In this document: positions 1 to 64,000 of the stretch, piece by piece
Layout of the letters: every line of letters begins with the position of its first letter
How positions within the stretch are numbered: position 1 is the first letter of the stretch
Origin: an uncultured Erysipelotrichaceae bacterium
GTDB lineage: Bacteria > Bacillota_I > Bacilli_A > RF39 > UBA660
DNA: 64,000 nt
NCBI GenBank assembly: GCA_902789225.1
Contig: CADANC010000005.1
Span: forward strand, 1-64,000
Direction of reading: 5' to 3'
Translations under genes and position numbers: made by a program
Notes under the pieces: generated by a model
The model's database searches: none
What the model saw: the letters and a program-made list of their open reading frames with translations, nothing else
Told to the model about the DNA's origin: nothing

Positions 1-1
1 A

Positions 2-1594
2 TATGAAGAAGATTTATACGGAAGAAATAGTGATGGATGTGCTGCAATCAAGTTTAGTTCATTAGTTAATACTAAATTATTAGCTACAACAAAAATATCG
101 GGATATGAATGTAATAACAATCAAAATGGTGTAATAATAAGAAAAATACATGGAACATCTTATTATGAAGTATATTTAACATGTAATAAAGGCGGAGAAC
201 CAAAAGCGCTTACTTCAAATACAGATTTTCTAAGAGATAGTAGTGAGACTTATTGTAAAACAGGAGATGATATAGAAACACCAACATTTAATATAGATTG
301 CGGAAATGTAAATCCAGCTAACAATCAAATAGGAAAAGAAGCAGATGATGACAATAAGCAATATGATTCTGAAGGAAAAGAAATATTCTATTATTCAGCT
401 CCAACTGACAATAATAACAATGTAGGAACTTTACCTAACCTAAATACATCAGCATTAGATGATAAAAGCGGACTAGAAAAAAATCAATTTATAACTTATG
501 AGTGGAAAATAACTAGAAGATCTGATACAAATGAAGAATATAAAGAAAAAAACAGATCGACATATAATATAAAAGATGGAACAAAAGCTTTTGTACAAAA
601 AGCAATAAGAATAACAGAACCAATTAAAAAAATAGATACAACAGGAAAGGCCGAAATATATATTACAGGAGAAAACATAGTAGATAGAGCTGGTAATAGA
701 CTAGAAACAACTGATTCTACAGCTACTAAAACATGTACATATTATTATGATAATGCACGACCTATAATGAAAATTACAGTAACTGGAGAAAGTACAGGAA
801 GAAATTATGATCAAGAGCGCGATGAATGGATAAATGAACCGGTAACAATAAGAATAGATATAACAGATAAAATAAATGATAATAATATCTATGTAGGAAT
901 AAAAGAAGATTCATTTAAGATTAATGGAGAAAAGAGTAGTTTTAATAAAACGGGAACAAAACCATCTACATATTCTTATGAATTAACAGGACAAACAAAT
1001 AAAGAAATAAATAATGAGTATACAGTCTGTGATAAATTAGGTAATTGTGAAACTCAAAGAGTAAGACTAAGAATAGATACAGAACCACCAACATGTGAAG
1101 TAACAGGAGATGGTAATTGGAATCCAAATGGAGCTAATGTAAAAATAACATGTAGGGATACAATAATAAGTGGAGTAAAAACTTGCGCTGGAGCAAATGG
1201 AAACTCCAATACAGACCAAATAAAAAGTGATAGAACATATACAGTAGTAGATAATGCAGGAAATACAAATACATGTTCATATAATGTAGAAAGAAAAAGA
1301 CAATATTATCAAGTAACATGTAATACATATAACAAATGTGAAAACTCTGCATGTGGATGGGATAGCTGTCCAAGCGATCACCCAGAAACACAATATTGTG
1401 GAGGTAATTGTTCAACAGAATACTGGTGTTGTGGGACAAGTGCATATCAAACAAACTGTAAATGCAAACACTATAATAGCTGCAGAACTGAAGATTGTGG
1501 CTGTCAAGATTGGAATACATCAGGAACATGGAAAGATTCATCATGCAATTCAAACAGCTGTAAAGTTATAGAGGAAAGATTCGTTTATAAATAA
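2..1594 (+). CDS. Prepilin-like Cys-rich surface protein, copy 1 (5' end outside window)
   Basis: The reading frame is open from the left edge, so the N-terminus is missing. From the first bases it runs nearly codon for codon alongside the complete gene at 1660-3378, from about residue 60 of that protein. This implies the same architecture: prepilin leader, Ig-like beta domains, Cys-rich head. Visible are an Ig-like segment (VDRAGN, VCDKLGNCE) and a C-terminal third with many CxxC-type cysteines (about 1310-1560). It carries a roughly 25-residue insertion near 47-120 that copy 2 lacks. The heads differ between the copies while the middle is almost identical. Probably a pseudopilin or adhesin subunit displayed on the surface; function unproven. 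Confidence 0.75.
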   Translation, partial: YEEDLYGRNSDGCAAIKFSSLVNTKLLATTKISGYECNNNQNGVIIRKIHGTSYYEVYLTCNKGGEPKALTSNTDFLRDSSETYCKTGDDIETPTFNIDCGNVNPANNQIGKEADDDNKQYDSEGKEIFYYSAPTDNNNNVGTLPNLNTSALDDKSGLEKNQFITYEWKITRRSDTNEEYKEKNRSTYNIKDGTKAFVQKAIRITEPIKKIDTTGKAEIYITGENIVDRAGNRLETTDSTATKTCTYYYDNARPIMKITVTGESTGRNYDQERDEWINEPVTIRIDITDKINDNNIYVGIKEDSFKINGEKSSFNKTGTKPSTYSYELTGQTNKEINNEYTVCDKLGNCETQRVRLRIDTEPPTCEVTGDGNWNPNGANVKITCRDTIISGVKTCAGANGNSNTDQIKSDRTYTVVDNAGNTNTCSYNVERKRQYYQVTCNTYNKCENSACGWDSCPSDHPETQYCGGNCSTEYWCCGTSAYQTNCKCKHYNSCRTEDCGCQDWNTSGTWKDSSCNSNSCKVIEERFVYK

Positions 1595-1595
1595 T

Positions 1596-1628
1596 AAAAA
1601 GGCTATTTATTAGTAGTCTTTTTTTTTA
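1596..1628 (+). terminator. Intrinsic terminator after pilin-like copy 1
   Basis: A 9-bp stem (AAAAGGCTA with TAGTCTTTT, one G-T pair, 8-nt loop) is followed by a run of T just past the stop codon. Confidence 0.7.
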
Positions 1629-1659
1629 TTTAATGATATCATTAAAATAGGTGAAAACT

Positions 1660-3378
1660 ATGAATGATAGAAAAGGCTTTACTTTAATTGAATTATTGGT
1701 TGCTATAACTATAATAGGTATTATTATGCTTATGACTCTACCTGCTATTACTAACCTTCAAAGAAAAAATATAGAGAAAAAATTTGATGATTATGAAAGA
1801 ACAGTACTAGAAGCAGCTAAAGCATATGAAGATCAATATGAAGAAGATTTATACGGAAGAAATAGTGATGGATGTGCTAATCAAAATGGTGTAATAATAA
1901 GAAAAATACATGGAACATCTTATTATGAAGTATATTTAACATGTAATAAAGGTGGAGAAATGAAAAACCTTACATCAAATACGGATTTTGTAAGAGATAG
2001 TAATGAGACTTATTGTAAAACAGGAGATGATATAGAAAAACCAACTTTTAATATAGATTGTGGAAATATAAATCCAGCTAACAATCAAATAGGAAAAGAA
2101 GCAGATGATGACAATAAGCAATATGATTCTGAAGGAAAAGAAATATTATATTATTCAGCACCAACTGAAAACAATAACAATGTAGGAACTTTACCTAACC
2201 TAAATACATCAGCATTTGATGATAAAAGTGGACTAGAAAAAAATCAATTTATAACTTATGAGTGGAAAATAACTAGAAGATCTGATACAAATGAAGAATA
2301 TAAAGAAAAAAATAAATCCACATATAATACAAAAGATGGAACAACAGCTTTTGTACAAAAAGCAATAAGAATAACAGAACCAATTAAAAAAATAGATACA
2401 ACAGGAAGAGCTGAAATATATATTACAGGAGAAAACATAGTAGATAGAGCAGGTAATAGACTAGAAACAACTGATTCTACAGCTACTAAAACATGTACAT
2501 ATTATTATGATAATGCAAGACCTATAATGAAAATTACAGTAACAGGAGAAAGAACTGGTACAAATTATAATCAAGAAACGAGTGATTGGATAAATGAACC
2601 AGTAACAATAAGAATAGATATAACAGATAAAATAAATGATAATAATATTTATGTAGGAATAAAAGAGGATACGTTTACAAATAATGGAGAAAGAAAAACA
2701 TTAAATAAAAATGGTTCAAATCCAACTACATATATTTATGAATTAAATGGAGAAACGAATAAGATTATAAATGATGAATATAAAGTATGTGATAAACTAG
2801 GAAATTGTGAAAGTCAACGAGTAAGCCTAAAAATAGACTCAGAACTTCCAACTTGTACAATTACAGGAGATGGTAATTGGAATCCAGATGGAGCTAGGGT
2901 AACAATAAATTGTTACGACCCAGTTATAAGTGGAGTAAGAACGTGTGCAGGAATAAATGGAACATCACGTACAGTTAATATAAAAGAAGATGTTGAATGG
3001 ACAGTAGAGGATAATGCAGGTAATTCAAATACATGTACATATCATGTAGAATCAACAACACAATACTATCAAGTTACTTGTAGAAGATATAATTCCTGTA
3101 GGGATAATACTTGTCCAACAGAAAGATATATTTCATCTTATACAGTTCAATTTGTTGGACCAACTGGAGCTCATATAGATACGTGTCGTGACTATTGTTG
3201 CGGTATGTCTTATCCAAGCCCATGTATAAGTTCAACTCCTAATTATGCAACTAGACATAGTATCTGTCCAGCAGAAGGATGTGGATGTAATATTTGGAAC
3301 ACAAATGGAACTTGGAAATTTGATTCATGTAACTCTAACTCATGTAGAGTAGATAGAACTAGACTTGTTTATAAATAA
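1660..3378 (+). CDS. Prepilin-like Cys-rich surface protein, copy 2 (complete)
   Basis: The start is ATG 1660: AGGTG at 1649-1653 lies 6 nt upstream, while the in-frame GTG at 1651 falls inside that site. The N-terminus is a type III/IV prepilin signature: short basic leader, then G-FTLIELL and a hydrophobic helix of about 20 residues. Residues about 35-60 continue the helix. Next come a loop region with CGNINPAN, two or more Ig-like beta domains (VDRAGN, VCDKLGNCE, VEDNAGN), and a C-terminal head with more than a dozen cysteines. At about 570 residues it is far longer than a major pilin. It is tandem to a near-identical paralogue. It is likely cleaved and N-methylated by a prepilin peptidase, which is not in this window. 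A role in adhesion is inference. Confidence 0.8.
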   Translation: MNDRKGFTLIELLVAITIIGIIMLMTLPAITNLQRKNIEKKFDDYERTVLEAAKAYEDQYEEDLYGRNSDGCANQNGVIIRKIHGTSYYEVYLTCNKGGEMKNLTSNTDFVRDSNETYCKTGDDIEKPTFNIDCGNINPANNQIGKEADDDNKQYDSEGKEILYYSAPTENNNNVGTLPNLNTSAFDDKSGLEKNQFITYEWKITRRSDTNEEYKEKNKSTYNTKDGTTAFVQKAIRITEPIKKIDTTGRAEIYITGENIVDRAGNRLETTDSTATKTCTYYYDNARPIMKITVTGERTGTNYNQETSDWINEPVTIRIDITDKINDNNIYVGIKEDTFTNNGERKTLNKNGSNPTTYIYELNGETNKIINDEYKVCDKLGNCESQRVSLKIDSELPTCTITGDGNWNPDGARVTINCYDPVISGVRTCAGINGTSRTVNIKEDVEWTVEDNAGNSNTCTYHVESTTQYYQVTCRRYNSCRDNTCPTERYISSYTVQFVGPTGAHIDTCRDYCCGMSYPSPCISSTPNYATRHSICPAEGCGCNIWNTNGTWKFDSCNSNSCRVDRTRLVYK

Positions 3379-3385
3379 TATAATA

Positions 3386-3416
3386 AAAAGAACATTCAAA
3401 ATAAGAATGTTCTTTT
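3386..3416. terminator. Bidirectional terminator
   Basis: A perfect 12-bp stem AAAAGAACATTC / GAATGTTCTTTT with a 7-nt loop sits between the converging pilin-like gene and the HerA-like gene. It has T-runs in both directions. Confidence 0.85.
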
Positions 3417-3420
3417 ATAA

Positions 3421-4947
3421 TTAAAAAATCTTTTTCAAAATACTATTAATAATTTTTCTTTCTACTGCACTGGCAGCGTTTCCAATTAATCTGTCACCAA
3501 GTTTTTCCATTTTTTTAGAATTTTTAGTCTTTTCTTTTTCAGCTTCTTTTTTTGCTTTTTCTTCAGCTTTTTCCTTTTCTTTCTTTTCTTTTTCTTCAGC
3601 CTTAGCTTTGTCTTTTTCTTCTTTAGCTTTTCTCTTTTCTTCTTCTTCTCTTTCTATTTTTTCTTTAATCAATTTATCAAGTTCTTCATAAGCAGAATCT
3701 CTTTCAATCATTTCTTCATATTTACCAACTAAATTACTATTATTAATTATTTTATTTCGAGTTGTATCATCAATAGTACCCATCATAGATTGAGGTGGAA
3801 GAATAGTAGCTCTTTCAACTACTTCAGGTTCTCCTTTTTCATTTTGGAAACTGATTAGAGCCTCACCTGTACCTAATTCTAAAATAGTCTTTTCTGTATC
3901 AAAGTTTTCATTAGTTCTAAAAGAATCAGCAGCAGCTTTAACATTTTTTTGTTCACTAGGAGTATAAGCTCTCAAAGTATGTTGAACTCTATTTCCTAAT
4001 TGAGCAAGGATATCATTTGGAACATCAGTTATACTTTGTGAAATAAAGTAAAGACCAATTCCATGAGAACGCATTAGTTTTACTGATTGAACAATTCTTT
4101 TTAATCTATACTCAGGCAAATTATTAAATAATAAATGTGCCTCATCAAAGAAGAATACTAATTTAGGTTTATCAGTATCTCCAACTTCAGGCATATTATG
4201 ATAAAAACTATTTAATAGCCATAACAAGAATGAAGCATATAAATCAGGTGACTTAAATAATTCTACACAATGAAGAATATTAATATAACCTCTACCATCA
4301 ACATCATTATTTAATAAATCAGAAAATTCTAATGAAGGATGTCCAAAGAATTTATCAGCTCCTTGATTTTCTAGAGTAATTAAACATCTTTGAATAACTC
4401 CAACTGAAGCAGTAGAAACATTTCCATATTTAGTAGTATATTCATCTCTATTATCACCAACATATTGAAGTAATAATCTTAAATCTTTTAAATCATCCAA
4501 TTTTAAATCATTGTCTTTAGCAATTTTAAATACAATATTTAGTATTCCTTCTTGAGCTTCATTTAATCCAAGCATCATTGAAAGAATTTCAGGACCTACT
4601 TGATCAATAGTTGTCCTAATAGGATGACCAGCCATTCCAAAGATATCCCAAAATCTAACAGGAAAACTTTTATATTCAAAATCATTTAATCCTAACTTAT
4701 TTAATCTTTCATCAAGATTTTCATTTCCCTCTCCAGCAATTGCTGTACCAGCAAGATCACCTTTAACATCAGCTACAAAACAAGGAACACCAGCATCACT
4801 AAATGATTCAGCCATTACTTTTAAAGTAATTGTTTTTCCAGAACCACTAGCACCACTGATAACACCATGACGATTAGCTTTATCAAGTAAAATAGATAAT
4901 TCTTTATCACCACTTTTACCAACCAAAATCTTATTATTTAGAAACAT
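3421..4947 (-). CDS. HerA/DUF853-family P-loop ATPase with coiled-coil tail
   Basis: 508 aa. Walker A GASGSGKT is at residues 32-39 and Walker B LVFFFDEA at about 263-270. SQSITDVP after the Walker B strand and the overall layout match DUF853 (YjgR-like), a branch of the HerA/FtsK hexameric ATPases that move DNA or protein. The last ~90 residues are a Lys/Glu/Ala-rich coiled coil ending in a short amphipathic segment. No membrane segment is seen. The start follows a near-perfect AAGGAGG. It is transcribed alone, divergent from the VWA gene. Members of this family are often annotated only as unknown function. It does not have the three-ATPase EssC architecture, so it should not be read as the motor for the type VII-like locus downstream. 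Confidence 0.85.
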   Translation of the reverse strand: MFLNNKILVGKSGDKELSILLDKANRHGVISGASGSGKTITLKVMAESFSDAGVPCFVADVKGDLAGTAIAGEGNENLDERLNKLGLNDFEYKSFPVRFWDIFGMAGHPIRTTIDQVGPEILSMMLGLNEAQEGILNIVFKIAKDNDLKLDDLKDLRLLLQYVGDNRDEYTTKYGNVSTASVGVIQRCLITLENQGADKFFGHPSLEFSDLLNNDVDGRGYINILHCVELFKSPDLYASFLLWLLNSFYHNMPEVGDTDKPKLVFFFDEAHLLFNNLPEYRLKRIVQSVKLMRSHGIGLYFISQSITDVPNDILAQLGNRVQHTLRAYTPSEQKNVKAAADSFRTNENFDTEKTILELGTGEALISFQNEKGEPEVVERATILPPQSMMGTIDDTTRNKIINNSNLVGKYEEMIERDSAYEELDKLIKEKIEREEEEKRKAKEEKDKAKAEEKEKKEKEKAEEKAKKEAEKEKTKNSKKMEKLGDRLIGNAASAVERKIINSILKKIF

Positions 4948-5040
4948 AAAGTTACCTCCTTGAATTAATTATACCATTATTTTTATACTTGTTATATAAA
5001 ATAAATTTGAGTATAATTAAATTGAGAATAGGAGATGTTT

Positions 5041-6645
5041 ATGAAAAAAAATAATACAAGCAATGATTCAAAGATTTTTGCAGGAATAATTATATTTATA
5101 GTTATAGCTTCAATAATATATGTAACTACTCACAATCTAGGCTCAACTCTAAATATTTTTCATAGTGAATCAAATACATTTAGATTGTTATCATCAACAT
5201 CAACAGCAATCTATGATGAAGAATTGATGGACTATGCTTCAAAAAATGGTATTTACTTAGAAATAACTCATCAAGGTGATTTAGCTATGGTAGATACTCT
5301 AAATAATGGAACAGATGAGTATGATGGAGTATGGATATCTAATTCTATTTGGTTATATATGTTAGATAATAGTTATTTAGTATCTAATTCAAAATCTATT
5401 GCGATTGACCCTGTTATTATGGGTATTAAAAAGAGTAAAGCTGAAGAATTAGGTTTTACTTCAAAAGATGTATACAATAAAGATATATTAAATGCTATTA
5501 AAAATAATCAATTAGATTATGTAATGACTAGTGTTACTGAAACAAATACAGGAGCAACTGCTTATCTAGGATTTTTAAATTCTATTGCAGGTTCACCTGA
5601 AGTATTAACTGAAGAAATGTTAGATGATAAAACTCTTCAAGAAGATTTAAAATCATTCTTTAAAGGAGTAGAACGTGTTTCAGGAAATGAAGAATACATT
5701 AAAGAAATGTTCTTAAAAGGTGAATATAATGCAGTAATAACTTATGAATCTAGTTTAATAGATATAAATAAAGAACTAGAAGCAAATGGAGAAGAAACAT
5801 TATATTTCATTTATCCAAAAGATGGAGTTGCTATAAATGATATGCCATTTGCGTTTATTGATAATGGTACAGGCAAAGAAGAATTATTTAATAAATTACA
5901 AAATCACTTAAGAAGTGATGAAGCAAGAGAAAAATTAGAATCTTTAGGATTTAGAACTTGGTATGGTGGAACTAGTGAAAATCCAAATAAAGTATTCAAA
6001 AAAGACTGGGGAATTGATACTACAAAATACTTAATACCTCTAAAATATCCATCTAAACCAGTAATGAATAAAGCCTTTGATTTATATGTTACATCACTTA
6101 GAAAACCAACAGCAGTAGTATTTGTATTAGATGTAAGTGGATCCATGGCCGGTAGAGGAATAGAAGAATTACAAGATTCCCTATATTATTTATTAGATTA
6201 TGAAAAAGCTTCTAAAGACAGATTACAATTCTCAGAAGCAGATCAAATAAAAATAATTACTTTCAATGAAAAAGTTGATCAAGAAACTCAAACTTATAGT
6301 GGAAGAAATACAGAAGAATTAATTAATTTTGTTAAAAATATGCAAGCCTATGGTGGAACAAATATTTATGATTCATCAGTAAAAGCTCTTGAAGACTTAA
6401 AATCATATGATAAAAATGAATATACAAGAACAGTAATTCTAATGACAGACGGAAAATCAAATGTAGGTGAATATGATTCATTAGAAAAAGCATATAAAGG
6501 ATTAGATATCCCAATATATTCAATAACATTTGGTAATGCAGATGATTACCAATTACAAGCAATAGCAGATTTAACAAATGGAAAAGTATTTGACGGTAAA
6601 ACTGGATTAAAAGAAGCATTCCAAGAAGTAAGAAGTTATAGTTAG
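5041..6645 (+). CDS. Membrane-anchored binding-protein-like plus von Willebrand A protein
   Basis: ATG 5041 is preferred because GGAG ends 6 nt upstream; the in-frame ATG at 5035 abuts it. The 534-aa protein has one N-terminal membrane helix (about 11-28). An extracellular periplasmic-binding-protein-like region (about 45-320) resembles extracellular solute-binding proteins. A C-terminal VWA domain has a complete MIDAS: DVSGS at 364-368, a Thr in GGTN near 440 and the Asp of MTDG near 469. VWA domains bind divalent metal and a protein ligand. The next gene encodes a binding-like partner 9 nt downstream, so the two are probably one operon and may form a surface complex. The ligand is unknown. 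Confidence 0.8.
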   Translation: MKKNNTSNDSKIFAGIIIFIVIASIIYVTTHNLGSTLNIFHSESNTFRLLSSTSTAIYDEELMDYASKNGIYLEITHQGDLAMVDTLNNGTDEYDGVWISNSIWLYMLDNSYLVSNSKSIAIDPVIMGIKKSKAEELGFTSKDVYNKDILNAIKNNQLDYVMTSVTETNTGATAYLGFLNSIAGSPEVLTEEMLDDKTLQEDLKSFFKGVERVSGNEEYIKEMFLKGEYNAVITYESSLIDINKELEANGEETLYFIYPKDGVAINDMPFAFIDNGTGKEELFNKLQNHLRSDEAREKLESLGFRTWYGGTSENPNKVFKKDWGIDTTKYLIPLKYPSKPVMNKAFDLYVTSLRKPTAVVFVLDVSGSMAGRGIEELQDSLYYLLDYEKASKDRLQFSEADQIKIITFNEKVDQETQTYSGRNTEELINFVKNMQAYGGTNIYDSSVKALEDLKSYDKNEYTRTVILMTDGKSNVGEYDSLEKAYKGLDIPIYSITFGNADDYQLQAIADLTNGKVFDGKTGLKEAFQEVRSYS

Positions 6646-6654
6646 GAGGATAAT

Positions 6655-7842
6655 ATGATAAACAAAAAGACAGGAACAATTGCTCTAATAGTATTAGTAG
6701 TAATTATAGTTATATCACTAATAATAAGTATTATTTCAAATTCAAATGATGATAAAAAGCCTCTTACTTCAAAAACAATATATGTCGCAACAGGAGGAGG
6801 AAAAGAAGACTTCATTGCAGATGAAGAAGTAAATAATATATTAAAAAAAGAATATAAATTAAATGTAGTTTATGATTCATGGAGTAATGGTAAAACTATA
6901 ACAAAACCATTAGTAAGAGAATTTATAGGAGAAGGAAATACTTATATTCCAGAGTCAGAATGGTCAATTGATAATGATTCATGCTCAAAATATGATGTAT
7001 TATTTACATCAGATGAAAGATTTTATAATTATTATAAATTGCCACCTAAAGAAGAAGAAGCAAATAGATATACAGTTTTAGATGGAAGTCTAACTCTAAA
7101 TACTCCAATAGTTATTTATTCATGGAAAGATGTAGCTGATGTTTTAATAAAAGAAAACATAGTTACACTAGAAGACAATGTTTATTACATAACAGATATG
7201 AATAAATTATTAAATTACATTTTAGAAGATAAATCATGGCAAGATTTAGGCCTTGATAAGATATATGGAAAAATCAATATAGCATCAACTGATCCAGTAA
7301 CATCTTCACCAGGAGCAACATATTATGGATTGTTATTATCAACAATGACAGGCGGAGATTTATCAAATGAACAAGTACAAGCAAATCTACCAAAATTAAA
7401 AGAGTTCTACAAAAAATCAGGATATATGAATAATACACCTGCTGATTTATTTGAATTATATTTAAGAACTGGAGAAGGAGCTTATCCAATGATAGTTGAC
7501 TATGAAAAATCTATAGTTGATTTAGCTAATTCAGATAAAGAAGCATATGATGCTATTAAAGATAAGATGGTTATTCTATATCCAAGACCAACTATTTGGA
7601 ATTCACATTGTATTGCAACATTTACTGAAGACGGAAATACATATTTAAAAGCATTTAATAATAAGAAAATACAAAATATAGCATGGTCTAAATATGGATT
7701 TAGAGTAGGTACTACAGGTGGCAATTATGATGTATCTAAAACAAGTGTAACAGGAATTCCACAAGAAATAACAAGTGTAACTAGTGGATTAAAAATGGAT
7801 ACATATAATGAAATAATTAACTACTTAAGTAATATGAATTAA
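6655..7842 (+). CDS. Membrane-anchored solute-binding-protein-like protein
   Basis: 395 aa with an N-terminal anchor (residues 7-27), then a soluble extracellular domain that resembles the binding-protein half of the preceding VWA protein. Shared features are a SPGATYYGLL segment parallel to TGATAYLGFL upstream, and the GFR end of the domain. It has no VWA domain and no lipobox Cys. A strong AGGAGG lies 6 nt before ATG. It ends at a clear terminator, so the operon is the two genes 5041-7842. It probably arose by duplication and loss or gain of the VWA module. No ABC permease is adjacent, so transport is doubtful and a binding or scaffold role is more likely. Confidence 0.7.
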   Translation: MINKKTGTIALIVLVVIIVISLIISIISNSNDDKKPLTSKTIYVATGGGKEDFIADEEVNNILKKEYKLNVVYDSWSNGKTITKPLVREFIGEGNTYIPESEWSIDNDSCSKYDVLFTSDERFYNYYKLPPKEEEANRYTVLDGSLTLNTPIVIYSWKDVADVLIKENIVTLEDNVYYITDMNKLLNYILEDKSWQDLGLDKIYGKINIASTDPVTSSPGATYYGLLLSTMTGGDLSNEQVQANLPKLKEFYKKSGYMNNTPADLFELYLRTGEGAYPMIVDYEKSIVDLANSDKEAYDAIKDKMVILYPRPTIWNSHCIATFTEDGNTYLKAFNNKKIQNIAWSKYGFRVGTTGGNYDVSKTSVTGIPQEITSVTSGLKMDTYNEIINYLSNMN

Positions 7843-7847
7843 TAATA

Positions 7848-7883
7848 AAAACTATATCTAAAATTAATTGATATAGTTTTTTA
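7848..7883 (+). terminator. Intrinsic terminator of the VWA operon
   Basis: An 11-bp stem AAAACTATATC / GATATAGTTTT is followed by T residues. Confidence 0.8.
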
Positions 7884-7943
7884 TATTGGTAGAATAATAT
7901 ATTTTTAAAGTGATTAAAATGTTTAGAAATAAGAGTATTAATG

Positions 7944-7972
7944 TTGACGTTTAGTAAAAAAATGAATATAAT
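7944..7972 (+). promoter_or_regulatory. Sigma-A type promoter
   Basis: TTGACG (7944-7949), a 17-nt spacer and TATAAT (7967-7972) lie 28 nt before the ATG at 8001. This is a near-consensus promoter. Confidence 0.85.
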
Positions 7973-8000
7973 GTATATATAATAGAGAGGAAGATGAAAA

Positions 8001-9338
8001 ATGAAAATGAAGAAAAAATTATTGATTATGATCTTCTTTATTGCAATAAGCTGTGTTAACGTATATGCAGCAGAAGATCGATTTAAAATATATGATGAAT
8101 TAAACAAAAACGCTGTTTTAGATAATATAAGCAGTACTTATGTATCAAGTGATAGTGGCATTAATTTTTCTCTACCTTCATCTGATACTAATGGAAAAGG
8201 TTTATATATTCTAAATAGTACTAAAGATGCTGCAAATAAAGTTATATATTATAGAGGTAATATTGAAAATAACTTCGTAATTTATGAAAATTTTTGTTGG
8301 CAAATAATTAGAACTACAGAAGATGGAAAAGTAAAACTTATATATGCAGGAACTCCTACAGATGATACTTGTCAAGCAACAGGCGAAGGAATGTGGGCTC
8401 TTGAAAATAAAGTTAAGTTTAATAATGCAAATACAGTTAACGATTTAGGTTATATGATGGCAGATGAAAATGGCAATATTAATGCAGTAGATTCATTAAT
8501 TAAGACTGAAGTTGATAAATGGTTTGAAACTAATTTATTAAATAGTGTAGATAAATTTTCTGATACAATCTTTTGTAATGATAGAGAATTTTCTGCTGCA
8601 GATAATCATTATTATGGATGGAAAAGAATACAAGATGGAACACCCGATTATAATTGTCATAATATAGATGATTCATTTAGTACAACAAACATTGGTAATG
8701 GTAAATTAAAATACCCTGTCGGATTAATTACTTCAGATGAAGTATTATATGCCGGTGGTCAATACCATGAGGTTGATCCGGATAATTATTATAATAGTTG
8801 GGCACTTATTGATGTTGCATACTGGTCAATGACTCCACAAAGTGTTTCTAAAATGTTATATCCAAATTCAAAAGGTTATATAAATAGAAATAATATGACA
8901 GCTACTTCTGGAGTTAGACCAGTTGTCGCAATAGATGGAAAAACAATAGTTACTGGTGATGGAACAAGAAATAATCCATATAGAGCACCAATTGATGTAA
9001 TTTATACTGTAGAAACAGATGATTATCTAGAATCTGATGTAGAAACAGCAATAGAAGATCAAACAGTTAATATAACAATAAAAGGAAAAGAAGGATATGA
9101 TTTTGTAAAATTTAGATTCTATGATGAAAATGGTGAAGAGAAAGACATTGGTGTTGAAGGAGATAGAAAAACAGCACATTTCCAAATGCCAAATTATAAT
9201 GTAAGAGTAGAATCAGTTTGGCAAAAAAGAATCAATCCACGAACATCAACACAATCAAACAAACTAGAATTAATACTAATATTAATTAGTATAAGTAATA
9301 TAGTATTTATAACTAAAAAAGTTTTTTGCAAACAATAA
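8001..9338 (+). CDS. Secreted cell-wall protein with sortase-like C-terminal signal
   Basis: 445 aa. A classic signal peptide (basic KMKKK, hydrophobic core, cleavage after VYA) is followed by a domain ending in YWSMTP and GVRPVVAI. That pattern is found in extracellular DUF6273/FGE-sulfatase-like domains of gut Firmicutes. A small beta domain (about 335-410) follows. The C-terminus has the order of a cell-wall sorting signal: NPRTS, a hydrophobic stretch of about 18 residues, then KKVFCK. NPRTS is closest to the NPQTN-type motif of class B sortases rather than LPXTG. It is a single-gene unit with its own promoter and terminator. Function of the domain is unknown. Confidence 0.7.
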   Translation: MKMKKKLLIMIFFIAISCVNVYAAEDRFKIYDELNKNAVLDNISSTYVSSDSGINFSLPSSDTNGKGLYILNSTKDAANKVIYYRGNIENNFVIYENFCWQIIRTTEDGKVKLIYAGTPTDDTCQATGEGMWALENKVKFNNANTVNDLGYMMADENGNINAVDSLIKTEVDKWFETNLLNSVDKFSDTIFCNDREFSAADNHYYGWKRIQDGTPDYNCHNIDDSFSTTNIGNGKLKYPVGLITSDEVLYAGGQYHEVDPDNYYNSWALIDVAYWSMTPQSVSKMLYPNSKGYINRNNMTATSGVRPVVAIDGKTIVTGDGTRNNPYRAPIDVIYTVETDDYLESDVETAIEDQTVNITIKGKEGYDFVKFRFYDENGEEKDIGVEGDRKTAHFQMPNYNVRVESVWQKRINPRTSTQSNKLELILILISISNIVFITKKVFCKQ

Positions 9339-9352
9339 ATCATTGAAATAAG

Positions 9353-9384
9353 AAAAATGAATAGAAAAGTCTATTCATTTTTTT
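9353..9384 (+). terminator. Intrinsic terminator
   Basis: A 12-bp stem AAAAATGAATAG / CTATTCATTTTT with a 6-nt loop, then T-run, follows the 445-aa secreted protein. Confidence 0.85.
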
Positions 9385-9403
9385 ATATTAAAAAAAACAA
9401 CAA

Positions 9404-9439
9404 AATAAAAACCCTAATTCAATAATTTATTGAATCAGG
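9404..9439 (-). terminator. Intrinsic terminator of pyrP-upp
   Basis: Read on the minus strand: CCTGATTCAAT and ATTGAATTAGG pair around a 5-nt loop, with one G-T pair, followed by a T-rich tract after the upp stop. Confidence 0.75.
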
Positions 9440-9461
9440 ATAAATATTATTATAAATTTAT

Positions 9462-10091
9462 TTATTTTGTTCCAAAAATTCTATCTCCAGCATCACCAAG
9501 TCCAGGAACTATATATTTATTCTCATTTAGTTTTTTGTCAATATGAGCAGTATATATAGGTACATCAGGATGTTTTTCACTAACTGCTTTTATTCCTTCA
9601 GGAGCACTAATAATACATAAGAATCTAATATTTTTAACACCTTTTTCTTTTAATAAATCAATAGCATCAATTGCACTTCCTCCAGTAGCAAGCATTGGAT
9701 CTAGAAGAAATACTGTTTTCTTTTCAATATCTTTAGGTACTTTAAAGAAATAATTAACAGGTTCAAATGTTTCTTCATCACGATACATTCCTATATGACC
9801 AATTTTAGCATTAGGAATAACATTTTTAACTCCATCTAACATACCTAGACCAGCTCTAAGTATAGGAATAAATGCATAATCATTTTCATCAAATTTATGA
9901 GTTTTCATTTTAGTAATAGGTGTTTCAATCTCACATGATTTTAATTTAACATCTCTCATAGCTTCATAACAAAGTAAAGTAGCTATTTCACCAATTAATT
10001 CTCTAAACTCTTTTGTTCCTGTATTTTTATCTCTTAATATAGCTAATTTATGTTCTATTAAAGGATGATCTAGTTCATAGATATTATTCAT
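9462..10091 (-). CDS. upp: Uracil phosphoribosyltransferase
   Basis: Converts uracil plus PRPP to UMP in pyrimidine salvage, in the cytosol. The 209-aa length is normal for the family. Diagnostic segments are ILRAGLGM near residue 77, the PRPP-binding loop [10 protein letters not shown] near 131-140, and the C-terminal uracil-binding PGLGDAGDR. Its start overlaps the end of the uracil permease gene by 8 nt, so the two are translationally coupled. Uptake and phosphoribosylation of uracil are thus made together under the leader described at 11636-11794. Confidence 0.97.
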
Positions 10092-11604
10092 TTTTCTTTT
10101 TCTTCTTCTTTCTATTGTCTGAATTTTCTAGTATATAGAATTCTTTCCTAATCTCTTTTAAAATATCATCCTTTAATTCAACTGTTAATTCATCTTTTAT
10201 ATCACTTTTTAGTTTAGAATAATCTTCCTTAATACCTACAACATCTTGTACTATTGTAGCAATTGCTTCCTCTTCTTCTTTTTCATCTTTAATTATTAGA
10301 TTCAATATAATTCCTACTATAGCAGCTAAACTCATTCCAGAAATTTGTACTGATAAACCATTACCTGTTGCGATAGAAAATGCTGCTCCACCAAGTCCTA
10401 AAACTAACATAGCAGAAGCTACAATAATATTCTTATTTTTACTAAAATCAGTATTATTTTGAATTAAAACTTTCAAACCATTAACTGAAATGAATCCATA
10501 TAGTAATAGTGATACACCACCAAGTACTGGATTAGGAATTGTTTGAACTAGAGCAGTAAACTTTCCTAAGAATCCTAATATTATAGAAAATATTGCTGCA
10601 AGTCCAATTACCCAAACTGATGCATTTCTAGTCATACCTACAACTGAAGTGTTTTCACCATAAGTTGTATTAGCAGGTCCACCTAACATACCAGCAACGA
10701 ATGTAGCTAGACCATCACCCATAAGTGTTCTATCAAGACCAGGATCTTTTAATAAGTCTTTATCAATAATAGTACTTAATGCTTTATGATCTCCGATATG
10801 TTCAGCCATTGTAACTAAAGCAATAGGAGCCATAGTTAAAGCAATCATTATATTAGGCTTATAACTTACAAATGGTACATAGAATTCAGGAATTTGGAAC
10901 CATTTAGCAGAAGAAATCATACTAAAGTCAACTAATCCCATACAACAAGCAGAAATATATCCTACAACAATACCTACTAAGAAAGGTATTATTTTGAAAA
11001 ATCCTTTTGCTTTAGTCATAGTAATTATAGTTGCTAAAAAAGTAATTAAAGCAACAACAGGACCTTTCCATTCAATTCCTTTAACATTGATACTAGTATC
11101 AAATATATTGCCAACAGCACTAGATGCAAGACCTAAACCTATAATCATAATCATAGGTCCAATAACAATAGGTGGTAATATTTTATCAATCCAATTCTTA
11201 CCAGCTATTTTTATGATTATTGATACTATTACATATACAATACCAACAACCATAACACCTGTCATAGCTCCACTTATACCACCTTCCATTCCTCCACTAG
11301 ATGCTCCAGCAATATATGCCGCAATAATAGGAGATATGAAGGCAAATGAACTACCTAAAAATACAGGTGACCTTCCTTTAGTACAAAGAATATAAATAAG
11401 TGTACCTATACCAGCTGTAACTAATGCAACTGCTATAGATAAAGCATGTCCAGGTACCCCAGCAGCTGAAATACCTGCATTTACTAATATTGGAACTAGT
11501 ACTGTCGCACCAAACATAGCAAATACATGTTGAAAAGCTAATATTATCCATTGAACAATAGGTGGCTTTTCATTGATGTCATATAACATCTTTTTCTTTT
11601 TCAT
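10084..11604 (-). CDS. pyrP: Uracil permease (NCS2/UraA-PyrP family)
   Basis: About 12-14 membrane segments cover residues 20-440. Family motifs are visible: [17 protein letters not shown] (substrate/proton site region), the AEHIGDH motif in the middle of the protein with its essential Glu and His, and PVLGG near helix 12. It imports uracil with protons. The C-terminal ~70 residues are a charged, Lys/Glu-rich cytoplasmic tail, longer than in B. subtilis PyrP. The gene follows an attenuator and overlaps upp. Fine substrate choice (uracil rather than xanthine) is supported mainly by the upp linkage. Confidence 0.93.
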
Positions 11605-11635
11605 AAAAACTTCCTCCCTGAAAGTAAAAGATTAC

Positions 11636-11669
11636 AAAAAAAGAGATAGTTAATAAAACTAACTATCTC
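11636..11669 (-). terminator. Attenuator terminator in the pyrP leader
   Basis: On the minus strand, GAGATAGTTA and TAACTATCTC form a perfect 10-bp stem with a 7-nt loop followed by seven T. It lies between the leader peptide stop and the pyrP ribosome-binding site, so pyrP requires read-through. The first stem bases are part of the TGA stop of the leader ORF. Confidence 0.85.
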
Positions 11670-11742
11670 AATAACTAAGAAAAATAGGAAAAATTACTCC
11701 TACACATTTAGATTCAAAAATTCTAATCTCTTGTAGTTTCAT
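11668..11742 (-). CDS. Putative 24-aa pyrP leader peptide
   Basis: ATG at 11742 is preceded by GGGAG 9 nt upstream. The frame encodes 24 residues and ends at TGA 11670-11668, overlapping the first bases of the terminator stem. The last third is unusually U-rich (two runs of five U, transcript region 11671-11700). A ribosome at the stop would cover the 5' arm of the terminator. This is the layout of the UTP-sensitive E. coli pyrBI/pyrE leaders, where slow transcription of the U tract lets the ribosome prevent termination. The mechanism is inferred; the ORF, U tract and hairpin are seen directly. No PyrR-binding loop was recognised. Confidence 0.6.
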   Translation of the reverse strand: MKLQEIRIFESKCVGVIFPIFLSY

Positions 11743-11764
11743 AATCTTTCACTCCCTTATTAGA

Positions 11765-11794
11765 ATAATATTATAAACTAATTATAAATGTCAA
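11765..11794 (-). promoter_or_regulatory. Promoter of the pyrP-upp operon
   Basis: On the minus strand, TTGACA (11794-11789), an 18-nt spacer and TATTAT (11770-11765). Transcription would begin just before the leader ribosome-binding site. Confidence 0.65.
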
Positions 11795-11799
11795 TATAT

Positions 11800-11828
11800 T
11801 TTACAAATTATTTATATCGTGTTATAAT
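11800..11828 (+). promoter_or_regulatory. Promoter of the 249-aa gene
   Basis: TTTACA (11800-11805), 17-nt spacer, TATAAT (11823-11828). It is divergent from, and adjacent to, the pyrP promoter. Confidence 0.8.
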
Positions 11829-11859
11829 ATACAAAGTTTTTTAAGAGGAAGGTGATAAT

Positions 11860-12609
11860 ATGGATTTATTAAGAAGTTTAAAATTAAATAGTATAACCAA
11901 AAAATTAGGAAGTATTGTCATATCTGATGATAGAATTGATTGCTACGTTGACAACAATAAATTACGAAAATATTTAGAAAAGAAAAAGAATTTTTTAAAT
12001 CTAGATAGTACTCAAAAAAAATCTGAGTATGGTATAGATAAACCTATAACTTATCATATTAGTGATTATTGTTTTGATGGTATAGTAATCTCTACTAGTG
12101 ATAGTATTCATTTTAGTAGTTGTACTTTTAATGATGAAGTAACTATTGCTAAAGCAAATCAAATAGTATTAGAAAACAATGATTATAATAATAGTACAAA
12201 TAGATTTAGATATAATGATAGATTCTTTATAGGAACTAATATAAAAGAATTTATTATGTTAAATGATAGTTATGAAAATGAAGGAGAAGACTATAAAGTA
12301 GATATGAAAGTAAAAGCAGAATCTATTAGATTTAGTAATTCTAATGTACTAAATGGAGTAGGAGCACTTAATCTAGAAGCAAATACTGTTTTACTAGAAA
12401 ATTCTTCAATAGCATCAGAAAGTACTCTTATTCAATCAAAGAAAGTAATTATTGATGATTCATCATCTATAGAAGGATCAAGAGCAGTAATGATTTATTC
12501 TACAGAAATTGAAAATCAAGATAATGTTTATTCTCCAAAGACAATTATTAATGGTTTACAAGTAGAGTCAAAGAAAAAGACTAGTCATAGAGTAAAAAAG
12601 CATGACTAG
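11860..12609 (+). CDS. Hypothetical cytosolic beta-solenoid-like protein
   Basis: Not recognised by family. The 249 aa have no signal peptide or membrane helix. From about residue 60 onward, short strands recur with Ser/Asn at turns (FSSCTF, IRFSNSNV, VLLENSS, VIIDDSSS), the pattern of a right-handed beta-helix or bactofilin-like fold. The C-terminus is basic. AGGAAGGTG precedes ATG 11860. It is a single-gene unit with its own promoter; the terminator stem lies inside the last codons. A scaffold role is only a guess from the fold. Confidence 0.6.
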   Translation: MDLLRSLKLNSITKKLGSIVISDDRIDCYVDNNKLRKYLEKKKNFLNLDSTQKKSEYGIDKPITYHISDYCFDGIVISTSDSIHFSSCTFNDEVTIAKANQIVLENNDYNNSTNRFRYNDRFFIGTNIKEFIMLNDSYENEGEDYKVDMKVKAESIRFSNSNVLNGVGALNLEANTVLLENSSIASESTLIQSKKVIIDDSSSIEGSRAVMIYSTEIENQDNVYSPKTIINGLQVESKKKTSHRVKKHD

Positions 12610-12618
12610 TCTTTTTTT
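12574..12618. terminator. Bidirectional terminator inside a 3' coding end
   Basis: A 15-bp perfect stem, AAAAAGACTAGTCAT with its complement, spans the last codons and stop of the beta-solenoid gene. T-runs on both strands serve that gene and the convergent metallophosphoesterase-like gene. Confidence 0.85.
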
Positions 12619-13504
12619 ATTTATTACTTATTCTAAAAAAATTAATACTAGGTAAATTATTAAATCTAATACCAATATTATCAGTACCTATACCAGAAGA
12701 TACATATATCTTAATTCCTTCTTTTTCATAATAAGGATTAGTATATTTATGTTCTCCTTTGATCAAGCCACCAATAACAGGTAGTCTAACATATCCATTA
12801 TGATTACCACCAACAAGAACTAAATTAGGTTTAAACTTAATAAGATCATCTACATAATAATCACTATTAGCGATAACTATAGAATAATAACTACTATTAA
12901 TATCTTTAAAAGCTTCATTTAAATTACTTTTACTATATATATCTAATCCAACTAAATTAATAGGAACATTTCCTTCATTATAGATTAATTCTCTAGAATT
13001 ATTTAATATCATAAATCCACTCTGATTCATAATAGTCATAAATTCTTCTTTATCTTCATCTCCATATACAGCATATTTTCCAAGACTTGCATCTATTTCT
13101 TTTAAATTATTAATAATTCTTTCCATTTCTTTATTATTTGGTTTATATTGATCATCTATTAAGTTACCTGTATATAAAACAATATCAGGCTTTCGCTCAT
13201 TAATTATTTTAACTAATTTCTTAATATCATCATTATTAATACTAGAACCATATTTAATATCACTTACCTGTATAATTTTAATCCCATTAAAACTATCAGG
13301 AATCTTTTCATTAATAATTCTTTTTTCATTAACTTTAATTATCCCAGTATTAATATATTTATTAACAAAAAAGAATACTATAAACAAAGCAATAATTAAA
13401 AGAATAATTTTAATAACATTAAGAACTATCTTTTTTCTATTTTTTTTCTTTTCTTCTAAATCAATCTCATCTTGTAAGTTTTCATTGATTTCTTCTCTAG
13501 TCAT
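12617..13504 (-). CDS. Degenerate membrane-anchored metallophosphoesterase-like protein
   Basis: ATG 13504 is used because GGTG lies 6 nt upstream; longer frames begin only at TTG or GTG. The 295-aa protein has an acidic/basic N-terminus, one membrane helix (about 26-50), then a YkuE/YaeI-type calcineurin-like phosphoesterase fold recognisable throughout, including the C-terminal YVSSGIGTDNIGIRFNNLP. Most metal ligands are replaced: the DxH motif is SDIKYG (81-86), GDxxD is TGNLID (112-117), GNHD is YGDED (147-151), the lone His is IANSD (211-215), and GHTHGGQ is GGNHNGY. It is therefore probably inactive as a phosphoesterase and may bind a ligand or partner. The frame is intact, so it is not simply decaying. 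Confidence 0.75.
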   Translation of the reverse strand: MTREEINENLQDEIDLEEKKKNRKKIVLNVIKIILLIIALFIVFFFVNKYINTGIIKVNEKRIINEKIPDSFNGIKIIQVSDIKYGSSINNDDIKKLVKIINERKPDIVLYTGNLIDDQYKPNNKEMERIINNLKEIDASLGKYAVYGDEDKEEFMTIMNQSGFMILNNSRELIYNEGNVPINLVGLDIYSKSNLNEAFKDINSSYYSIVIANSDYYVDDLIKFKPNLVLVGGNHNGYVRLPVIGGLIKGEHKYTNPYYEKEGIKIYVSSGIGTDNIGIRFNNLPSINFFRISNK

Positions 13505-13595
13505 GTACCTCACCAATTATATTTTATCATATGTTACTTTTTTTATGAAAAAATATTTGATAGAATAGAAATGGACTTTTTTAGGAGATGATTAA

Positions 13596-14905
13596 ATGAA
13601 ATATGATGTTGCGATAATAGGTGCAGGTCCAGCTGGTTTATTTACAGCATATAAACTTATTGAAGAAAACAAAAAATTAAAAATAGTTATATTAGAAAGA
13701 GGATCTGATGTAGAACATAGAGTATGTCCTATGAATAAAAAAGGTATACCATGTCAAAATTGTAACCCATGTGCAATTTTGTCAGGTTATGGTGGAGCAG
13801 GAACTTTTTCTGATGGAAAACTAAATTTTATTCCTAAATTAGGTAAAAGCGATTTAACTAAATATATGTTAGAGTCAGAAGCAAATGCACTAATAGATGA
13901 AACAGAAGAAATATTTAATAAATTTAAAATGGATGCTGAAGTATATCCATCTAATATGGATGAAGCAATGGAAATTAGAAAAAAAGTTGCTATAGCTGGA
14001 GCAAAACTATTAATTATTAAACAAAAACATCTTGGTAGTGATCATTTACCTGAATATATTGAAGGAATATCTAACTATCTTATTGATAAAGGAGTAACTC
14101 TACTTGATAAAACTGATGTAGTAGATATTCATACTGAAAATGAAAATAAGCATGTTATAACATACAAGAAAGGTAAAAAAGAAGAAACTCTTGAATCTAA
14201 ATATGTTGTTGTTGCTCCAGGAAGAACTGGTGCTAAATGGATACAAGAATTAGCTGATAAATATGAAATACCTTATTTATCTCAATCTATAGAAATTGGG
14301 GTGATGAAATAAGAACTTTCTGTACTAATCCAGGTGGCTTTGTTGCTAAAGAAAACTATTATGGATATATCTGTGTTAATGGACATGCCTTAAAAGATAT
14401 TAAATCAGACAATACAAATTTTGCTTTTATTTCAAAGGTTAATTTAACACAACCTGTAACTAATACTCGCCAATATGGAGAATCAATTGCTCGTATAGCA
14501 AACGTCCTAGGAGATGGAAAACCAATTATCCAATCACTTAAAGATTTACGTAATGCAAGAAGAAGTGAATGGCATCGTATAAATAAAGGATTTATTGAAC
14601 CTACTCTAAAAGATTGTGTTGCTGGAGACTTAGCACTAGTTTTACCTCATAGAATTATTACTAATATTTTAGAAGGTTTAGAAACTCTAGATAAGATTAT
14701 TCCAGGAGTAAACAATGATGATACTTTATTATATGGACCAGAAATAAAATTCTTCTCAAATGAAATTGAAACAGATAATAAATTTAGATTAAAAGATGAT
14801 AATATATATTTCATAGGAGATGGAGCAGGAAAAGCAGGTAATATAGTAACTGCTGCTGCAACAGGAATCGTAAGTGCAAAAGACATTCTAGAAAGGGAAA
14901 AATAA
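13596..14905 (+). pseudogene. FAD-dependent oxidoreductase (COG2509-like), disrupted by frameshift and probable deletion
   Basis: The first part (13596-14312) begins with an FAD Rossmann motif GAGPAGL and includes CxxxxxGIPCQNCxPC and GGAGTFSDGKL, typical of the COG2509/UbiB-like dehydrogenases. It stops at TAA 14310-14312, just after the IEIGV strand. The second part continues in another frame from about 14303 (DEIRTFCTNPGGF) to TAA 14905, ending with the FAD-binding IGDGAGKAGNI. Compared with the family, about 30 residues between the IGVR strand and the RTFCTN strand are missing, so a deletion plus frame change best explains it. A sequencing or assembly error is possible. Both halves are well conserved, so the event is recent. 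Confidence 0.75.
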
Positions 14906-14906
14906 T

Positions 14907-15581
14907 ATGAAAAAATTAATACCAATAATAGCAATTATTTTAGTAGTAATAATAATAGTAATAGGAAATATGGCTACTAAAAAAGAAGTAAAAGAAGACT
15001 TATTAAATATTAATTATGATGTAAATACAAATGAAGCAACTCTAAATTATGATACTAAAAATCCAGTTGTTGCTATGTATATTAAAAACTATGGATCAGT
15101 AGTTATAGAATTATATCCTGATGTTGCTCCTAATACAGTAAATAATTTTATTTCTTTAGTAAAATCAGGATTCTATGATAATAATACATTCCATAGATTA
15201 GTAGAAGGATTTGTATTACAAGGAGGAGATCCAACTGGAACAGGAACAGGTGATCCAGGATACACAATAAAAGGAGAATTTGCATCTAACGGAGTAGAAA
15301 ACAAACTAAAACATACTGAAAGAGTAGTATCAATGGCTAGAGGAACTGATAAGAATTCTGCAGGAAGTCAATTCTTCATTATGTTAGGTTCATCTACAAC
15401 ACTAGATGGAGATTACGCTGCATTTGGTAAAGTAATAGATGGTTGGGATAATATATTAAATATAGTAGAAAATGAAGAAGTAGAAGATGAAAACTTAAAA
15501 AAGAATTTAACTATAGTAAAAGCTTTAGTAGATACAAAAGGAAAAACTTACAAAGAACCAGAAAAAATAAAAAAGAATTAG
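14907..15581 (+). CDS. Membrane-anchored cyclophilin-type peptidyl-prolyl isomerase
   Basis: 224 aa with a single N-terminal helix (4-20) and no clear cleavage site or lipobox, then a cyclophilin domain (about 48-205). Active-site and signature residues are visible: FHR near 92-94, a FVLQGGDP loop, GSQFFI near 149-154 and a GxV segment in the AAFGKV strand. It catalyses cis-trans isomerisation of prolyl bonds, here outside the membrane, and probably helps fold exported proteins. It starts 1 nt after the broken oxidoreductase stop, with AAGGG upstream, and ends at a terminator. Confidence 0.9.
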   Translation: MKKLIPIIAIILVVIIIVIGNMATKKEVKEDLLNINYDVNTNEATLNYDTKNPVVAMYIKNYGSVVIELYPDVAPNTVNNFISLVKSGFYDNNTFHRLVEGFVLQGGDPTGTGTGDPGYTIKGEFASNGVENKLKHTERVVSMARGTDKNSAGSQFFIMLGSSTTLDGDYAAFGKVIDGWDNILNIVENEEVEDENLKKNLTIVKALVDTKGKTYKEPEKIKKN

Positions 15582-15601
15582 CTAATAACTAATAATAAAA
15601 A

Positions 15602-15629
15602 CAAATGTCAATTAGACATTTGCTTTTTT
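15602..15629 (+). terminator. Intrinsic terminator
   Basis: An 8-bp stem CAAATGTC / GACATTTG with a 5-nt loop, then CTTTTTT, follows the cyclophilin gene. Confidence 0.8.
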
Positions 15630-15682
15630 ATATTAATTAATTAATATAAATTTTTAGTGATATTATTAAAATAGGTGATGAT

Positions 15683-17512
15683 ATGAGAAAAATATTATTA
15701 TTAGTTATAATAGCAACATTATTTTTAATTAATTATAGTGTTTTTGCTGAAGAATGCAAAACAAATAACATAGGAATTGAATCAATTAATGTGAAAGAAA
15801 AGTCAAAATACACCGAAGAACTAGCTAATCCAACATTAGAAAACAATAAATTAAAACTCAACTTAAAAATGTATGATGTTGGTGATTATATAAATTATGA
15901 GATAAAAATAAAAAATAATTCAAATGAAGTTTATTATTTTGATGAAAACTCTATAAATAATAATTCAAATTATTTTATATATTCTTTATCTTATAAAGAT
16001 GGATCTAATAGAATAGAACCAAACAAATCAAAAATAATCTATTTAAAAGTTGAATATAAAAATGAAGTAGAAAAACAAAAATTCTTTAGTGGAAAATACA
16101 ATGATAATGGAATTGTTTCTATTAACTTAGTAGATAGAAAACCTATTTTGAATAATCCATTAACAAAAAGTAATAATATAATAATGTTTATTTTATTTTT
16201 AATATTGCTAACTGTTATATTGTTTAAATGTAATAATAAGAAAGCAACGACATATATTTTATTATTATTTTTATCTTTATTTGTACCAATAACTACATAT
16301 GCATTATGTAAAGCAAATATTGATATTGAATCAAATATAATTGTTGGTAAAGTTAAACCTAATCCATGTACATATAACGGAGAATTAGTCCCAGGTGCAG
16401 AATATGTAAATGGACAATATACTTATAGGTATATGCAAGAATACGATTACAATTATGCTTCAAATAAAGTAGATTGGGTTGCAATTAATAAAGATGGCTG
16501 GGGTGTGATTCTTACCAATAAAGACTCATCTAATCCAGTTACTACAAAATTATGCACATCAATAAATGATAAACCAATTGTATCCATGAGTTATATGTTT
16601 GCAGGTAGTAAGACTACAAGCATAGATTTAAGTAGTTTTGATACATCAAATGTTTATAATATGCAAGTAATGTTTAGTGGAGTTACTAATGTAGAAGAAT
16701 ATGATTTAAGTAGCTTTGATACATCAAATGTTTATAATATGCCAGCAATGTTTATTGGTAATTCTTTAGTAAAAAAATATGATTTACATGGATTTGATAC
16801 ATCTAAAGTTAAGGACATGGGATGTATGTTTTGTTCTAATTCATCTTTAAAAGAAATAGATTTAAGCACCTTTAATACATCAAGTCTTGAATCAGCACAA
16901 GCATTATTTTCTAGTTCAAATAATTTAGAAAAAGTCATAATGGATAATTGGAATATAAGAAACTCATCAGTTTTAGGAGGTGCTTTTAGTGGAACAAATA
17001 TAAAAACCCTTTCATTGAAAAATTGGAAAATACCAGAAAATTTTACACATTCATTGGGCTGTAGAGCTACAAGCTTATGCACTAAGAATATAGAAACAAT
17101 TGATGTTACAGGGTGGGATTTAAGTAAAACAAAAAATGTAGAAGGCTTATTTGCAAATTCATACGTTAAGGAAATAATAGGACTTAATACATGGGATACT
17201 TCGAATATTACAAATATGGATGGAATGTTTCAATTTGATTATAATTTAACAGAATTAGATTTATCTTCTTTTGATACCAGAAATGTTACATCTACAAGAT
17301 GGATGTTTATGGACGACTCCAAATTAAAAACAATAAAAGCAAGCGATAATTTTAAATTAGACCATGTTACAATAGAAAATTCTGATACAATGTTTCAAAA
17401 CTGTACATCATTAGTAGGTGGAAATGGTACATTGTATAATGGAAATCATTTGGATAAAGAATATGCAAGAATAGATAATCCTGGTATACCTGGTTACTTT
17501 ACCAAAAAATAG
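15683..17512 (+). CDS. BspA-type (DUF285) repeat surface protein with two hydrophobic cores
   Basis: 609 aa. The N-terminus is a signal peptide cleaving after VFA. A beta-sandwich-like region follows (about 30-155: YDVGDYINYEIKIKNNS). Two adjacent hydrophobic segments lie at about 168-182 and 189-206; the second looks like a signal peptide itself (KK, hydrophobic core, TYA). From about residue 300 to the end there are at least nine DUF285/BspA repeats built on the pattern MFxG...LDLSSFDTSNVxNMxxMF. Such repeats form leucine-rich surfaces used for adhesion. The start follows AGGTGAT. The middle of the protein looks like two exported proteins joined. Confidence 0.85.
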   Translation: MRKILLLVIIATLFLINYSVFAEECKTNNIGIESINVKEKSKYTEELANPTLENNKLKLNLKMYDVGDYINYEIKIKNNSNEVYYFDENSINNNSNYFIYSLSYKDGSNRIEPNKSKIIYLKVEYKNEVEKQKFFSGKYNDNGIVSINLVDRKPILNNPLTKSNNIIMFILFLILLTVILFKCNNKKATTYILLLFLSLFVPITTYALCKANIDIESNIIVGKVKPNPCTYNGELVPGAEYVNGQYTYRYMQEYDYNYASNKVDWVAINKDGWGVILTNKDSSNPVTTKLCTSINDKPIVSMSYMFAGSKTTSIDLSSFDTSNVYNMQVMFSGVTNVEEYDLSSFDTSNVYNMPAMFIGNSLVKKYDLHGFDTSKVKDMGCMFCSNSSLKEIDLSTFNTSSLESAQALFSSSNNLEKVIMDNWNIRNSSVLGGAFSGTNIKTLSLKNWKIPENFTHSLGCRATSLCTKNIETIDVTGWDLSKTKNVEGLFANSYVKEIIGLNTWDTSNITNMDGMFQFDYNLTELDLSSFDTRNVTSTRWMFMDDSKLKTIKASDNFKLDHVTIENSDTMFQNCTSLVGGNGTLYNGNHLDKEYARIDNPGIPGYFTKK

Positions 17513-17535
17513 AGATTGAAATTCAATCTCTATTT
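17507..17535. terminator. Bidirectional terminator overlapping a stop codon
   Basis: A 13-bp near-perfect stem around AATAGAGATTGA with a 3-nt loop includes the TAG stop of the BspA-like gene and has T-runs both ways. It also serves the convergent deaminase gene. Confidence 0.85.
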
Positions 17536-18074
17536 TTTTTATTATTCACTTTTTCAAGAGGAATATCAGGCTTAATAGATAATAAATAATCATTTTGATA
17601 TTTCTTATCTAAACATCTATATTTCACTCCACATTCATCAAATAATCTTTTACTAACAATTGTTGAATCGCTTTTACTATATTTATCTGATAAATAAATA
17701 ACTTCTTTAATACCACTTTGTATAATTCTTTTAGCACATTCATTACAAGGAAATAAATCTACATAGATTTTAGCACCTTCTAACTCTTTTTTATTTCCTC
17801 TGAAATTATCAATAGAGTTAGCTTCAGCATGACATACATACATATATTTTGTTTCTTTAGGATCACCCTCACGTCCCCAAGGCATTTTATCATCTGAAAA
17901 ATTATTAGGAGCACCATTATATCCAATAGATAAAACTCTATCATCAGAACCAACTATACAAGCACCAACTTGAGTATTAGGATCTTTACTACGACCAGCA
18001 GATAACTTCGCAATTGCCATAAAGTATTCATCCCAACTTAAATAATCTTTTCTTCTTAAAGACAAATCAATCAC
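17523..18074 (-). CDS. Deoxycytidylate (dCMP) deaminase
   Basis: Converts dCMP to dUMP, the substrate for thymidylate synthase. Zinc ligands are visible in CHAEANSI near residues 82-89 and PCNECAK near 110-116. The N-terminus (DYLSWDEYFM, RSKDPNTQVGACIV, IGYNGAP) matches the short eukaryote-like dCMP deaminases of about 180 aa more closely than the typical ComEB sequence, from memory of those families. The start is uncertain: GTG 18074 is very near the AAGGAA, and TTG 18065 has better spacing. It is transcribed alone. Confidence 0.88.
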   Translation of the reverse strand: MIDLSLRRKDYLSWDEYFMAIAKLSAGRSKDPNTQVGACIVGSDDRVLSIGYNGAPNNFSDDKMPWGREGDPKETKYMYVCHAEANSIDNFRGNKKELEGAKIYVDLFPCNECAKRIIQSGIKEVIYLSDKYSKSDSTIVSKRLFDECGVKYRCLDKKYQNDYLLSIKPDIPLEKVNNKKNRD

Positions 18075-18104
18075 TTCCTTCTAATCTAATATAACAAATA
18101 TAAA

Positions 18105-18133
18105 TAGACTTTACAAAGAAAATATGATATAAT
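18105..18133 (+). promoter_or_regulatory. Promoter of the kinase-like gene
   Basis: TAGACT (18105-18110), 17-nt spacer, TATAAT (18128-18133), 24 nt before the ATG. Confidence 0.7.
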
Positions 18134-18157
18134 AACCGGCGTTAAGGGGTTGTTGGT

Positions 18158-19000
18158 ATGAAAAAGATAAGATTAACTCAAGCAGAATTGTCTAGATTAG
18201 TTGAATATCCAAATGTTTTTTTATCTACAGAAAGTAAAATATACTATTATAAAAGAAATCTATTATTAAAAAAATTATATTTAACAGATGCTAAAACAAT
18301 TGATAGAAAAGTATACACGTTAGAAACTATTAACAATTCACCACTAGTAGAATTTGAAGAATTAGTTATTCCTGAAAAATTAGCAATTGCTGGAGGAAAA
18401 AATATAGGATTTACTATACAAGAAGTAAAAGGAAAAACACTACAAGAAATATTATATTCAGAAATACCTACTAAAGATAAAATAGATTTATTAAAAAAAG
18501 TAGGAGAAGTATTAAGAAAAATAGAATCTTGTGATCAAGAATTTTATTTTAATGACTTACAAGGTTATAATATAATAGTTGATAATAATGGTGAATTAAG
18601 AATTATAGATTTAGATAGTAGTTCAGTCAATAAAGATGATGCAGTACAATCTTATTATTTAAATACAGATAGAAAAGTAGGTAATCTAAATAAGTACAGG
18701 TTTAATGATTATGGAATACCTTATCCAGATAAAAACAATGATTTATTATCATACTCAACAATGATTTTAAATACTGTTGGTGGACTAAAAGCAGGAAGAT
18801 TATCTATTAGTGATTATTATAATTATTTAAGTTATTTAGATGATTTAGGTTTTGATGATGAATTATTAGATATATTTGTAAATTTATATACTGAAAAAGA
18901 AAATGTTAATCCTGTAGACTATCTAGATACATTAAAAGGAAATGATTTAGAAAAAGCTAAATATATTAGATATAAAGCATTGAAAAAAAAATATTATTAA
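18158..19000 (+). CDS. Small protein-kinase-fold phosphotransferase
   Basis: 280 aa, soluble. A kinase-like layout can be read: a candidate Lys in LLLKKLYL near residue 38, a catalytic-loop equivalent FNDLQGYNIIV near 127-137 (Asp and Asn kept, the usual His replaced), and a metal-binding IDLDSSS near 149-155 in place of DFG. No glycine-rich loop is evident, as in aminoglycoside/choline-kinase-like relatives. The substrate is unknown. It has its own promoter, and its 3' end contains the promoter for the downstream T-box transcript. Co-transcription with valS would require read-through. Confidence 0.65.
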   Translation: MKKIRLTQAELSRLVEYPNVFLSTESKIYYYKRNLLLKKLYLTDAKTIDRKVYTLETINNSPLVEFEELVIPEKLAIAGGKNIGFTIQEVKGKTLQEILYSEIPTKDKIDLLKKVGEVLRKIESCDQEFYFNDLQGYNIIVDNNGELRIIDLDSSSVNKDDAVQSYYLNTDRKVGNLNKYRFNDYGIPYPDKNNDLLSYSTMILNTVGGLKAGRLSISDYYNYLSYLDDLGFDDELLDIFVNLYTEKENVNPVDYLDTLKGNDLEKAKYIRYKALKKKYY

Positions 19001-19008
19001 TATATAAT
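18980..19008 (+). promoter_or_regulatory. Promoter of the valS T-box transcript
   Basis: TTGAAA (18980-18985), 17-nt spacer, TATAAT (19003-19008). It overlaps the end of the kinase gene. Confidence 0.75.
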
Positions 19009-19011
19009 AAT

Positions 19012-19218
19012 TAAGAAATGCAAAGAAATCGAGGAAAGATATCTAGTTTTTAAGAGAGTTCACGTTTGGTGTAAGTGAATAAATGAAATATCTTTTGTAG
19101 CGATGGAGTAGAATTACTGAGTTTAGTAAGTAGTTCCGGTAATGCCGTTAAATATATCGAGAAGTAATTAAGGTGGTACCACGTAATCACGTCCTTATAG
19201 GATGTGATTTTTTTTATT
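19012..19218 (+). promoter_or_regulatory. T-box riboswitch for tRNA-Val (valS leader)
   Basis: The T-box signature AAGGTGGTACCACG is at about 19170-19183; its TGGT bulge would pair with the ACCA end of uncharged tRNA. A Stem I region with GAGAG and a GGTG element precedes it. GTA at 19097-19099 sits where a specifier codon is expected and is a Val codon. The alternative terminator, AATCACGTCC / GGATGTGATT then eight T, is at 19185-19217. Uncharged tRNA-Val should stabilise the antiterminator and switch on valS. The specifier assignment is by position and codon only. Confidence 0.9.
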
Positions 19219-19232
19219 AAGAAGGTGAATTT

Positions 19233-19298
19233 ATGAAACTAGAGAATAATAAACGAGTCAAGAACTTCAAAGAAATAATACAAAAAAGGAAAGGATAA
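19233..19298 (+). CDS. 21-aa ORF between T-box and valS
   Basis: ATG 19233 follows AAGAAGGTG with 6-nt spacing. It encodes a 21-residue basic peptide (8 Lys/Arg) and stops at TAA 19296-19298, 5 nt before valS. The valS ribosome-binding site AAAGGA lies within its last codons, so translation could be coupled. No family is recognised. It could be a leader or coupling ORF, or a remnant. Confidence 0.45.
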   Translation: MKLENNKRVKNFKEIIQKRKG

Positions 19299-19303
19299 AT
19301 AAA

Positions 19304-21838
19304 ATGAAAGAATTAGAAACTAAATATAATCACGAGAGTGTAGAAAAAGATAAATATGATATATGGCTTAAAAATGGTTATTTTAAGTCAGATAATAAAA
19401 GTAGTAAACCACATTATTGTATAGTTATACCTCCACCAAATGTAACAGGTAAATTACATTTAGGTCATGCTTGGGATGTATCATTACAAGATATTATTAT
19501 TAGATATCAAAAGATGAAGGGTAATGATATTTTATGGTTACCAGGAATGGATCATGCTGCTATCGCAACAGAAGCAAAAGTAGTTAAAAAACTAAAAGAT
19601 CAAGGTATAAACAAATATGAATATGGAAGAGATAAATTCTTAGAAGCTTGTTGGGATTGGACTCATGAATATGGAGGAGAAATTCGTAAACAATGGGCAT
19701 CTCTTGGTTTAACTCTAGACTATTCAAAGGAAAGATTTACATTAGATGAAGGATTAGAAAAAGCAGTTAAAAAAGTATTTGTAGATTATTATAATGAAGG
19801 ATTAATCTATAGAGGAGAAAGAATAATTAACTGGGATCCAGCAGCAAAAACAGCACTATCTAATGAAGAAGTTATTTATAAAGATGTAGAAGGAGCTTTC
19901 TATCATATTAAATATTTTATTGATGGAACAGATGACTATTTAGATGTTGCAACTACTCGTCCAGAAACTTTATTTGGAGATACTGCAGTAGCTGTTAACG
20001 AAAATGATGATAGATATAAAAAGTATGTTGGTAAGAATGTTATATTACCTGTAGTTGGAAAGAAAATTCCAGTAATTACAGATGAACATGCAAATCCTGA
20101 AGAAGGAACAGGTGTAGTTAAAATAACTCCTGCTCATGACCCCAACGACTTTGAAGTAGGTAATAGGCATAATTTAGAAAGAATAGTAGTAATGAATGAA
20201 GATGCTACTATGAATGATAAATGTGGAAAGTACGCAGGAATGACTAGAGAAGCTTGTCGTGAACAACTAGTTCATGATTTAGATGAAGCAGGATTATTAA
20301 TTGATATTGAAAAAATAACTCACTCAGTAGGACATAGTGAAAGAACAGGAGTAATGGTAGAACCTTACCTTTCAAAACAATGGTTTGTTAAAATGAGACC
20401 ACTTGCTGATGCAGTATTAGAAAATCAAAAAGATAAAGATAATAAAGTAAACTTTGTACCAAAAAGATATGAAAAAGTAATGAATCACTGGATGGAAATT
20501 ACTTATGACTGGTGTATATCTCGTCAATTATGGTGGGGACATAGAATTCCAGCTTGGTATAAAGGTGATGAAGTATATGTTGGAATGGAAGCACCAAAAG
20601 GAAAAGGATGGGTACAAGATAATGATGTATTAGATACATGGTTCTCTAGTGCACTTTGGCCTTTTGCAACTCTAGGTTGGCCAGATAAAACAGATGATAT
20701 GGAAGCATACTTCCCAAATGATGTATTAGTTACAGGATATGATATTATTCCATTCTGGGTAAATAGAATGACTTTCCAATCATTAAAACTAACTGGAAAA
20801 AGACCGTTTAAAGATGTATTAATCCATGGATTAATAAGAGATAAAGAAGGAAGAAAATTCTCTAAGAGTTTAGGCAATGGCATAGATCCATTTGATATGA
20901 TTGATAAGTATGGAGCAGATGCACTACGTTACTATCTAGCAACAGATGTTGCTCCAGGAACAGATATGAGATTCGATGAAGTAAAACTAAAAGCTACATG
21001 GAACTATATTAATAAAATATGGAATGCTTCTCGTTTTACATTAATGAATATTCATGACTTGAAAAAGATAAATCTTAAAGACTTAAAAAATGAAGATAAG
21101 TGGATTTTATCTAAATACGAAAAACTAGTTAAATCAGTAACAAAACATATGGATAAATATGAATTTAATCTAGCAGGATCAGAAATATATGACTTTACTT
21201 GGAATAGTTTCTGTGATTCATATATTGAAATGGCTAAATATTCTATTGAAAAAGAATCAACTAAGTCTACATTATGTTTTGTACTTACAGGAATATTACA
21301 AATGTTACATCCATTTATGCCATTTGTAACAGAAGAAATATATAATATGTTACCTGTTAAAGATGAAGAATCAATTATGATTACAAACTATCCAAAATAT
21401 ACAAAGAAATATGTATTTGAAGATGAAGAAAGAATTGTAGAAGATGAAATAGAATTTATCAAACAATTTAGAAATGTAAAAGCAGAAAATAAAATAACAA
21501 AAGACATGAAAGTAATGTTTGATACTACAGATGATAATGAAATGATAGTAAAAATGTTAAAACTAGAAGATCATTTGGTTGATAAACCATTAGGAATGAA
21601 TGCCTACAAGGTATTCTCTAACAGAGTAAAAGCAACAATCTTCTTTGAACATATAGAAACAGTTGCTGAACAAGAATCTAAAAAACTTCTAATAGAAGGA
21701 TTAAAAGCATCTATCGCAAGAAGAGAAAAATTATTATCAAATGAAAACTATGTTAATAAAGCTCCTGCAAAGATTGTAGAAATGGATAGAAAGAAATTAG
21801 AAGAAGAAAAACAAAAATTAGAAGAATTAACAAAATAG
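19304..21838 (+). CDS. valS: Valine--tRNA ligase
   Basis: Charges tRNA-Val and edits threonine. 844 aa, a typical bacterial length (about 880). The class I HIGH motif is PNVTGKLHLGH (about 46-56) and the KMSKS motif is GRKFSKSLGN (about 522-531). The CP1 editing domain contains TTRPETLFGDTAVAV. DWCISRQLWWGHRIPAW is typical of ValRS. A C-terminal Lys/Glu-rich coiled-coil arm contacts tRNA. Its level is set by the T-box upstream. Confidence 0.98.
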   Translation: MKELETKYNHESVEKDKYDIWLKNGYFKSDNKSSKPHYCIVIPPPNVTGKLHLGHAWDVSLQDIIIRYQKMKGNDILWLPGMDHAAIATEAKVVKKLKDQGINKYEYGRDKFLEACWDWTHEYGGEIRKQWASLGLTLDYSKERFTLDEGLEKAVKKVFVDYYNEGLIYRGERIINWDPAAKTALSNEEVIYKDVEGAFYHIKYFIDGTDDYLDVATTRPETLFGDTAVAVNENDDRYKKYVGKNVILPVVGKKIPVITDEHANPEEGTGVVKITPAHDPNDFEVGNRHNLERIVVMNEDATMNDKCGKYAGMTREACREQLVHDLDEAGLLIDIEKITHSVGHSERTGVMVEPYLSKQWFVKMRPLADAVLENQKDKDNKVNFVPKRYEKVMNHWMEITYDWCISRQLWWGHRIPAWYKGDEVYVGMEAPKGKGWVQDNDVLDTWFSSALWPFATLGWPDKTDDMEAYFPNDVLVTGYDIIPFWVNRMTFQSLKLTGKRPFKDVLIHGLIRDKEGRKFSKSLGNGIDPFDMIDKYGADALRYYLATDVAPGTDMRFDEVKLKATWNYINKIWNASRFTLMNIHDLKKINLKDLKNEDKWILSKYEKLVKSVTKHMDKYEFNLAGSEIYDFTWNSFCDSYIEMAKYSIEKESTKSTLCFVLTGILQMLHPFMPFVTEEIYNMLPVKDEESIMITNYPKYTKKYVFEDEERIVEDEIEFIKQFRNVKAENKITKDMKVMFDTTDDNEMIVKMLKLEDHLVDKPLGMNAYKVFSNRVKATIFFEHIETVAEQESKKLLIEGLKASIARREKLLSNENYVNKAPAKIVEMDRKKLEEEKQKLEELTK

Positions 21839-21864
21839 AGTAGACAAAAAGCTACTCTATTTTT
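21834..21864 (+). terminator. Terminator of valS
   Basis: A 10-bp stem AATAGAGTAG / CTACTCTATT includes the TAG stop, then T-run. Confidence 0.85.
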
Positions 21865-21941
21865 AATTCTACCAATAGGTTACATACTTTTCATTGTATT
21901 TTTAAAATTACTTAGCTAATATAAAGATGTAGGAGGTATTT

Positions 21942-23261
21942 ATGGATGAATATGGTTTAGCAGACAAGATATATGAACTAAGAAAAAAGAAAAATTTAAC
22001 TCAAGAAGATTTAGCTATTTTATTAGATATTTCAGACAAGTCAGTATCTAAATGGGAAAATGGTACTTCAAAACCAACAATAGAAAATCTTAAAAAGATA
22101 TCAGAGATATTTGATGTATCACTAGATGATTTAATAGAAACCAAAGAAGAAAAGAAAAAACAAAAGATAACTAAAATTGTTTTAACAGGTGGTCCATGTG
22201 CAGGAAAAACAACTGCAATGAACTGGATACAAAATAATTTCGTAAAACAAGGATACAAAGTATTATTTATTCAAGAAACGGCTACCGAATTAATAACAGG
22301 AGGATTCACTCCATGGGAAGCAAGAACTAATATAGATTTTCAAGAAATATTAATTGAATTACAACTGGAAAAAGAAAGATTATTTGAAGAAGCAGCTAAG
22401 AAATTACCTAATGATAAGATATTATTAGTGTGCGATAGAGGCATAATGGACAATATAGCATATATGGGTAAGAAAGATTTTAATAATATCTTAAAGAAGA
22501 AAGGATTAAATAAAGTACAGATAAGAGATTCATATGATGCAGTATTTCATTTAGTAACTGCTGCTAAAGGAGCAAAAGAATACTACAATTTAGATAATGA
22601 AGCAAGAACTGAAACAATAGAAGAAGCAGCAAGATTAGATGACTTACTTGTTTCATCTTGGACTGGTCATCCTCATTTAAGAATAATAGATAATAGTAGT
22701 AATTTTGAAGATAAAATGAAAAAATTAATGAGAGAAATAGCTGCAGTTTTAGGAGAACCTAATCCATATGAGATAGAAAGAAAATTCTTAATAGAAATGC
22801 CTGATATTTCATATTTGGAATCATTACCTAATTGTGAAAAAGTAAAAATAGTTCAAACATATCTAGTATCAAATGAAGATGAAGAAGTAAGAATAAGACA
22901 AAGAGGAAATAATGGTTCATACACTTATTCAAAAGCAAGAAAAATAACTGTTAATCCATTAAAGAGAATAGAAATAGAAAATAGATTAACTCAAGAAGAA
23001 TATATAAATGAATTATTAAATGCAGATTTAACTAGAGGACAAATTATTAAAGATAGATACTGCCTAACTTATAAGAATCAATATTTTGAAATAGATATAT
23101 ATCCATTTTGGAAAGATAAAGCAATCGCTGAAATTGAACTAATCTCTGAAGATCAAAAAATAGAAATACCCAACTTCCTAAATGTAATAGATGAAGTAAC
23201 AGATAACATAGATTACAAAAACAGTGAAATAGCAAGAAGAATTAAGAAGAATAGAGATTAA
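21942..23261 (+). CDS. HTH / P-loop NTPase / CYTH fusion protein
   Basis: 439 aa in three parts. Residues 5-65 are an XRE/Cro helix-turn-helix (LTQEDLAILLDISDKSVSKWENG). Residues 75-275 are a NadR/Ttd14-like AAA_28 P-loop domain with Walker A GGPCAGKT and a VCDRGIMDN loop. Residues about 283-435 are a CYTH domain beginning with the EIERKFLI signature, with Arg/Lys/Glu-rich strands (EVRIRQRG, IEIENRL) for a triphosphate tunnel. CYTH enzymes hydrolyse inorganic or organic triphosphates. The protein could couple nucleotide or polyphosphate state to transcription; this is inference. AGGAGG precedes the ATG. Confidence 0.85.
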   Translation: MDEYGLADKIYELRKKKNLTQEDLAILLDISDKSVSKWENGTSKPTIENLKKISEIFDVSLDDLIETKEEKKKQKITKIVLTGGPCAGKTTAMNWIQNNFVKQGYKVLFIQETATELITGGFTPWEARTNIDFQEILIELQLEKERLFEEAAKKLPNDKILLVCDRGIMDNIAYMGKKDFNNILKKKGLNKVQIRDSYDAVFHLVTAAKGAKEYYNLDNEARTETIEEAARLDDLLVSSWTGHPHLRIIDNSSNFEDKMKKLMREIAAVLGEPNPYEIERKFLIEMPDISYLESLPNCEKVKIVQTYLVSNEDEEVRIRQRGNNGSYTYSKARKITVNPLKRIEIENRLTQEEYINELLNADLTRGQIIKDRYCLTYKNQYFEIDIYPFWKDKAIAEIELISEDQKIEIPNFLNVIDEVTDNIDYKNSEIARRIKKNRD

Positions 23262-23262
23262 A

Positions 23263-23288
23263 AAAAGAACTATAACAATAGTTCTTTT
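23263..23288. terminator. Bidirectional terminator
   Basis: A 10-bp stem AAAAGAACTA / TAGTTCTTTT with a 6-nt loop lies between two converging genes. Confidence 0.8.
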
Positions 23289-23946
23289 ATTTATAATGTT
23301 TTCTTAAATTCTTATAAACGTGACTCGAATGTTTATAATTATCAATATTTTCTTCAGTGTCGGAAATAATTCCATATTCAACAAGTTTATCAATTTCATC
23401 TAAATCTATAGAATGAATTACATCTGATAAACTAAATAATTTTGATACTTCAGATAGATTTCCAAATTGCAAAAATGCAGAATCAAATTTTCTGTTTTCT
23501 AACAAACCCAACATATAAAGATCTTCAGTTGTTTGTATAGAAAAAGGCATACATCCAATACTAAATGTAAATAGTTCTTCACCTGTTTCGTATTTTAATC
23601 TAACACTTTCTGGCTCAAACCAACTATCTCTACCAGTTTTTAGAACATCTTCAAAAAAAGATAAATAATGATCTTGTTCTTCAATTTGTCCTTTTCTCAA
23701 TGAATAAGCAGAGCAATCATAGACTACATCATCTTTTCTTCTAAAACTCCAAAAAGAAATAGGGTTATCCGTTCTTAAAAATCTTTCATCTTCTGGAATT
23801 TTTTCTATTTCACTAGAAACAAATTTACTTATTCTATCATAATTAGGAATTAATTTAAAAGTTTGTACTGTTCTTTTACTTCCGTCTAAATATAGATTAT
23901 TAATATAAAGATTACTTAAATTGTTTGAATTATTTAATTTTCTCAT
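23287..23946 (-). CDS. Hypothetical soluble protein
   Basis: 219 aa, not recognised. There is no signal peptide or membrane helix. The sequence is mixed alpha/beta with many aromatic and acidic residues in the centre (FWSFRRKDDVVYDCSAYSLR). The C-terminal third is acidic and probably helical (SLSDVIHSIDLDEIDKLVEYG). A strong TGGAGGTG lies upstream of ATG. It is a lone minus-strand gene whose codon use is like its neighbours'. Confidence 0.55.
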   Translation of the reverse strand: MRKLNNSNNLSNLYINNLYLDGSKRTVQTFKLIPNYDRISKFVSSEIEKIPEDERFLRTDNPISFWSFRRKDDVVYDCSAYSLRKGQIEEQDHYLSFFEDVLKTGRDSWFEPESVRLKYETGEELFTFSIGCMPFSIQTTEDLYMLGLLENRKFDSAFLQFGNLSEVSKLFSLSDVIHSIDLDEIDKLVEYGIISDTEENIDNYKHSSHVYKNLRKHYK

Positions 23947-24062
23947 ACTACACCTCCAAAAATAAAAACGTTGATATTATAGCATATTTTTAATATAAAA
24001 TCAAAACTATTGAAATCTAAACTAAATAATATTATAATGAATATAATATAGGAGGATAGATT

Positions 24063-25154
24063 ATGAATAATGATCAACAACAAACTGAACAAACTCTAAA
24101 CTATCAAGTACAAACACAAACAACTGGACAAACAATTGGGCAACAAACTATGCAAGCAGCTCAAACTGCTCAAACTGTACAATATACTCAAACTGCACAA
24201 GCAGCTACAACACAATATAATCAAGCAGCAGGACAAACTGCAACAACAACAACACAAGGAACACAAACAATGCAATATCAACAACAAGTTGCTAATCAAG
24301 AAACAATGCAAATGAATCCTAAAATTGGATCTTTTAATGAACTATATGATCAACAAGGAGCAACATCAGCAAGAAATCAACAACTAACTACTACAACAAA
24401 TCAAAAAGGTGGAGTAGGAACAGCAATATTAATTGTAATATTATTCTTAGCATTAATAGGTTTAGTAGGATACATTATTTATACAAAAGGAAATGATAAT
24501 AAAACTGATAATACTTCAACAGCAACGACTACTAATGTAAATTTATCTATAGATGACGAAAAAGTAATTAACTCTTATGGCGTAATAACTTCTAGTTACT
24601 TTGATCAAATAAAAGGAAGCTATTTTGTAGGAAAAAGTATTACAGCAAAAGATATTCCAAATGATACTGCATATGTTGTAGCCGCAACAGATATCTTAAA
24701 AGATAAGAATATGGGTGTTTTAGATGATGGAGCATCATTTACAGTAGAAGAATTAAATAAAAAAGTTGATGAACTATATGGAACTGATTATGAATTACCT
24801 ATTCAACATTATGGATGTCCAATATATGATTATAATGAATCAACTCAAACATTTACTAAATCTGAACTAGGATGTGGATTTGAAGCAAAAGAAAATGTTT
24901 TATTTGATCAAGTAGTAATGGCAGAAGAAAAAGATAATGAACTAAATGTATATGTAAGAGTTCTATATGGCACATATAATTTTGAAAAACAGACAACAAC
25001 TTACTTCTCAGATTATGGAAAAACAAATGCTATAGGAGAATTCTATGACAATAATTTATCATTATCAGATATAGCAAAAGGATCATTATACAAATTAACA
25101 TTTGCTGAAAAAGAAGGAACATTCCAATTTAAATCATCAGAATTAGTATCATAA
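24063..25154 (+). CDS. Single-pass membrane protein with Gln/Thr-rich cytosolic tail
   Basis: 363 aa. The first ~115 residues are a low-complexity region of Gln, Thr and Ala, predicted cytosolic. A membrane helix follows (about 121-141: ILIVILFLALIGLVGYIIY), then an extracellular domain of ~220 residues with a pair of cysteines (HYGCPIYD, ELGCGFEA) that may form a disulfide. AGGAGG precedes ATG. It opens a run of single-pass proteins to 31113 but has its own terminator. Function unknown. Confidence 0.65.
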   Translation: MNNDQQQTEQTLNYQVQTQTTGQTIGQQTMQAAQTAQTVQYTQTAQAATTQYNQAAGQTATTTTQGTQTMQYQQQVANQETMQMNPKIGSFNELYDQQGATSARNQQLTTTTNQKGGVGTAILIVILFLALIGLVGYIIYTKGNDNKTDNTSTATTTNVNLSIDDEKVINSYGVITSSYFDQIKGSYFVGKSITAKDIPNDTAYVVAATDILKDKNMGVLDDGASFTVEELNKKVDELYGTDYELPIQHYGCPIYDYNESTQTFTKSELGCGFEAKENVLFDQVVMAEEKDNELNVYVRVLYGTYNFEKQTTTYFSDYGKTNAIGEFYDNNLSLSDIAKGSLYKLTFAEKEGTFQFKSSELVS

Positions 25155-25161
25155 TTGTAAT

Positions 25162-25192
25162 AAACACGTAAATTATTTTACGTGTTTTTTTA
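25162..25192 (+). terminator. Intrinsic terminator
   Basis: An 11-bp stem AAACACGTAAA / TTTACGTGTTT with a 4-nt loop, then T-run. Confidence 0.85.
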
Positions 25193-25226
25193 TATTATGA
25201 TATAATCAAAATAGAGGATAAAAGAT

Positions 25227-26336
25227 ATGCGTTGTAGATATTGTAAATCTAAAATTTCACATAAATCTGATAAGTGTCCAAATTGTAATAGACCCCTAAT
25301 TAGACAAAGAACAGAAAAAGAAGAGAAAATAATAAGAGGGGTTGTTTTTGGGACTTTAATTTTATATTTTACTTTCATAACAGTATATTTTTTAACTGAT
25401 CATTATTATTTTTCTGATAAATCAAATGAAGAATATACTGCTGAAAAAGAAGTAACTTCTCCTTTTCAAACAATTATTTCTACAGACCATGTATATTCAG
25501 GAGTAACAATAAATACTACAGATGATGCATATAAATTAATACAAAAAGACTCAATTGAACAAAAAACAACCTGCGATGCAGGCATAATAGGAATAGAAAA
25601 CGATATAATAAATAATTATGGTGTAACAGCAGTAAATCTATGTGAATTAGATTCTAATCTAGCAATCGAATTAGAAAAAGTAATCGCAACAATATATATC
25701 GAATATCCAGGAGCACGTAATTATTTAACAAACCTATCATTAAAGAATAATTCATTAAAAGATAATAACATTATAGCTGTATTTGTTCCTACATTTAAAT
25801 TTGCAAATTCTACTTCACGTAGTAAATATGCAAAAGTATACAAAACAGAAATATTATTAAATGCATCATTCTTTTTAAATGAAGATAAATTAATGTCTAC
25901 CGTAAAAGATAGTTCTATTACTGGCCATTTTCCTGCTAACGCAACAAAATATTCTCCTGTTGCTCATGAATTAGGCCACTATTTATCTTTTATAGCCTTA
26001 TTAAAAGAAAGTAAAACTAATAGATTAGTTGCTGTAACAGCTAATGAGGATCAATACATTTATGAGTTAACCAAGAATTATAGTGAAGGACAATACTCAT
26101 TAAAACTATTAAAAGAAGCATATAATAATTATATAAATGATGGTAATACAGTATTATCATTTGATGCTTGGAGAAAAACTATATCAGGCTATGCAGTATC
26201 AACAGATGATACTGGAAGCTATATTTATGATGAAACTATAGCAGAAGCATTCCATGATGAATATTTAAATGGAGATAATGCATCTCTAGCATCTAAATAC
26301 ATATTACAAGTATTACAAAAGAAATTAGAAAGTTAG
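25227..26336 (+). CDS. Zinc-ribbon, single-pass, HExxH zincin-like protein
   Basis: 369 aa. Residues 3-22 are a cytosolic zinc ribbon (CRYCKS and CPNCNR). A membrane helix spans about 36-60. The extracellular part (about 75-369) contains VAHELGHYLSF, an HExxH zinc-protease motif near residue 248; a downstream AEAFHDEY may supply a third ligand. This makes it a probable membrane-tethered metallopeptidase with a cytosolic zinc-binding head. GAGGA precedes ATG. It is 7 nt from the next gene and clearly co-transcribed with the two after that. The substrate is unknown. Confidence 0.7.
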   Translation: MRCRYCKSKISHKSDKCPNCNRPLIRQRTEKEEKIIRGVVFGTLILYFTFITVYFLTDHYYFSDKSNEEYTAEKEVTSPFQTIISTDHVYSGVTINTTDDAYKLIQKDSIEQKTTCDAGIIGIENDIINNYGVTAVNLCELDSNLAIELEKVIATIYIEYPGARNYLTNLSLKNNSLKDNNIIAVFVPTFKFANSTSRSKYAKVYKTEILLNASFFLNEDKLMSTVKDSSITGHFPANATKYSPVAHELGHYLSFIALLKESKTNRLVAVTANEDQYIYELTKNYSEGQYSLKLLKEAYNNYINDGNTVLSFDAWRKTISGYAVSTDDTGSYIYDETIAEAFHDEYLNGDNASLASKYILQVLQKKLES

Positions 26337-26343
26337 GTGTAAT

Positions 26344-27918
26344 ATGAAAAAGATATTATTAATTACATCTATACCATTAATATTCTTAATACTAATAAAT
26401 TTCTTTTATATGGAAAAACCTATTAATAAGAATATTAATTTAAATCTATCAAAATATAGACAAGTAGAGTCTAGTTTTAATAGTGCCTATAAAATAGAAT
26501 CAAATTCAAAAGAAATAGATAATTATGATGAAATAAAAGAGTTATCAGAAAAGACAACTTTCTTATTATTAGGAAATGAAAACGAATCATCAAAAACATA
26601 TTATTTAAGACATAAAGATTATAAAGAATTAAAATATTCAACAGATGAAAATGATTTAGTACCTGATATCTCAGTAGATGGAATGTTTTTATCATTAAAT
26701 GAAATGAATATAAAATATTCATCTATTACTAACATGGATATTACTAAATCAAATAATTATTATATTTCAACACTAACTCTTCCTGATATAACATATAAAG
26801 GTATTGCTCCAAATGAAACAAAATTTATTGAAGAAAAATCAAATCTAATATTAACATACTTCTTTAAAGAAAAAGATAAATCATTCTATTTATATTATGT
26901 ATCTGCTAAATTAGTAGATGATCTAAATACATATGATGATACAGCTTTTGCTATAAAAGAAGATGTTAATTTATCTAATATATATGACTATACTAAGTAT
27001 AATGAACTAAATACTAATACTATTAATAATATATATAATGGTATTTCTTCAAGTATTATTACTTTAAATGCATATAATACTAATGAATTAGTAACCTCAT
27101 CACTAGGAGTATTAGTATCTCCAGGAATAGTATTAACAAATTATGATTTTATAGAAAAATCTCTATTAAATGCATCGTTCATCTCATCAAACAATTATAA
27201 GATAGATGGAATAATAACTTTATCAAAAGAAAACAATCTAGCTTTAATTAAATTAGAAACTAATAATACTTCAAGTATTTCTATAGGAAAAACACCTAAT
27301 ATAGAAGATCCAGTTGTAACAATAAAGTTAAATAACAATAATTTAGTTACTAATAAATCATTAGTAATAGACAATTTTAATTATATAAAGACAGCTGAAG
27401 AAGATAATTCTAGTGAAATACTAATATCAACAGATTCTAAATTATTAGGAATATCAACTAATAATGATGAATCAATATATAAGAAATATATAAATACAAA
27501 TATTATTTCAAATACAATTGACAAACTAAATAATAAAGATTTTACTTCAATAGAGGTAACTTCATTTGATAAGTTAAAAGAAGATTTCTATCAAAATAAG
27601 AAAAATAAATCAAAAGAAGTAAAACTACAAAATAATATAAAAAATATAGATATTATTAAAACTATTAATAATAATATAAATATACCCTTAGTAAAATCTT
27701 CTAAAGATAATAATATAATAAGTTTAAGATATGAAAATAAGATTAATAAATATATGTCTAATGAAGATATATCTCTAGATTTAAGAAATCATTTATTAAA
27801 CAATAATTATAAAGAAGTATCTGTTACTAATAATAAATATATATATGAAAATGAATATAATAAGATAATAATCATAAATGAATTTGATTATTTAATAGTA
27901 ATAGTGGTGATAAAATGA
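26344..27918 (+). CDS. Membrane protein with degenerate HtrA/trypsin-like domain
   Basis: 524 aa with an N-terminal anchor (4-22). The middle (about 230-375) follows the HtrA/DegP pattern strand by strand, but the catalytic triad is absent. The segment equivalent to LTNNHV is LTNYDFI (264-270), that for DLAVLKI is NLALIKL (298-304), and the GNSGGP loop is missing before LLGIST (367-372). It is therefore a likely inactive protease fold, possibly a binding module. The rest is Asn/Lys-rich without recognised domains. It overlaps the next gene by 4 nt (ATGA). Confidence 0.65.
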   Translation: MKKILLITSIPLIFLILINFFYMEKPINKNINLNLSKYRQVESSFNSAYKIESNSKEIDNYDEIKELSEKTTFLLLGNENESSKTYYLRHKDYKELKYSTDENDLVPDISVDGMFLSLNEMNIKYSSITNMDITKSNNYYISTLTLPDITYKGIAPNETKFIEEKSNLILTYFFKEKDKSFYLYYVSAKLVDDLNTYDDTAFAIKEDVNLSNIYDYTKYNELNTNTINNIYNGISSSIITLNAYNTNELVTSSLGVLVSPGIVLTNYDFIEKSLLNASFISSNNYKIDGIITLSKENNLALIKLETNNTSSISIGKTPNIEDPVVTIKLNNNNLVTNKSLVIDNFNYIKTAEEDNSSEILISTDSKLLGISTNNDESIYKKYINTNIISNTIDKLNNKDFTSIEVTSFDKLKEDFYQNKKNKSKEVKLQNNIKNIDIIKTINNNINIPLVKSSKDNNIISLRYENKINKYMSNEDISLDLRNHLLNNNYKEVSVTNNKYIYENEYNKIIIINEFDYLIVIVVIK

Positions 27919-29453
27919 AAAGTTTTGTAAAAGATATGATGATTACTATCGTAGTTGCTGCTATTATTGTAGTATTCGGAATAATATTAATATTAGTAGT
28001 TCAAGATAATACATCGATTAAAAATAAAGAATTAGTAACAGATAGATACATATTAAAATATGATTCAACATGGAAATTAAGAAGTAACGATGATGACTCA
28101 ATTAGACTTAAACATAAAAATGGTTCAATAATAGATATAAGTATAGAAGAATTACCTGAAACATATAAATATAGTAATTTGTCTTCTACAATAGATAATG
28201 TTCTATATTCAATAGAAAATGAAAATAAGGAATTAAAACTATTAAAAAAGGAAATAGTAAAAATAAACAAAAGTGATAGTTATAAAGTCTTATATGAAAA
28301 AGGAGATAATGAGTCTCTAATTACTATTATGAAAAAAGGAGATAAACTAATACTATTTGAATTAACAGCAGATGATAAATACATTGATATATTATTAGAT
28401 AGTTATAATGAAATAGTAAGAGAATTCAAACTAAATCATGAAGATATAGATCTTTCTGGAGAAATAGATATTAATAAATCTAGAATAAAATGGAAAAAGA
28501 ATAAACAAATATCTAGTAATTTAAAGAATAAAAATATATATGAAATAGCTGATTTAAATTATAAAGTATCTTATAAATTACCAGAAAAATTTGTTTTACA
28601 AGAATTAAATACTTTATCTAATAGATATACATTCTCATATGATGAAAGTAAAGTAACAATAACTACATCAATAAAAGAGGCTAATATATATGAATATCTT
28701 AATAAGAATAAAGATAAATTTACTATTTATTATAATTATAAGGATTTAAATAATAGTAAAGATTATAAAGAAGATATAAATATTCTTAAAGATGATACTT
28801 ATATATATAAAAATTCTTATACTAAGAAAAATAAGGTATATGAAAATTCTGAAATAATATATATATTGGATTATAATCATATATTTATAATTAAAATCAG
28901 TACTATAAATGGATATATACCTGAAGAATTAATTGAATCATTTGAACTTATTTCTACTAAAAACTATGCTAATAATATAAATAGAGTAGTAATAGATAAG
29001 AAATTGATACTAAGTTTAAAGTATTTTACTGATAGTAAAAAGACAAATATAAATGAAATTGATATAAAATTACCAACTAGTTATAAAGAATTAGATAAAA
29101 ATAACAACATGTATAGTATAAGATATGCATATAAAAACGGATATGATGTAAAGTACTATTTGACAAAGGACATAGATAAAAATAATGCTATAATAACTTC
29201 AAATTATGAAGTATATGACAACAGCAAATTGTCCAATGTTGACGAAATTGTGTTAAATAATAGACAATATTATTTGTATAATGGAGTTTATTATGATAAA
29301 CTGAATATGATAAATACTAAGGTATTATACACCAAGATAGATGAAAACTATTTAGTTATAGAAATATCTAGTACGAATGTAATTGAACAAAAAATATTAG
29401 AAGAAGTAACTAACATAGAAGAAAACATGAAAAATTATGAAGGAGAGTTATAA
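27915..29453 (+). CDS. Single-pass membrane protein with duplicated PsbP-like domains
   Basis: 512 aa. One N-terminal helix (10-30) is followed by a long extracellular region. At least two weakly similar modules begin with a strand like YILKYDSTWKLRS (about 47) and VSYKLPEKFVLQEL (about 220), a pattern seen in PsbP/DUF1795-like domains. Enzymatic motifs and cysteines are lacking. It starts by a 4-nt overlap with the HtrA-like gene and ends 1 nt before the next ATG. Probably part of one envelope complex with its neighbours; role unknown. Confidence 0.6.
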   Translation: MKSFVKDMMITIVVAAIIVVFGIILILVVQDNTSIKNKELVTDRYILKYDSTWKLRSNDDDSIRLKHKNGSIIDISIEELPETYKYSNLSSTIDNVLYSIENENKELKLLKKEIVKINKSDSYKVLYEKGDNESLITIMKKGDKLILFELTADDKYIDILLDSYNEIVREFKLNHEDIDLSGEIDINKSRIKWKKNKQISSNLKNKNIYEIADLNYKVSYKLPEKFVLQELNTLSNRYTFSYDESKVTITTSIKEANIYEYLNKNKDKFTIYYNYKDLNNSKDYKEDINILKDDTYIYKNSYTKKNKVYENSEIIYILDYNHIFIIKISTINGYIPEELIESFELISTKNYANNINRVVIDKKLILSLKYFTDSKKTNINEIDIKLPTSYKELDKNNNMYSIRYAYKNGYDVKYYLTKDIDKNNAIITSNYEVYDNSKLSNVDEIVLNNRQYYLYNGVYYDKLNMINTKVLYTKIDENYLVIEISSTNVIEQKILEEVTNIEENMKNYEGEL

Positions 29454-29454
29454 C

Positions 29455-31113
29455 ATGTTTTGTAGTAATTGTGGACACAGAATTAGTCCAAATGAAAAAT
29501 TTTGTGGTAATTGTGGTACTTTAGCGGAAGCTAAAAAAGAAAATGAACAAATAAAAGATAATAAGCCTAAATATCAGGTTGTTGATCCAAAAAAACCTGC
29601 TTTTGATAATAAAGTAGAAAAGAAGGTTGAAACTAAAGTAGAAAATAAACCTGCTGAAAAAGGTATTACACCTATAGTTACAAAACCACTACAACCAAAA
29701 GTAGATAATAAACCTGTTGAAAAAGGCATTACACCTATAGTCACAAAACCACTACAAGAAAAAGTAGAAAATAAGCCTGTTGATAAAAAAGCAGAGGTAA
29801 AAAGCATTAATTCTAAAGAACCTACAGAACCTAAAAAGATAGTAGTACCAAGTAATAGAGTTAATCAAATTGTTAATAAAGATATTAAAGAACCTCTAAA
29901 AACAGAAAACAAGTTTACAGCAATACCTCAAAAACCAGTAGAAGAAAAAGATAAAGTAGAAAATAAATTTGAGGCAAAAAAAGAAAATGTTTTAGGAACA
30001 AAACCACATTCAACAGAAATTAAGCACGAAACAAAAGATAAAGCAGTTAGCACAATTGAAAAGAATACATTACAACCAAGAGTAGATGAAAAAGAACAAC
30101 CAAAGAAAATTGTAGATAAAGCTCCTGTTAAAGAGGAAAAACCTAAAAGAATTGTTATTCCTATGTCTAAGATTAATTCTTTAAATGAAAGTCAAATGGC
30201 AAAGAAGAAAGAACCAGAAAATAAGATTGAGAACAAAACAATTATAGTTCCACTTAAAGAGTCTGATAGAATTATGAAACCACCAACATCTGATTTCACA
30301 TTAGGAGTACAAAAAGATTTAGATAAAACTTCTACAATGAGAGTAGAACCTCCTAAGAAGGAAAATGATCTACAAGATTTAGTGGTTCCACCTACTGCAA
30401 ATGTACATAAACCTGAAAATGTTACAACTAATGTAGCAACTCCAAATACATTAAAAGTTGATACACCAAAAGAAGAACACAGACCAAGAAAGAAAAAAGG
30501 TGGAGTATTAAAGTATGCTTTTGTAGTATTGTTAATAATGCTAATTACTGGTGGAATTACATATACATTAATGACATATCAACATAATAAAGAATTAGCT
30601 CTACAAAAGGAATCAGCAGTAGATACAGTATATTCAAATGGATTTACTTATAAAGTTCCACAATCATTAGAATATAAAGTAAATAATGAAGGTTTAGTAG
30701 TATCTAATAAAGAAGATACATGGGCTATGTCTATAACTGCTAAGAAAGTACAATATCAATCATTAAAGGCAGATCCACAAACTATAAAAGCTAATTATGA
30801 AAATAGTGGATGTACTGCATCAAAACAAAAGAATGTTACTCTAAAAAATAGAGAATTTATGACATTTGAAGTTACATGTAATAATGAAAATACTTTAGTA
30901 GTATATACTAAAGCAAATGAAGAATTTACATATGGTGTTGATATTAGAAATTCAGATAATTCATTTGATGATTCACAATTATCAACTCTAGCAACTATAC
31001 TTAATCAAAGTGAATATACTGAAGAAAAATATCTTGAGGTTGAAGATGTTTCTGTAAATGGAATAGGTTTAACATCATTTCTAAATACAGAAGTACCTGT
31101 ACCAACTGAATAA
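29455..31113 (+). CDS. Zinc-ribbon protein with repeat linker, membrane helix and outer domain
   Basis: ATG 29455 is chosen: AGGAGAG is 7 nt upstream and the protein then begins directly with the zinc ribbon (CSNCG, CGNCG; residues 3-25). A long Lys/Pro/Glu-rich linker (about 30-345) contains a 21-residue repeat. A membrane helix (about 352-372) and an extracellular beta domain (about 388-530) resembling the PsbP-like modules of the previous gene follow, with one Cys pair. This is the last gene of the cluster. Zinc ribbon plus helix plus outer domain is repeated in 25227-26336. Confidence 0.65.
   Translation: MFCSNCGHRISPNEKFCGNCGTLAEAKKENEQIKDNKPKYQVVDPKKPAFDNKVEKKVETKVENKPAEKGITPIVTKPLQPKVDNKPVEKGITPIVTKPLQEKVENKPVDKKAEVKSINSKEPTEPKKIVVPSNRVNQIVNKDIKEPLKTENKFTAIPQKPVEEKDKVENKFEAKKENVLGTKPHSTEIKHETKDKAVSTIEKNTLQPRVDEKEQPKKIVDKAPVKEEKPKRIVIPMSKINSLNESQMAKKKEPENKIENKTIIVPLKESDRIMKPPTSDFTLGVQKDLDKTSTMRVEPPKKENDLQDLVVPPTANVHKPENVTTNVATPNTLKVDTPKEEHRPRKKKGGVLKYAFVVLLIMLITGGITYTLMTYQHNKELALQKESAVDTVYSNGFTYKVPQSLEYKVNNEGLVVSNKEDTWAMSITAKKVQYQSLKADPQTIKANYENSGCTASKQKNVTLKNREFMTFEVTCNNENTLVVYTKANEEFTYGVDIRNSDNSFDDSQLSTLATILNQSEYTEEKYLEVEDVSVNGIGLTSFLNTEVPVPTE
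29638..29787 (+). repeat. 63-bp tandem repeat in linker
   Basis: Two 63-bp units (29638-29700 and 29701-29763) and a partial third encode a 21-residue unit containing ENKPxEKGITPIVTKPLQ. In-frame copy change would lengthen the linker. Confidence 0.85.
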
Positions 31114-31122
31114 ATTAATAAT

Positions 31123-31152
31123 AAAAGAAGTGTAGAAATACACTTCTTTTTA
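31123..31152 (+). terminator. Intrinsic terminator of the envelope cluster
   Basis: A 12-bp stem AAAAGAAGTGTA / TACACTTCTTTT with a GAAA tetraloop, then T residues. Confidence 0.9.
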
Positions 31153-31182
31153 TTTATAGATAATAATATATAGGGTGATATA

Positions 31183-31857
31183 TTGAAAATAAAAGATATA
31201 CCTAAAGAATTTAGGCCAAGAGAAAGATTAAAATTAAAAGGAAAAGAAACTTTATCAGATATAGAGTTATTATCAATAATTCTAAAATCAGGAACTAAGA
31301 AAAAAAGTGTAGAAGATATATCAATAGAATTATTAAATAACTATAAGTTATCAGATCTAAAAGAAATTGATATAAATGAATTAATTAAAATAAAAGGACT
31401 AGGAGAAGTAAAAGCAATAGAGTTAATAGCAAGTATTGAATTAGGCAAAAGAATATTTATGAAAAAGCCTACTAAATTAAAAAAATTAACTACTCCAGAA
31501 GACATCTATAATGAAACAAAATATTTATTTGATAATTTAAAACAAGAATATTTCTATTCATTATATTTAAATACAAAAAATGAATTAATTGAAGCAAAAT
31601 TATTGTTCGTAGGAACTATAGATAGAAGTACAATTCATCCTAGAGAAATATTTAAAGAAGCATATAAAGTAAGTGCTTCATATATAATTGTCATACACAA
31701 TCATCCATCTAATGATGTAACTCCTTCAAAAGCTGATGATTATATAACAAATAGTATTGTTAGAATAGGAAAGATACAAGGTATTCCTGTTTTAGACCAC
31801 TTAATAGTATCATCTAATAATTACTATAGTTATTATGATAATAATAAAATAATATAA
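31183..31857 (+). CDS. radC: RadC-family (UPF0758) JAB/MPN domain protein
   Basis: 224 aa starting at TTG 31183 with AGGGTGA 5 nt upstream; no better ATG is in frame. The N-terminal part has a helix-hairpin-helix (IKGLGEVKAIEL, near 65-77). The C-terminal MPN domain carries the JAMM metal-binding motif HNHPSNDVTPSKAD (about 172-185). The family is common and often linked to DNA repair or competence, but its activity is not established. No terminator is obvious; the tRNA promoter follows at once. Confidence 0.9.
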   Translation: MKIKDIPKEFRPRERLKLKGKETLSDIELLSIILKSGTKKKSVEDISIELLNNYKLSDLKEIDINELIKIKGLGEVKAIELIASIELGKRIFMKKPTKLKKLTTPEDIYNETKYLFDNLKQEYFYSLYLNTKNELIEAKLLFVGTIDRSTIHPREIFKEAYKVSASYIIVIHNHPSNDVTPSKADDYITNSIVRIGKIQGIPVLDHLIVSSNNYYSYYDNNKII

Positions 31858-31872
31858 ATTAAAAAAAATAAC

Positions 31873-31901
31873 TTGACAATAAAATAATATTTATGTAAAA
31901 T
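31873..31901 (+). promoter_or_regulatory. tRNA-Ala promoter
   Basis: TTGACA (31873-31878), 17-nt spacer, TAAAAT (31896-31901), 20 nt before the tRNA. Confidence 0.85.
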
Positions 31902-31921
31902 TTATATTGTCCAGTTGAAAT

Positions 31922-31997
31922 GGGGCATTAGCTCAGCTGGGAGAGCGCCACGTTTGCACCGTGGAGGTCAGCGGTTCGATCCCGCTATGCTCCACCA
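31922..31997 (+). tRNA. tRNA-Ala (anticodon TGC), CCA encoded
   Basis: The acceptor stem GGGGCAT pairs with ATGCTCC. The anticodon stem CCACG/CGTGG encloses the loop TTTGCAC. The T-loop is GTTCGAT. Discriminator A is followed by encoded CCA. The 76-nt cloverleaf is complete, and the gene stands alone with its own promoter and terminator. Confidence 0.97.
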
Positions 31998-32008
31998 TTT
32001 AAAATATC

Positions 32009-32031
32009 AAAGCATCTATGATGCTTTTTTT
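32009..32031 (+). terminator. tRNA terminator
   Basis: AAAGCATC / GATGCTTT stem with a 3-nt loop, then T-run. Confidence 0.85.
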
Positions 32032-32114
32032 GTGTATAATGACAAATAAAAATTACAAAATGAATAGAAAAAGTATAAATATATGATAAAATAATAAAGA
32101 AAGGTAGGATATTT

Positions 32115-33071
32115 ATGGAATCACTAATGATAGTAATACTTGCTGTTATACCTGTAGCGTTATTATTATTCTATATTTATAAAAAAGATTTTAAAAAAGA
32201 ATCTAAAGGACTATTAATTAAATTGTTTTTAGCAGGAATAGCATCATGTATAGTAACATTGATAATAACTGAAGTAGAAGAGGCAATATTCCCATTCTTT
32301 GGAAGTGATACAACTTATATGGGATTAGGAGAATTATTCATCTATTTTATGCTAGGTGTAGCAATTATAGAAGAATTCTCTAAATTATTAATGACATATC
32401 TAGTTGGATATAATAATAAGGAATATGACGAAGTATTTGATGGTATTGTATATGCAGTATTTGTCTCACTTGGATTTGCATGTTTTGAAAATGTATTATA
32501 TTTATTAGCAGCTAATTCAGGTGGTCTAGGTATTAACCCATATACACTAGGAGTAATGAGAGGATTTACAGCAGTTCCATCTCATGCAGCAGATGCAGTA
32601 TTAATGGGTACTTATTTATCTATAGCAAAAACTTATAGATTAAAAGGAAATAAATCAAAAGAAAAGAAAAATTTAATACTAGCATTAGTAATACCTATGT
32701 TAGCACATGGTTTCTATGATTTTTGTTTATCATCAGGTAGCGGATTATTCTTATTAGCAATTTTAGCAGTAGAAATAGGAATATTTGTATACTGTGTTAA
32801 AAAGATTAACAAGATATCTAAAGAAAACAACCATATATTAAATAATCCTGAAGCTAATGAAGATAATACAAATCAAAACATAAATTATAATCAAAACGTA
32901 AATAACAATCAAAACATGAATTATAATCAAAATGCAAATAACAATCAAAACATGAATTATAATCAAAATACAGTATTAAATACAGCACCTGCTTCAGCCC
33001 CAAAATATTGTAGAAATTGTGGTTCTCCAGTAAATGGAACATTTTGTTCAAATTGTGGATCTAGACAATAA
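32115..33071 (+). CDS. PrsW-family intramembrane protease with C-terminal zinc ribbon
   Basis: 318 aa with about seven membrane segments in residues 1-235. PrsW motifs are present: EEFSK (near 93), FACFEN (near 117), a conserved His (SHAADAV near 157) and HGFYDF (near 198). In B. subtilis PrsW cleaves the anti-sigma factor RsiW. The tail is an Asn/Gln-rich repeat (about 248-288) and then a zinc ribbon (CRNCG, CSNCG), an addition also found on other membrane proteins of this window. GGTAGGA lies upstream of ATG. The target here is unknown. Confidence 0.85.
   Translation: MESLMIVILAVIPVALLLFYIYKKDFKKESKGLLIKLFLAGIASCIVTLIITEVEEAIFPFFGSDTTYMGLGELFIYFMLGVAIIEEFSKLLMTYLVGYNNKEYDEVFDGIVYAVFVSLGFACFENVLYLLAANSGGLGINPYTLGVMRGFTAVPSHAADAVLMGTYLSIAKTYRLKGNKSKEKKNLILALVIPMLAHGFYDFCLSSGSGLFLLAILAVEIGIFVYCVKKINKISKENNHILNNPEANEDNTNQNINYNQNVNNNQNMNYNQNANNNQNMNYNQNTVLNTAPASAPKYCRNCGSPVNGTFCSNCGSRQ
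32875..32970 (+). repeat. 36-bp in-frame repeat encoding Asn/Gln-rich linker
   Basis: Two and a half copies of a 36-bp unit encode alternating NYNQN and NNNQN pentads between the PrsW domain and its zinc ribbon. Confidence 0.8.
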
Positions 33072-33093
33072 AGACTTTTATAAGTCTTTTTTA
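33070..33093 (+). terminator. Terminator of the PrsW gene
   Basis: AAAGACTT / AAGTCTTT stem with a 4-nt loop overlapping the TAA stop, then T-run. Confidence 0.8.
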
Positions 33094-33098
33094 TATGA

Positions 33099-33127
33099 TT
33101 GATTTTATAAAGAAAATAATATAAAAT
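33099..33127 (+). promoter_or_regulatory. Promoter of the small helical gene operon
   Basis: TTGATT (33099-33104), 17-nt spacer, TAAAAT (33122-33127), 23 nt before the first ATG. Confidence 0.75.
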
Positions 33128-33150
33128 AAAGTTAGAAAGGTAGTAGTAAT

Positions 33151-33450
33151 ATGAATGAAGTTGTAAATGTAGATGAAGAAGCAATTGAATCTTTAAGAGA
33201 TGCCTTACAAACTGCAGGAGAAGAGTATAAATATAATTTAAATAGATTGATTACTTTGATTAATGATATAACTAACGAAGAAATTAAAGGTACTCCAGCT
33301 ACCAATCTATTAAAAGATTTTAAATCAAAAGAAGAAAGCTTTAAGAAAATAGAAGAAACTATTAATAGAGCTGAAGAAAATATTAATAGACAAAGAAAAG
33401 AATATAATAATATGGTTATGAAAATGGAAGAAGAAATGGAGGCTAAATAA
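33151..33450 (+). CDS. Small all-helical protein 1 (type VII locus)
   Basis: 99 aa, predicted almost wholly alpha-helical with two long heptad-rich helices (about 8-45 and 55-97). Leu/Ile are spaced as in WXG100 or DUF5082-like hairpins, but no W-x-G is present. No signal peptide. It is first of four tightly packed small genes; its TAA overlaps the next ATG by one base. In known LXG/YwqJ-type loci, such small helical proteins escort or are co-secreted with large substrates. Assignment rests on context and composition. Confidence 0.6.
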   Translation: MNEVVNVDEEAIESLRDALQTAGEEYKYNLNRLITLINDITNEEIKGTPATNLLKDFKSKEESFKKIEETINRAEENINRQRKEYNNMVMKMEEEMEAK

Positions 33451-33731
33451 TGATAAAAGTAAATAAAGACTCATCTTTAGCAGCCGCTCTTGAAATAGAT
33501 GAAATAGTATCTAACATTTCTGATTCTATGGCAACTCTTGATGAAAACATAAGAAAAAACATTCCTGATAGAATAAATACAGATTGGTCTAATGAATTCA
33601 GAACATCATGGCAAAAGTATTACACTACTGAAATAGAAGAAGCACTAATGAATATCAAAAAAAGCGGTATAAAACTAAGAAAAGCAGTAAAAACAGCTTT
33701 AAAATATAGTAGAATGAGTAATGATCTATGA
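33450..33731 (+). CDS. Small WXG100-like protein 2 (type VII locus)
   Basis: 93 aa, helix-turn-helix. The turn contains TDWSNEF with Trp 46 at the position of the WXG100 motif, flanked by a helix on each side. The C-terminus is basic (KLRKAVKTALKYSR). It overlaps its upstream neighbour by 1 nt and its downstream neighbour by 4 nt, so stoichiometric translation is likely. A WXG-superfamily substrate or partner is the best guess. Confidence 0.6.
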   Translation: MIKVNKDSSLAAALEIDEIVSNISDSMATLDENIRKNIPDRINTDWSNEFRTSWQKYYTTEIEEALMNIKKSGIKLRKAVKTALKYSRMSNDL

Positions 33732-33964
33732 ATAATATAGATATATTAAATGAATATAAAAAAATACTAGTAGAAGAAAAAAACAACATAGAAAGTAATA
33801 AAGAAAAGATATTAGAAAGTGCCAATCTATGTAATAGTAAATCACTATCTATAAATGAAAGAAGTGAATATCAATCAATAATTGAATTAAATAATGATAT
33901 AAATAATGTAATAGAAGAAATCAATAAGACTATTGATGAAATAAACTATAGGAGCAGCTTATGA
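33728..33964 (+). CDS. Small helical protein 3 (type VII locus)
   Basis: 78 aa, rich in Asn, Glu and Ile with heptad spacing. It overlaps genes on both sides by 4 nt (ATGA). No cysteine, signal peptide or membrane helix. It resembles in size and make-up the DUF5082/DUF5344-like helical partners of LXG proteins; homology is not certain. Confidence 0.55.
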   Translation: MNNIDILNEYKKILVEEKNNIESNKEKILESANLCNSKSLSINERSEYQSIIELNNDINNVIEEINKTIDEINYRSSL

Positions 33965-34215
33965 TATTTAATTATATAGAGAAAAATGTAGTAGATAGTG
34001 TTAATGAATTAAATGAAATCTTACTATCATTAAAAAAATCTTTAGCAAGAATAGAATTAGAAAGAGAAAAAGTATTATCAAGAAATATTCAAATAAATGA
34101 TATTAACACAATTAATGCCATGAATAGTACAATTAATAGAATAGAAGAAGAAATAAAGTCTATTAATAGTATTCAACAAATAATAAATGAATATTTAAAG
34201 AATAGTGATTTGTAA
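33961..34215 (+). CDS. Small helical protein 4 (type VII locus)
   Basis: 84 aa, two predicted helices (about 5-45 and 48-80) with VNELNEILLSLKKSL heptads. Similar in style to protein 3 and perhaps an old duplicate. It ends the first sub-operon; a T-rich terminator follows. Confidence 0.55.
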   Translation: MIFNYIEKNVVDSVNELNEILLSLKKSLARIELEREKVLSRNIQINDINTINAMNSTINRIEEEIKSINSIQQIINEYLKNSDL

Positions 34216-34256
34216 AAAAACAACAAAAGTTTACATAAATATGTTGTTTTTTTTTA
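34216..34256 (+). terminator. Terminator after the four small genes
   Basis: AAAAACAACA and TGTTGTTTTT pair around a loop of about 16 nt, followed by a T-run. Its 3' arm also forms the -35 of the next promoter. Confidence 0.65.
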
Positions 34257-34272
34257 TAAAATAAATTACAAT
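34244..34272 (+). promoter_or_regulatory. Promoter of the WXG100-like pair
   Basis: TTGTTT (34244-34249, within the terminator arm), 17-nt spacer, TACAAT (34267-34272). A second possible -10, TAAAAT, is at 34272-34277. Confidence 0.55.
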
Positions 34273-34280
34273 AAAATCAT

Positions 34281-34312
34281 AAGGATAGGGTTCGGAAAAG
34301 AACGGTATTCTT
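34281..34312 (+). promoter_or_regulatory. Structured 5' leader of the WXG100-like pair
   Basis: AAGGAT (34281-34286) pairs with ATTCTT (34307-34312). After a 3x3 internal loop (AGG/GGT), GTTC (34290-34293) pairs with GAAC (34300-34303) around GGAAAA. It is markedly richer in G than its surroundings. No known riboswitch class recognised. Confidence 0.4.
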
Positions 34313-34342
34313 AAATAACCAAAATAGAAGGAGGAAAAAAAT

Positions 34343-34651
34343 ATGGCACAATTACCATTAGATGCGAGACCAGAAGAAATGATGCAAGTAGCTGGTCGTT
34401 TACAAACATTAATTAATGAAATCGAAGCAGAAAAAACTGCAATGGACACTCTAGTAAAAGATGATTTTACAGGAGAAAATGCAGGTACTGTATCAAATGC
34501 ATTAGCTGGAGTTTATTCTGAAGTAATCAGTTCAAAACTAGCTGATCAAATTACAACATTAACTACTTCAAAAACAGTATTAGAAGGTAGTTCAACAAGA
34601 CTTGCAGAAGCAGAAACAACAACAACATCAAGCTTCAATAGAGGCGTTTAA
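34343..34651 (+). CDS. WXG100-like protein A (FTG turn)
   Basis: 102 aa, helical hairpin. The turn is DDFTGEN, with F42-T43-G44 in place of W-x-G at the exact position of W42-G43-G44 in the next protein. No signal peptide. The C-terminal tail is Thr/Ser-rich. GAAGGAGG gives very strong initiation. The pair organisation (34343, 34676) is that of EsxA/EsxB-like heterodimers exported by type VII systems. Codon choice is cleaner than in neighbours (more GCA, CTA, ACA), as expected for high expression. Confidence 0.75.
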   Translation: MAQLPLDARPEEMMQVAGRLQTLINEIEAEKTAMDTLVKDDFTGENAGTVSNALAGVYSEVISSKLADQITTLTTSKTVLEGSSTRLAEAETTTTSSFNRGV

Positions 34652-34675
34652 TATTTGAAAGGAGTGAAATAAATA

Positions 34676-34972
34676 ATGGCTGATAATAAAATTAATTATG
34701 ATTACATTGCAGGAAAGTTAAAAACTGAAACTGGAAAGCATTTTGATTCAATGAGAGCATTCTTAGATACAGCAGCAACTGAAGTTGACAGTATGGGATG
34801 GGGAGGATCTTCAGCTAATTTCTATAAAGAAACTATTGAAGAAGTTAGAACTAACATTAATAGAGCTCAAGAAGCTTTTAATGCAAAATTAGATACTGAC
34901 TATACTACTATCTTAAATGAATATACATCTGCTGAATCTGATATTGAATCACAAACTAAAACTATTGAATAA
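34676..34972 (+). CDS. WXG100-like protein B (WGG turn)
   Basis: 98 aa, helical hairpin with W42-G43-G44 between helices at about 8-38 and 48-95, the defining WXG100 layout. No signal peptide. It lies 24 nt after its partner with GAAAGGAG upstream. Members of this family are secreted as dimers by EccC/EssC motors. The usual C-terminal YxxxD/E signal is not obvious, so the partner or the large substrates may carry it. Confidence 0.8.
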   Translation: MADNKINYDYIAGKLKTETGKHFDSMRAFLDTAATEVDSMGWGGSSANFYKETIEEVRTNINRAQEAFNAKLDTDYTTILNEYTSAESDIESQTKTIE

Positions 34973-34978
34973 TAGATT

Positions 34979-35031
34979 ACACACTGTATTACAGTGTGTT
35001 GTAAGTATAAGAACAACTCTTATATTTACAA
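34979..35031 (+). other. Two consecutive intercistronic hairpins
   Basis: A 9-bp stem ACACACTGT / ACAGTGTGT (34979-34999) is followed by a 14-bp stem, TTGTAAGTATAAGA with its complement (34999-35031, one G-T pair, 5-nt loop). There is no proper T-run, so this looks like an RNA stability, processing or partial-termination element rather than a full terminator. Confidence 0.6.
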
Positions 35032-35073
35032 CAAACTGTAATTTTATTTGTTTAAAAAAAGGAGGTATATATT

Positions 35074-36519
35074 ATGCCAAAAATAGCAAGCATTACAACT
35101 AGCTTAGATTCAACTGCAGAAGAAGACACACAAAAATTTATATATCACCACGTATCAGAATTTGAAAGTTGTATCAATGACTTAACAAGTGTAGAAGGTG
35201 AATGTAGTGGAGTATATAGTGATATAAATGGTAATGCAGCATTATCAGATCATGCCTTTGTAGTAGAAGGAAGAGGCTACCTTTATGAAGAAAAGCTAGA
35301 GTTATTAGAAAGATTTAATAATTTATTTGGCGGTGGATATAACATTATAAATGATACAATATCTGCACTAAATAATTTGGTTCCACAACATAATGGTGAA
35401 GAATGGTCTAAATATTTTGAATTAATTGATAAAGAAAGAAATAAATTAATAGAAGAATTAAATGGATATAGAGATGCAGCAAATGCAGCTAGAAAATATA
35501 CTGAAAGTAAAACCGAAAATGGTGAAACAAAAACGGTGAATCATGAAAGTCCAGCAGTAACATATGATGAAAATGGAACACCTCCAGCATCAGTAACAGC
35601 TGATAGTAAAAATCCAAATTCAGCATATTCATCAAATATCGATAGTCTTAACGAAAAACTTCCAGATTTAGGAAAATGGAATCAAAAAATAATAGATGCT
35701 CAAGCATATCAAGCTGATGCAGCTGGAAAAGTTGCAGGATTTAATTGTCCATGGACTTCATATGGTGATGCAGCAAAAGCTGGTGCTTCTAATATCTTAA
35801 CTGAAAGAGAATTTGCAGCAAGAAAAGGACAAGGAAGTTACTCAGAGTATGATTCATATCAAGATTATCTAAATGCCATGTATACTAAATGGGGACCAGG
35901 AGGAACAGAAAAAATCAAGGAAGAGTATGGAAATCCTCAGGAAGCATCAAGTGATCAAAGTGACGCAAGTACTGAACAAGCTGAGACAAGTGACAAATCA
36001 GAAAATGTTAGTCAAACAGCTAAAGCTGATTTTAGTAATATAACATCTGATTCATGGACTACACAGGTTAGCTTCACAAATCCTGGAAACGTTGTAGTCT
36101 ACGAAGAAGCACATGATCAAGATGGCAATTTAGTATCTAGAGCATCTTCACCTAATGGAAACGTTCTTTACTATTCAGTTAATAAAGATGGACAAACAAA
36201 ATGGTATGATAATAATGGTAACGAGATAACTACAGGAACAGCACTTGCAATGCAGTCTGTCGCAAATTTTGGAAAAGTAGATAGTGAACAATGGCAAAGA
36301 GAAACTGTCATTACTAATGTAGGTGATACTGCACAATATTATTCATTAAATTCAAATTATAAAGATATGAAGATAGAATTAACTACTAATTCTAGCGGTG
36401 AACCATTATACTTTAGTACTACTAATGAAAATGGCGAAGAAGTTTATTATGATTGGAATTATAATCAAATAACAAAAGAAGAAGCACAAGGAATAAAAGA
36501 ACAAAGCAACAATAATTAA
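35074..36519 (+). CDS. Large modular type VII locus protein, helical N-terminus
   Basis: 481 aa. The first ~150 residues are mostly helical (ESCINDLTSVEGECSG, ALNNLVPQHNGEEWSKYFELIDKERNKLIEELNGYRDA), like an LXG-type export domain. A spacer (about 165-330) includes a Ser/Asp/Gln-rich stretch. The last ~150 residues contain two related beta modules of about 70 aa, each opening with SWTT/QWQR and ending WYDNNGNEIT/YYDWNYNQIT. No signal peptide or membrane helix. AGGAGGT precedes ATG. A secreted substrate is likely; no toxin motif is recognised. Confidence 0.6.
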   Translation: MPKIASITTSLDSTAEEDTQKFIYHHVSEFESCINDLTSVEGECSGVYSDINGNAALSDHAFVVEGRGYLYEEKLELLERFNNLFGGGYNIINDTISALNNLVPQHNGEEWSKYFELIDKERNKLIEELNGYRDAANAARKYTESKTENGETKTVNHESPAVTYDENGTPPASVTADSKNPNSAYSSNIDSLNEKLPDLGKWNQKIIDAQAYQADAAGKVAGFNCPWTSYGDAAKAGASNILTEREFAARKGQGSYSEYDSYQDYLNAMYTKWGPGGTEKIKEEYGNPQEASSDQSDASTEQAETSDKSENVSQTAKADFSNITSDSWTTQVSFTNPGNVVVYEEAHDQDGNLVSRASSPNGNVLYYSVNKDGQTKWYDNNGNEITTGTALAMQSVANFGKVDSEQWQRETVITNVGDTAQYYSLNSNYKDMKIELTTNSSGEPLYFSTTNENGEEVYYDWNYNQITKEEAQGIKEQSNNN

Positions 36520-36596
36520 ATAGTTTAATTTTTTGTTTTACTATTTATATATAAATACGAAATATATAATAGAAAATTAAAAAATATAAAATACAA

Positions 36597-36630
36597 ATTC
36601 TTTTGAATATGTTATTTATTCATAAAGAAT
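36597..36630 (+). other. Intercistronic hairpin upstream of the stalk protein
   Basis: ATTCTTT pairs with AAAGAAT and, inside, TGAAT with ATTCA (one bulged T). The 148-nt gap 36520-36667 holds no ORF with a ribosome-binding site; it is AT-rich and contains only this stem. Confidence 0.45.
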
Positions 36631-36667
36631 ATATAACTAAATTAAAAGTAGAAAAGAAGGTGGAATA

Positions 36668-38434
36668 ATGGGAATCCAAGTGGTTTATGATTCACTACAA
36701 TCTGGAGCAGAAAACTTAAGAAGTGGACCTGCAAATGAATTAGGAACATTAAAAACAAGAGTAACTGAAGCAAAAAGTAATTTAAGCGATTCAGCACTAG
36801 AACACGATGGAGTAGCTGAACAAGCAGCAAAAATAGATGATATAGCATCATATTTTGAAAATGTCAAAGTTGCTGTTGAATTCTTAGCTGATAGATCTGA
36901 TATGATCTATAACGCTTTCCAAGGAGCAGAAGCAGACATAAAAGAAAATACAGAAAAGATCCAACAATGGCTTACAGAACTAGGAGTAAATATTGATTTA
37001 GCAGCCCTAGGAGCAAGTGCTGTTACTGCTATTAAAGAAGAAGAATATGATTCAGAAAAACATGATCATGATGAAAAAACTAAAGTCGATTCTGAAACAG
37101 CAGCATTATGGGCAACAGATTTTGAAAGTACAGCTGTAGAAGATAGCAGCAAAGCTGAACAAGAATTACAATTTAAACTAGCCGGAGCAGAAACAACTGA
37201 TGGAGCAGAAACAACTGATGACGGTACAACTGATGATGGAACAACTGATGATGGAACAACTGATGACGGAACAACTGACGACGGTACTCAATATAGAGAA
37301 GATTATGATGACGATGGCGGCAACAATGGTGGAAACAATGGCGGAAATAACGGTGGAAACAATGGCGGAAATAACGGTGGAAACAACGGTGGCAACAATG
37401 GTGGAAACAACGGCGGAAATAATGGTGGTAACAACGGTGGTAACAACAATAATGATAATAATAATAACAATAATAATAATGATAATGATAATCGTGTAGA
37501 TGATGAAGACAACAATGATGGAAATAACAACGATGGAAATAACAATGATGGAAACAACAACGACGGAAATAACAACGACGGAAATAACAACGATGGAAAT
37601 AACAACGATGGAAACAACAACGATGGAAATAACAACGACGGAAACAACAACGATGGAAATAACAACGATGGAAACAACAATGATGGAAATAATAATGGCG
37701 GTAACAACAATGATGGAAATAATAATGGTGGTAACAACAATGGTGGTAACCAAGATCCTGCACAACAAGCAGCACAAGATGCAGTTCAAGATGCACAAGG
37801 AAGCCCAGTTCCAGCACAAAATACAGAGCCAGCACCATCATACACAACTGGAAATCAATATGGTGGAGCTTATTCAGGAACAGGAACTGCACCTACACCT
37901 ACACAATCAGGCAATTTAAATGGTACAGGTGAGGCAGCACCTCCAAATGGATCTGATGGAACAGATGGTACTACAGGAACAGGTGATAATAATGGATCAA
38001 GTTCATCTACTGGATCAAATACAACAATAGGAACAGAAACAGGAAATGAATCAGGAACTGCAACAACTAAACATACAACAATTACACCATCATCATCAAA
38101 AATAGAAACAACATCTTCAAATAAACCAAGTTCTGGTGGAAATGTTGCAATACCAATAGTTGCAGGATTAGCAGCAGCTGCAGCAGCAGGAGTTGGAGCA
38201 AAGATATACTTAGATAAGAAAAACGAAGATGAAGATGAAGACAACGCAACAGCTGAAGAATGGGAAGGAGACTTTGAAACTGAAGATCAAGCTGAAGAAC
38301 AAGTGTTAGATAATTCAGATGACTTCGGATATCAAGCTCAAACAGCAACTGAGAATGTTGCATTAGATACAAGTACTGATAGTGGAAATGGATATCAAGC
38401 AATTAGTTTCGATGACATTTCTGAAACTCATTAA
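36668..38434 (+). CDS. Type VII locus protein with long repeat stalk and C-terminal membrane helix
   Basis: 588 aa. Residues 1-120 form a helical domain like WXG/LXG N-termini (NLRSGPANELGTLKTRV, YFENVKVAVEFLADRSDMIYNAF), without signal peptide. An acidic linker follows. Then come TTDDG repeats (about 180-205), GGNN repeats (about 216-260), GNNND repeats (about 280-355), a Pro/Thr/Gly-rich part, one membrane helix (about 493-511) followed by KK, and an acidic 75-residue tail. By the positive-inside rule the N-terminus and stalk lie outside, which would require export without a Sec signal. A surface stalk presenting the helical domain is the simplest reading. Confidence 0.65.
   Translation: MGIQVVYDSLQSGAENLRSGPANELGTLKTRVTEAKSNLSDSALEHDGVAEQAAKIDDIASYFENVKVAVEFLADRSDMIYNAFQGAEADIKENTEKIQQWLTELGVNIDLAALGASAVTAIKEEEYDSEKHDHDEKTKVDSETAALWATDFESTAVEDSSKAEQELQFKLAGAETTDGAETTDDGTTDDGTTDDGTTDDGTTDDGTQYREDYDDDGGNNGGNNGGNNGGNNGGNNGGNNGGNNGGNNGGNNGGNNGGNNNNDNNNNNNNNDNDNRVDDEDNNDGNNNDGNNNDGNNNDGNNNDGNNNDGNNNDGNNNDGNNNDGNNNDGNNNDGNNNDGNNNGGNNNDGNNNGGNNNGGNQDPAQQAAQDAVQDAQGSPVPAQNTEPAPSYTTGNQYGGAYSGTGTAPTPTQSGNLNGTGEAAPPNGSDGTDGTTGTGDNNGSSSSTGSNTTIGTETGNESGTATTKHTTITPSSSKIETTSSNKPSSGGNVAIPIVAGLAAAAAAGVGAKIYLDKKNEDEDEDNATAEEWEGDFETEDQAEEQVLDNSDDFGYQAQTATENVALDTSTDSGNGYQAISFDDISETH
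37195..37749 (+). repeat. Three blocks of in-frame short tandem repeats
   Basis: A 15-bp ACTGATGATGGAACA-like unit (37195-37290) is followed by 12-bp units coding GGNN (about 37315-37446) and 15-bp units coding GNNND (about 37516-37700), with degenerate ends. Units are multiples of three, so gain or loss changes length, not frame. Confidence 0.9.
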
Positions 38435-38446
38435 AAGGAAAGAGGG

Positions 38447-38779
38447 ATGAATATGCAAGAAAAATATTTACCTATTGGAAGTGTGGTATTACTTAAAGGT
38501 GGAAAGAAAAGATTAATGATTACTGGTTATTGCATGCAAACACAAGAGAAACCAGGAGTAATATATGATTATAGTGGATGCATTTTTCCTGAAGGAGTAA
38601 TTAGATCAGACATTACATCAGTATTTAATCATGATCAAATAGTTAGAATAGATTTTACTGGATTTTCTGATGATGAAAGTAACAAATTCTTAGAAAAATT
38701 AAAAGTAAAAGAACAACAAAAACAAAAAGAAAAATCAGAAGAATCAAAATTTATTGTAAACGACCAACCATATTTATAA
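38447..38779 (+). CDS. DUF4176 protein (type VII-associated)
   Basis: 110 aa. The segments LPIGSVVLLKGGKKRLMITG, YDYSGCIFPEG and FNHDQI...F.GF.DDE..KFL match the DUF4176 pattern found next to LXG/WXG100 genes in Listeria and Streptococcus. Small beta-rich cytosolic domain, then a Lys/Glu-rich tail. ATG 38447 or 38453 are both possible: AAGGA suits the first, GAGGG the second. It follows the stalk protein by 12 nt. Its function is not established; linkage is the main support for a secretion role. Confidence 0.8.
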   Translation: MNMQEKYLPIGSVVLLKGGKKRLMITGYCMQTQEKPGVIYDYSGCIFPEGVIRSDITSVFNHDQIVRIDFTGFSDDESNKFLEKLKVKEQQKQKEKSEESKFIVNDQPYL

Positions 38780-38784
38780 TAATT

Positions 38785-38824
38785 AAAAGAAGTGTAAACT
38801 ATACAGTGCACTTCTTTTTTTTTA
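38785..38824 (+). terminator. Intrinsic terminator
   Basis: AAAAGAAGTG / CACTTCTTTT stem (10 bp) with a 14-nt loop, then T-run. Confidence 0.8.
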
Positions 38825-38860
38825 TATACTTATATAATATAATTTATATAGGGTGATAAT

Positions 38861-39328
38861 ATGACAATAACAGCAGATACTGAAATATCTTCATTAATGA
38901 ATGTTGAAGCTGTTTCAGGTTTATGTGATGAATTTACTTCCAAAGTAGATAGTTTTAAAGAAAGTGCAAGTAGCGATATTAATAGCGAAATGCCAGCTGG
39001 CCTATCAGGCGAAAATTGTTTGGTTGCAGGAGAAGCGTTATTAGAAGAAGAAGCAACTAAAACTCTTTCATGTATTTCAGGAATTGATACAGGAGTAACT
39101 TCAAAAATTGTACAAAGAGCTAAACAAAAAAGAGCAGAAGAATTAGTTACATTAAGATTTAAAGTTACTTTAAAAATAAGTAGTCTTGGTGCTGAGAAGA
39201 GAACTCTTTTAGATATAGAAAAACGAACACCAGAGCAAGAAGCAAGATTAGATGAAGTAAATAGAGAAATTGATAGATATGAAAAAAAATTGGATGCAGT
39301 AAACGCTGAATTAGGAAGATTAAGGTGA
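38861..39328 (+). CDS. Helical protein of type VII locus
   Basis: 155 aa. A mostly helical N-terminal half (VEAVSGLCDEFTSKVDSFKESASSDI) lies beside a loop with AGLSGENC, reminiscent of the helix-turn-helix of WXG-like proteins with a LSG turn. The C-terminal half is a coiled coil (about 105-155: RTLLDIEKRTPEQEARLDEV). No signal peptide. It overlaps the ribosome-binding site of the next gene, which begins 5 nt after its stop. Probably the partner of the NlpC/P60 protein. Confidence 0.55.
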   Translation: MTITADTEISSLMNVEAVSGLCDEFTSKVDSFKESASSDINSEMPAGLSGENCLVAGEALLEEEATKTLSCISGIDTGVTSKIVQRAKQKRAEELVTLRFKVTLKISSLGAEKRTLLDIEKRTPEQEARLDEVNREIDRYEKKLDAVNAELGRLR

Positions 39329-39332
39329 TAAC

Positions 39333-40463
39333 ATGGGTGATAGAACAATAATTAATTATAATTTAGTTGCGCAAAGTTCTAAAAATATAAACAAATCGGC
39401 AAATGAATTAAGAACTACCTCAGGTGTAAATGGAGATCTTCCAAATTTAATAACTCAAATAATAAATGAAGGAAAAAACCATGATGATTGCTTATCATCT
39501 TTTGAAGGAGAATTAGATCAAGTTGTTTCAGATGTAGATAACTCAATTATTAAAATGGAAGAACTATCAGCTTTTTGCATGGTAGCTTTTAATGCATTCC
39601 TAGATGCAGAAGCAAACATTAAAGATGGAATAGCAACTATAACAATAAATGGAACAGATTTTCCTAATGTTAAAATTGAATCTTCAGGTATGAAAGAATA
39701 TGTTAATTCAATGCTTGATTCAGATGATTTAGCAGGTTCAACTAATCCTAATACTTTAAGTGGACCATTAACAGAAGAAGAATGGCAAAGATATGAATTA
39801 ATATTTACTAAAGCAATGAATGAAGCTACATCTAAAAAAGAAAAAGCAGCTATAGCAGCAATATTTATGACATCGGTTTATCCACATATGCCATATGACT
39901 GGGGTGGAGGCCATTACCCAGGAGATTTAACAGGTGAAGATTCAATCAATAAAGAATTAGGTGAAACATATAATGGATTACATTGTAATTTTCAAGAGGA
40001 TCATCGACTTCGCACATTTGATTGTTCTGGTTTTACATCATGGGTTCTTAAAGAAGCAGGCTTCTCAAAAAATACATGGTCATATGTAGACTCTGGAAAC
40101 GTTTATGCCAACAATGTAGACTTAATCGTTAGTAACTCTAATCACGATAGCATTCAACAATTTGGTGAAAACTATAATCCAGATAATTGTTCTATTGGTG
40201 ATATTGCTTATATGCACAATGAAGAACAGGTTGGAGATTTTAATGATGATCATATTGGTGTAGTAGTTGCCAAAGAAGGAGATATAATTACTGTAGCTCA
40301 TATATCTGGAGGTAGTGCTCCTCATGATTTACAAGCAGAATCAGCAGGTATGGGTTATACTAAAATAAATACTAAAACAGGTGAAGTCTTAGATGATTCA
40401 ACAACAAGCAAAGAAGATAGAATAGGAAAAGTTTATTTTACTCATACAGCTAGTATGGAGTAA
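39333..40463 (+). CDS. NlpC/P60 peptidoglycan hydrolase with WXG/LXG-like N-terminus
   Basis: 376 aa. Residues 1-100 are helical (NLVAQSSKNINKSANELRTTSG, DVDNSIIKMEELSAFC), a non-Sec export-type domain like those of LXG proteins. Residues about 160-345 form an NlpC/P60 domain with PYDWGG near 187, catalytic Cys 231 in FDCSGF, His 307 in DDHIGV and a further polar residue near His 323. Such enzymes cut the gamma-D-Glu to diamino acid bond in stem peptides. It is likely a secreted effector, or a wall-remodelling enzyme for the export apparatus. No immunity gene is obvious next to it. Confidence 0.85.
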   Translation: MGDRTIINYNLVAQSSKNINKSANELRTTSGVNGDLPNLITQIINEGKNHDDCLSSFEGELDQVVSDVDNSIIKMEELSAFCMVAFNAFLDAEANIKDGIATITINGTDFPNVKIESSGMKEYVNSMLDSDDLAGSTNPNTLSGPLTEEEWQRYELIFTKAMNEATSKKEKAAIAAIFMTSVYPHMPYDWGGGHYPGDLTGEDSINKELGETYNGLHCNFQEDHRLRTFDCSGFTSWVLKEAGFSKNTWSYVDSGNVYANNVDLIVSNSNHDSIQQFGENYNPDNCSIGDIAYMHNEEQVGDFNDDHIGVVVAKEGDIITVAHISGGSAPHDLQAESAGMGYTKINTKTGEVLDDSTTSKEDRIGKVYFTHTASME

Positions 40464-40510
40464 TACTTTTAATTTCAAAAAAAATAGTATATAATGAGTT
40501 TGGTGATATA

Positions 40511-40822
40511 ATGAAAATAGAATATATAGTTATAGCAATAATATTAATAATAATATTACTTGCTCTTATTAAAACAACATCTAAAGGAGCAAAATTAAAT
40601 TATAATAAATTAGTAGAACTTCTAGGAGGAACAGATAATATTATTGATACTAAAATATCTTTATCAAGATTTATTGTAACTTTAAAAGATGTATCTAAAG
40701 CTAATAAAGAAGGAATTCAAAAGCTTGGTGCTAAAGGAATAGTAGAAATTGATAATGAGTTAAAAATAATATTAGGAAAGAATTCTAAAGAACTGAAAAA
40801 ATATATTGATGAATTAAAGTGA
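40511..40822 (+). CDS. Membrane-anchored EIIB-like domain lacking its cysteine
   Basis: 103 aa. One N-terminal helix (5-21), then a domain matching glucose-family PTS EIIB (VELLGGTDNI, RFIVTLKD, KLGAKGIVEI, IILGKNSKEL). EIIB carries a phospho-Cys in the CxTRLR motif; here the position reads SLSR and the protein has no Cys at all. It cannot work as a normal phosphocarrier. No EIIA/EIIC gene is nearby. It may be a regulatory or structural derivative. GGTGAT precedes ATG. It ends with TGA. Confidence 0.75.
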   Translation: MKIEYIVIAIILIIILLALIKTTSKGAKLNYNKLVELLGGTDNIIDTKISLSRFIVTLKDVSKANKEGIQKLGAKGIVEIDNELKIILGKNSKELKKYIDELK

Positions 40823-40888
40823 TTTAATTCATTTTTTTTGATAAAATATTAGTAGATAAATCTTATTAGATTAAAAAGGAGTGAAATT

Positions 40889-41599
40889 ATGGAAAGACTT
40901 CAAAAAGTAATTGCTGAATCAGGTCTAACTTCTCGTCGTAAAGCAGAAGACTTAATTAGAAGAGGGCTTGTAAAAGTAAATGATCAAGTTGTTACTGAAT
41001 TAGGAACTAAAGTAAAAGCAAGTGACATAATAGAAGTAGAAGGACAAATTCTAAAAAAAGAAGATAAAGTATATTTCTTATTAAATAAACCTAGAGAAGT
41101 TCTAGCAACTACTTCTGATGATAAAGGTAGAAAAACAGTACTAGATATAGTCGATATAGATAGAAGAATATATCCAGTAGGAAGACTAGATTATGACACT
41201 ACAGGAGCTATTTTATTAACTAATGATGGAGAATTTTCTAATATAATAACAGACGCTAGTAATAAGATACCTAAAGTATATATAGCTAAGCTAAATAGAT
41301 TATTAGAAAAAGAGGATATAATTAAACTAAAAAAAGGAATTATACTAGATAATAAGAAGATAATTCCTGATAAAGTTAAAATAAAAAAAGTTAATAAGAA
41401 TAATACTTGTATAGTAGAAATAAGAATTCATGATGGAATAAATAGAGAAATTAAAAGATTATTTGAAGCGATAGGTTATGATGTAGAAAAATTAAAAAGA
41501 GAAAGAATTGCTCACTTAACCCTTGAAGGTTTACCTTCAGGAGCATATAGACCATTAACTATAAAAGAAGTACATCAAATATATGCATTAAAAAAGTAG
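40889..41599 (+). CDS. rluB: rRNA pseudouridine synthase, RluB/RsuA family
   Basis: 236 aa. An S4 RNA-binding domain (residues 2-48: ERLQKVIAESGLTSRRKAEDLI) is followed by the RsuA-type catalytic domain with GRLDYDTTGAILLTNDG near 103-119, whose Asp forms the covalent intermediate. Acts on 23S or 16S rRNA. GGAGTG lies upstream of ATG. The choice of RluB over RsuA is by overall similarity. Confidence 0.9.
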   Translation: MERLQKVIAESGLTSRRKAEDLIRRGLVKVNDQVVTELGTKVKASDIIEVEGQILKKEDKVYFLLNKPREVLATTSDDKGRKTVLDIVDIDRRIYPVGRLDYDTTGAILLTNDGEFSNIITDASNKIPKVYIAKLNRLLEKEDIIKLKKGIILDNKKIIPDKVKIKKVNKNNTCIVEIRIHDGINREIKRLFEAIGYDVEKLKRERIAHLTLEGLPSGAYRPLTIKEVHQIYALKK

Positions 41600-41617
41600 A
41601 TTTTTAAATCTACTTTT
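41592..41617. terminator. Bidirectional terminator overlapping two stops
   Basis: A 12-bp stem AAAAGTAGATTT / AAATCTACTTTT contains the stop codons of both rluB and the convergent ferredoxin gene. Confidence 0.8.
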
Positions 41618-41819
41618 CTTCTGCTTTTTCAACTTTTATTGCATCTACAGGACAAACATTTGCTGCTTCTTCAATATCTTCTCCTTCGACTATATCTTCA
41701 GCTTTACCTTTTACTGTAGAAACTCCGTCATCATTGAATTCAAAGAATTCAAAATTAGCACAACAAGCTCCACATCCGATACAACTTTCTTGATCTACTT
41801 TTACTTTATATTTAGCCAT
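41610..41819 (-). CDS. Ferredoxin, single [4Fe-4S]
   Basis: 69 aa. CIGCGACC at residues 13-20 and CP near 56 supply four cluster ligands, with one further Cys. The N-terminal strand AKYKVKVDQ and an acidic surface are typical of Bacillus-type monocluster ferredoxins. It carries electrons in the cytosol. AGGAGG precedes ATG. Its partner oxidoreductase is not evident; the FAD enzyme of this window is broken. Confidence 0.95.
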   Translation of the reverse strand: MAKYKVKVDQESCIGCGACCANFEFFEFNDDGVSTVKGKAEDIVEGEDIEEAANVCPVDAIKVEKAEEK

Positions 41820-41886
41820 TTATATTCCTCCTAACGAATAAATTATATCTAATTATTAATTTTACGTAAAGACTTTTTTAAAATCT

Positions 41887-41914
41887 TTAACAATACTATG
41901 TAATATGGTAAAAT
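41887..41914 (+). promoter_or_regulatory. Promoter of the tail-anchored protein gene
   Basis: TTAACA (41887-41892), 16-nt spacer, TAAAAT (41909-41914), 20 nt before the start. Confidence 0.6.
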
Positions 41915-41934
41915 TAACATAGAAGGTGAAATAT

Positions 41935-42843
41935 ATGCGTAGAATGGATCGTTATCAAAAGAATACAACATCAGTTACAAGACGCGATAGAAATGAAGAG
42001 TTGTATAAAGAATTAAATTCGGATATTAAATATGCAAATGTAACAGACGTAACTAACACAAACGCATATGAAATAACTAATAATAGAAACAGAACTAGAG
42101 AAGACTATCACAAATTAAAAGAATACAACATGATAAAAGAAGAACCAAAAGAAAAAAGAGAATTACAAGAATTTAATTATATAAATAAAACTAAAGAGAA
42201 TAAAGTATACGATATAAATACAATCATTGAAGAAACTAAAAAGAATAGAAAGAAAAAAGAAGAATTAGAAGAAAAGAAAAAGTATTTAAAGGACACTTAT
42301 AATATTCTATCTAAAGATAATAAAGCTGAATTAGAAAAATATCGTAAAGAAAAGGAAGAAAGAATAAAAGCACCTAATGAAAGTGAAATAAGAGAAATAA
42401 TAGATACAATTGCTTCTAAGACTTTAGCAGGAGATATTTCTAAAGAAACATCAGTAAATCTATTAAGTGATTTAATGGCAACACAAGCTCTAGATAGAGT
42501 AGCAGCTCAAGCTAGTGAAAAAGAAAATAATGTTGAAGAAACAGTTTCAAAATATAAAGTAGAATTAGAAGAAGAAGAAAAACCTAATACTGAAAAATTA
42601 TCAGCTAAAGACTTAAAGAAAGTAAGAGAAAAAGCAAGTAAAACAAAAGAAGTAAGTATTATGGATAAAGCAGATGATTCTTTTTATACTAGAAGTATGG
42701 ATTTATCAGACAAAGATTTTTCATTATCAGATGAATTTGTAGAAAAATCTATGCCAGTAGGAATTAAAATACTAATAGCTTTAGTTATTATAGTAATTAT
42801 AGCTGTCGCAGTAGTTTATGCCTACATGACTTATTTCAAATAA
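41935..42843 (+). CDS. Tail-anchored coiled-coil protein
   Basis: ATG 41935 is chosen with AGAAGGTGA 5 nt upstream; GTG 41926 lies inside that site. About 302 aa, Lys/Glu/Arg-rich with coiled-coil segments (about 90-150 and 205-235). A single membrane helix near the C-terminus (about 279-299) leaves only YFK outside, so the bulk is cytosolic. No domain recognised. Such layout fits a cytosolic scaffold tethered to the membrane. Confidence 0.6.
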   Translation: MRRMDRYQKNTTSVTRRDRNEELYKELNSDIKYANVTDVTNTNAYEITNNRNRTREDYHKLKEYNMIKEEPKEKRELQEFNYINKTKENKVYDINTIIEETKKNRKKKEELEEKKKYLKDTYNILSKDNKAELEKYRKEKEERIKAPNESEIREIIDTIASKTLAGDISKETSVNLLSDLMATQALDRVAAQASEKENNVEETVSKYKVELEEEEKPNTEKLSAKDLKKVREKASKTKEVSIMDKADDSFYTRSMDLSDKDFSLSDEFVEKSMPVGIKILIALVIIVIIAVAVVYAYMTYFK

Positions 42844-42867
42844 AAGTCTAAATTTTAGACTTTTTTT
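42842..42867 (+). terminator. Intrinsic terminator
   Basis: AAAAGTCTA / TAGACTTTT stem with a 5-nt loop overlapping the stop, then T-run. Confidence 0.85.
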
Positions 42868-42937
42868 ATTGCAAGAAAAGATACTTTTCAATTTAACTTT
42901 TGTCTATAATATGATAAATTATATATAGGTGATAAGA

Positions 42938-43756
42938 ATGGAACTAAAATTTATTACAAACGATTATGTATTAGCATGGAACCTATTATTTCAACCATCT
43001 TATACTACTGAATTAAATAATATAAAACAAAAGTTATGGGATAACTATAAAATTGAATATAATAACACATACAAGGATAAAGAACTTATATTTAAAGATT
43101 ATAAGAATTTTATACCTGAAAATGATTTAATATATAATATTATTTTTGAAAAAAAACAATTTGAAAAGATTAAAAATAATACTGAAAAATATAAAAAAGA
43201 ATTAGTTTATACCTGGGATTCTAATAAAACAAAGATAAATGATATATTAAGAAAATTATTAAGAAAGAATGTTATTCCTTATGATATATTTGTAGTTAAT
43301 AAAGAACTAAATTTACTAGATGCTTCTATTAATGACAATGAAGCTGGTACTAGAGGAAATCTAGTAATAGGAAAAGATGATAATAATTATATTAATACTA
43401 TATTAAATATAATATTATATGCACTTAGAAAGTCTATTAAAACTACGCCTGATAAAGAAAATATAACAAGAAGTATTATAGAACTAGCAGTATTATGTGA
43501 ATTACCTACAAAACTTACTAAGAAAAGTAACTATATCAGTGGAAATCCTGATTTAATAGATTTAAAAAGAAGAATCTACCCATATTGGTTAATGTATCTA
43601 GGAGTAAGAGTAGATGATATTCCTGCATACATGCAAAGGGATAGAATTGCTTTTTCAATGGATAATTATAAATATGATAAATCATTGAGTAGAATAGATA
43701 TAGAGGAGTTTATAGATTATATCTATAATAATATATATAAGAAAAATAAATTATAA
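42938..43756 (+). CDS. Hypothetical soluble protein upstream of polC
   Basis: ATG 42938 follows AGGTGAT; GTG 42929 is within that site. About 272 aa, no signal peptide or membrane helix. The sequence is mainly helical, with IYPYWLMYLGVRVDDIPAYMQRDR conserved-looking near the C-terminus. No family recognised. It sits 19 nt before polC and is probably co-transcribed with it. A replication role is unsupported beyond that. Confidence 0.6.
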   Translation: MELKFITNDYVLAWNLLFQPSYTTELNNIKQKLWDNYKIEYNNTYKDKELIFKDYKNFIPENDLIYNIIFEKKQFEKIKNNTEKYKKELVYTWDSNKTKINDILRKLLRKNVIPYDIFVVNKELNLLDASINDNEAGTRGNLVIGKDDNNYINTILNIILYALRKSIKTTPDKENITRSIIELAVLCELPTKLTKKSNYISGNPDLIDLKRRIYPYWLMYLGVRVDDIPAYMQRDRIAFSMDNYKYDKSLSRIDIEEFIDYIYNNIYKKNKL

Positions 43757-43775
43757 AATTCTATAGGGGGAGAAA

Positions 43776-46700
43776 ATGGATAAAAATATAACTAAAATAC
43801 TAGATAAAATTGAATTTGATAAAGAAAAATATTCTTACTTTGAAGATTCTAAAGTACAAAAAGTAAAAGTATTTAATTCTATCAATACATGGCATATTTT
43901 TATAGATAAAGTAAATCTTCTACCTGTAGAAATATTATATGAATTATATAATAAAATTAGTTCATTAGATGATAATGTATCTAATATAGAAATAATTTGG
44001 AATATAGAAAATCCAGATATAAATATTTATCTTACATACTACAATTTTATATTAGATAATATTAAAGGATTAAAACTAAAAGATCTTTATAAAGATAAAT
44101 TATTTATTAAAGATGATAATTTAATAATAAAAGCATCAAATGACTTAGAAAAAAGAAAAATAGAAAAATTGATTCCTAAATTAAATGAAATATATAATGA
44201 TTTAGGCTATTCTAAAGGAATAATAATGGAGTATGAAGAAGATACTTCTATTAATAGTGAAATAATAAAAGATTTAGAAATAAAAGAAGAAGATATTCCT
44301 AAAAAGAAAGTTACAAAAACTCAAACAGAAGAAAAGAAGACTTTTAGAAAAGAAGCAAAAGATCCAAATACAGTTTTAGGTAGAAATATAAAAGATGATC
44401 CTATTCGTATGAAAACAATTATTGGAGAAGATAATAATGTAATTGTAGAAGGAAAAGTATTTGGAACAGAATACTTTGAATCACCTAAAACAGATTTTAA
44501 AATAATTACTTTAAAAATAACTGATTATTCAGATTCTATTTATTGTAAGGTATTTGTAAGAGAAAACGATGAATATAAAAGATTAACTAAAGAATTAAAA
44601 GAAGGAACTTGGTTAAAAATCAGAGGATATACAAAAAATGATCCGTTTTCTCGTGAATTAGTTCTTAATGCCAGAGATATAATGAAAATCGAAAGAGAAG
44701 AAGCAGTAAGATTAGATACTGAAGAAGAAAAAAGAGTAGAACTACATACTCATACTAAAATGAGTCAAATGGATGGAACTATAGATGAAGTTGATTTAGT
44801 AAAACAAGCTATTAAATGGGGACATAAAGCAATTGCTATAACTGATCATAATGCTGTACAAGCATTCCCTCATGTGTTTAATTATGTAACAAGTTATAAT
44901 AAAGGATTAGAAGAAGGAAAAGAACCATTCAAAGCAATATATGGATTAGAATTAACTATGATAGATGATAAAGTAAATATAGTTACTCGTCCAAAAGATA
45001 TAAATATGCTTGATGAAGAATATGTTGTATTCGACTTTGAAACAACAGGATTTAATGCCGGTGGACAAGACCAAATAATAGAAATAGGAGCAGTAAAATT
45101 AAAAAATGGAGAAATATTAGAAAGATATGATGAATTAATAAATCCAGGTAGACCCCTACCAGAAAAGATTACTGCTATAACAAATATTACAGATGAAATG
45201 TTAAAAGGAAAAAGAACAGAAGAAGAAGCAATAAAAGACTTTATTAAATGGTTTGGCAATGACACAATGGTTGCTCATAACGCTAAATTTGATGTTTCTT
45301 TCTTAGAAATGTGCTATAAAAAATATGATTTAGGAACATATGAAAATACTGTAATTGATACTCTAGAATTATCTAGAACATTAGACAATAGTTTCGCAAG
45401 ACACTCACTAAGTGCTCTAGCAAAAAGATATGATATTTTAAAAACAGAAAAAAACCCTGATGGATTCTGGGATGAATCATCTCACCATAGAGGAGACTAT
45501 GATGCTGAAGGAACAGCACTAATCTTTCATAAGATGTTAAAGAAATTATCTAATAGAAATATAGATAACATGAAAGACTTAGATAAATTAGTAGATAAAG
45601 ATGAAATATATAAATATGGTAGAGAAAATCATATTAATTTGCTTGCTAAAAATAAAGTTGGATTAAAAAATCTATTTAAGATATTATCATTCGCATCAAC
45701 TATTTATTTATATAAAACCCCAAGAATTCCAAGAAGTGTAATAGAAGAATTAAGAGAAGGATTGCTAATTGGTAGTGGATGTTACCTAAGTGAAGTTTTC
45801 CAAGAAGCAAAATCCAAGTCAGACGATGAATTATCTAATATAATTAGATTTTATGATTATGTAGAAGTACAGCCTATGTCTTGTTATTCACATTTACTTG
45901 AAACAAATGAATTTGCTTCTACTGTAGAACTAGCTGCTCACCTAGAAAAAATAGTAAGAGTAACAGAAGATTGTGGAAAGATAATTGTCGCAACAGGAGA
46001 TGTACATAATCTAACAGAAGATGATTTAATATATAGAAAAATAATAGTTAATCAAAAAGTTCCTGGTGGAGGACGTCATGCTCTAGCAAGAAATGGAATA
46101 ACACAAATACCTAATGAATATTTTAGAACTACAAGAGAAATGCTAGATGAATTTAAATTCTTAGGAGAAGAAAAAGCTAAAGAAATAGTAATAACTAATA
46201 CTAATAAAATAGCTGATCAATGCGAAATAATTGAAGTTATTCCGGATACAAAAGGTATTCCATTCTCTCCACGTGTTAAATCAGATGATGGAAAAGAATA
46301 CCTAGATTGTCCAAAAGAAGTAACTAAACTAGTTTATACAAAAGCAGAAGAGTGGTATGGTAATCCGCTACCACATATGATAGAAGAACGTCTAGCAACA
46401 GAACTATATGGAGATATTGTATTAAAGATATTATCTGAAAAATTAGAAAAAGAAAACTTATCTCCAGAAGAATTTCAAATAAAAGTACATAAAGAATTAC
46501 ATGATAACTTAGTTAAAGGATCAGATAATGTTAATAAATTAGTAGGAGATTATTTAAAAGCAAATGATCCTGAATTAACAGATGAAGAATTACCTAAAGC
46601 AATAAAGAAAAATTTAGGTGGAATAATAGGTGGAGGATTCGATCCGATATATTTAATTGCACAACGTCTAGTTAAGCACTCAAATGATGAAGGATACTTA

Positions 46701-48407
46701 GTTGGTTCCAGAGGATCAGTAGGTTCAAGTATAGTAGCCTGTATGATGGGAATAACTGAAGTAAATGCATTATCTCCTCATTATAGATGTCCTAATTGTA
46801 AATTAAGTATATTTGATGAAGATGATGGAACTTCTCTAGGTTCAATTTATTCATCAGGATTCGACCTACCAGATAAGGATTGTCCTAATTGTCATACTAA
46901 AATGATTAAAGATGGACAAGATATGCCATTCGCAACATTCTTAGGATTTAATGCAGATAAAGTACCTGATATAGACTTAAATTTCTCAGATTTAAATCAA
47001 GCATCTGCTCATGCATATACAAAAGTATTGTTTGGAGAAAACAATGTATTTAAAGCAGGAACAGTAGGTACAGTAGCTGATAAAACAGCCTTTGGATTTG
47101 TAAAAGGATATTTAGAAGATAATAATATAAATGATATGAGAACTGCAGAAATTGAGCGCCTTGCGATAGGTATTACTGGAATAAAGAGAACAACAGGTCA
47201 ACATCCAGGAGGAATAGTAGTTATTCCAGATTATAAAGAAGTATATGATTTTACACCATATCAATATCCTGCAGATGACGCAACAGCTGCATGGAGAACA
47301 ACACACTTTGATTACCACTCAATTGACCAGTGCTTATTAAAATTAGATATATTAGGTCACTCAGATCCAACACAATTAAGACTAATTCACTTACAATCAA
47401 ATACTGAACCAAGTGAAGTTCCATTAGATGATAAAGACACTATGTCTATATTTACATCAACTAAAGTACTAGGAGTAACAAAAGAACAAATAATGTGTAA
47501 CACTGGAACACTAGGTATACCTGAATTTGGTACACCATTTACAATAGCCTTAGTAGAAGATACAAAACCAACTACTTTTGCAGAACTTGTAAAAATATCA
47601 GGTCTATCTCATGGAACTGATGTTTGGCTAGGAAACGCTCAAGAACTTATTCAAAATAAAGTGGTTCCATTTAAAGAAGTTATAGGTTGTCGTGACGATA
47701 TCATGGTATATCTAATGTATCATAATGTTAAACCAATAAAAGCATTTAAGATAATGGAGTTTGTCCGTAAAGGGAAAGCATCTAAAGAACCTGATACTTG
47801 GAAAGATCATGTAAAAACAATGCAAGAAGCAGATATTCCAGAATGGTTTATAAATTCATGTGCCAAAATAAAGTACATGTTCCCTAAAGCCCATGCTGCG
47901 GCTTACGTAATAAGTGCCTTTAGAATTGCTTGGTATAAAGTACATATGCCAGTATATTTCTATTCTTCATGGTTAACTACCAAAGCAACAGATATTGATG
48001 TAGAATCAATGATCGGTGGATATGATGCCATAAAAAGAAGATTAGAAGACATAATTACAAAAGGATATGAAGCAACAAATAAAGAAGCAGGAGAAGGAGA
48101 ATCTCTAAAAGTAGCATTAGAAGCAACAGCTAGAGGAATAAAATTCTTAAATGTAGATTTATATGAATCAGAAGCAACTATCTGGAAAGTAAAAAATGAT
48201 ACAGAAATATATCCACCTTTTTCAGCAATAGCTGGACTTGGAGAAACAGTTGCTAAAAAGATAGTAGAAGAAAGAGAAAAAGCACCATTTATCTCAAAAG
48301 AAGATTTACAAAGTAGAGGTAAAGTATCAGGAACTTTACTAGAAAAAATGAATGAAATGGGAGTGTTAAAAGATTTACCTGATTCAAATCAATTATCACT
48401 ATTTTAG
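43776..48407 (+). CDS. polC: DNA polymerase III alpha subunit, PolC type
   Basis: 1543 aa replicative polymerase of low-GC Gram-positives. Order: N-terminal domain (1-210), OB fold (about 215-310), PHP domain starting RVELHTHTKMSQMDGT (about 325), and an inserted DEDD proofreading exonuclease with VFDFETTGF (about 418), HNAKFDVSF and HRGDYDAEGTA. Polymerase palm residues lie in PDIDLNFSD, after a four-Cys zinc element (CPNC...CPNCH). The C-terminal QLSLF at the very end is a consensus beta-clamp-binding peptide. GGGGGAG precedes ATG. Confidence 0.98.
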   Translation: MDKNITKILDKIEFDKEKYSYFEDSKVQKVKVFNSINTWHIFIDKVNLLPVEILYELYNKISSLDDNVSNIEIIWNIENPDINIYLTYYNFILDNIKGLKLKDLYKDKLFIKDDNLIIKASNDLEKRKIEKLIPKLNEIYNDLGYSKGIIMEYEEDTSINSEIIKDLEIKEEDIPKKKVTKTQTEEKKTFRKEAKDPNTVLGRNIKDDPIRMKTIIGEDNNVIVEGKVFGTEYFESPKTDFKIITLKITDYSDSIYCKVFVRENDEYKRLTKELKEGTWLKIRGYTKNDPFSRELVLNARDIMKIEREEAVRLDTEEEKRVELHTHTKMSQMDGTIDEVDLVKQAIKWGHKAIAITDHNAVQAFPHVFNYVTSYNKGLEEGKEPFKAIYGLELTMIDDKVNIVTRPKDINMLDEEYVVFDFETTGFNAGGQDQIIEIGAVKLKNGEILERYDELINPGRPLPEKITAITNITDEMLKGKRTEEEAIKDFIKWFGNDTMVAHNAKFDVSFLEMCYKKYDLGTYENTVIDTLELSRTLDNSFARHSLSALAKRYDILKTEKNPDGFWDESSHHRGDYDAEGTALIFHKMLKKLSNRNIDNMKDLDKLVDKDEIYKYGRENHINLLAKNKVGLKNLFKILSFASTIYLYKTPRIPRSVIEELREGLLIGSGCYLSEVFQEAKSKSDDELSNIIRFYDYVEVQPMSCYSHLLETNEFASTVELAAHLEKIVRVTEDCGKIIVATGDVHNLTEDDLIYRKIIVNQKVPGGGRHALARNGITQIPNEYFRTTREMLDEFKFLGEEKAKEIVITNTNKIADQCEIIEVIPDTKGIPFSPRVKSDDGKEYLDCPKEVTKLVYTKAEEWYGNPLPHMIEERLATELYGDIVLKILSEKLEKENLSPEEFQIKVHKELHDNLVKGSDNVNKLVGDYLKANDPELTDEELPKAIKKNLGGIIGGGFDPIYLIAQRLVKHSNDEGYLVGSRGSVGSSIVACMMGITEVNALSPHYRCPNCKLSIFDEDDGTSLGSIYSSGFDLPDKDCPNCHTKMIKDGQDMPFATFLGFNADKVPDIDLNFSDLNQASAHAYTKVLFGENNVFKAGTVGTVADKTAFGFVKGYLEDNNINDMRTAEIERLAIGITGIKRTTGQHPGGIVVIPDYKEVYDFTPYQYPADDATAAWRTTHFDYHSIDQCLLKLDILGHSDPTQLRLIHLQSNTEPSEVPLDDKDTMSIFTSTKVLGVTKEQIMCNTGTLGIPEFGTPFTIALVEDTKPTTFAELVKISGLSHGTDVWLGNAQELIQNKVVPFKEVIGCRDDIMVYLMYHNVKPIKAFKIMEFVRKGKASKEPDTWKDHVKTMQEADIPEWFINSCAKIKYMFPKAHAAAYVISAFRIAWYKVHMPVYFYSSWLTTKATDIDVESMIGGYDAIKRRLEDIITKGYEATNKEAGEGESLKVALEATARGIKFLNVDLYESEATIWKVKNDTEIYPPFSAIAGLGETVAKKIVEEREKAPFISKEDLQSRGKVSGTLLEKMNEMGVLKDLPDSNQLSLF

Positions 48408-48415
48408 GAGGAATT

Positions 48416-49330
48416 ATGGATAAAAAGAAAATAGTAATAATAGGATGTGGAAATGTAGGAATGTCCTATGCATATGCATTATTAAATCAAAGAACTTATT
48501 GTAATGAATTAGCATTAATAGATTTAAATGTAGAAAGAGTACAAGGAGAAGTAATGGATCTAAACCATTGCTTAGCCTTTTCTCCATCAAAAATAAAAAT
48601 AAAAGTAGGAACTTATGAAGATTGTAGTGATGCCGATTTAATTGTAATAGCTGCAGGAGCAAATCAAAAAGAAGGAGAAACAAGATTAGATTTATTAAAT
48701 AAAAATAGTAAAATATTTAAAGGTATAATAGACGAAGTTATGAAGAATAATTTCAAAGGAGTATTTTTAATCGCAACAAATCCAGTAGATATAATGACAT
48801 ATGTCACACAAAAATATTCTAATTTACCAAAGAATAGAGTAATAGGTAGTGGAACTACATTAGATACTGCAAGACTTCGTTTCTTAGTAGGAGAAAAACT
48901 AAATATTGATCCTACTAATATTCATGGTTATGTAATAGGAGAACACGGAGATTCTGAATTTATTCCTTGGTCAGATGTAACAGTTGCTATGCAAAATATT
49001 AGTGATTTCTTAAGTGAAGATGAAATGTCATCAATTGCAGAAGAAGTAAAAAATGCTGCCTATGAAATAATCAACAAAAAAGGCGCAACTTACTATGGTA
49101 TAGGAATGACTCTAGTAAAAATAACAAATGCTATTTTAGGTAATGAAAACTCAGTAATAGTAGTTTCTTCTTATGATGAAGCTAATGATGTATATATAGG
49201 TTTGCCTTCAGTAATAAATGCAAATGGAGCAGAAAGAAAAATATACTTCAAACTAAATGATGAAGAAACAGCTAAACTACAAAACTCTATAAATATTATT
49301 AAAGAAAATATAAATAAAATGGAGTTCTAG
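48416..49330 (+). CDS. ldh: L-lactate dehydrogenase
   Basis: 304 aa. NAD-binding GCGNVG near residues 11-16, substrate Arg in the loop GETRLDLL, NPVD strand, and catalytic His in GEHGDSE near 178-184. Reduces pyruvate to lactate and regenerates NAD+, in line with a fermentative lifestyle. AGGAGG overlaps the polC stop, so translation may be linked. A missing or changed segment was not seen; the malate dehydrogenase alternative is less likely given sequence around the specificity loop (GANQKEGETR). Confidence 0.93.
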   Translation: MDKKKIVIIGCGNVGMSYAYALLNQRTYCNELALIDLNVERVQGEVMDLNHCLAFSPSKIKIKVGTYEDCSDADLIVIAAGANQKEGETRLDLLNKNSKIFKGIIDEVMKNNFKGVFLIATNPVDIMTYVTQKYSNLPKNRVIGSGTTLDTARLRFLVGEKLNIDPTNIHGYVIGEHGDSEFIPWSDVTVAMQNISDFLSEDEMSSIAEEVKNAAYEIINKKGATYYGIGMTLVKITNAILGNENSVIVVSSYDEANDVYIGLPSVINANGAERKIYFKLNDEETAKLQNSINIIKENINKMEF

Positions 49331-50176
49331 ATGAATGGAGTTCTTCTAATAAATAAAGAAAAAGGAATTACTTCAAGTGATGTAGTAGTTAGACTAAAAC
49401 ATATTCTAAATACTAAAAAAGTAGGTCATACCGGTACATTAGATCCTCTAGCTCAAGGTCTAATGTTAGTAACAGTAGGAAAAGCTACAAAGATATCAAA
49501 TCTATTAACAGAAAAATATAAAGAATATATCGCAACATTTGAATTAGGCTATCAAACAGATACATATGATACAGAAGGAAAAGTAATTAATAAAAGTGAT
49601 AAATTAGTCGATAAAGACAAGATAATAAAAGTAATTAATTCATATAAAAAGACATATTTACAAGAAGTACCAATATATTCATCAGTTAAAGTAAATGGAA
49701 AAAAACTATATGAATATGCTAGAAATAATATTGAAGTTGAACTTCCTAAAAGAGAAGTAGAAATAAAAGATATTGAAATATTATCTATCGAAGAAAATAA
49801 AGTAGTAATAAAAACTTTTGTATCTAAAGGAACATATATAAGAAGTCTAATAAATGATATTGGATTGTCATTAGAAACATATGCTACAATGACAAATTTA
49901 ATTAGAACTAAAGTAGATAAATATAATCTAGAAGATGCTTATACACTAGAAGATGTAGAAAAAAATAATTACAAATTATTAAGTATAGAAGAAGTACTAG
50001 ATTATCCTAAAATAGAATTAGATGATGAGCAATATAAGAAGGTATCAAACGGAGTAAAATTATCTAATGATTATAATATTAATGATAAGGTAATTTTTAC
50101 ATATAATAATCATTTAGTCGCAATATATGAAAAAAAAGATAATAACTTAATACCTTTTATAGTATTTAATTTATAA
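49331..50176 (+). CDS. truB: tRNA pseudouridine-55 synthase
   Basis: 281 aa. Catalytic Asp in HTGTLDPLAQGLM near residues 36-47, KATKIS and a KGTYIRSLINDIG strand near 170-182, plus a C-terminal PUA-like segment. Forms pseudouridine 55 in the T loop of tRNAs. It begins directly after the ldh stop; GGAG lies within the last ldh codons. Confidence 0.96.
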   Translation: MNGVLLINKEKGITSSDVVVRLKHILNTKKVGHTGTLDPLAQGLMLVTVGKATKISNLLTEKYKEYIATFELGYQTDTYDTEGKVINKSDKLVDKDKIIKVINSYKKTYLQEVPIYSSVKVNGKKLYEYARNNIEVELPKREVEIKDIEILSIEENKVVIKTFVSKGTYIRSLINDIGLSLETYATMTNLIRTKVDKYNLEDAYTLEDVEKNNYKLLSIEEVLDYPKIELDDEQYKKVSNGVKLSNDYNINDKVIFTYNNHLVAIYEKKDNNLIPFIVFNL

Positions 50177-50209
50177 ATAATAAAAAATCTTTGTATTTTA
50201 GACATTTTG

Positions 50210-50218
50210 TGTTATAAT
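50210..50218 (+). promoter_or_regulatory. Extended -10 promoter of the nusA operon
   Basis: TGT followed by TATAAT (50213-50218); the -35 (TTGTAT, 50191-50196, 16-nt spacer) is weak, consistent with an extended -10 element. Confidence 0.6.
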
Positions 50219-50230
50219 ACAAACAGAAAG

Positions 50231-50248
50231 GAGTGGAGGAATCCACTC
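50231..50248 (+). promoter_or_regulatory. Leader hairpin before rimP-like gene
   Basis: GAGTGGA / TCCACTC pair (7 bp) around a GGAA (GNRA-type) tetraloop, followed by a loosely T-rich stretch and the GGAGG of the next gene. A similar GAGTGG...CCACTC hairpin is recalled before ylxS/rimP in other Firmicutes, possibly an attenuator for NusA autoregulation. Confidence 0.55.
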
Positions 50249-50272
50249 TATTTATATTTTTTGGAGGTAGTA

Positions 50273-50536
50273 ATGAGAGAAAAAATAAATGAATTAGTAA
50301 AGGAAGAAATCGATAAACTGAATGTATCTATAAGTGATGTTAACATCGAAAAAGTAGAAGGAAAAAATGTACTTAATATAGAACTAGATTGTGAAGAAAC
50401 AATTGATCTAAATAAAATAACTGAAGCTTCTACTATTATTAATCAATTAATAGATAAAGAAGAAAATATACTTAAAGAAAATGATATCGATGAAGTAGAT
50501 ATTTATTCAAAAGAAAAGGGTGGAGAAGATGAATAG
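50273..50536 (+). CDS. Short RimP-like protein (N-terminal domain only)
   Basis: ATG 50273 follows TTGGAGG. 87 aa. LNVSISDVNIEKVEGKNVLNIELD then DLNKITEASTIINQLID matches the N-terminal alpha/beta domain of RimP, a 30S maturation factor of about 150 aa. The C-terminal SH3-like domain is absent and the frame ends at TAG inside the first codons of nusA (8-nt overlap). The rimP-nusA-ylxR-infB gene order supports the call. No second fragment of the missing domain is seen, so it is a stable short form rather than a fresh frameshift. Confidence 0.65.
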   Translation: MREKINELVKEEIDKLNVSISDVNIEKVEGKNVLNIELDCEETIDLNKITEASTIINQLIDKEENILKENDIDEVDIYSKEKGGEDE

Positions 50537-51764
50537 TAAAGAATTCAAAATAGCATTAGATAATATCGTAAAAGAAAAAAATATTGATCCAGAAGTTATC
50601 TATGGAGCAATGGAAACTGCACTTACAAGTGCATATAAAAAGAATTTTAATTCTAAAACAAATGTAAAAGTAATATTCAACAGAGATACAGGAGATATTA
50701 AAGTATATTCATATTTAACTGTTGTACCTGATGATAAATTAACTAAAGAAGAATATGAAGAAAAAAGATTTGAAGAATATGCAACTAATGAAGATATAGA
50801 TACTAAAGAAGAAGCTGAAGAAGAAGAAAAGGCATTCCAAGAAGAAGTTAGAAAGGCTGAAGAAGCTGGATTAGAACCTCCTAAGAAAGATAAAAACAAA
50901 TCAATTTATTTCAATCCTGAAACAGAAATTAAATTAAGTGAAGCTAAGAAGATTGATAAGACTCTAGAAGTAGGAGATACAATCGATACAGAAGTTACTC
51001 CTCATGATTTTGGTAGAGTAGCAGCTTCAACTGCTAAACAAGTAGTTACTCAAAAGATTCGTGAAGCAGAACGTTCATCAATTATGGATGAATTCGGTGA
51101 TAAACAAGATGAATTATTAGTAGGAACAGTTGCTTTAGAAGATACAGATAATTTCTTTATTGATCTTGGAAGAACAAATGGTATCTTACCTAAGAAAGAT
51201 ATTATTCCTGGTGAAAAAATTGAAATGGGAGCAAGAATTAAAGTATATGTAACTAAGATTGATAACAATGGAAGAAACTTAGTAGTACTTTTATCTAGAA
51301 CTCATTATGGATTTGTTAAGAGATTATTTGAAGATGAAATACCTGAAATAACAGATGGAACTGTAATGATCTATAGTGTTGCTAGAGAAGCAGGAAATAG
51401 AAGTAAAGTAGCAGTTTATTCAACTAATCCAAATGTAGATCCTATAGGAGCATGCATTGGAGAAAAAGGAAGCAGAATTGCTCATATAATTGAAGAATTA
51501 AATGGAGAAAAATTAGATGTAGTTAGATATGATGAAGATCCAGCTATATTTATAGAAAATGCTCTATCACCTGCTAAAGAACTTTTAGTAGCAGTAACTG
51601 ATCCAAAGAATAAAGAAGCAATGGTAATAGCAGATGGAGATAACTTCTCACTAGCTATAGGTAAAAAAGGACAAAATGCTAGATTAGCATCACGTCTAAC
51701 TCATTTCAAAATTGATATAAAAACAACAGATCAAGCTCGTGAAGAAGGAATTAATTTAAGATAG
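50529..51764 (+). CDS. nusA: Transcription termination/antitermination protein NusA
   Basis: ATG 50529 with GGTGGAG 4 nt upstream; GTG 50520 is inside that site. About 411 aa. N-terminal RNA polymerase-binding domain (1-150), containing an unusual acidic insertion of about 45 residues (EEAEEEEKAFQEEVRKAEE). S1 domain (about 195-265) and two KH domains with DPIGACIGEKGSR and AIGKKGQNARLA. Binds RNA polymerase and nascent RNA. Confidence 0.95.
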   Translation: MNSKEFKIALDNIVKEKNIDPEVIYGAMETALTSAYKKNFNSKTNVKVIFNRDTGDIKVYSYLTVVPDDKLTKEEYEEKRFEEYATNEDIDTKEEAEEEEKAFQEEVRKAEEAGLEPPKKDKNKSIYFNPETEIKLSEAKKIDKTLEVGDTIDTEVTPHDFGRVAASTAKQVVTQKIREAERSSIMDEFGDKQDELLVGTVALEDTDNFFIDLGRTNGILPKKDIIPGEKIEMGARIKVYVTKIDNNGRNLVVLLSRTHYGFVKRLFEDEIPEITDGTVMIYSVAREAGNRSKVAVYSTNPNVDPIGACIGEKGSRIAHIIEELNGEKLDVVRYDEDPAIFIENALSPAKELLVAVTDPKNKEAMVIADGDNFSLAIGKKGQNARLASRLTHFKIDIKTTDQAREEGINLR

Positions 51765-51773
51765 GTGATTCTT

Positions 51774-52037
51774 ATGAAGACAAAGAAAATACCTTTAAGA
51801 ACATGTGTAGTAACACGTGAACAATTTCCAAAACAAGAACTATTACGAGTTGTAAAAGACAATACTGGAAAAGTATTCGTTGATGAAACAGGAAAAGCAA
51901 ACGGAAGAGGAGCATATATCAAAAAAGATCTAGATGTATTAGAAAAAGCAATTAAAACAAAAGCATTAGAAAAACATCTAGAATGTAAGATAGAAGATAA
52001 GATTTATGAAGATATAAAAAATATTATAGAAAAGTGA
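51774..52037 (+). CDS. ylxR: YlxR (RnpM) family RNA-binding protein
   Basis: ATG 51774 follows TAGGTGAT; upstream GTG 51765 is in that site. 87 aa. PLRTCVVTREQFPKQELLRVV and the GRGAYI motif define YlxR/DUF448. In B. subtilis this protein (RnpM) binds RNase P RNA and modulates its activity. Position between nusA and infB is the usual one. Ends with TGA. Confidence 0.93.
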   Translation: MKTKKIPLRTCVVTREQFPKQELLRVVKDNTGKVFVDETGKANGRGAYIKKDLDVLEKAIKTKALEKHLECKIEDKIYEDIKNIIEK

Positions 52038-52047
52038 GGTGCATTTT

Positions 52048-54168
52048 ATGAATATAAAAGATTATGCAAGTGATGTAGGTAAAACAGTAGATGAGATAAT
52101 TGCTTTATGTGATAATCTTGGAATAAAATATGAAGATGAAGAAACAATACTTAATGATGAAGATATCATAGTATTAGATAATAATCTTACACCTGATGAC
52201 GAAGAAGAATCAAATGATACAGAAGAAGAAACATTTGAAGAAGAAGTAGAAGACAAAGCTGAAGAATTAGCACAAAACACTAAATATGATTTAGATAATA
52301 ATCAAAAGTTTGAAAAAGTAAAAAAGAAAGTAGTTAGTAAAGAAAATAAAGCTAATTTCTTAAAAGAAAGAAAAAAAATATACAAACATCGTGAAAAATT
52401 ACAAAGTAATGAAGCTGTTCAAGATGAAAATGTATTTATCTATAAAAAAGATATGACAGTAAGTGATATTGCTAAAGAATTAGGTGTTAATGCTACAGAA
52501 ATAATTAAGAAATTAATGACTTTAGGAGTAATGGCTAATCAAAATGCTTCAGTTGATTATGATACAGCAGAAGTATTAGTAGCTGATTATGATAAAAAGA
52601 TTAAAAGAGAAGAACAAACTGATATTTCTAATTTTGAAAATTTTGAAATAGAAGATAATAGTGAAGACTTAGTAGAACGTCCTCCAGTAGTAACAATCAT
52701 GGGTCACGTTGACCATGGTAAAACTACACTATTAGACTATATTAGAAAATCTGATGTAGTAGGTGGAGAAGCAGGAGGAATTACACAAGCAATAGGTGCA
52801 TACTCAGTTAAATATAATGATAAAAAGATTACATTTATTGATACACCTGGACATGCAGCATTTACAGAAATGCGTGCACGTGGTGCTCAAATCACTGATA
52901 TAGTAATTATTATAGTTGCTGCAGACGATGGAGTAATGCCTCAAACTAAAGAAGCAATAGATCATGCTAAAGCAGCAAATGTACCAATAATAGTTGCTAT
53001 TAATAAAGTAGATAAGCCTGATGCAAATGTTGAAAGAACAATGACAGGATTAGTAGAAAATGGCTTAACTCCAGAATCTTGGGGTGGAGATATTATTACA
53101 AATGAAATATCTGCAAAAACAGGTCAAGGAGTTAATGAATTATTAGATAATATTCTATTAATCTCTGAAATGAATGAATATAAAGCAAATCCAAATAGAT
53201 ATGCTACAGGAACAGTAGTAGAATCTAAAAAAGATGATAAAGTTGGATCAACTGCAACTCTATTAATACAAAATGGTACTCTACGTTTAGGAGATCCTAT
53301 AGTAGTTGGAAACTTCTACGGAAAAGTTAGAACTCTAAAAAATGATAGAGGACAAAATGTAGTAGAAGCAACACCATCAACTCCAGTTGAAGTTACAGGA
53401 TTATCTGAAGTACCTGATGCTGGTGATAAATTCATGGCATTTGAATCAGAAAAAGAAGCAAAACAAATAGCTGAAGAAAGACAATTAAGGGCTAAGAAAG
53501 AAACAAAGAATCTAGCAGGTCTTTCATTAGAAGATTTATTTAGTAAGATTCAAGAAGGACAAAAAGAAATAAATGTTGTATTAAAAGCAGATGTTAATGG
53601 TTCAGCAGAAGCTGTTAAAAACGCTTTAGAAAAAATTGATGTTCAAGGAGTAAAAGTTAACATCATAAGAAGCGCAGTAGGAGCTATAACTGAATCAGAT
53701 GTAGTTTTAGCAAGTGCATCAAATGCAATTATAATTGGATTTAATGTAAGAGGAAACGCTAAGACAATGGATTCTGCAAAGAGTTATGGAATCACAATTA
53801 AGACATATGATATTATTTATAAAGTTGTTGAAGATATGGAAAGAGCAATGAAAGGTATGTTAGATCCAGAATTTGAAGAAGAAGTAGTTGGTTCACTTGA
53901 AATAAGACAATTATTTAAATTCTCAAAAGTTGGATTAATTGCTGGATGCCATGTTCTTACAGGAACAGTATCAATCAATGATAAAGCAAGAATCATAAGA
54001 GATGGAATAGTAGTATACAATGGAGAAATAAACACACTTCAACATGAAAAAGATTCTGTAAAAGAAGTTAAAAAAGATATGGATTGTGGTATAACTCTAA
54101 AGAATTGCCAAGATTATCAAGAAAAAGATATTATCGAAGTATATAAATTAGTAGAAGTTAAAAGATAA
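52048..54168 (+). CDS. infB: Translation initiation factor IF-2
   Basis: ATG 52048 with GAGGTG 6 nt upstream. About 706 aa. IF2_N segment (MTVSDIAKELGVNATEIIKKLM, about 140-165). GTPase domain with GHVDHGKTT near 225-233, DTPGHAAF, and NKVDKPDAN near 326. Then beta-barrel domains II-IV. The N-terminus is short and acidic, as in small genomes. Delivers fMet-tRNA to the 30S subunit. Confidence 0.98.
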   Translation: MNIKDYASDVGKTVDEIIALCDNLGIKYEDEETILNDEDIIVLDNNLTPDDEEESNDTEEETFEEEVEDKAEELAQNTKYDLDNNQKFEKVKKKVVSKENKANFLKERKKIYKHREKLQSNEAVQDENVFIYKKDMTVSDIAKELGVNATEIIKKLMTLGVMANQNASVDYDTAEVLVADYDKKIKREEQTDISNFENFEIEDNSEDLVERPPVVTIMGHVDHGKTTLLDYIRKSDVVGGEAGGITQAIGAYSVKYNDKKITFIDTPGHAAFTEMRARGAQITDIVIIIVAADDGVMPQTKEAIDHAKAANVPIIVAINKVDKPDANVERTMTGLVENGLTPESWGGDIITNEISAKTGQGVNELLDNILLISEMNEYKANPNRYATGTVVESKKDDKVGSTATLLIQNGTLRLGDPIVVGNFYGKVRTLKNDRGQNVVEATPSTPVEVTGLSEVPDAGDKFMAFESEKEAKQIAEERQLRAKKETKNLAGLSLEDLFSKIQEGQKEINVVLKADVNGSAEAVKNALEKIDVQGVKVNIIRSAVGAITESDVVLASASNAIIIGFNVRGNAKTMDSAKSYGITIKTYDIIYKVVEDMERAMKGMLDPEFEEEVVGSLEIRQLFKFSKVGLIAGCHVLTGTVSINDKARIIRDGIVVYNGEINTLQHEKDSVKEVKKDMDCGITLKNCQDYQEKDIIEVYKLVEVKR

Positions 54169-54188
54169 TAAATAAGGGTAGTGATAAA

Positions 54189-54539
54189 ATGAAAAATATT
54201 CGTATAGAAAGACTAAATGATGCTTTCCAAGAGGAAATTAGTAAAATAATTGCTACAGAAGTAAAAGATGATGATATTAAATTTGTTACTATTACTGAAG
54301 TAGATGCATCAACTGATTTAAGTTATGCAAAAGTATATTTTACTTGTTTAGAAGATAATAAAAGAGAAAAGATTACTGAGGCACTAAATGGAGCTTCCTC
54401 ATTTATAAGAAAATGTTTAGCTCCTAGATTTGATACTTTAAAAATCCCAGAATTAACTTTTATTTATGATAATTCCTTAGAATATGGAAAACATATAGAT
54501 GAACTAATAGATAAAATTCATGAAGAAAAAGATGCCTAA
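54189..54539 (+). CDS. rbfA: Ribosome-binding factor A
   Basis: 116 aa, usual size. IRIERLNDAFQEEISKII at the start, VDASTDLSYAKVYFT in the central KH-like fold and a PELTFIYDNSLEYGKHIDELI end identify RbfA, which helps late 30S maturation. It is the last conserved gene of the nusA operon; the next gene starts 20 nt before its stop. Confidence 0.96.
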   Translation: MKNIRIERLNDAFQEEISKIIATEVKDDDIKFVTITEVDASTDLSYAKVYFTCLEDNKREKITEALNGASSFIRKCLAPRFDTLKIPELTFIYDNSLEYGKHIDELIDKIHEEKDA

Positions 54540-55128
54540 AGTATATGATGATAGTTGGATATATATTTTTCTACTATCATCTTTTACTTGTCTATATGAT
54601 GCATTATCTACCCAAAATATAACTATTCAAAAAGAATTAATATGCTTAAATATATTTGTATTACCAATAATATTATTAGTATCTAATATAATTAATTATA
54701 AATATGATTATAAAACATCTATAAAAGGAACAATTATTTCATTAATAGTATTATTTATATTAAATGTAGTAATAGACTTTTCATTAGGAAACATTTTTAA
54801 TTATGAAAATCTATCTTATGAAATGATAGCTTTATTTATAACAGAAATAATTAATCTAATAATTTTTAGTTTTCTATTTAAACATACCAATAGAGGATAT
54901 ATATTAATAACTATAAATTATATTTTAGATATAATATTCTATCACTTTATAACTACATTATTTAATCTAAAAGAAATAATGCTAAATACATTTCTTAAAG
55001 ATTATTTTATATTTATAATAGGCAATACCTTATCAATTATAATTATCTCTATATTTGATAAATTATTAATAAAAAACTATGAATCTAGTAAGAAATGGAT
55101 TCCTAAGATAATAAAAAAAAGAACATAG
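54520..55128 (+). CDS. Hypothetical multi-pass membrane protein
   Basis: 202 aa with about five or six membrane segments and a basic C-terminus (KKWIPKIIKKR). The frame opens at ATG 54520 within rbfA; ATG 54532 is an alternative. Coupled translation with rbfA is likely. The size and arrangement resemble MreD/ECF S-component-like small membrane proteins, but no signature motif is present, so it stays unassigned. Confidence 0.55.
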   Translation: MKKKMPKVYDDSWIYIFLLSSFTCLYDALSTQNITIQKELICLNIFVLPIILLVSNIINYKYDYKTSIKGTIISLIVLFILNVVIDFSLGNIFNYENLSYEMIALFITEIINLIIFSFLFKHTNRGYILITINYILDIIFYHFITTLFNLKEIMLNTFLKDYFIFIIGNTLSIIIISIFDKLLIKNYESSKKWIPKIIKKRT

Positions 55129-55143
55129 ATTATATGTTCTTTT
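55117..55143. terminator. Bidirectional terminator
   Basis: An 11-bp stem AAAAGAACATA / TATGTTCTTTT overlaps the stop of the membrane protein and faces the convergent CPBP gene. Confidence 0.85.
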
Positions 55144-55144
55144 C

Positions 55145-55831
55145 TTATAAAAAATTTCTAAGTATAGAAACCAATATTAATGCAGTATTATGAAACATAT
55201 GCAAGAACAGTGGAGTAAATACTGAATCAGTTTTATCATATGCTAATGCGAATGAAAAACCTAAAATTCCATAAGGAATAATATATAAATATTCAATTAA
55301 AGGACCACCTAAACAATGGAGTAATCCAAATACAAATCCAGAGCATATTGCAAATACCCATCTTTTCTTTAAGACATCTCTAAATGATTTTCTAAAGACC
55401 ATCTCTTCACTAAATGGAGCAATAAATCCAGCATTAATAAGCATAACTAATGGCATTGCTTTAATCATAGCTTGAACAGCTTCTTCATTGCTAGCACCAC
55501 CACCAACAATTCTATTAATAACAAGATTTGAAATTATCATAATAACAATACCAATTGCCCAATAAGTTAAACCAGTATTAATCTTTCCCCAAGGATCTTT
55601 TTTAAATATTTTCCATTCTTTTCTTAAATCATCTTTATACATAAAGAAAAAGATAATTACTAAACATAAGTTAGAAAATAAATTTAGTAATACTCTAATC
55701 TTTGGAGTAACATTATGAATATTAAATAATAATACAGGAATATATTGAAAGAAAGAACTAAAATAAAATAAGAAAAATACTATTAATAATTTAATAATTT
55801 TAAAACCTATATCAACTTTATCTTTTTTCAT
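55145..55831 (-). CDS. CPBP-family intramembrane protease (CAAX/Abi)
   Basis: ATG 55831 is preferred with GAGGTG close upstream; ATG 55843 overlaps the previous stop. About 228 aa with six to seven membrane helices. Motif 1 SEEMVFRKSF (EExxxR), motif 2 FGLLH and motif 3 HMFHN hold the catalytic Glu and His residues. Prokaryotic members act in bacteriocin self-immunity or protein processing. Target unknown. Third gene of a minus-strand operon of three. Confidence 0.88.
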   Translation of the reverse strand: MKKDKVDIGFKIIKLLIVFFLFYFSSFFQYIPVLLFNIHNVTPKIRVLLNLFSNLCLVIIFFFMYKDDLRKEWKIFKKDPWGKINTGLTYWAIGIVIMIISNLVINRIVGGGASNEEAVQAMIKAMPLVMLINAGFIAPFSEEMVFRKSFRDVLKKRWVFAICSGFVFGLLHCLGGPLIEYLYIIPYGILGFSFALAYDKTDSVFTPLFLHMFHNTALILVSILRNFL

Positions 55832-55839
55832 AAAACACC

Positions 55840-56460
55840 TCATTCAATACTAGTAGAATCTTGTTCAATAGTAGGTTCTTGTCTAGTACTTTCAATTAAC
55901 TTATCTAAAACTTCATCACTAATTACTTTTTTTCTTTCATTTAAGAAATTTTTCATATAACCATTTATTGTACTACATAAGTTATCTACTGAACTTTGAT
56001 CTAAATCTTTAGTATCTTGAATATTACAACTAATATTTCCATTAGAATAATCATATTCTCCTTCAAATAAATATGAACTTTCATAAGAACTATATTCATA
56101 ATTATAAGAAACAACTTTAGTATCAAGAGATTCTACTATATGCATAGTTTCAGTTTTACCTGTAGTAACTTCATATGTACTAATAAATTCTTCAAAAGTT
56201 AAAGCATCTCTATTAAATACAAATTCATTATATTTTGATGATTCATTATTGTAAATAGTTTTATAATGATCATCTCTAGTATTATTAGTAGTTACCTTAG
56301 TATAAACATTTGCATTATCTTTATCTTCAACATAGCCTAGTTCTTCTAAGTTGTATTTAATAGTATGTGTAGGACTTTCTCCAGATAAATAATTAAGTAT
56401 GAAAACAAGAACCAACGAACCTATAATAATACTTCCAAATATTATCAATAATTTTTTCAT
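55840..56460 (-). CDS. Membrane-anchored hypothetical protein
   Basis: 206 aa. An N-terminal helix (4-24) without lipobox, then an extracellular domain with two Cys (ISCNIQ, VDNLCST) that may bond. Acidic C-terminus. GAGGTG precedes ATG; it lies 9 nt after the glucosaminidase-like gene and overlaps the CPBP gene region. Not recognised. Confidence 0.55.
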   Translation of the reverse strand: MKKLLIIFGSIIIGSLVLVFILNYLSGESPTHTIKYNLEELGYVEDKDNANVYTKVTTNNTRDDHYKTIYNNESSKYNEFVFNRDALTFEEFISTYEVTTGKTETMHIVESLDTKVVSYNYEYSSYESSYLFEGEYDYSNGNISCNIQDTKDLDQSSVDNLCSTINGYMKNFLNERKKVISDEVLDKLIESTRQEPTIEQDSTSIE

Positions 56461-56469
56461 AAAACACCT

Positions 56470-57480
56470 CTACATAACTTCAGATACATGACTAAATAGT
56501 TCTCTTGCAATTTTATTAATTGAATTAATTTCGCTTACAGAGCCATTATTATAATCATGAATGATACCTGATACACTAGTTCCATTATAATGAGAACCAC
56601 CAGGAGTTAAATAATTAGTCTTCATAGAATTACCAACATAATCTATAAAAGCACCTTTACTAGAAAAATATCTATATGGAGTAGAACCTTCATTACCAGG
56701 AGCTCTAGCACATACATATGATGGATTACCAAAATCTTTCCAACCACCTAAGTTATTACAAGCATTAGATACTGAAGAAGTAATCCAACCGGATTCTATA
56801 GCATGAAGAGAAATAAAGAAAAATAAATTAATATGATATTTTTGTTCAACAGTAACATAATTAACTGCATAAGGAATAAAGTTCTTAGCATTACCGCCAT
56901 ATGCATTAAGAATTGCAGTAAGTTGAGCGCTAGTTAAATTACTTATTTTAGTAACATCATTAGGATCCCAAACTACATCTTTATATGTTTGAGCATTACC
57001 TTCAATTACTTCTCCATTCCATGATTCACCATTACCAGTATCAGGAGTATCATCTATCAAACCATCCCAATAATTAGGATCAACACCATTAGAACCAGGT
57101 GCATAATCTTCACTATTTACATAAAAGACATCAGTACCACTTCTACTAGGCTTTTTAATATATTGAGTACCAGAACTATATACTTTAGAGTTATTCCAAC
57201 ACTCACTTAAATTATAATTGTTTCCTAATACAAACATTAATAGATTAATTAATAAAGGTAAAAAGAATACAATAACAGCAGCAGTAATAGAATTTTTTAT
57301 TTTATCTTTAGCTTTATCATCTTCAGGATTAATAACTTTACTACCAAATTGAATTCCTAATCCTAAGATTAATAATATAGGTACAATTACTTGTATCACA
57401 GTAAAAGCAGTCTTTAATATATTTAATAACCAACCCAAAGCAGGATCAGAACAATAACTCATTGTGTCTAATATAAGCAT
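56470..57480 (-). CDS. Pilin-like two-helix membrane domain fused to glucosaminidase-like domain
   Basis: 336 aa. Residues about 17-88 hold two membrane helices separated by a charged loop (NPEDDKAKDKIKNSI), a layout like TrbC/VirB2-type conjugative pilins. After a Gly/Asp-rich linker, residues about 190-336 resemble the Bax/FlgJ glucosaminidase fold with catalytic Glu candidate in SLHAIESGW, followed by NNLGGWKDFGNP and YRYFSSKGAFIDYVGN. It would cut glycan strands while held in the membrane. First gene of a three-gene minus-strand operon. Enzyme class is inferred from motif similarity. Confidence 0.7.
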   Translation of the reverse strand: MLILDTMSYCSDPALGWLLNILKTAFTVIQVIVPILLILGLGIQFGSKVINPEDDKAKDKIKNSITAAVIVFFLPLLINLLMFVLGNNYNLSECWNNSKVYSSGTQYIKKPSRSGTDVFYVNSEDYAPGSNGVDPNYWDGLIDDTPDTGNGESWNGEVIEGNAQTYKDVVWDPNDVTKISNLTSAQLTAILNAYGGNAKNFIPYAVNYVTVEQKYHINLFFFISLHAIESGWITSSVSNACNNLGGWKDFGNPSYVCARAPGNEGSTPYRYFSSKGAFIDYVGNSMKTNYLTPGGSHYNGTSVSGIIHDYNNGSVSEINSINKIARELFSHVSEVM

Positions 57481-57503
57481 TTAATCACCATACTTTCAAA
57501 AAA

Positions 57504-57512
57504 ATTATACCA
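57504..57512 (-). promoter_or_regulatory. Extended -10 promoter on the minus strand
   Basis: TGGTATAAT read on the minus strand, 24 nt before the ATG of the glucosaminidase-like gene; no clear -35. Confidence 0.5.
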
Positions 57513-57554
57513 TTAAATTTAAAAAAAAAGTAGATTTATTATTAAGATATTAGA

Positions 57555-57560
57555 TATAAT
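57555..57560 (+). promoter_or_regulatory. -10 element for the glycan operon
   Basis: TATAAT at 57555-57560, 27 nt before ATG 57588; -35 is weak. Confidence 0.45.
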
Positions 57561-57587
57561 AATATTAGTAGAATTAGGAGGGATACT

Positions 57588-57752
57588 ATGTATTTTGATC
57601 CAGGAACAGGAAGTTTAATTATACAATTACTTCTAGCAGCAGTAGCAAGTATAGGAGCATTCTTTGCTATATTTAAAAATAGAATAAAAAGATTATTTAA
57701 AAAAGAAGGAAAAGACAAAAAGAAAGAAGAAAAACAAAATGAAAAAAAATAG
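57588..57752 (+). CDS. 54-aa membrane peptide, YFDPGTGS type
   Basis: ATG 57588 follows AGGAGGG with 5-nt spacing. It encodes 54 residues: a start MYFDPGTGSLIIQ, one membrane helix (about 9-30), and a strongly basic tail (RIKRLFKK...KKKEEK). The DPGTGS opening is a pattern recalled from very small proteins that sit before methyltransferase and membrane sulfatase-like genes in other bacteria, which is also the case here. It overlaps the next gene by 14 nt. Role unknown, perhaps anchoring the methyltransferase. Confidence 0.75.
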   Translation: MYFDPGTGSLIIQLLLAAVASIGAFFAIFKNRIKRLFKKEGKDKKKEEKQNEKK

Positions 57753-59106
57753 AGAGTTTTCATCATTTAGAGATCCTTCAGGCTACATATATTATGAAAA
57801 TAATAAAGTATATAGATATATAGATAAATCATATTTTAAAGAATATGATTATTTAATGTCATCAGGATTATATGAAGAATTACTAAAAGAAAACTTAATT
57901 ATTTCACATAAAGAAGTAGAGAGAAATGAAAATCATATATTATTAGAAGTTGACAAAGTACCATATATATCTTATCCATATGAATGGTCATTTAATGAAT
58001 TAAAAGATGCAGCATTATTAACCTTAAAGATTAATTTAATTAGTCTAAAGTATAATATGATATTAAAAGATGCTACAGGATATAATGTTACTTTTATAAA
58101 TAGTAGACCTATATTTATAGATACTTTATCTTTTATGTCATATGAAGAAGGTACTCCTTGGGGAGCATATGGTCAATTTAGTCGTCATTTCATTGCTCCA
58201 TTATTATTAATGAAAAATGTAGATCCAAGGTTAAATAATATGTTAACTAACTATATAGATGGAATACCACTAGATATCGCAACAAATATGTTAAAAGGTA
58301 GAGGAGGAATGACAGCATATCTTCATTTAAAGTTACAAAATAAATCTATACAAAAACATAATTTAGATGGTCACAAAGAAATAAAAGAAGTAAAAATACC
58401 TAAAGATTCAATTATTAATTTAATGAAGATGATAGAAAGACAAATAACTAAACTTGAATTAAAAAAGAATTCTACTGAATGGTCTAATTATTATGAAAAT
58501 ACTAATTATAATGATAATTCTTTTAATAAAAAAATAGATACTATAAATGAATTAGCAGCTAATTGTAAATTAAATAAAAATGATATTATCTACGATATAG
58601 GTGGAAATGATGGACTATTCTTAAGAAAATTAAAATTTAATAATGACAAAGTATTATTTGATATAGATTATAATTCGATAGATAAAAGCTATATAGAAGC
58701 AAAAGAGAATAATGACAATATTTTATCTTTAGTATTAGATTTAAATAATCCATCTAGTGATATAGGATTTAGTAATAATGAAAGAAAAAGTTTTATATCA
58801 AGAGCAAATTCAAAATTAACATTAGCTCTTGCTATAATTCATCATTTATCTATTTCAAATAATTTACCATTTAATATGACTGCAGACTTTTTTAGTAAAG
58901 TTACAAAATATCTTATAATAGAATTTGTACCAAAAGAAGACTCTCAAGTTCAAATATTATTAAATTCGAGAGAGGATATATTTCCTAATTATGATATAGA
59001 TCATTTCAAAGAAGCATATAAAGAGTATTTCCAAATAATAAAAGAAATAAAAATAGAAGAATCAAAAAGAACAATATTCTTAATGGAGAGAAAAGATGAA
59101 AAATAA
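57739..59106 (+). CDS. SAM-dependent methyltransferase (NoeA-like)
   Basis: 455 aa, soluble. The N-terminal half (about 1-230) is a NoeA-like region with FRDPSGYIY, GAYGQFSRHFIAPLLL and GRGGMTAYLHL. The C-terminal half is a class I methyltransferase with motif I DIGGNDGLF near 287-295, an FDIDYNSID loop, and LTLALAIIHHLS near 355. Acts on an unknown, probably glycan, substrate. It overlaps the peptide upstream (14 nt) and the sulfatase-like gene downstream (11 nt). Confidence 0.8.
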   Translation: MKKNREFSSFRDPSGYIYYENNKVYRYIDKSYFKEYDYLMSSGLYEELLKENLIISHKEVERNENHILLEVDKVPYISYPYEWSFNELKDAALLTLKINLISLKYNMILKDATGYNVTFINSRPIFIDTLSFMSYEEGTPWGAYGQFSRHFIAPLLLMKNVDPRLNNMLTNYIDGIPLDIATNMLKGRGGMTAYLHLKLQNKSIQKHNLDGHKEIKEVKIPKDSIINLMKMIERQITKLELKKNSTEWSNYYENTNYNDNSFNKKIDTINELAANCKLNKNDIIYDIGGNDGLFLRKLKFNNDKVLFDIDYNSIDKSYIEAKENNDNILSLVLDLNNPSSDIGFSNNERKSFISRANSKLTLALAIIHHLSISNNLPFNMTADFFSKVTKYLIIEFVPKEDSQVQILLNSREDIFPNYDIDHFKEAYKEYFQIIKEIKIEESKRTIFLMERKDEK

Positions 59107-60655
59107 ACTAGCTAATATTTTTACTCAATTAGCACCATATTTAATAATAGTATTCTATAATTTCTTTTTATTTAATCATAACTTCAAAATAAATGGAGAT
59201 GAATTTGAAATACTTTTCTATGAAATTATAATAATGTCTTCAATAATATGTTTGCTTATATTCTTAGAAAAGGCTCTATTAAAAAAACATATTAAAGATA
59301 ATAATTTAATAACATTAATCCAAATCGCAACAGCAGCAGGTTATATAACAAATTCATTTATTAGAGCAATCTTAGTATTTTTAATATTTTATTTAATAAT
59401 GAATAAATCAAGTGAAAACTTCATATTATTTTCAAAATTATTTAATACTTTTTGTTCTATTTTGTTAGGAATATTAGTTATTTATAATGCCTCATTTTCC
59501 ATATATAAAGGAACATCTTATAAAGATAGAGTAAATATATATAATTATGATTATAAAATAGATGTAGATAAATCAACTGAATCACCTAATATATACTGGA
59601 TACACGTTGATGAAATGACTAATTTTGATTTTGTAGAAAAATACTATGATGTGGATTTATCTGAGATAAGGAAATATTTAAAAGATAATAACTTTGTAAC
59701 AAATGAAAAAGCTAATTTCATGGGAGGAAATCATACTTACCTTAGTTTACTAAGTATGTATTCACCACATTTCTACGATGAGTATTTTAAATATTACTTA
59801 GATGATTTAGCTGATAAGAATATAAATGGAGGATTAACTGAATATACCTGTGACTACAATGATATAACAAATAAAAGACTAGATAATGAGTTATTAAAAT
59901 CTTTAAAAAGAAAAGATTATACTACTATTCAAATTAATGAATTTAATCAATATAGTTCTCTAAAAACAGATTATTTATTTGATATAAGAGAAAACTCTAT
60001 AGATGATAATTATTTATATTTTGAAGATTTAAAAGAATATAAAAATAACGATTATATAAAATATATTAGAGGTGTAAGAATAAATACTTATACAAAACTT
60101 AATGAAAGCAGATTTCTAGGAAAAAAAGAAAAATATGATGATATAGATATATCAAAATATAAATACTTAAATGAAGTAGATAATCATGAAATAAAAAAGA
60201 TAATTAAAAGCTTAGACTTAAGTAAAAAAATCAAGTCAGATAAGAACTTTATATTTATTGATTATAATCTAAGTCACTTAGATTGGAAATTTGATAAATC
60301 TGGAAACTATATAGATGAATCAAAATTTAGAGATTTAGATAGTTATGGAAATAATTATGAGTATTCTACAAAAGTATTAATTGATCTAATTCAATATATT
60401 AAGGATAATGACAAAGATCCAGTAATAATTATAGAATCAGATCATGGAATACATAATAAAGGAATAGATGAAATGAAATATTATTTCAAAGCAAATAATA
60501 AAGAAGTAGAAGAAATGAGACATTCTACATTCAGTAGTTATTACATACCAAAAAAATATCAAAATGGGGATGAAAAGTATTTAGAAAACCCTTTAAATAT
60601 ATCTAGGTACATAGTAAATAACTATGTTGGAAATAACTATGAATATATAAAATAA
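59096..60655 (+). CDS. Membrane sulfatase/alkaline-phosphatase-superfamily protein
   Basis: 519 aa. Four to five membrane helices in residues 8-150, then an extracellular alkaline-phosphatase-superfamily domain. PNIYWIHVDEMTNFD (near 160) supplies metal-binding Asp. A nucleophile candidate Thr/Ser lies in GGNHTYLSLLSMYS near 210. A His in YNLSHLDW and IIIESDHGIHNKG near 450 supply the second metal site. The layout is like LtaS-type phosphoglycerol transferases but without the canonical LtaS motif. Likely transfers or removes phosphate or sulfate groups on a surface glycan. Confidence 0.75.
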   Translation: MKNKLANIFTQLAPYLIIVFYNFFLFNHNFKINGDEFEILFYEIIIMSSIICLLIFLEKALLKKHIKDNNLITLIQIATAAGYITNSFIRAILVFLIFYLIMNKSSENFILFSKLFNTFCSILLGILVIYNASFSIYKGTSYKDRVNIYNYDYKIDVDKSTESPNIYWIHVDEMTNFDFVEKYYDVDLSEIRKYLKDNNFVTNEKANFMGGNHTYLSLLSMYSPHFYDEYFKYYLDDLADKNINGGLTEYTCDYNDITNKRLDNELLKSLKRKDYTTIQINEFNQYSSLKTDYLFDIRENSIDDNYLYFEDLKEYKNNDYIKYIRGVRINTYTKLNESRFLGKKEKYDDIDISKYKYLNEVDNHEIKKIIKSLDLSKKIKSDKNFIFIDYNLSHLDWKFDKSGNYIDESKFRDLDSYGNNYEYSTKVLIDLIQYIKDNDKDPVIIIESDHGIHNKGIDEMKYYFKANNKEVEEMRHSTFSSYYIPKKYQNGDEKYLENPLNISRYIVNNYVGNNYEYIK

Positions 60656-60664
60656 TTATTTTTG

Positions 60665-60693
60665 TTGCAAAAACTTAAGAAATATATTATAAT
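60665..60693 (+). promoter_or_regulatory. rpsO promoter
   Basis: TTGCAA (60665-60670), 17-nt spacer, TATAAT (60688-60693). Confidence 0.8.
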
Positions 60694-60699
60694 TTACTT

Positions 60700-60774
60700 A
60701 CTGCTATTACCAGGTAATGGAATCTTCCGACCTTTACTTAGTAATTAGTGAATTATTAGAAAGGAAGTGTAACA
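60700..60774 (+). promoter_or_regulatory. rpsO 5' leader, possible S15 autoregulatory site
   Basis: The ~75-nt leader has a hairpin core ATTAC-CAG-GTAAT (about 60705-60717) and a possible outer pairing of TTACTTA with later AGTAA segments. S15 leaders in other Firmicutes bind S15; this one is not matched to a named class. Confidence 0.4.
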
Positions 60775-61044
60775 ATGGCTTTAACAAAAGAAGAAAAAGC
60801 TAAGATAATCAAAGAGTTTGGTAAAAACGAAAATGATACAGGTTCTACAGCAGTTCAAATTGCTATTCTAACTCAAGAAATTAATACATTAACTGATCAT
60901 TTTAAAGAACATAAACATGATTATCATTCAAATCGTGGACTTTTAAAGAAAGTTGGACAAAGAAAAAGCTTATTAGCTTACTTAGAAAGAACAAACATCC
61001 AAGAATATCGTGAAGTTATTAAAAAATTAGGATTAAGAAAGTAG
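60775..61044 (+). CDS. rpsO: 30S ribosomal protein S15
   Basis: 89 aa, standard length. [23 protein letters not shown], the conserved HxxDxHSxRGL ([25 protein letters not shown]) and C-terminal IKKLGLRK identify S15, which binds the 16S rRNA three-way junction. Followed by pnp, the common rpsO-pnp order. Confidence 0.99.
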
Positions 61045-61072
61045 ACACAATTTTTTAGTGTCTATTTTTTTT
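61042..61072 (+). terminator. Terminator between rpsO and pnp
   Basis: TAGACAC / GTGTCTA stem with a 9-nt loop overlapping the rpsO stop, then eight T. pnp must be reached by read-through or by its own start site. Confidence 0.75.
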
Positions 61073-61093
61073 GAAAAGAGGAAAGGAAATAAT

Positions 61094-63313
61094 ATGGAAA
61101 AATTCGAATTAGACTTTCATGGAAGAAAAATAATAGTTGAACATGGAGAATTAGCTAAACAAGCAACTGGATCTGTATTAGTAAGATATAATGATACAGT
61201 AGTTTTAACAGCTGCAGTAGTTAATAAAAATGTTAATTTATTATCTGATTTCTTTCCATTAACAGTTAATTATCAAGAAAAATTATATTCAGTTGGAAAA
61301 ATACCTGGAGGATTTATTAAAAGGGAAGGAAGACCTAGTGATGCAGCAACTCTAGCAGCTCGTATGATAGATAGACCTATGCGTCCATTATTCCCAGAAG
61401 GATTTAAAAATGAAGTACAAATCATTTCAACAGTACTTTCAGTTGATCAAGATTGTTCACCTGAATTAACTGCTATGTTAGCTTCATCTCTAGCAGTATC
61501 TATTTCTAAAATACCATTCAATGGTCCAATTGCTGGAGTAAAAGTAGGTAGAATAGATGGAGAGTTCATTATCAATCCTACACCTGAAGAATTAGAAAAA
61601 TCAGATATAGACTTAACAGTAGCAGGAACTAAAGATGCTATTAATATGGTTGAATCAAGTGCTGATCAAGTAGATGAAGAAACAATGTTAGAAGCATTAA
61701 TGTTTGGTCATGATGCAGTAAAAGAACTTATTGCATTTGAAGAAGAAATTATTGATGCTATCGGAGAAGAAAAAATGGAGTATGAAACTCTAACTCCAGA
61801 TGAAGATTTAATTGCTAGAGTAACTGAAATGTCATCAGCTAGAATGGATGAAGCATTAAGAATAAAAGATAAACTAGAAAAATATAATGCAATTGATGAA
61901 TTAAAAGAAGAAGTAACTAATACTTTCATTGAAGAAAATGAAGAAACAATGAACGAAGATGAATTAAAAGAATTAGTTGCTAAAGTTAATATGGTATTAT
62001 CTGATGTAGAATACAAACTATTTAGAAGTATCGTAGTAAAAGAAGGAAAAAGAGCAGATGGTAGAAAAATGGATGAAATTAGACCATTATCTACAGATAT
62101 AGATTTATTACCTAGAACTCACGGTAGTGCATTATTTACTCGTGGAGAAACACAAGCACTATCTACAACAACTCTAGGAGCTCTAAATGAACATCAAGTA
62201 ATTGACGGTCTAGGTTTAGAAGATCAAAAGAGATTTATGTTACATTATAATTTCCCACAATTTTCAGTAGGAGAAACAGGAAGATATGGTTCACCTGGTA
62301 GAAGAGAAATAGGACATGGTGCATTAGGAGAAAAAGCACTAGCTAGAGTAATCCCATCTGAAAAAGAATTCCCATATACAATCAGAGTTGTATCAGAAAT
62401 TCTAGAATCAAACGGATCATCATCTCAAGCATCAATTTGTGCTGGATGTATGTCACTAATGGCTGCAGGAGTTCCAATTAAAGCTCCGGTTGCAGGAATT
62501 GCTATGGGATTAATTACTCATGAAAATGACTATACAATATTAACTGATATTCAAGGTATGGAAGACCATTTAGGAGATATGGACTTTAAAGTAGCCGGAA
62601 CTAGAGAAGGAATTACTGCACTTCAAATGGATATTAAAATCAAAGGAATTACAAAAGAAATTCTAAAAGAAGCATTAGCTCAAGCTAAAAAAGCAAGATT
62701 ACAAATATTAGATGTTATTGCTGATCAAATTCCAGAACCTCGTAAAGAAGTATCTAAATATGCTCCTAAGATGGAAACATTTACAATTGATCCACTTAAA
62801 ATTAAAGATGTTATTGGTAAAGGTGGAGAAACAATTACTAAGATTATTTGCGAAGCATCAAATGTAACTGAAGTAACTAATGTAAATGCTGTAAAAGTAG
62901 AATTAGAAGATGATGGAACTGTAATTATCTATCATCAAGACAAAGATATAATTGATAAAACACGTAAGATGATTGAAGATATTACACGTGAAGTTGAAAA
63001 AGGAAAAATCTATGAAGCAAAAGTAATTCGTATAGAAGAATATGGATGCTTTATTGAATTATGGCCTGGTTGTGAAGGTATGGTACATATATCTCAACTA
63101 GCTCATGAAAGAGTAAACAAAGTAGAAGATGTAGTTCACGTTGGTGATGAAATCTTAGTAAAAGCTTTAGGAAAAGATAAGAAGGGAAGAGAAGATTTCT
63201 CTCGTAAAGATGCCTTACCTAAACCAGTAAGAAAAGAGAAAAAAGAAGAACCAACTGAAGAAAAAGTTGAAGAAAAAATAGAAGAACCTGTTGAAGAGAC
63301 AGTTGAAGAATAA
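61094..63313 (+). CDS. pnp: Polyribonucleotide nucleotidyltransferase
   Basis: ATG 61094 follows GAGGAAAGGA; the longer frame from 61058 would start inside the terminator. About 739 aa: two RNase PH domains (about 1-215 and 310-540; second with [14 protein letters not shown] and [15 protein letters not shown]), a linker helical domain, KH (VIGKGGETI near 575) and S1 (about 635-700). The tail is Lys/Glu-rich and repetitive. Degrades RNA 3' to 5' with phosphate. Followed by a terminator. Confidence 0.98.
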
Positions 63314-63345
63314 AAGTAAGTTCATTTGAATTTACTTTTTTTATT
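63312..63345 (+). terminator. Terminator of pnp
   Basis: A 12-bp stem AAAAGTAAGTTC / GAATTTACTTTT with one G-T pair and 4-nt loop, overlapping the stop, then T-run. Confidence 0.85.
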
Positions 63346-63377
63346 CTTTTATGATATATTAAAATAGGTGATATCAT

Positions 63378-64000
63378 ATGAGTAATTTAAATGATTTTTA
63401 TAATAATAACTCAAATGGAAATAATAACAATAATACCAATAACACAGATTCTATTAATGACTTTTTTAATACAAGCCCAAATCAAGAATTAGAAATAGAA
63501 GATACTAGAAATCTAGTAGATGCTCCCGATTTAAATTATAAAAAAGAAATAGATAATAAACCTAGTAGGCAAATTAATGATAATTCTAATATTATAAATC
63601 AAAATAATCTGCCAAATGCAAGATTTGAAAGAGAATATCATTTTGATGATGGCTCAGATAAAAAAAATATCATTAAAAATATCATTTTAATTTCAATAGT
63701 AATAATAGTAGGATTTTTCCTTGTATACAATTATAGCGGAGTAAGAGATACATCTCCACAACAAGAAACTCCAGTAGAAGAACCTACACCAGTAGAGCCA
63801 ACTCCTCAACCAGAGCAAAGTACTCCAGCAGCACAAGATCAACCAGTAGTACAAGAAGATGGAACAATAACACATCAAGAAGATGAAGTATATTTAGAAG
63901 TAAGTACATCAAGAATGATAAGTGGATCAGGCATAGAACAAATAGGAAAGGAACAATTTTATAAAACAGATATTAATAGAGAAATTAATAGTAATGGAGT
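63378..64000 (+). CDS. Asn-rich single-pass membrane protein (3' end outside window)
   Basis: ATG 63378 follows TAGGTGAT. The frame is open to the right edge (207 codons). N-terminal ~95 residues are Asn/Asp-rich and probably cytosolic, with a twice-used motif LNDFYNN / INDFFNT. A membrane helix (about 97-115) is followed by a Pro/Glu/Gln-rich outer linker (PVEEPTPVEPTPQPEQ) and the start of a domain. Same general plan as the proteins at 24-31 kb. Function unknown. Confidence 0.6.
   Translation, partial: MSNLNDFYNNNSNGNNNNNTNNTDSINDFFNTSPNQELEIEDTRNLVDAPDLNYKKEIDNKPSRQINDNSNIINQNNLPNARFEREYHFDDGSDKKNIIKNIILISIVIIVGFFLVYNYSGVRDTSPQQETPVEEPTPVEPTPQPEQSTPAAQDQPVVQEDGTITHQEDEVYLEVSTSRMISGSGIEQIGKEQFYKTDINREINSNG

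Follow-up and report, generated by a model that had tools for sequence, protein, structure and literature searches.

Pyrimidine control in low-GC Gram-positive bacteria is credited to PyrR. A different mechanism operates at the pyrBI operon of Escherichia coli, where low UTP causes RNA polymerase to pause on a template that is 49% U and a coupled ribosome blocks the terminator (PMC10135430, PMC5021804). The 49% U of its pyrL leader comes with a hairpin pause (PMC10135430). In Firmicutes, leader-peptide attenuators have been inferred for histidine genes (PMC2965389). Pausing and leader peptides are also known for antibiotic-resistance genes of Bacillus subtilis (PMC12288461).

We analyzed a leader upstream of pyrP and upp in a 64,000-nucleotide stretch of DNA (the window) from an uncultured Erysipelotrichaceae bacterium. 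We consider it likely, with a probability of about 0.68, that this leader controls pyrP-upp by transcription attenuation of the pyrBI type, sensing UTP and relying on a coupled ribosome. The sequence establishes its parts: a promoter, a Shine-Dalgarno (SD) at the extreme 5' end of the transcript, an ORF with a U-rich second half, an adjacent hairpin, a stop codon in a stem, and a terminator. Sensing of UTP and blocking by a ribosome are inferred, without an experiment. To our knowledge, such an attenuator has not previously been reported in Bacillota. In the open-access literature that we searched, which did not include the main reviews, we came across neither a UTP-sensing leader in Bacillota nor a leader ORF in front of pyrP/uraA.

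The closest described system is pyrBI. Both leaders combine a leader ORF, a pause hairpin, a U-rich tract and a single intrinsic terminator without an antiterminator, and both precede a pyrimidine gene. The E. coli leader, run through the same scripts, gave the same order of hairpin, U tract and terminator as the pyrP leaders. The two also differ in several respects. The pyrL ORF runs through its terminator and stops 44 nt past the stem start, whereas the pyrP leader ORF ends inside the stem, and the last 54 nt of pyrL are only 30% T. Unlike pyrBI, the pyrP leader begins its RNA at the SD and has an SD pairing beyond the terminator, for which we saw no counterpart in E. coli. Its target is uptake and salvage (pyrP-upp), and its host is a Bacillota-type bacterium in whose genome no Rho was found. 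A visual comparison with locus L152 showed no sequence homology to enterobacterial pyrL. We suggest by analogy that the pyrP leader works like pyrBI, and we do not claim homology.

The other known systems share less with this leader. PyrR-dependent attenuators of Bacillota (RF00515) also place a terminator upstream of pyr genes, pyrP included, but the pyrP leader lacks PyrR, a PyrR-binding element and an antiterminator. The tlrB and vmlR leaders of B. subtilis are likewise Gram-positive examples in which a pause leaves time to translate the leader (PMC12288461, PMC6851288). They respond to antibiotics through ribosome stalling, however, and their NusG motif is missing from the window leader. 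The hisS and hisZ histidine leader peptides of bacilli are a further case of leader-peptide attenuation in Firmicutes (PMC2965389); they use runs of amino-acid codons, whereas the pyrP leader has U runs and no codon run.

Anatomy of the pyrP leader

All parts of the feature are encoded on the window's minus strand. The predicted promoter (11765-11794) has a -35 element TTGACA (11794-11789) and a -10 element TATTAT (11770-11765) separated by an 18-nt spacer. The transcription start is predicted near 11758, which falls at the leader SD region (11748-11757, AGGGAGUG). The spacing of -35, -10 and SD recurs in relatives. The SD itself, AAGGGAGUG, lies about 7 nt 5' of the ATG of a 24-codon ORF (11668-11742, from ATG at 11742 to TGA at 11668) that would encode the peptide MKLQEIRIFESKCVGVIFPIFLSY. 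The ORF contains three runs of five U (11720-11716, 11693-11689 and 11684-11680), two of which fall within its last 26 nt. The U tract UUUUUCCUAUUUUU (11680-11693) is the proposed UTP-sensitive pause region, a reading based on its sequence and on U enrichment in relatives. A small hairpin, UAGGA...UCCUA (11684-11704), is the proposed pause hairpin, and its counterpart directly before the U tract is conserved in relatives.

The intrinsic terminator (11643-11669) has a stem of 12 perfect base pairs, a loop of 3 and a predicted stability of -11.9 kcal/mol, and is followed directly by seven U (11642-11636). The UGA stop of the leader shares the first 2 bases of the stem. Downstream lie the pyrP SD, AGGGAGGAAG (11610-11619), then pyrP (uraA; 10084-11604), which encodes a 506-aa uracil permease (uracil permease family), and upp (9462-10091), which encodes uracil phosphoribosyltransferase. 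The gap between terminator and pyrP is about 39 nt in the window, where it holds the pyrP SD, and is usually 30-50 nt across the loci. Because this gap is so short, no second promoter fits before pyrP, and the terminator blocks the only route to the gene. No Rfam family matched the leader in the window or in 28 loci searched.

A preliminary description of the locus had claimed a 24-codon ORF with a ribosome-binding site, two U5 runs near its end, a perfect terminator and pyrP beyond. All of these held. Its two runs are those at 11693-11689 and 11684-11680, and it missed the third at 11720-11716. It also overlooked the pause hairpin, the SD's pairing with RNA beyond the terminator, and the near-leaderless 5' end. 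Its claim that the stop overlaps the start of the terminator is correct, by 2 bases. However, it had not taken into account that such overlaps are common here: stop codons overlap the terminator at 9 of 22 ordinary post-ORF terminators in the window and at 17 of 130 in relatives. The overlap of stop and stem alone is thus no proof of an attenuator. Such overlaps are a reported signature of transcription outrunning translation in B. subtilis (PMC7858274).

Conservation in relatives and genome context

We scanned one genome per species and collected 80 loci encoding PyrP relatives, with extra loci from genomes bearing the same family code. A locus was scored as having the leader layout if an SD-preceded ATG ORF of 20-60 codons had its stop inside the terminator stem-loop or no more than 3 nt short of it. 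A terminator precedes pyrP at 82 loci, and 55 of these had this layout, against 0.24 expected from dinucleotide shuffling of the upstream DNA. The 55 loci are related and do not represent 55 independent events. In a tree of 93 PyrP proteins, the leader occurs on deep branches labelled Clostridia, Clostridiaceae, Erysipelotrichaceae and Mycoplasmatota. Detection was strict, and some tree rows scored "none" are near-twins of leader rows (L054 and L046, for example). The stop lies between -2 and +26 nt relative to the stem start (median +5). This range follows from the filter that requires it, so the informative rate is 55 of 82. With an SD pattern of AGGGTGT as the query, a search of 19 genomes for the architecture at other genes found it only at pyrP.

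Aligning the leaders of relatives showed that the ORF and the position of its stop in the stem are conserved and that the peptide sequence is not. Across 58 leaders, the ORF span contains no in-frame stops (by construction), versus 254 and 127 in the other two frames. Peptide sequences differ from clade to clade, and substitutions in close leader pairs show no third-position excess. Because of these two results, we conclude that selection does not act on the peptide itself. Counting indels pairwise across all leaders gave no information, since this compared unrelated AT-rich leaders. Translation of the leader is inferred from sequence alone and is supported solely by the open frame, the SD, the start and the stop. 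One locus (L005) matches the window except for a single frameshifting base difference, and its stop is still within the stem. This locus and L004, apparently one and the same contig, were left out of subsequent tests because both nearly duplicate the window. At three further loci (L037, L045 and L048), a 1-nt shift after the U tract alters the end of the peptide, and the stop still falls 20 nt into the terminator stem-loop. Another (L017, 2761-3000) carries an extra insert before the terminator, and its ORF is extended to 52 codons and still ends in the stem.

The U-rich tract is conserved far above the level at other terminators. The last 54 nt before the stem have a U fraction of 0.516 in leaders versus 0.335 at 183 other terminators (p 1.7e-20), and T content reaches 0.5-0.6 in this span, up from about 0.22. 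Runs of T exceed a synonymous-codon null both at four or more (143 versus 118.9 +/- 6.8) and at five or more (79 versus 67 +/- 4.9). Phe makes up 11% of leader-peptide residues. The score for a hairpin followed by a U tract was 13.0 versus 8.5 in shuffled sequences (p 5e-9). RNAalifold, applied to 19 leaders, returned two helices only, the pause hairpin and the terminator, and 6 of the 17 pairs had both partners changed.

We found no antiterminator: across the loci, neither arm of the terminator has a competing partner upstream (mean z -0.23). The absence of an antiterminator points to simple occlusion as in pyrBI. A trp-type attenuator would have mutually exclusive terminator and antiterminator structures and a regulatory codon run, and both are absent. 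The fold of the terminated RNA hinted at a pairing of the SD with the U tract; we rejected this pairing, which across the loci did no better than chance (mean z +0.20).

The preliminary description had seen no PyrR loop, and this observation held. No RF00515 element and no PyrR protein above cut-off were found in 37 mostly leader-bearing genomes, and the weak PyrR matches that we tested are HGPRTases. About one third of pyrP loci have no detectable leader, and PyrR was found in just 1 of the 18 such genomes tested. A true PyrR is present in one leader-less genome (loci L049/L138), and no RF00515 element was found at either locus.

The window's genome, which is 96% complete, also lacks PyrR. 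Its only PRT-domain genes are a PRPP-synthetase-like prs and upp, and no match to pyrB was found in it. With no pyrB and only these two PRT-domain genes, uracil uptake is probably the main source of pyrimidines. The genome contains pyrG, and there is no terminator before this gene that would indicate the same device. Our scan also found the device at none of 19 pyrB loci. By eye, one pyrB gene (L111) is preceded by a possible short ORF, MKIANINKNNLIKNEKN, that stops within a hairpin (AAAAACTAGGT...ACCTAGTTTTT), and this gene could be a second target for control of this kind. Separately, pyrB promoters of several relatives (L122-L129) share an unusual start region, GTGCTAAAATAGAAAAAATGTC, about 60 nt 5' of the gene; an A tract lies near the predicted start, and start-site or slippage control is possible. 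The window also contains an ordinary T-box leader (19014-19199, plus strand) upstream of a valine-type aminoacyl-tRNA synthetase gene at 19304.

Long-range pairing across the terminator

The minimum free energy fold of the window RNA contains a 20-bp helix that spans the terminator. Its 5' partner, P (11737-11756, GGGAGUGAAAGAUUAUGAAA), comprises the leader SD and start codon, and its 3' partner, P' (11620-11639, UUUUGUAAUCUUUUACUUUC), lies just beyond the terminator and adjoins the pyrP SD, which is unpaired in the predicted readthrough fold. The whole-leader fold has a z of -4.28 and the P:P' pairing in the window a z of -4.6. Across 56 loci, P pairs with its own P' at a mean of -8.43 kcal/mol versus -7.28 with permuted partners (sd 0.26; 0 of 5000 permutations as low). 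The 5' end of pyrP shows little such locus preference (-5.73 versus -5.44 permuted). The same helix is built from different sequences at different loci (L089, L046, L034 and L032, for example), and it is weak or absent in several.

Predicted accessibility of the leader SD is 0.35 in the readthrough RNA versus 0.45 in the terminated RNA (p 0.001). For the pyrP SD, it is 0.52 with P versus 0.46 without it, a modest difference (p 0.008). P' cannot decide termination because it is made only after readthrough. We infer that the likely role of P:P' is to end further translation of the leader while leaving the adjoining pyrP SD open, or else to protect the 5' end. In the window (11604-11668) and in relatives, P' complements the SD-like leader sequence and adjoins the pyrP SD. 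Without P, P' might also mask the SD of pyrP, and the predicted effect is small. Masking of the SD by distal leader RNA has also been reported for the E. coli trp leader.

Proposed mechanism and alternatives

We propose that termination would be the default state and that a UTP-limited pause would give the ribosome its chance to catch up, because the ordinary stops that overlap terminators signal transcription outrunning translation. With ample UTP, RNA polymerase would cross the U tract and outpace the ribosome, the terminator would form, and uptake would be off. When UTP is low, polymerase would stall within the U tract, after the pause hairpin. A ribosome loaded at the extreme 5' end of the RNA would then catch up and proceed to the stop codon, where it would cover the 5' arm of the terminator. 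The resulting readthrough would turn uptake on. P' would then base-pair with the SD and AUG of the leader, and ribosomes arriving later would therefore skip the leader and find the pyrP SD open; alternatively, the helix would shield the 5' end from decay. The preliminary description had suggested pyrBI/pyrE-type logic, and the sequence anatomy supports this suggestion, with dependence on UTP and on the ribosome remaining inferences. One argument against our model is that the pause would have to restore coupling, given the runaway-type stop overlaps. The case for it rests on a combination: a near-leaderless ORF, a U tract, a pause hairpin, the absence of any second promoter for pyrP, and conservation of the layout there. 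A bolder reading, toward which we are inclined to be slightly skeptical, is that this is a convergent UTP attenuator in PyrR-less Bacillota with normally runaway transcription, and that an SD-P' lock limits leader translation to the open decision and then hands ribosomes to pyrP.

We considered four alternatives. The first is a ribosome-coupled attenuator in which NusG and a T-rich motif make the pause, as at the tlrB or trp leaders of B. subtilis, and in which the leader senses the state of translation, or NusG/NusA, rather than UTP. NusG-dependent pauses likewise consist of a hairpin with a T-rich tract after it, and many bacteria have a pro-pausing NusG (PMC12288461). The motif TT[ACG]TTT is mildly enriched in leaders (58 versus 42 +/- 5). 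However, the window leader has no match to the TTNTTT consensus, which shows no enrichment across the loci (88 versus 95), the regulated genes serve uracil uptake, and U enrichment spans all of the last 54 nt instead of one motif. We regard this alternative as unlikely.

A second explanation, also improbable, is an untranslated RNA element, either a riboswitch or the site of an unknown protein, that responds to uracil, UMP or UTP and in which the ORF is incidental. The pause hairpin, an A-rich/U-rich pairing and P:P' are real structure (leader fold z -1.57), and the lack of third-position bias in the leader ORFs would fit this explanation. Against it, there is no conserved sequence core, no Rfam match and no alternative pairing with the terminator, and an SD-ATG ORF that ends in the stem recurs far above chance.

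The third alternative is nascent-peptide arrest of the TnaC or erm kind, in which the peptide would stall the ribosome in response to uracil, UMP or another ligand. The peptides are short, hydrophobic and partly alike within clades (LLVFVFTTI, for example). However, they vary between clades without selection at the protein level, and frameshifts near the leader end are tolerated. We consider arrest very unlikely. Lastly, PyrR-type attenuation, the usual Bacillota system, acts on the same gene family at the same site, a terminator before pyrP, but the survey of PyrR and RF00515 above refutes it for the genomes tested and all but excludes it overall.

If our model of a UTP-sensing attenuator is true, the classic pyrBI logic would have arisen a second time, independently, in this leader. 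It would do so in bacteria for which ribosome-polymerase coupling is in doubt, as in the runaway transcription of B. subtilis (PMC7858274). The analysis adds a covarying pairing with a possible role in switching off leader translation. The leader is a natural, short and testable device with which to gauge coupling in reduced, uncultured gut Bacillota. The model would also account for how species that lack PyrR may control uracil uptake.
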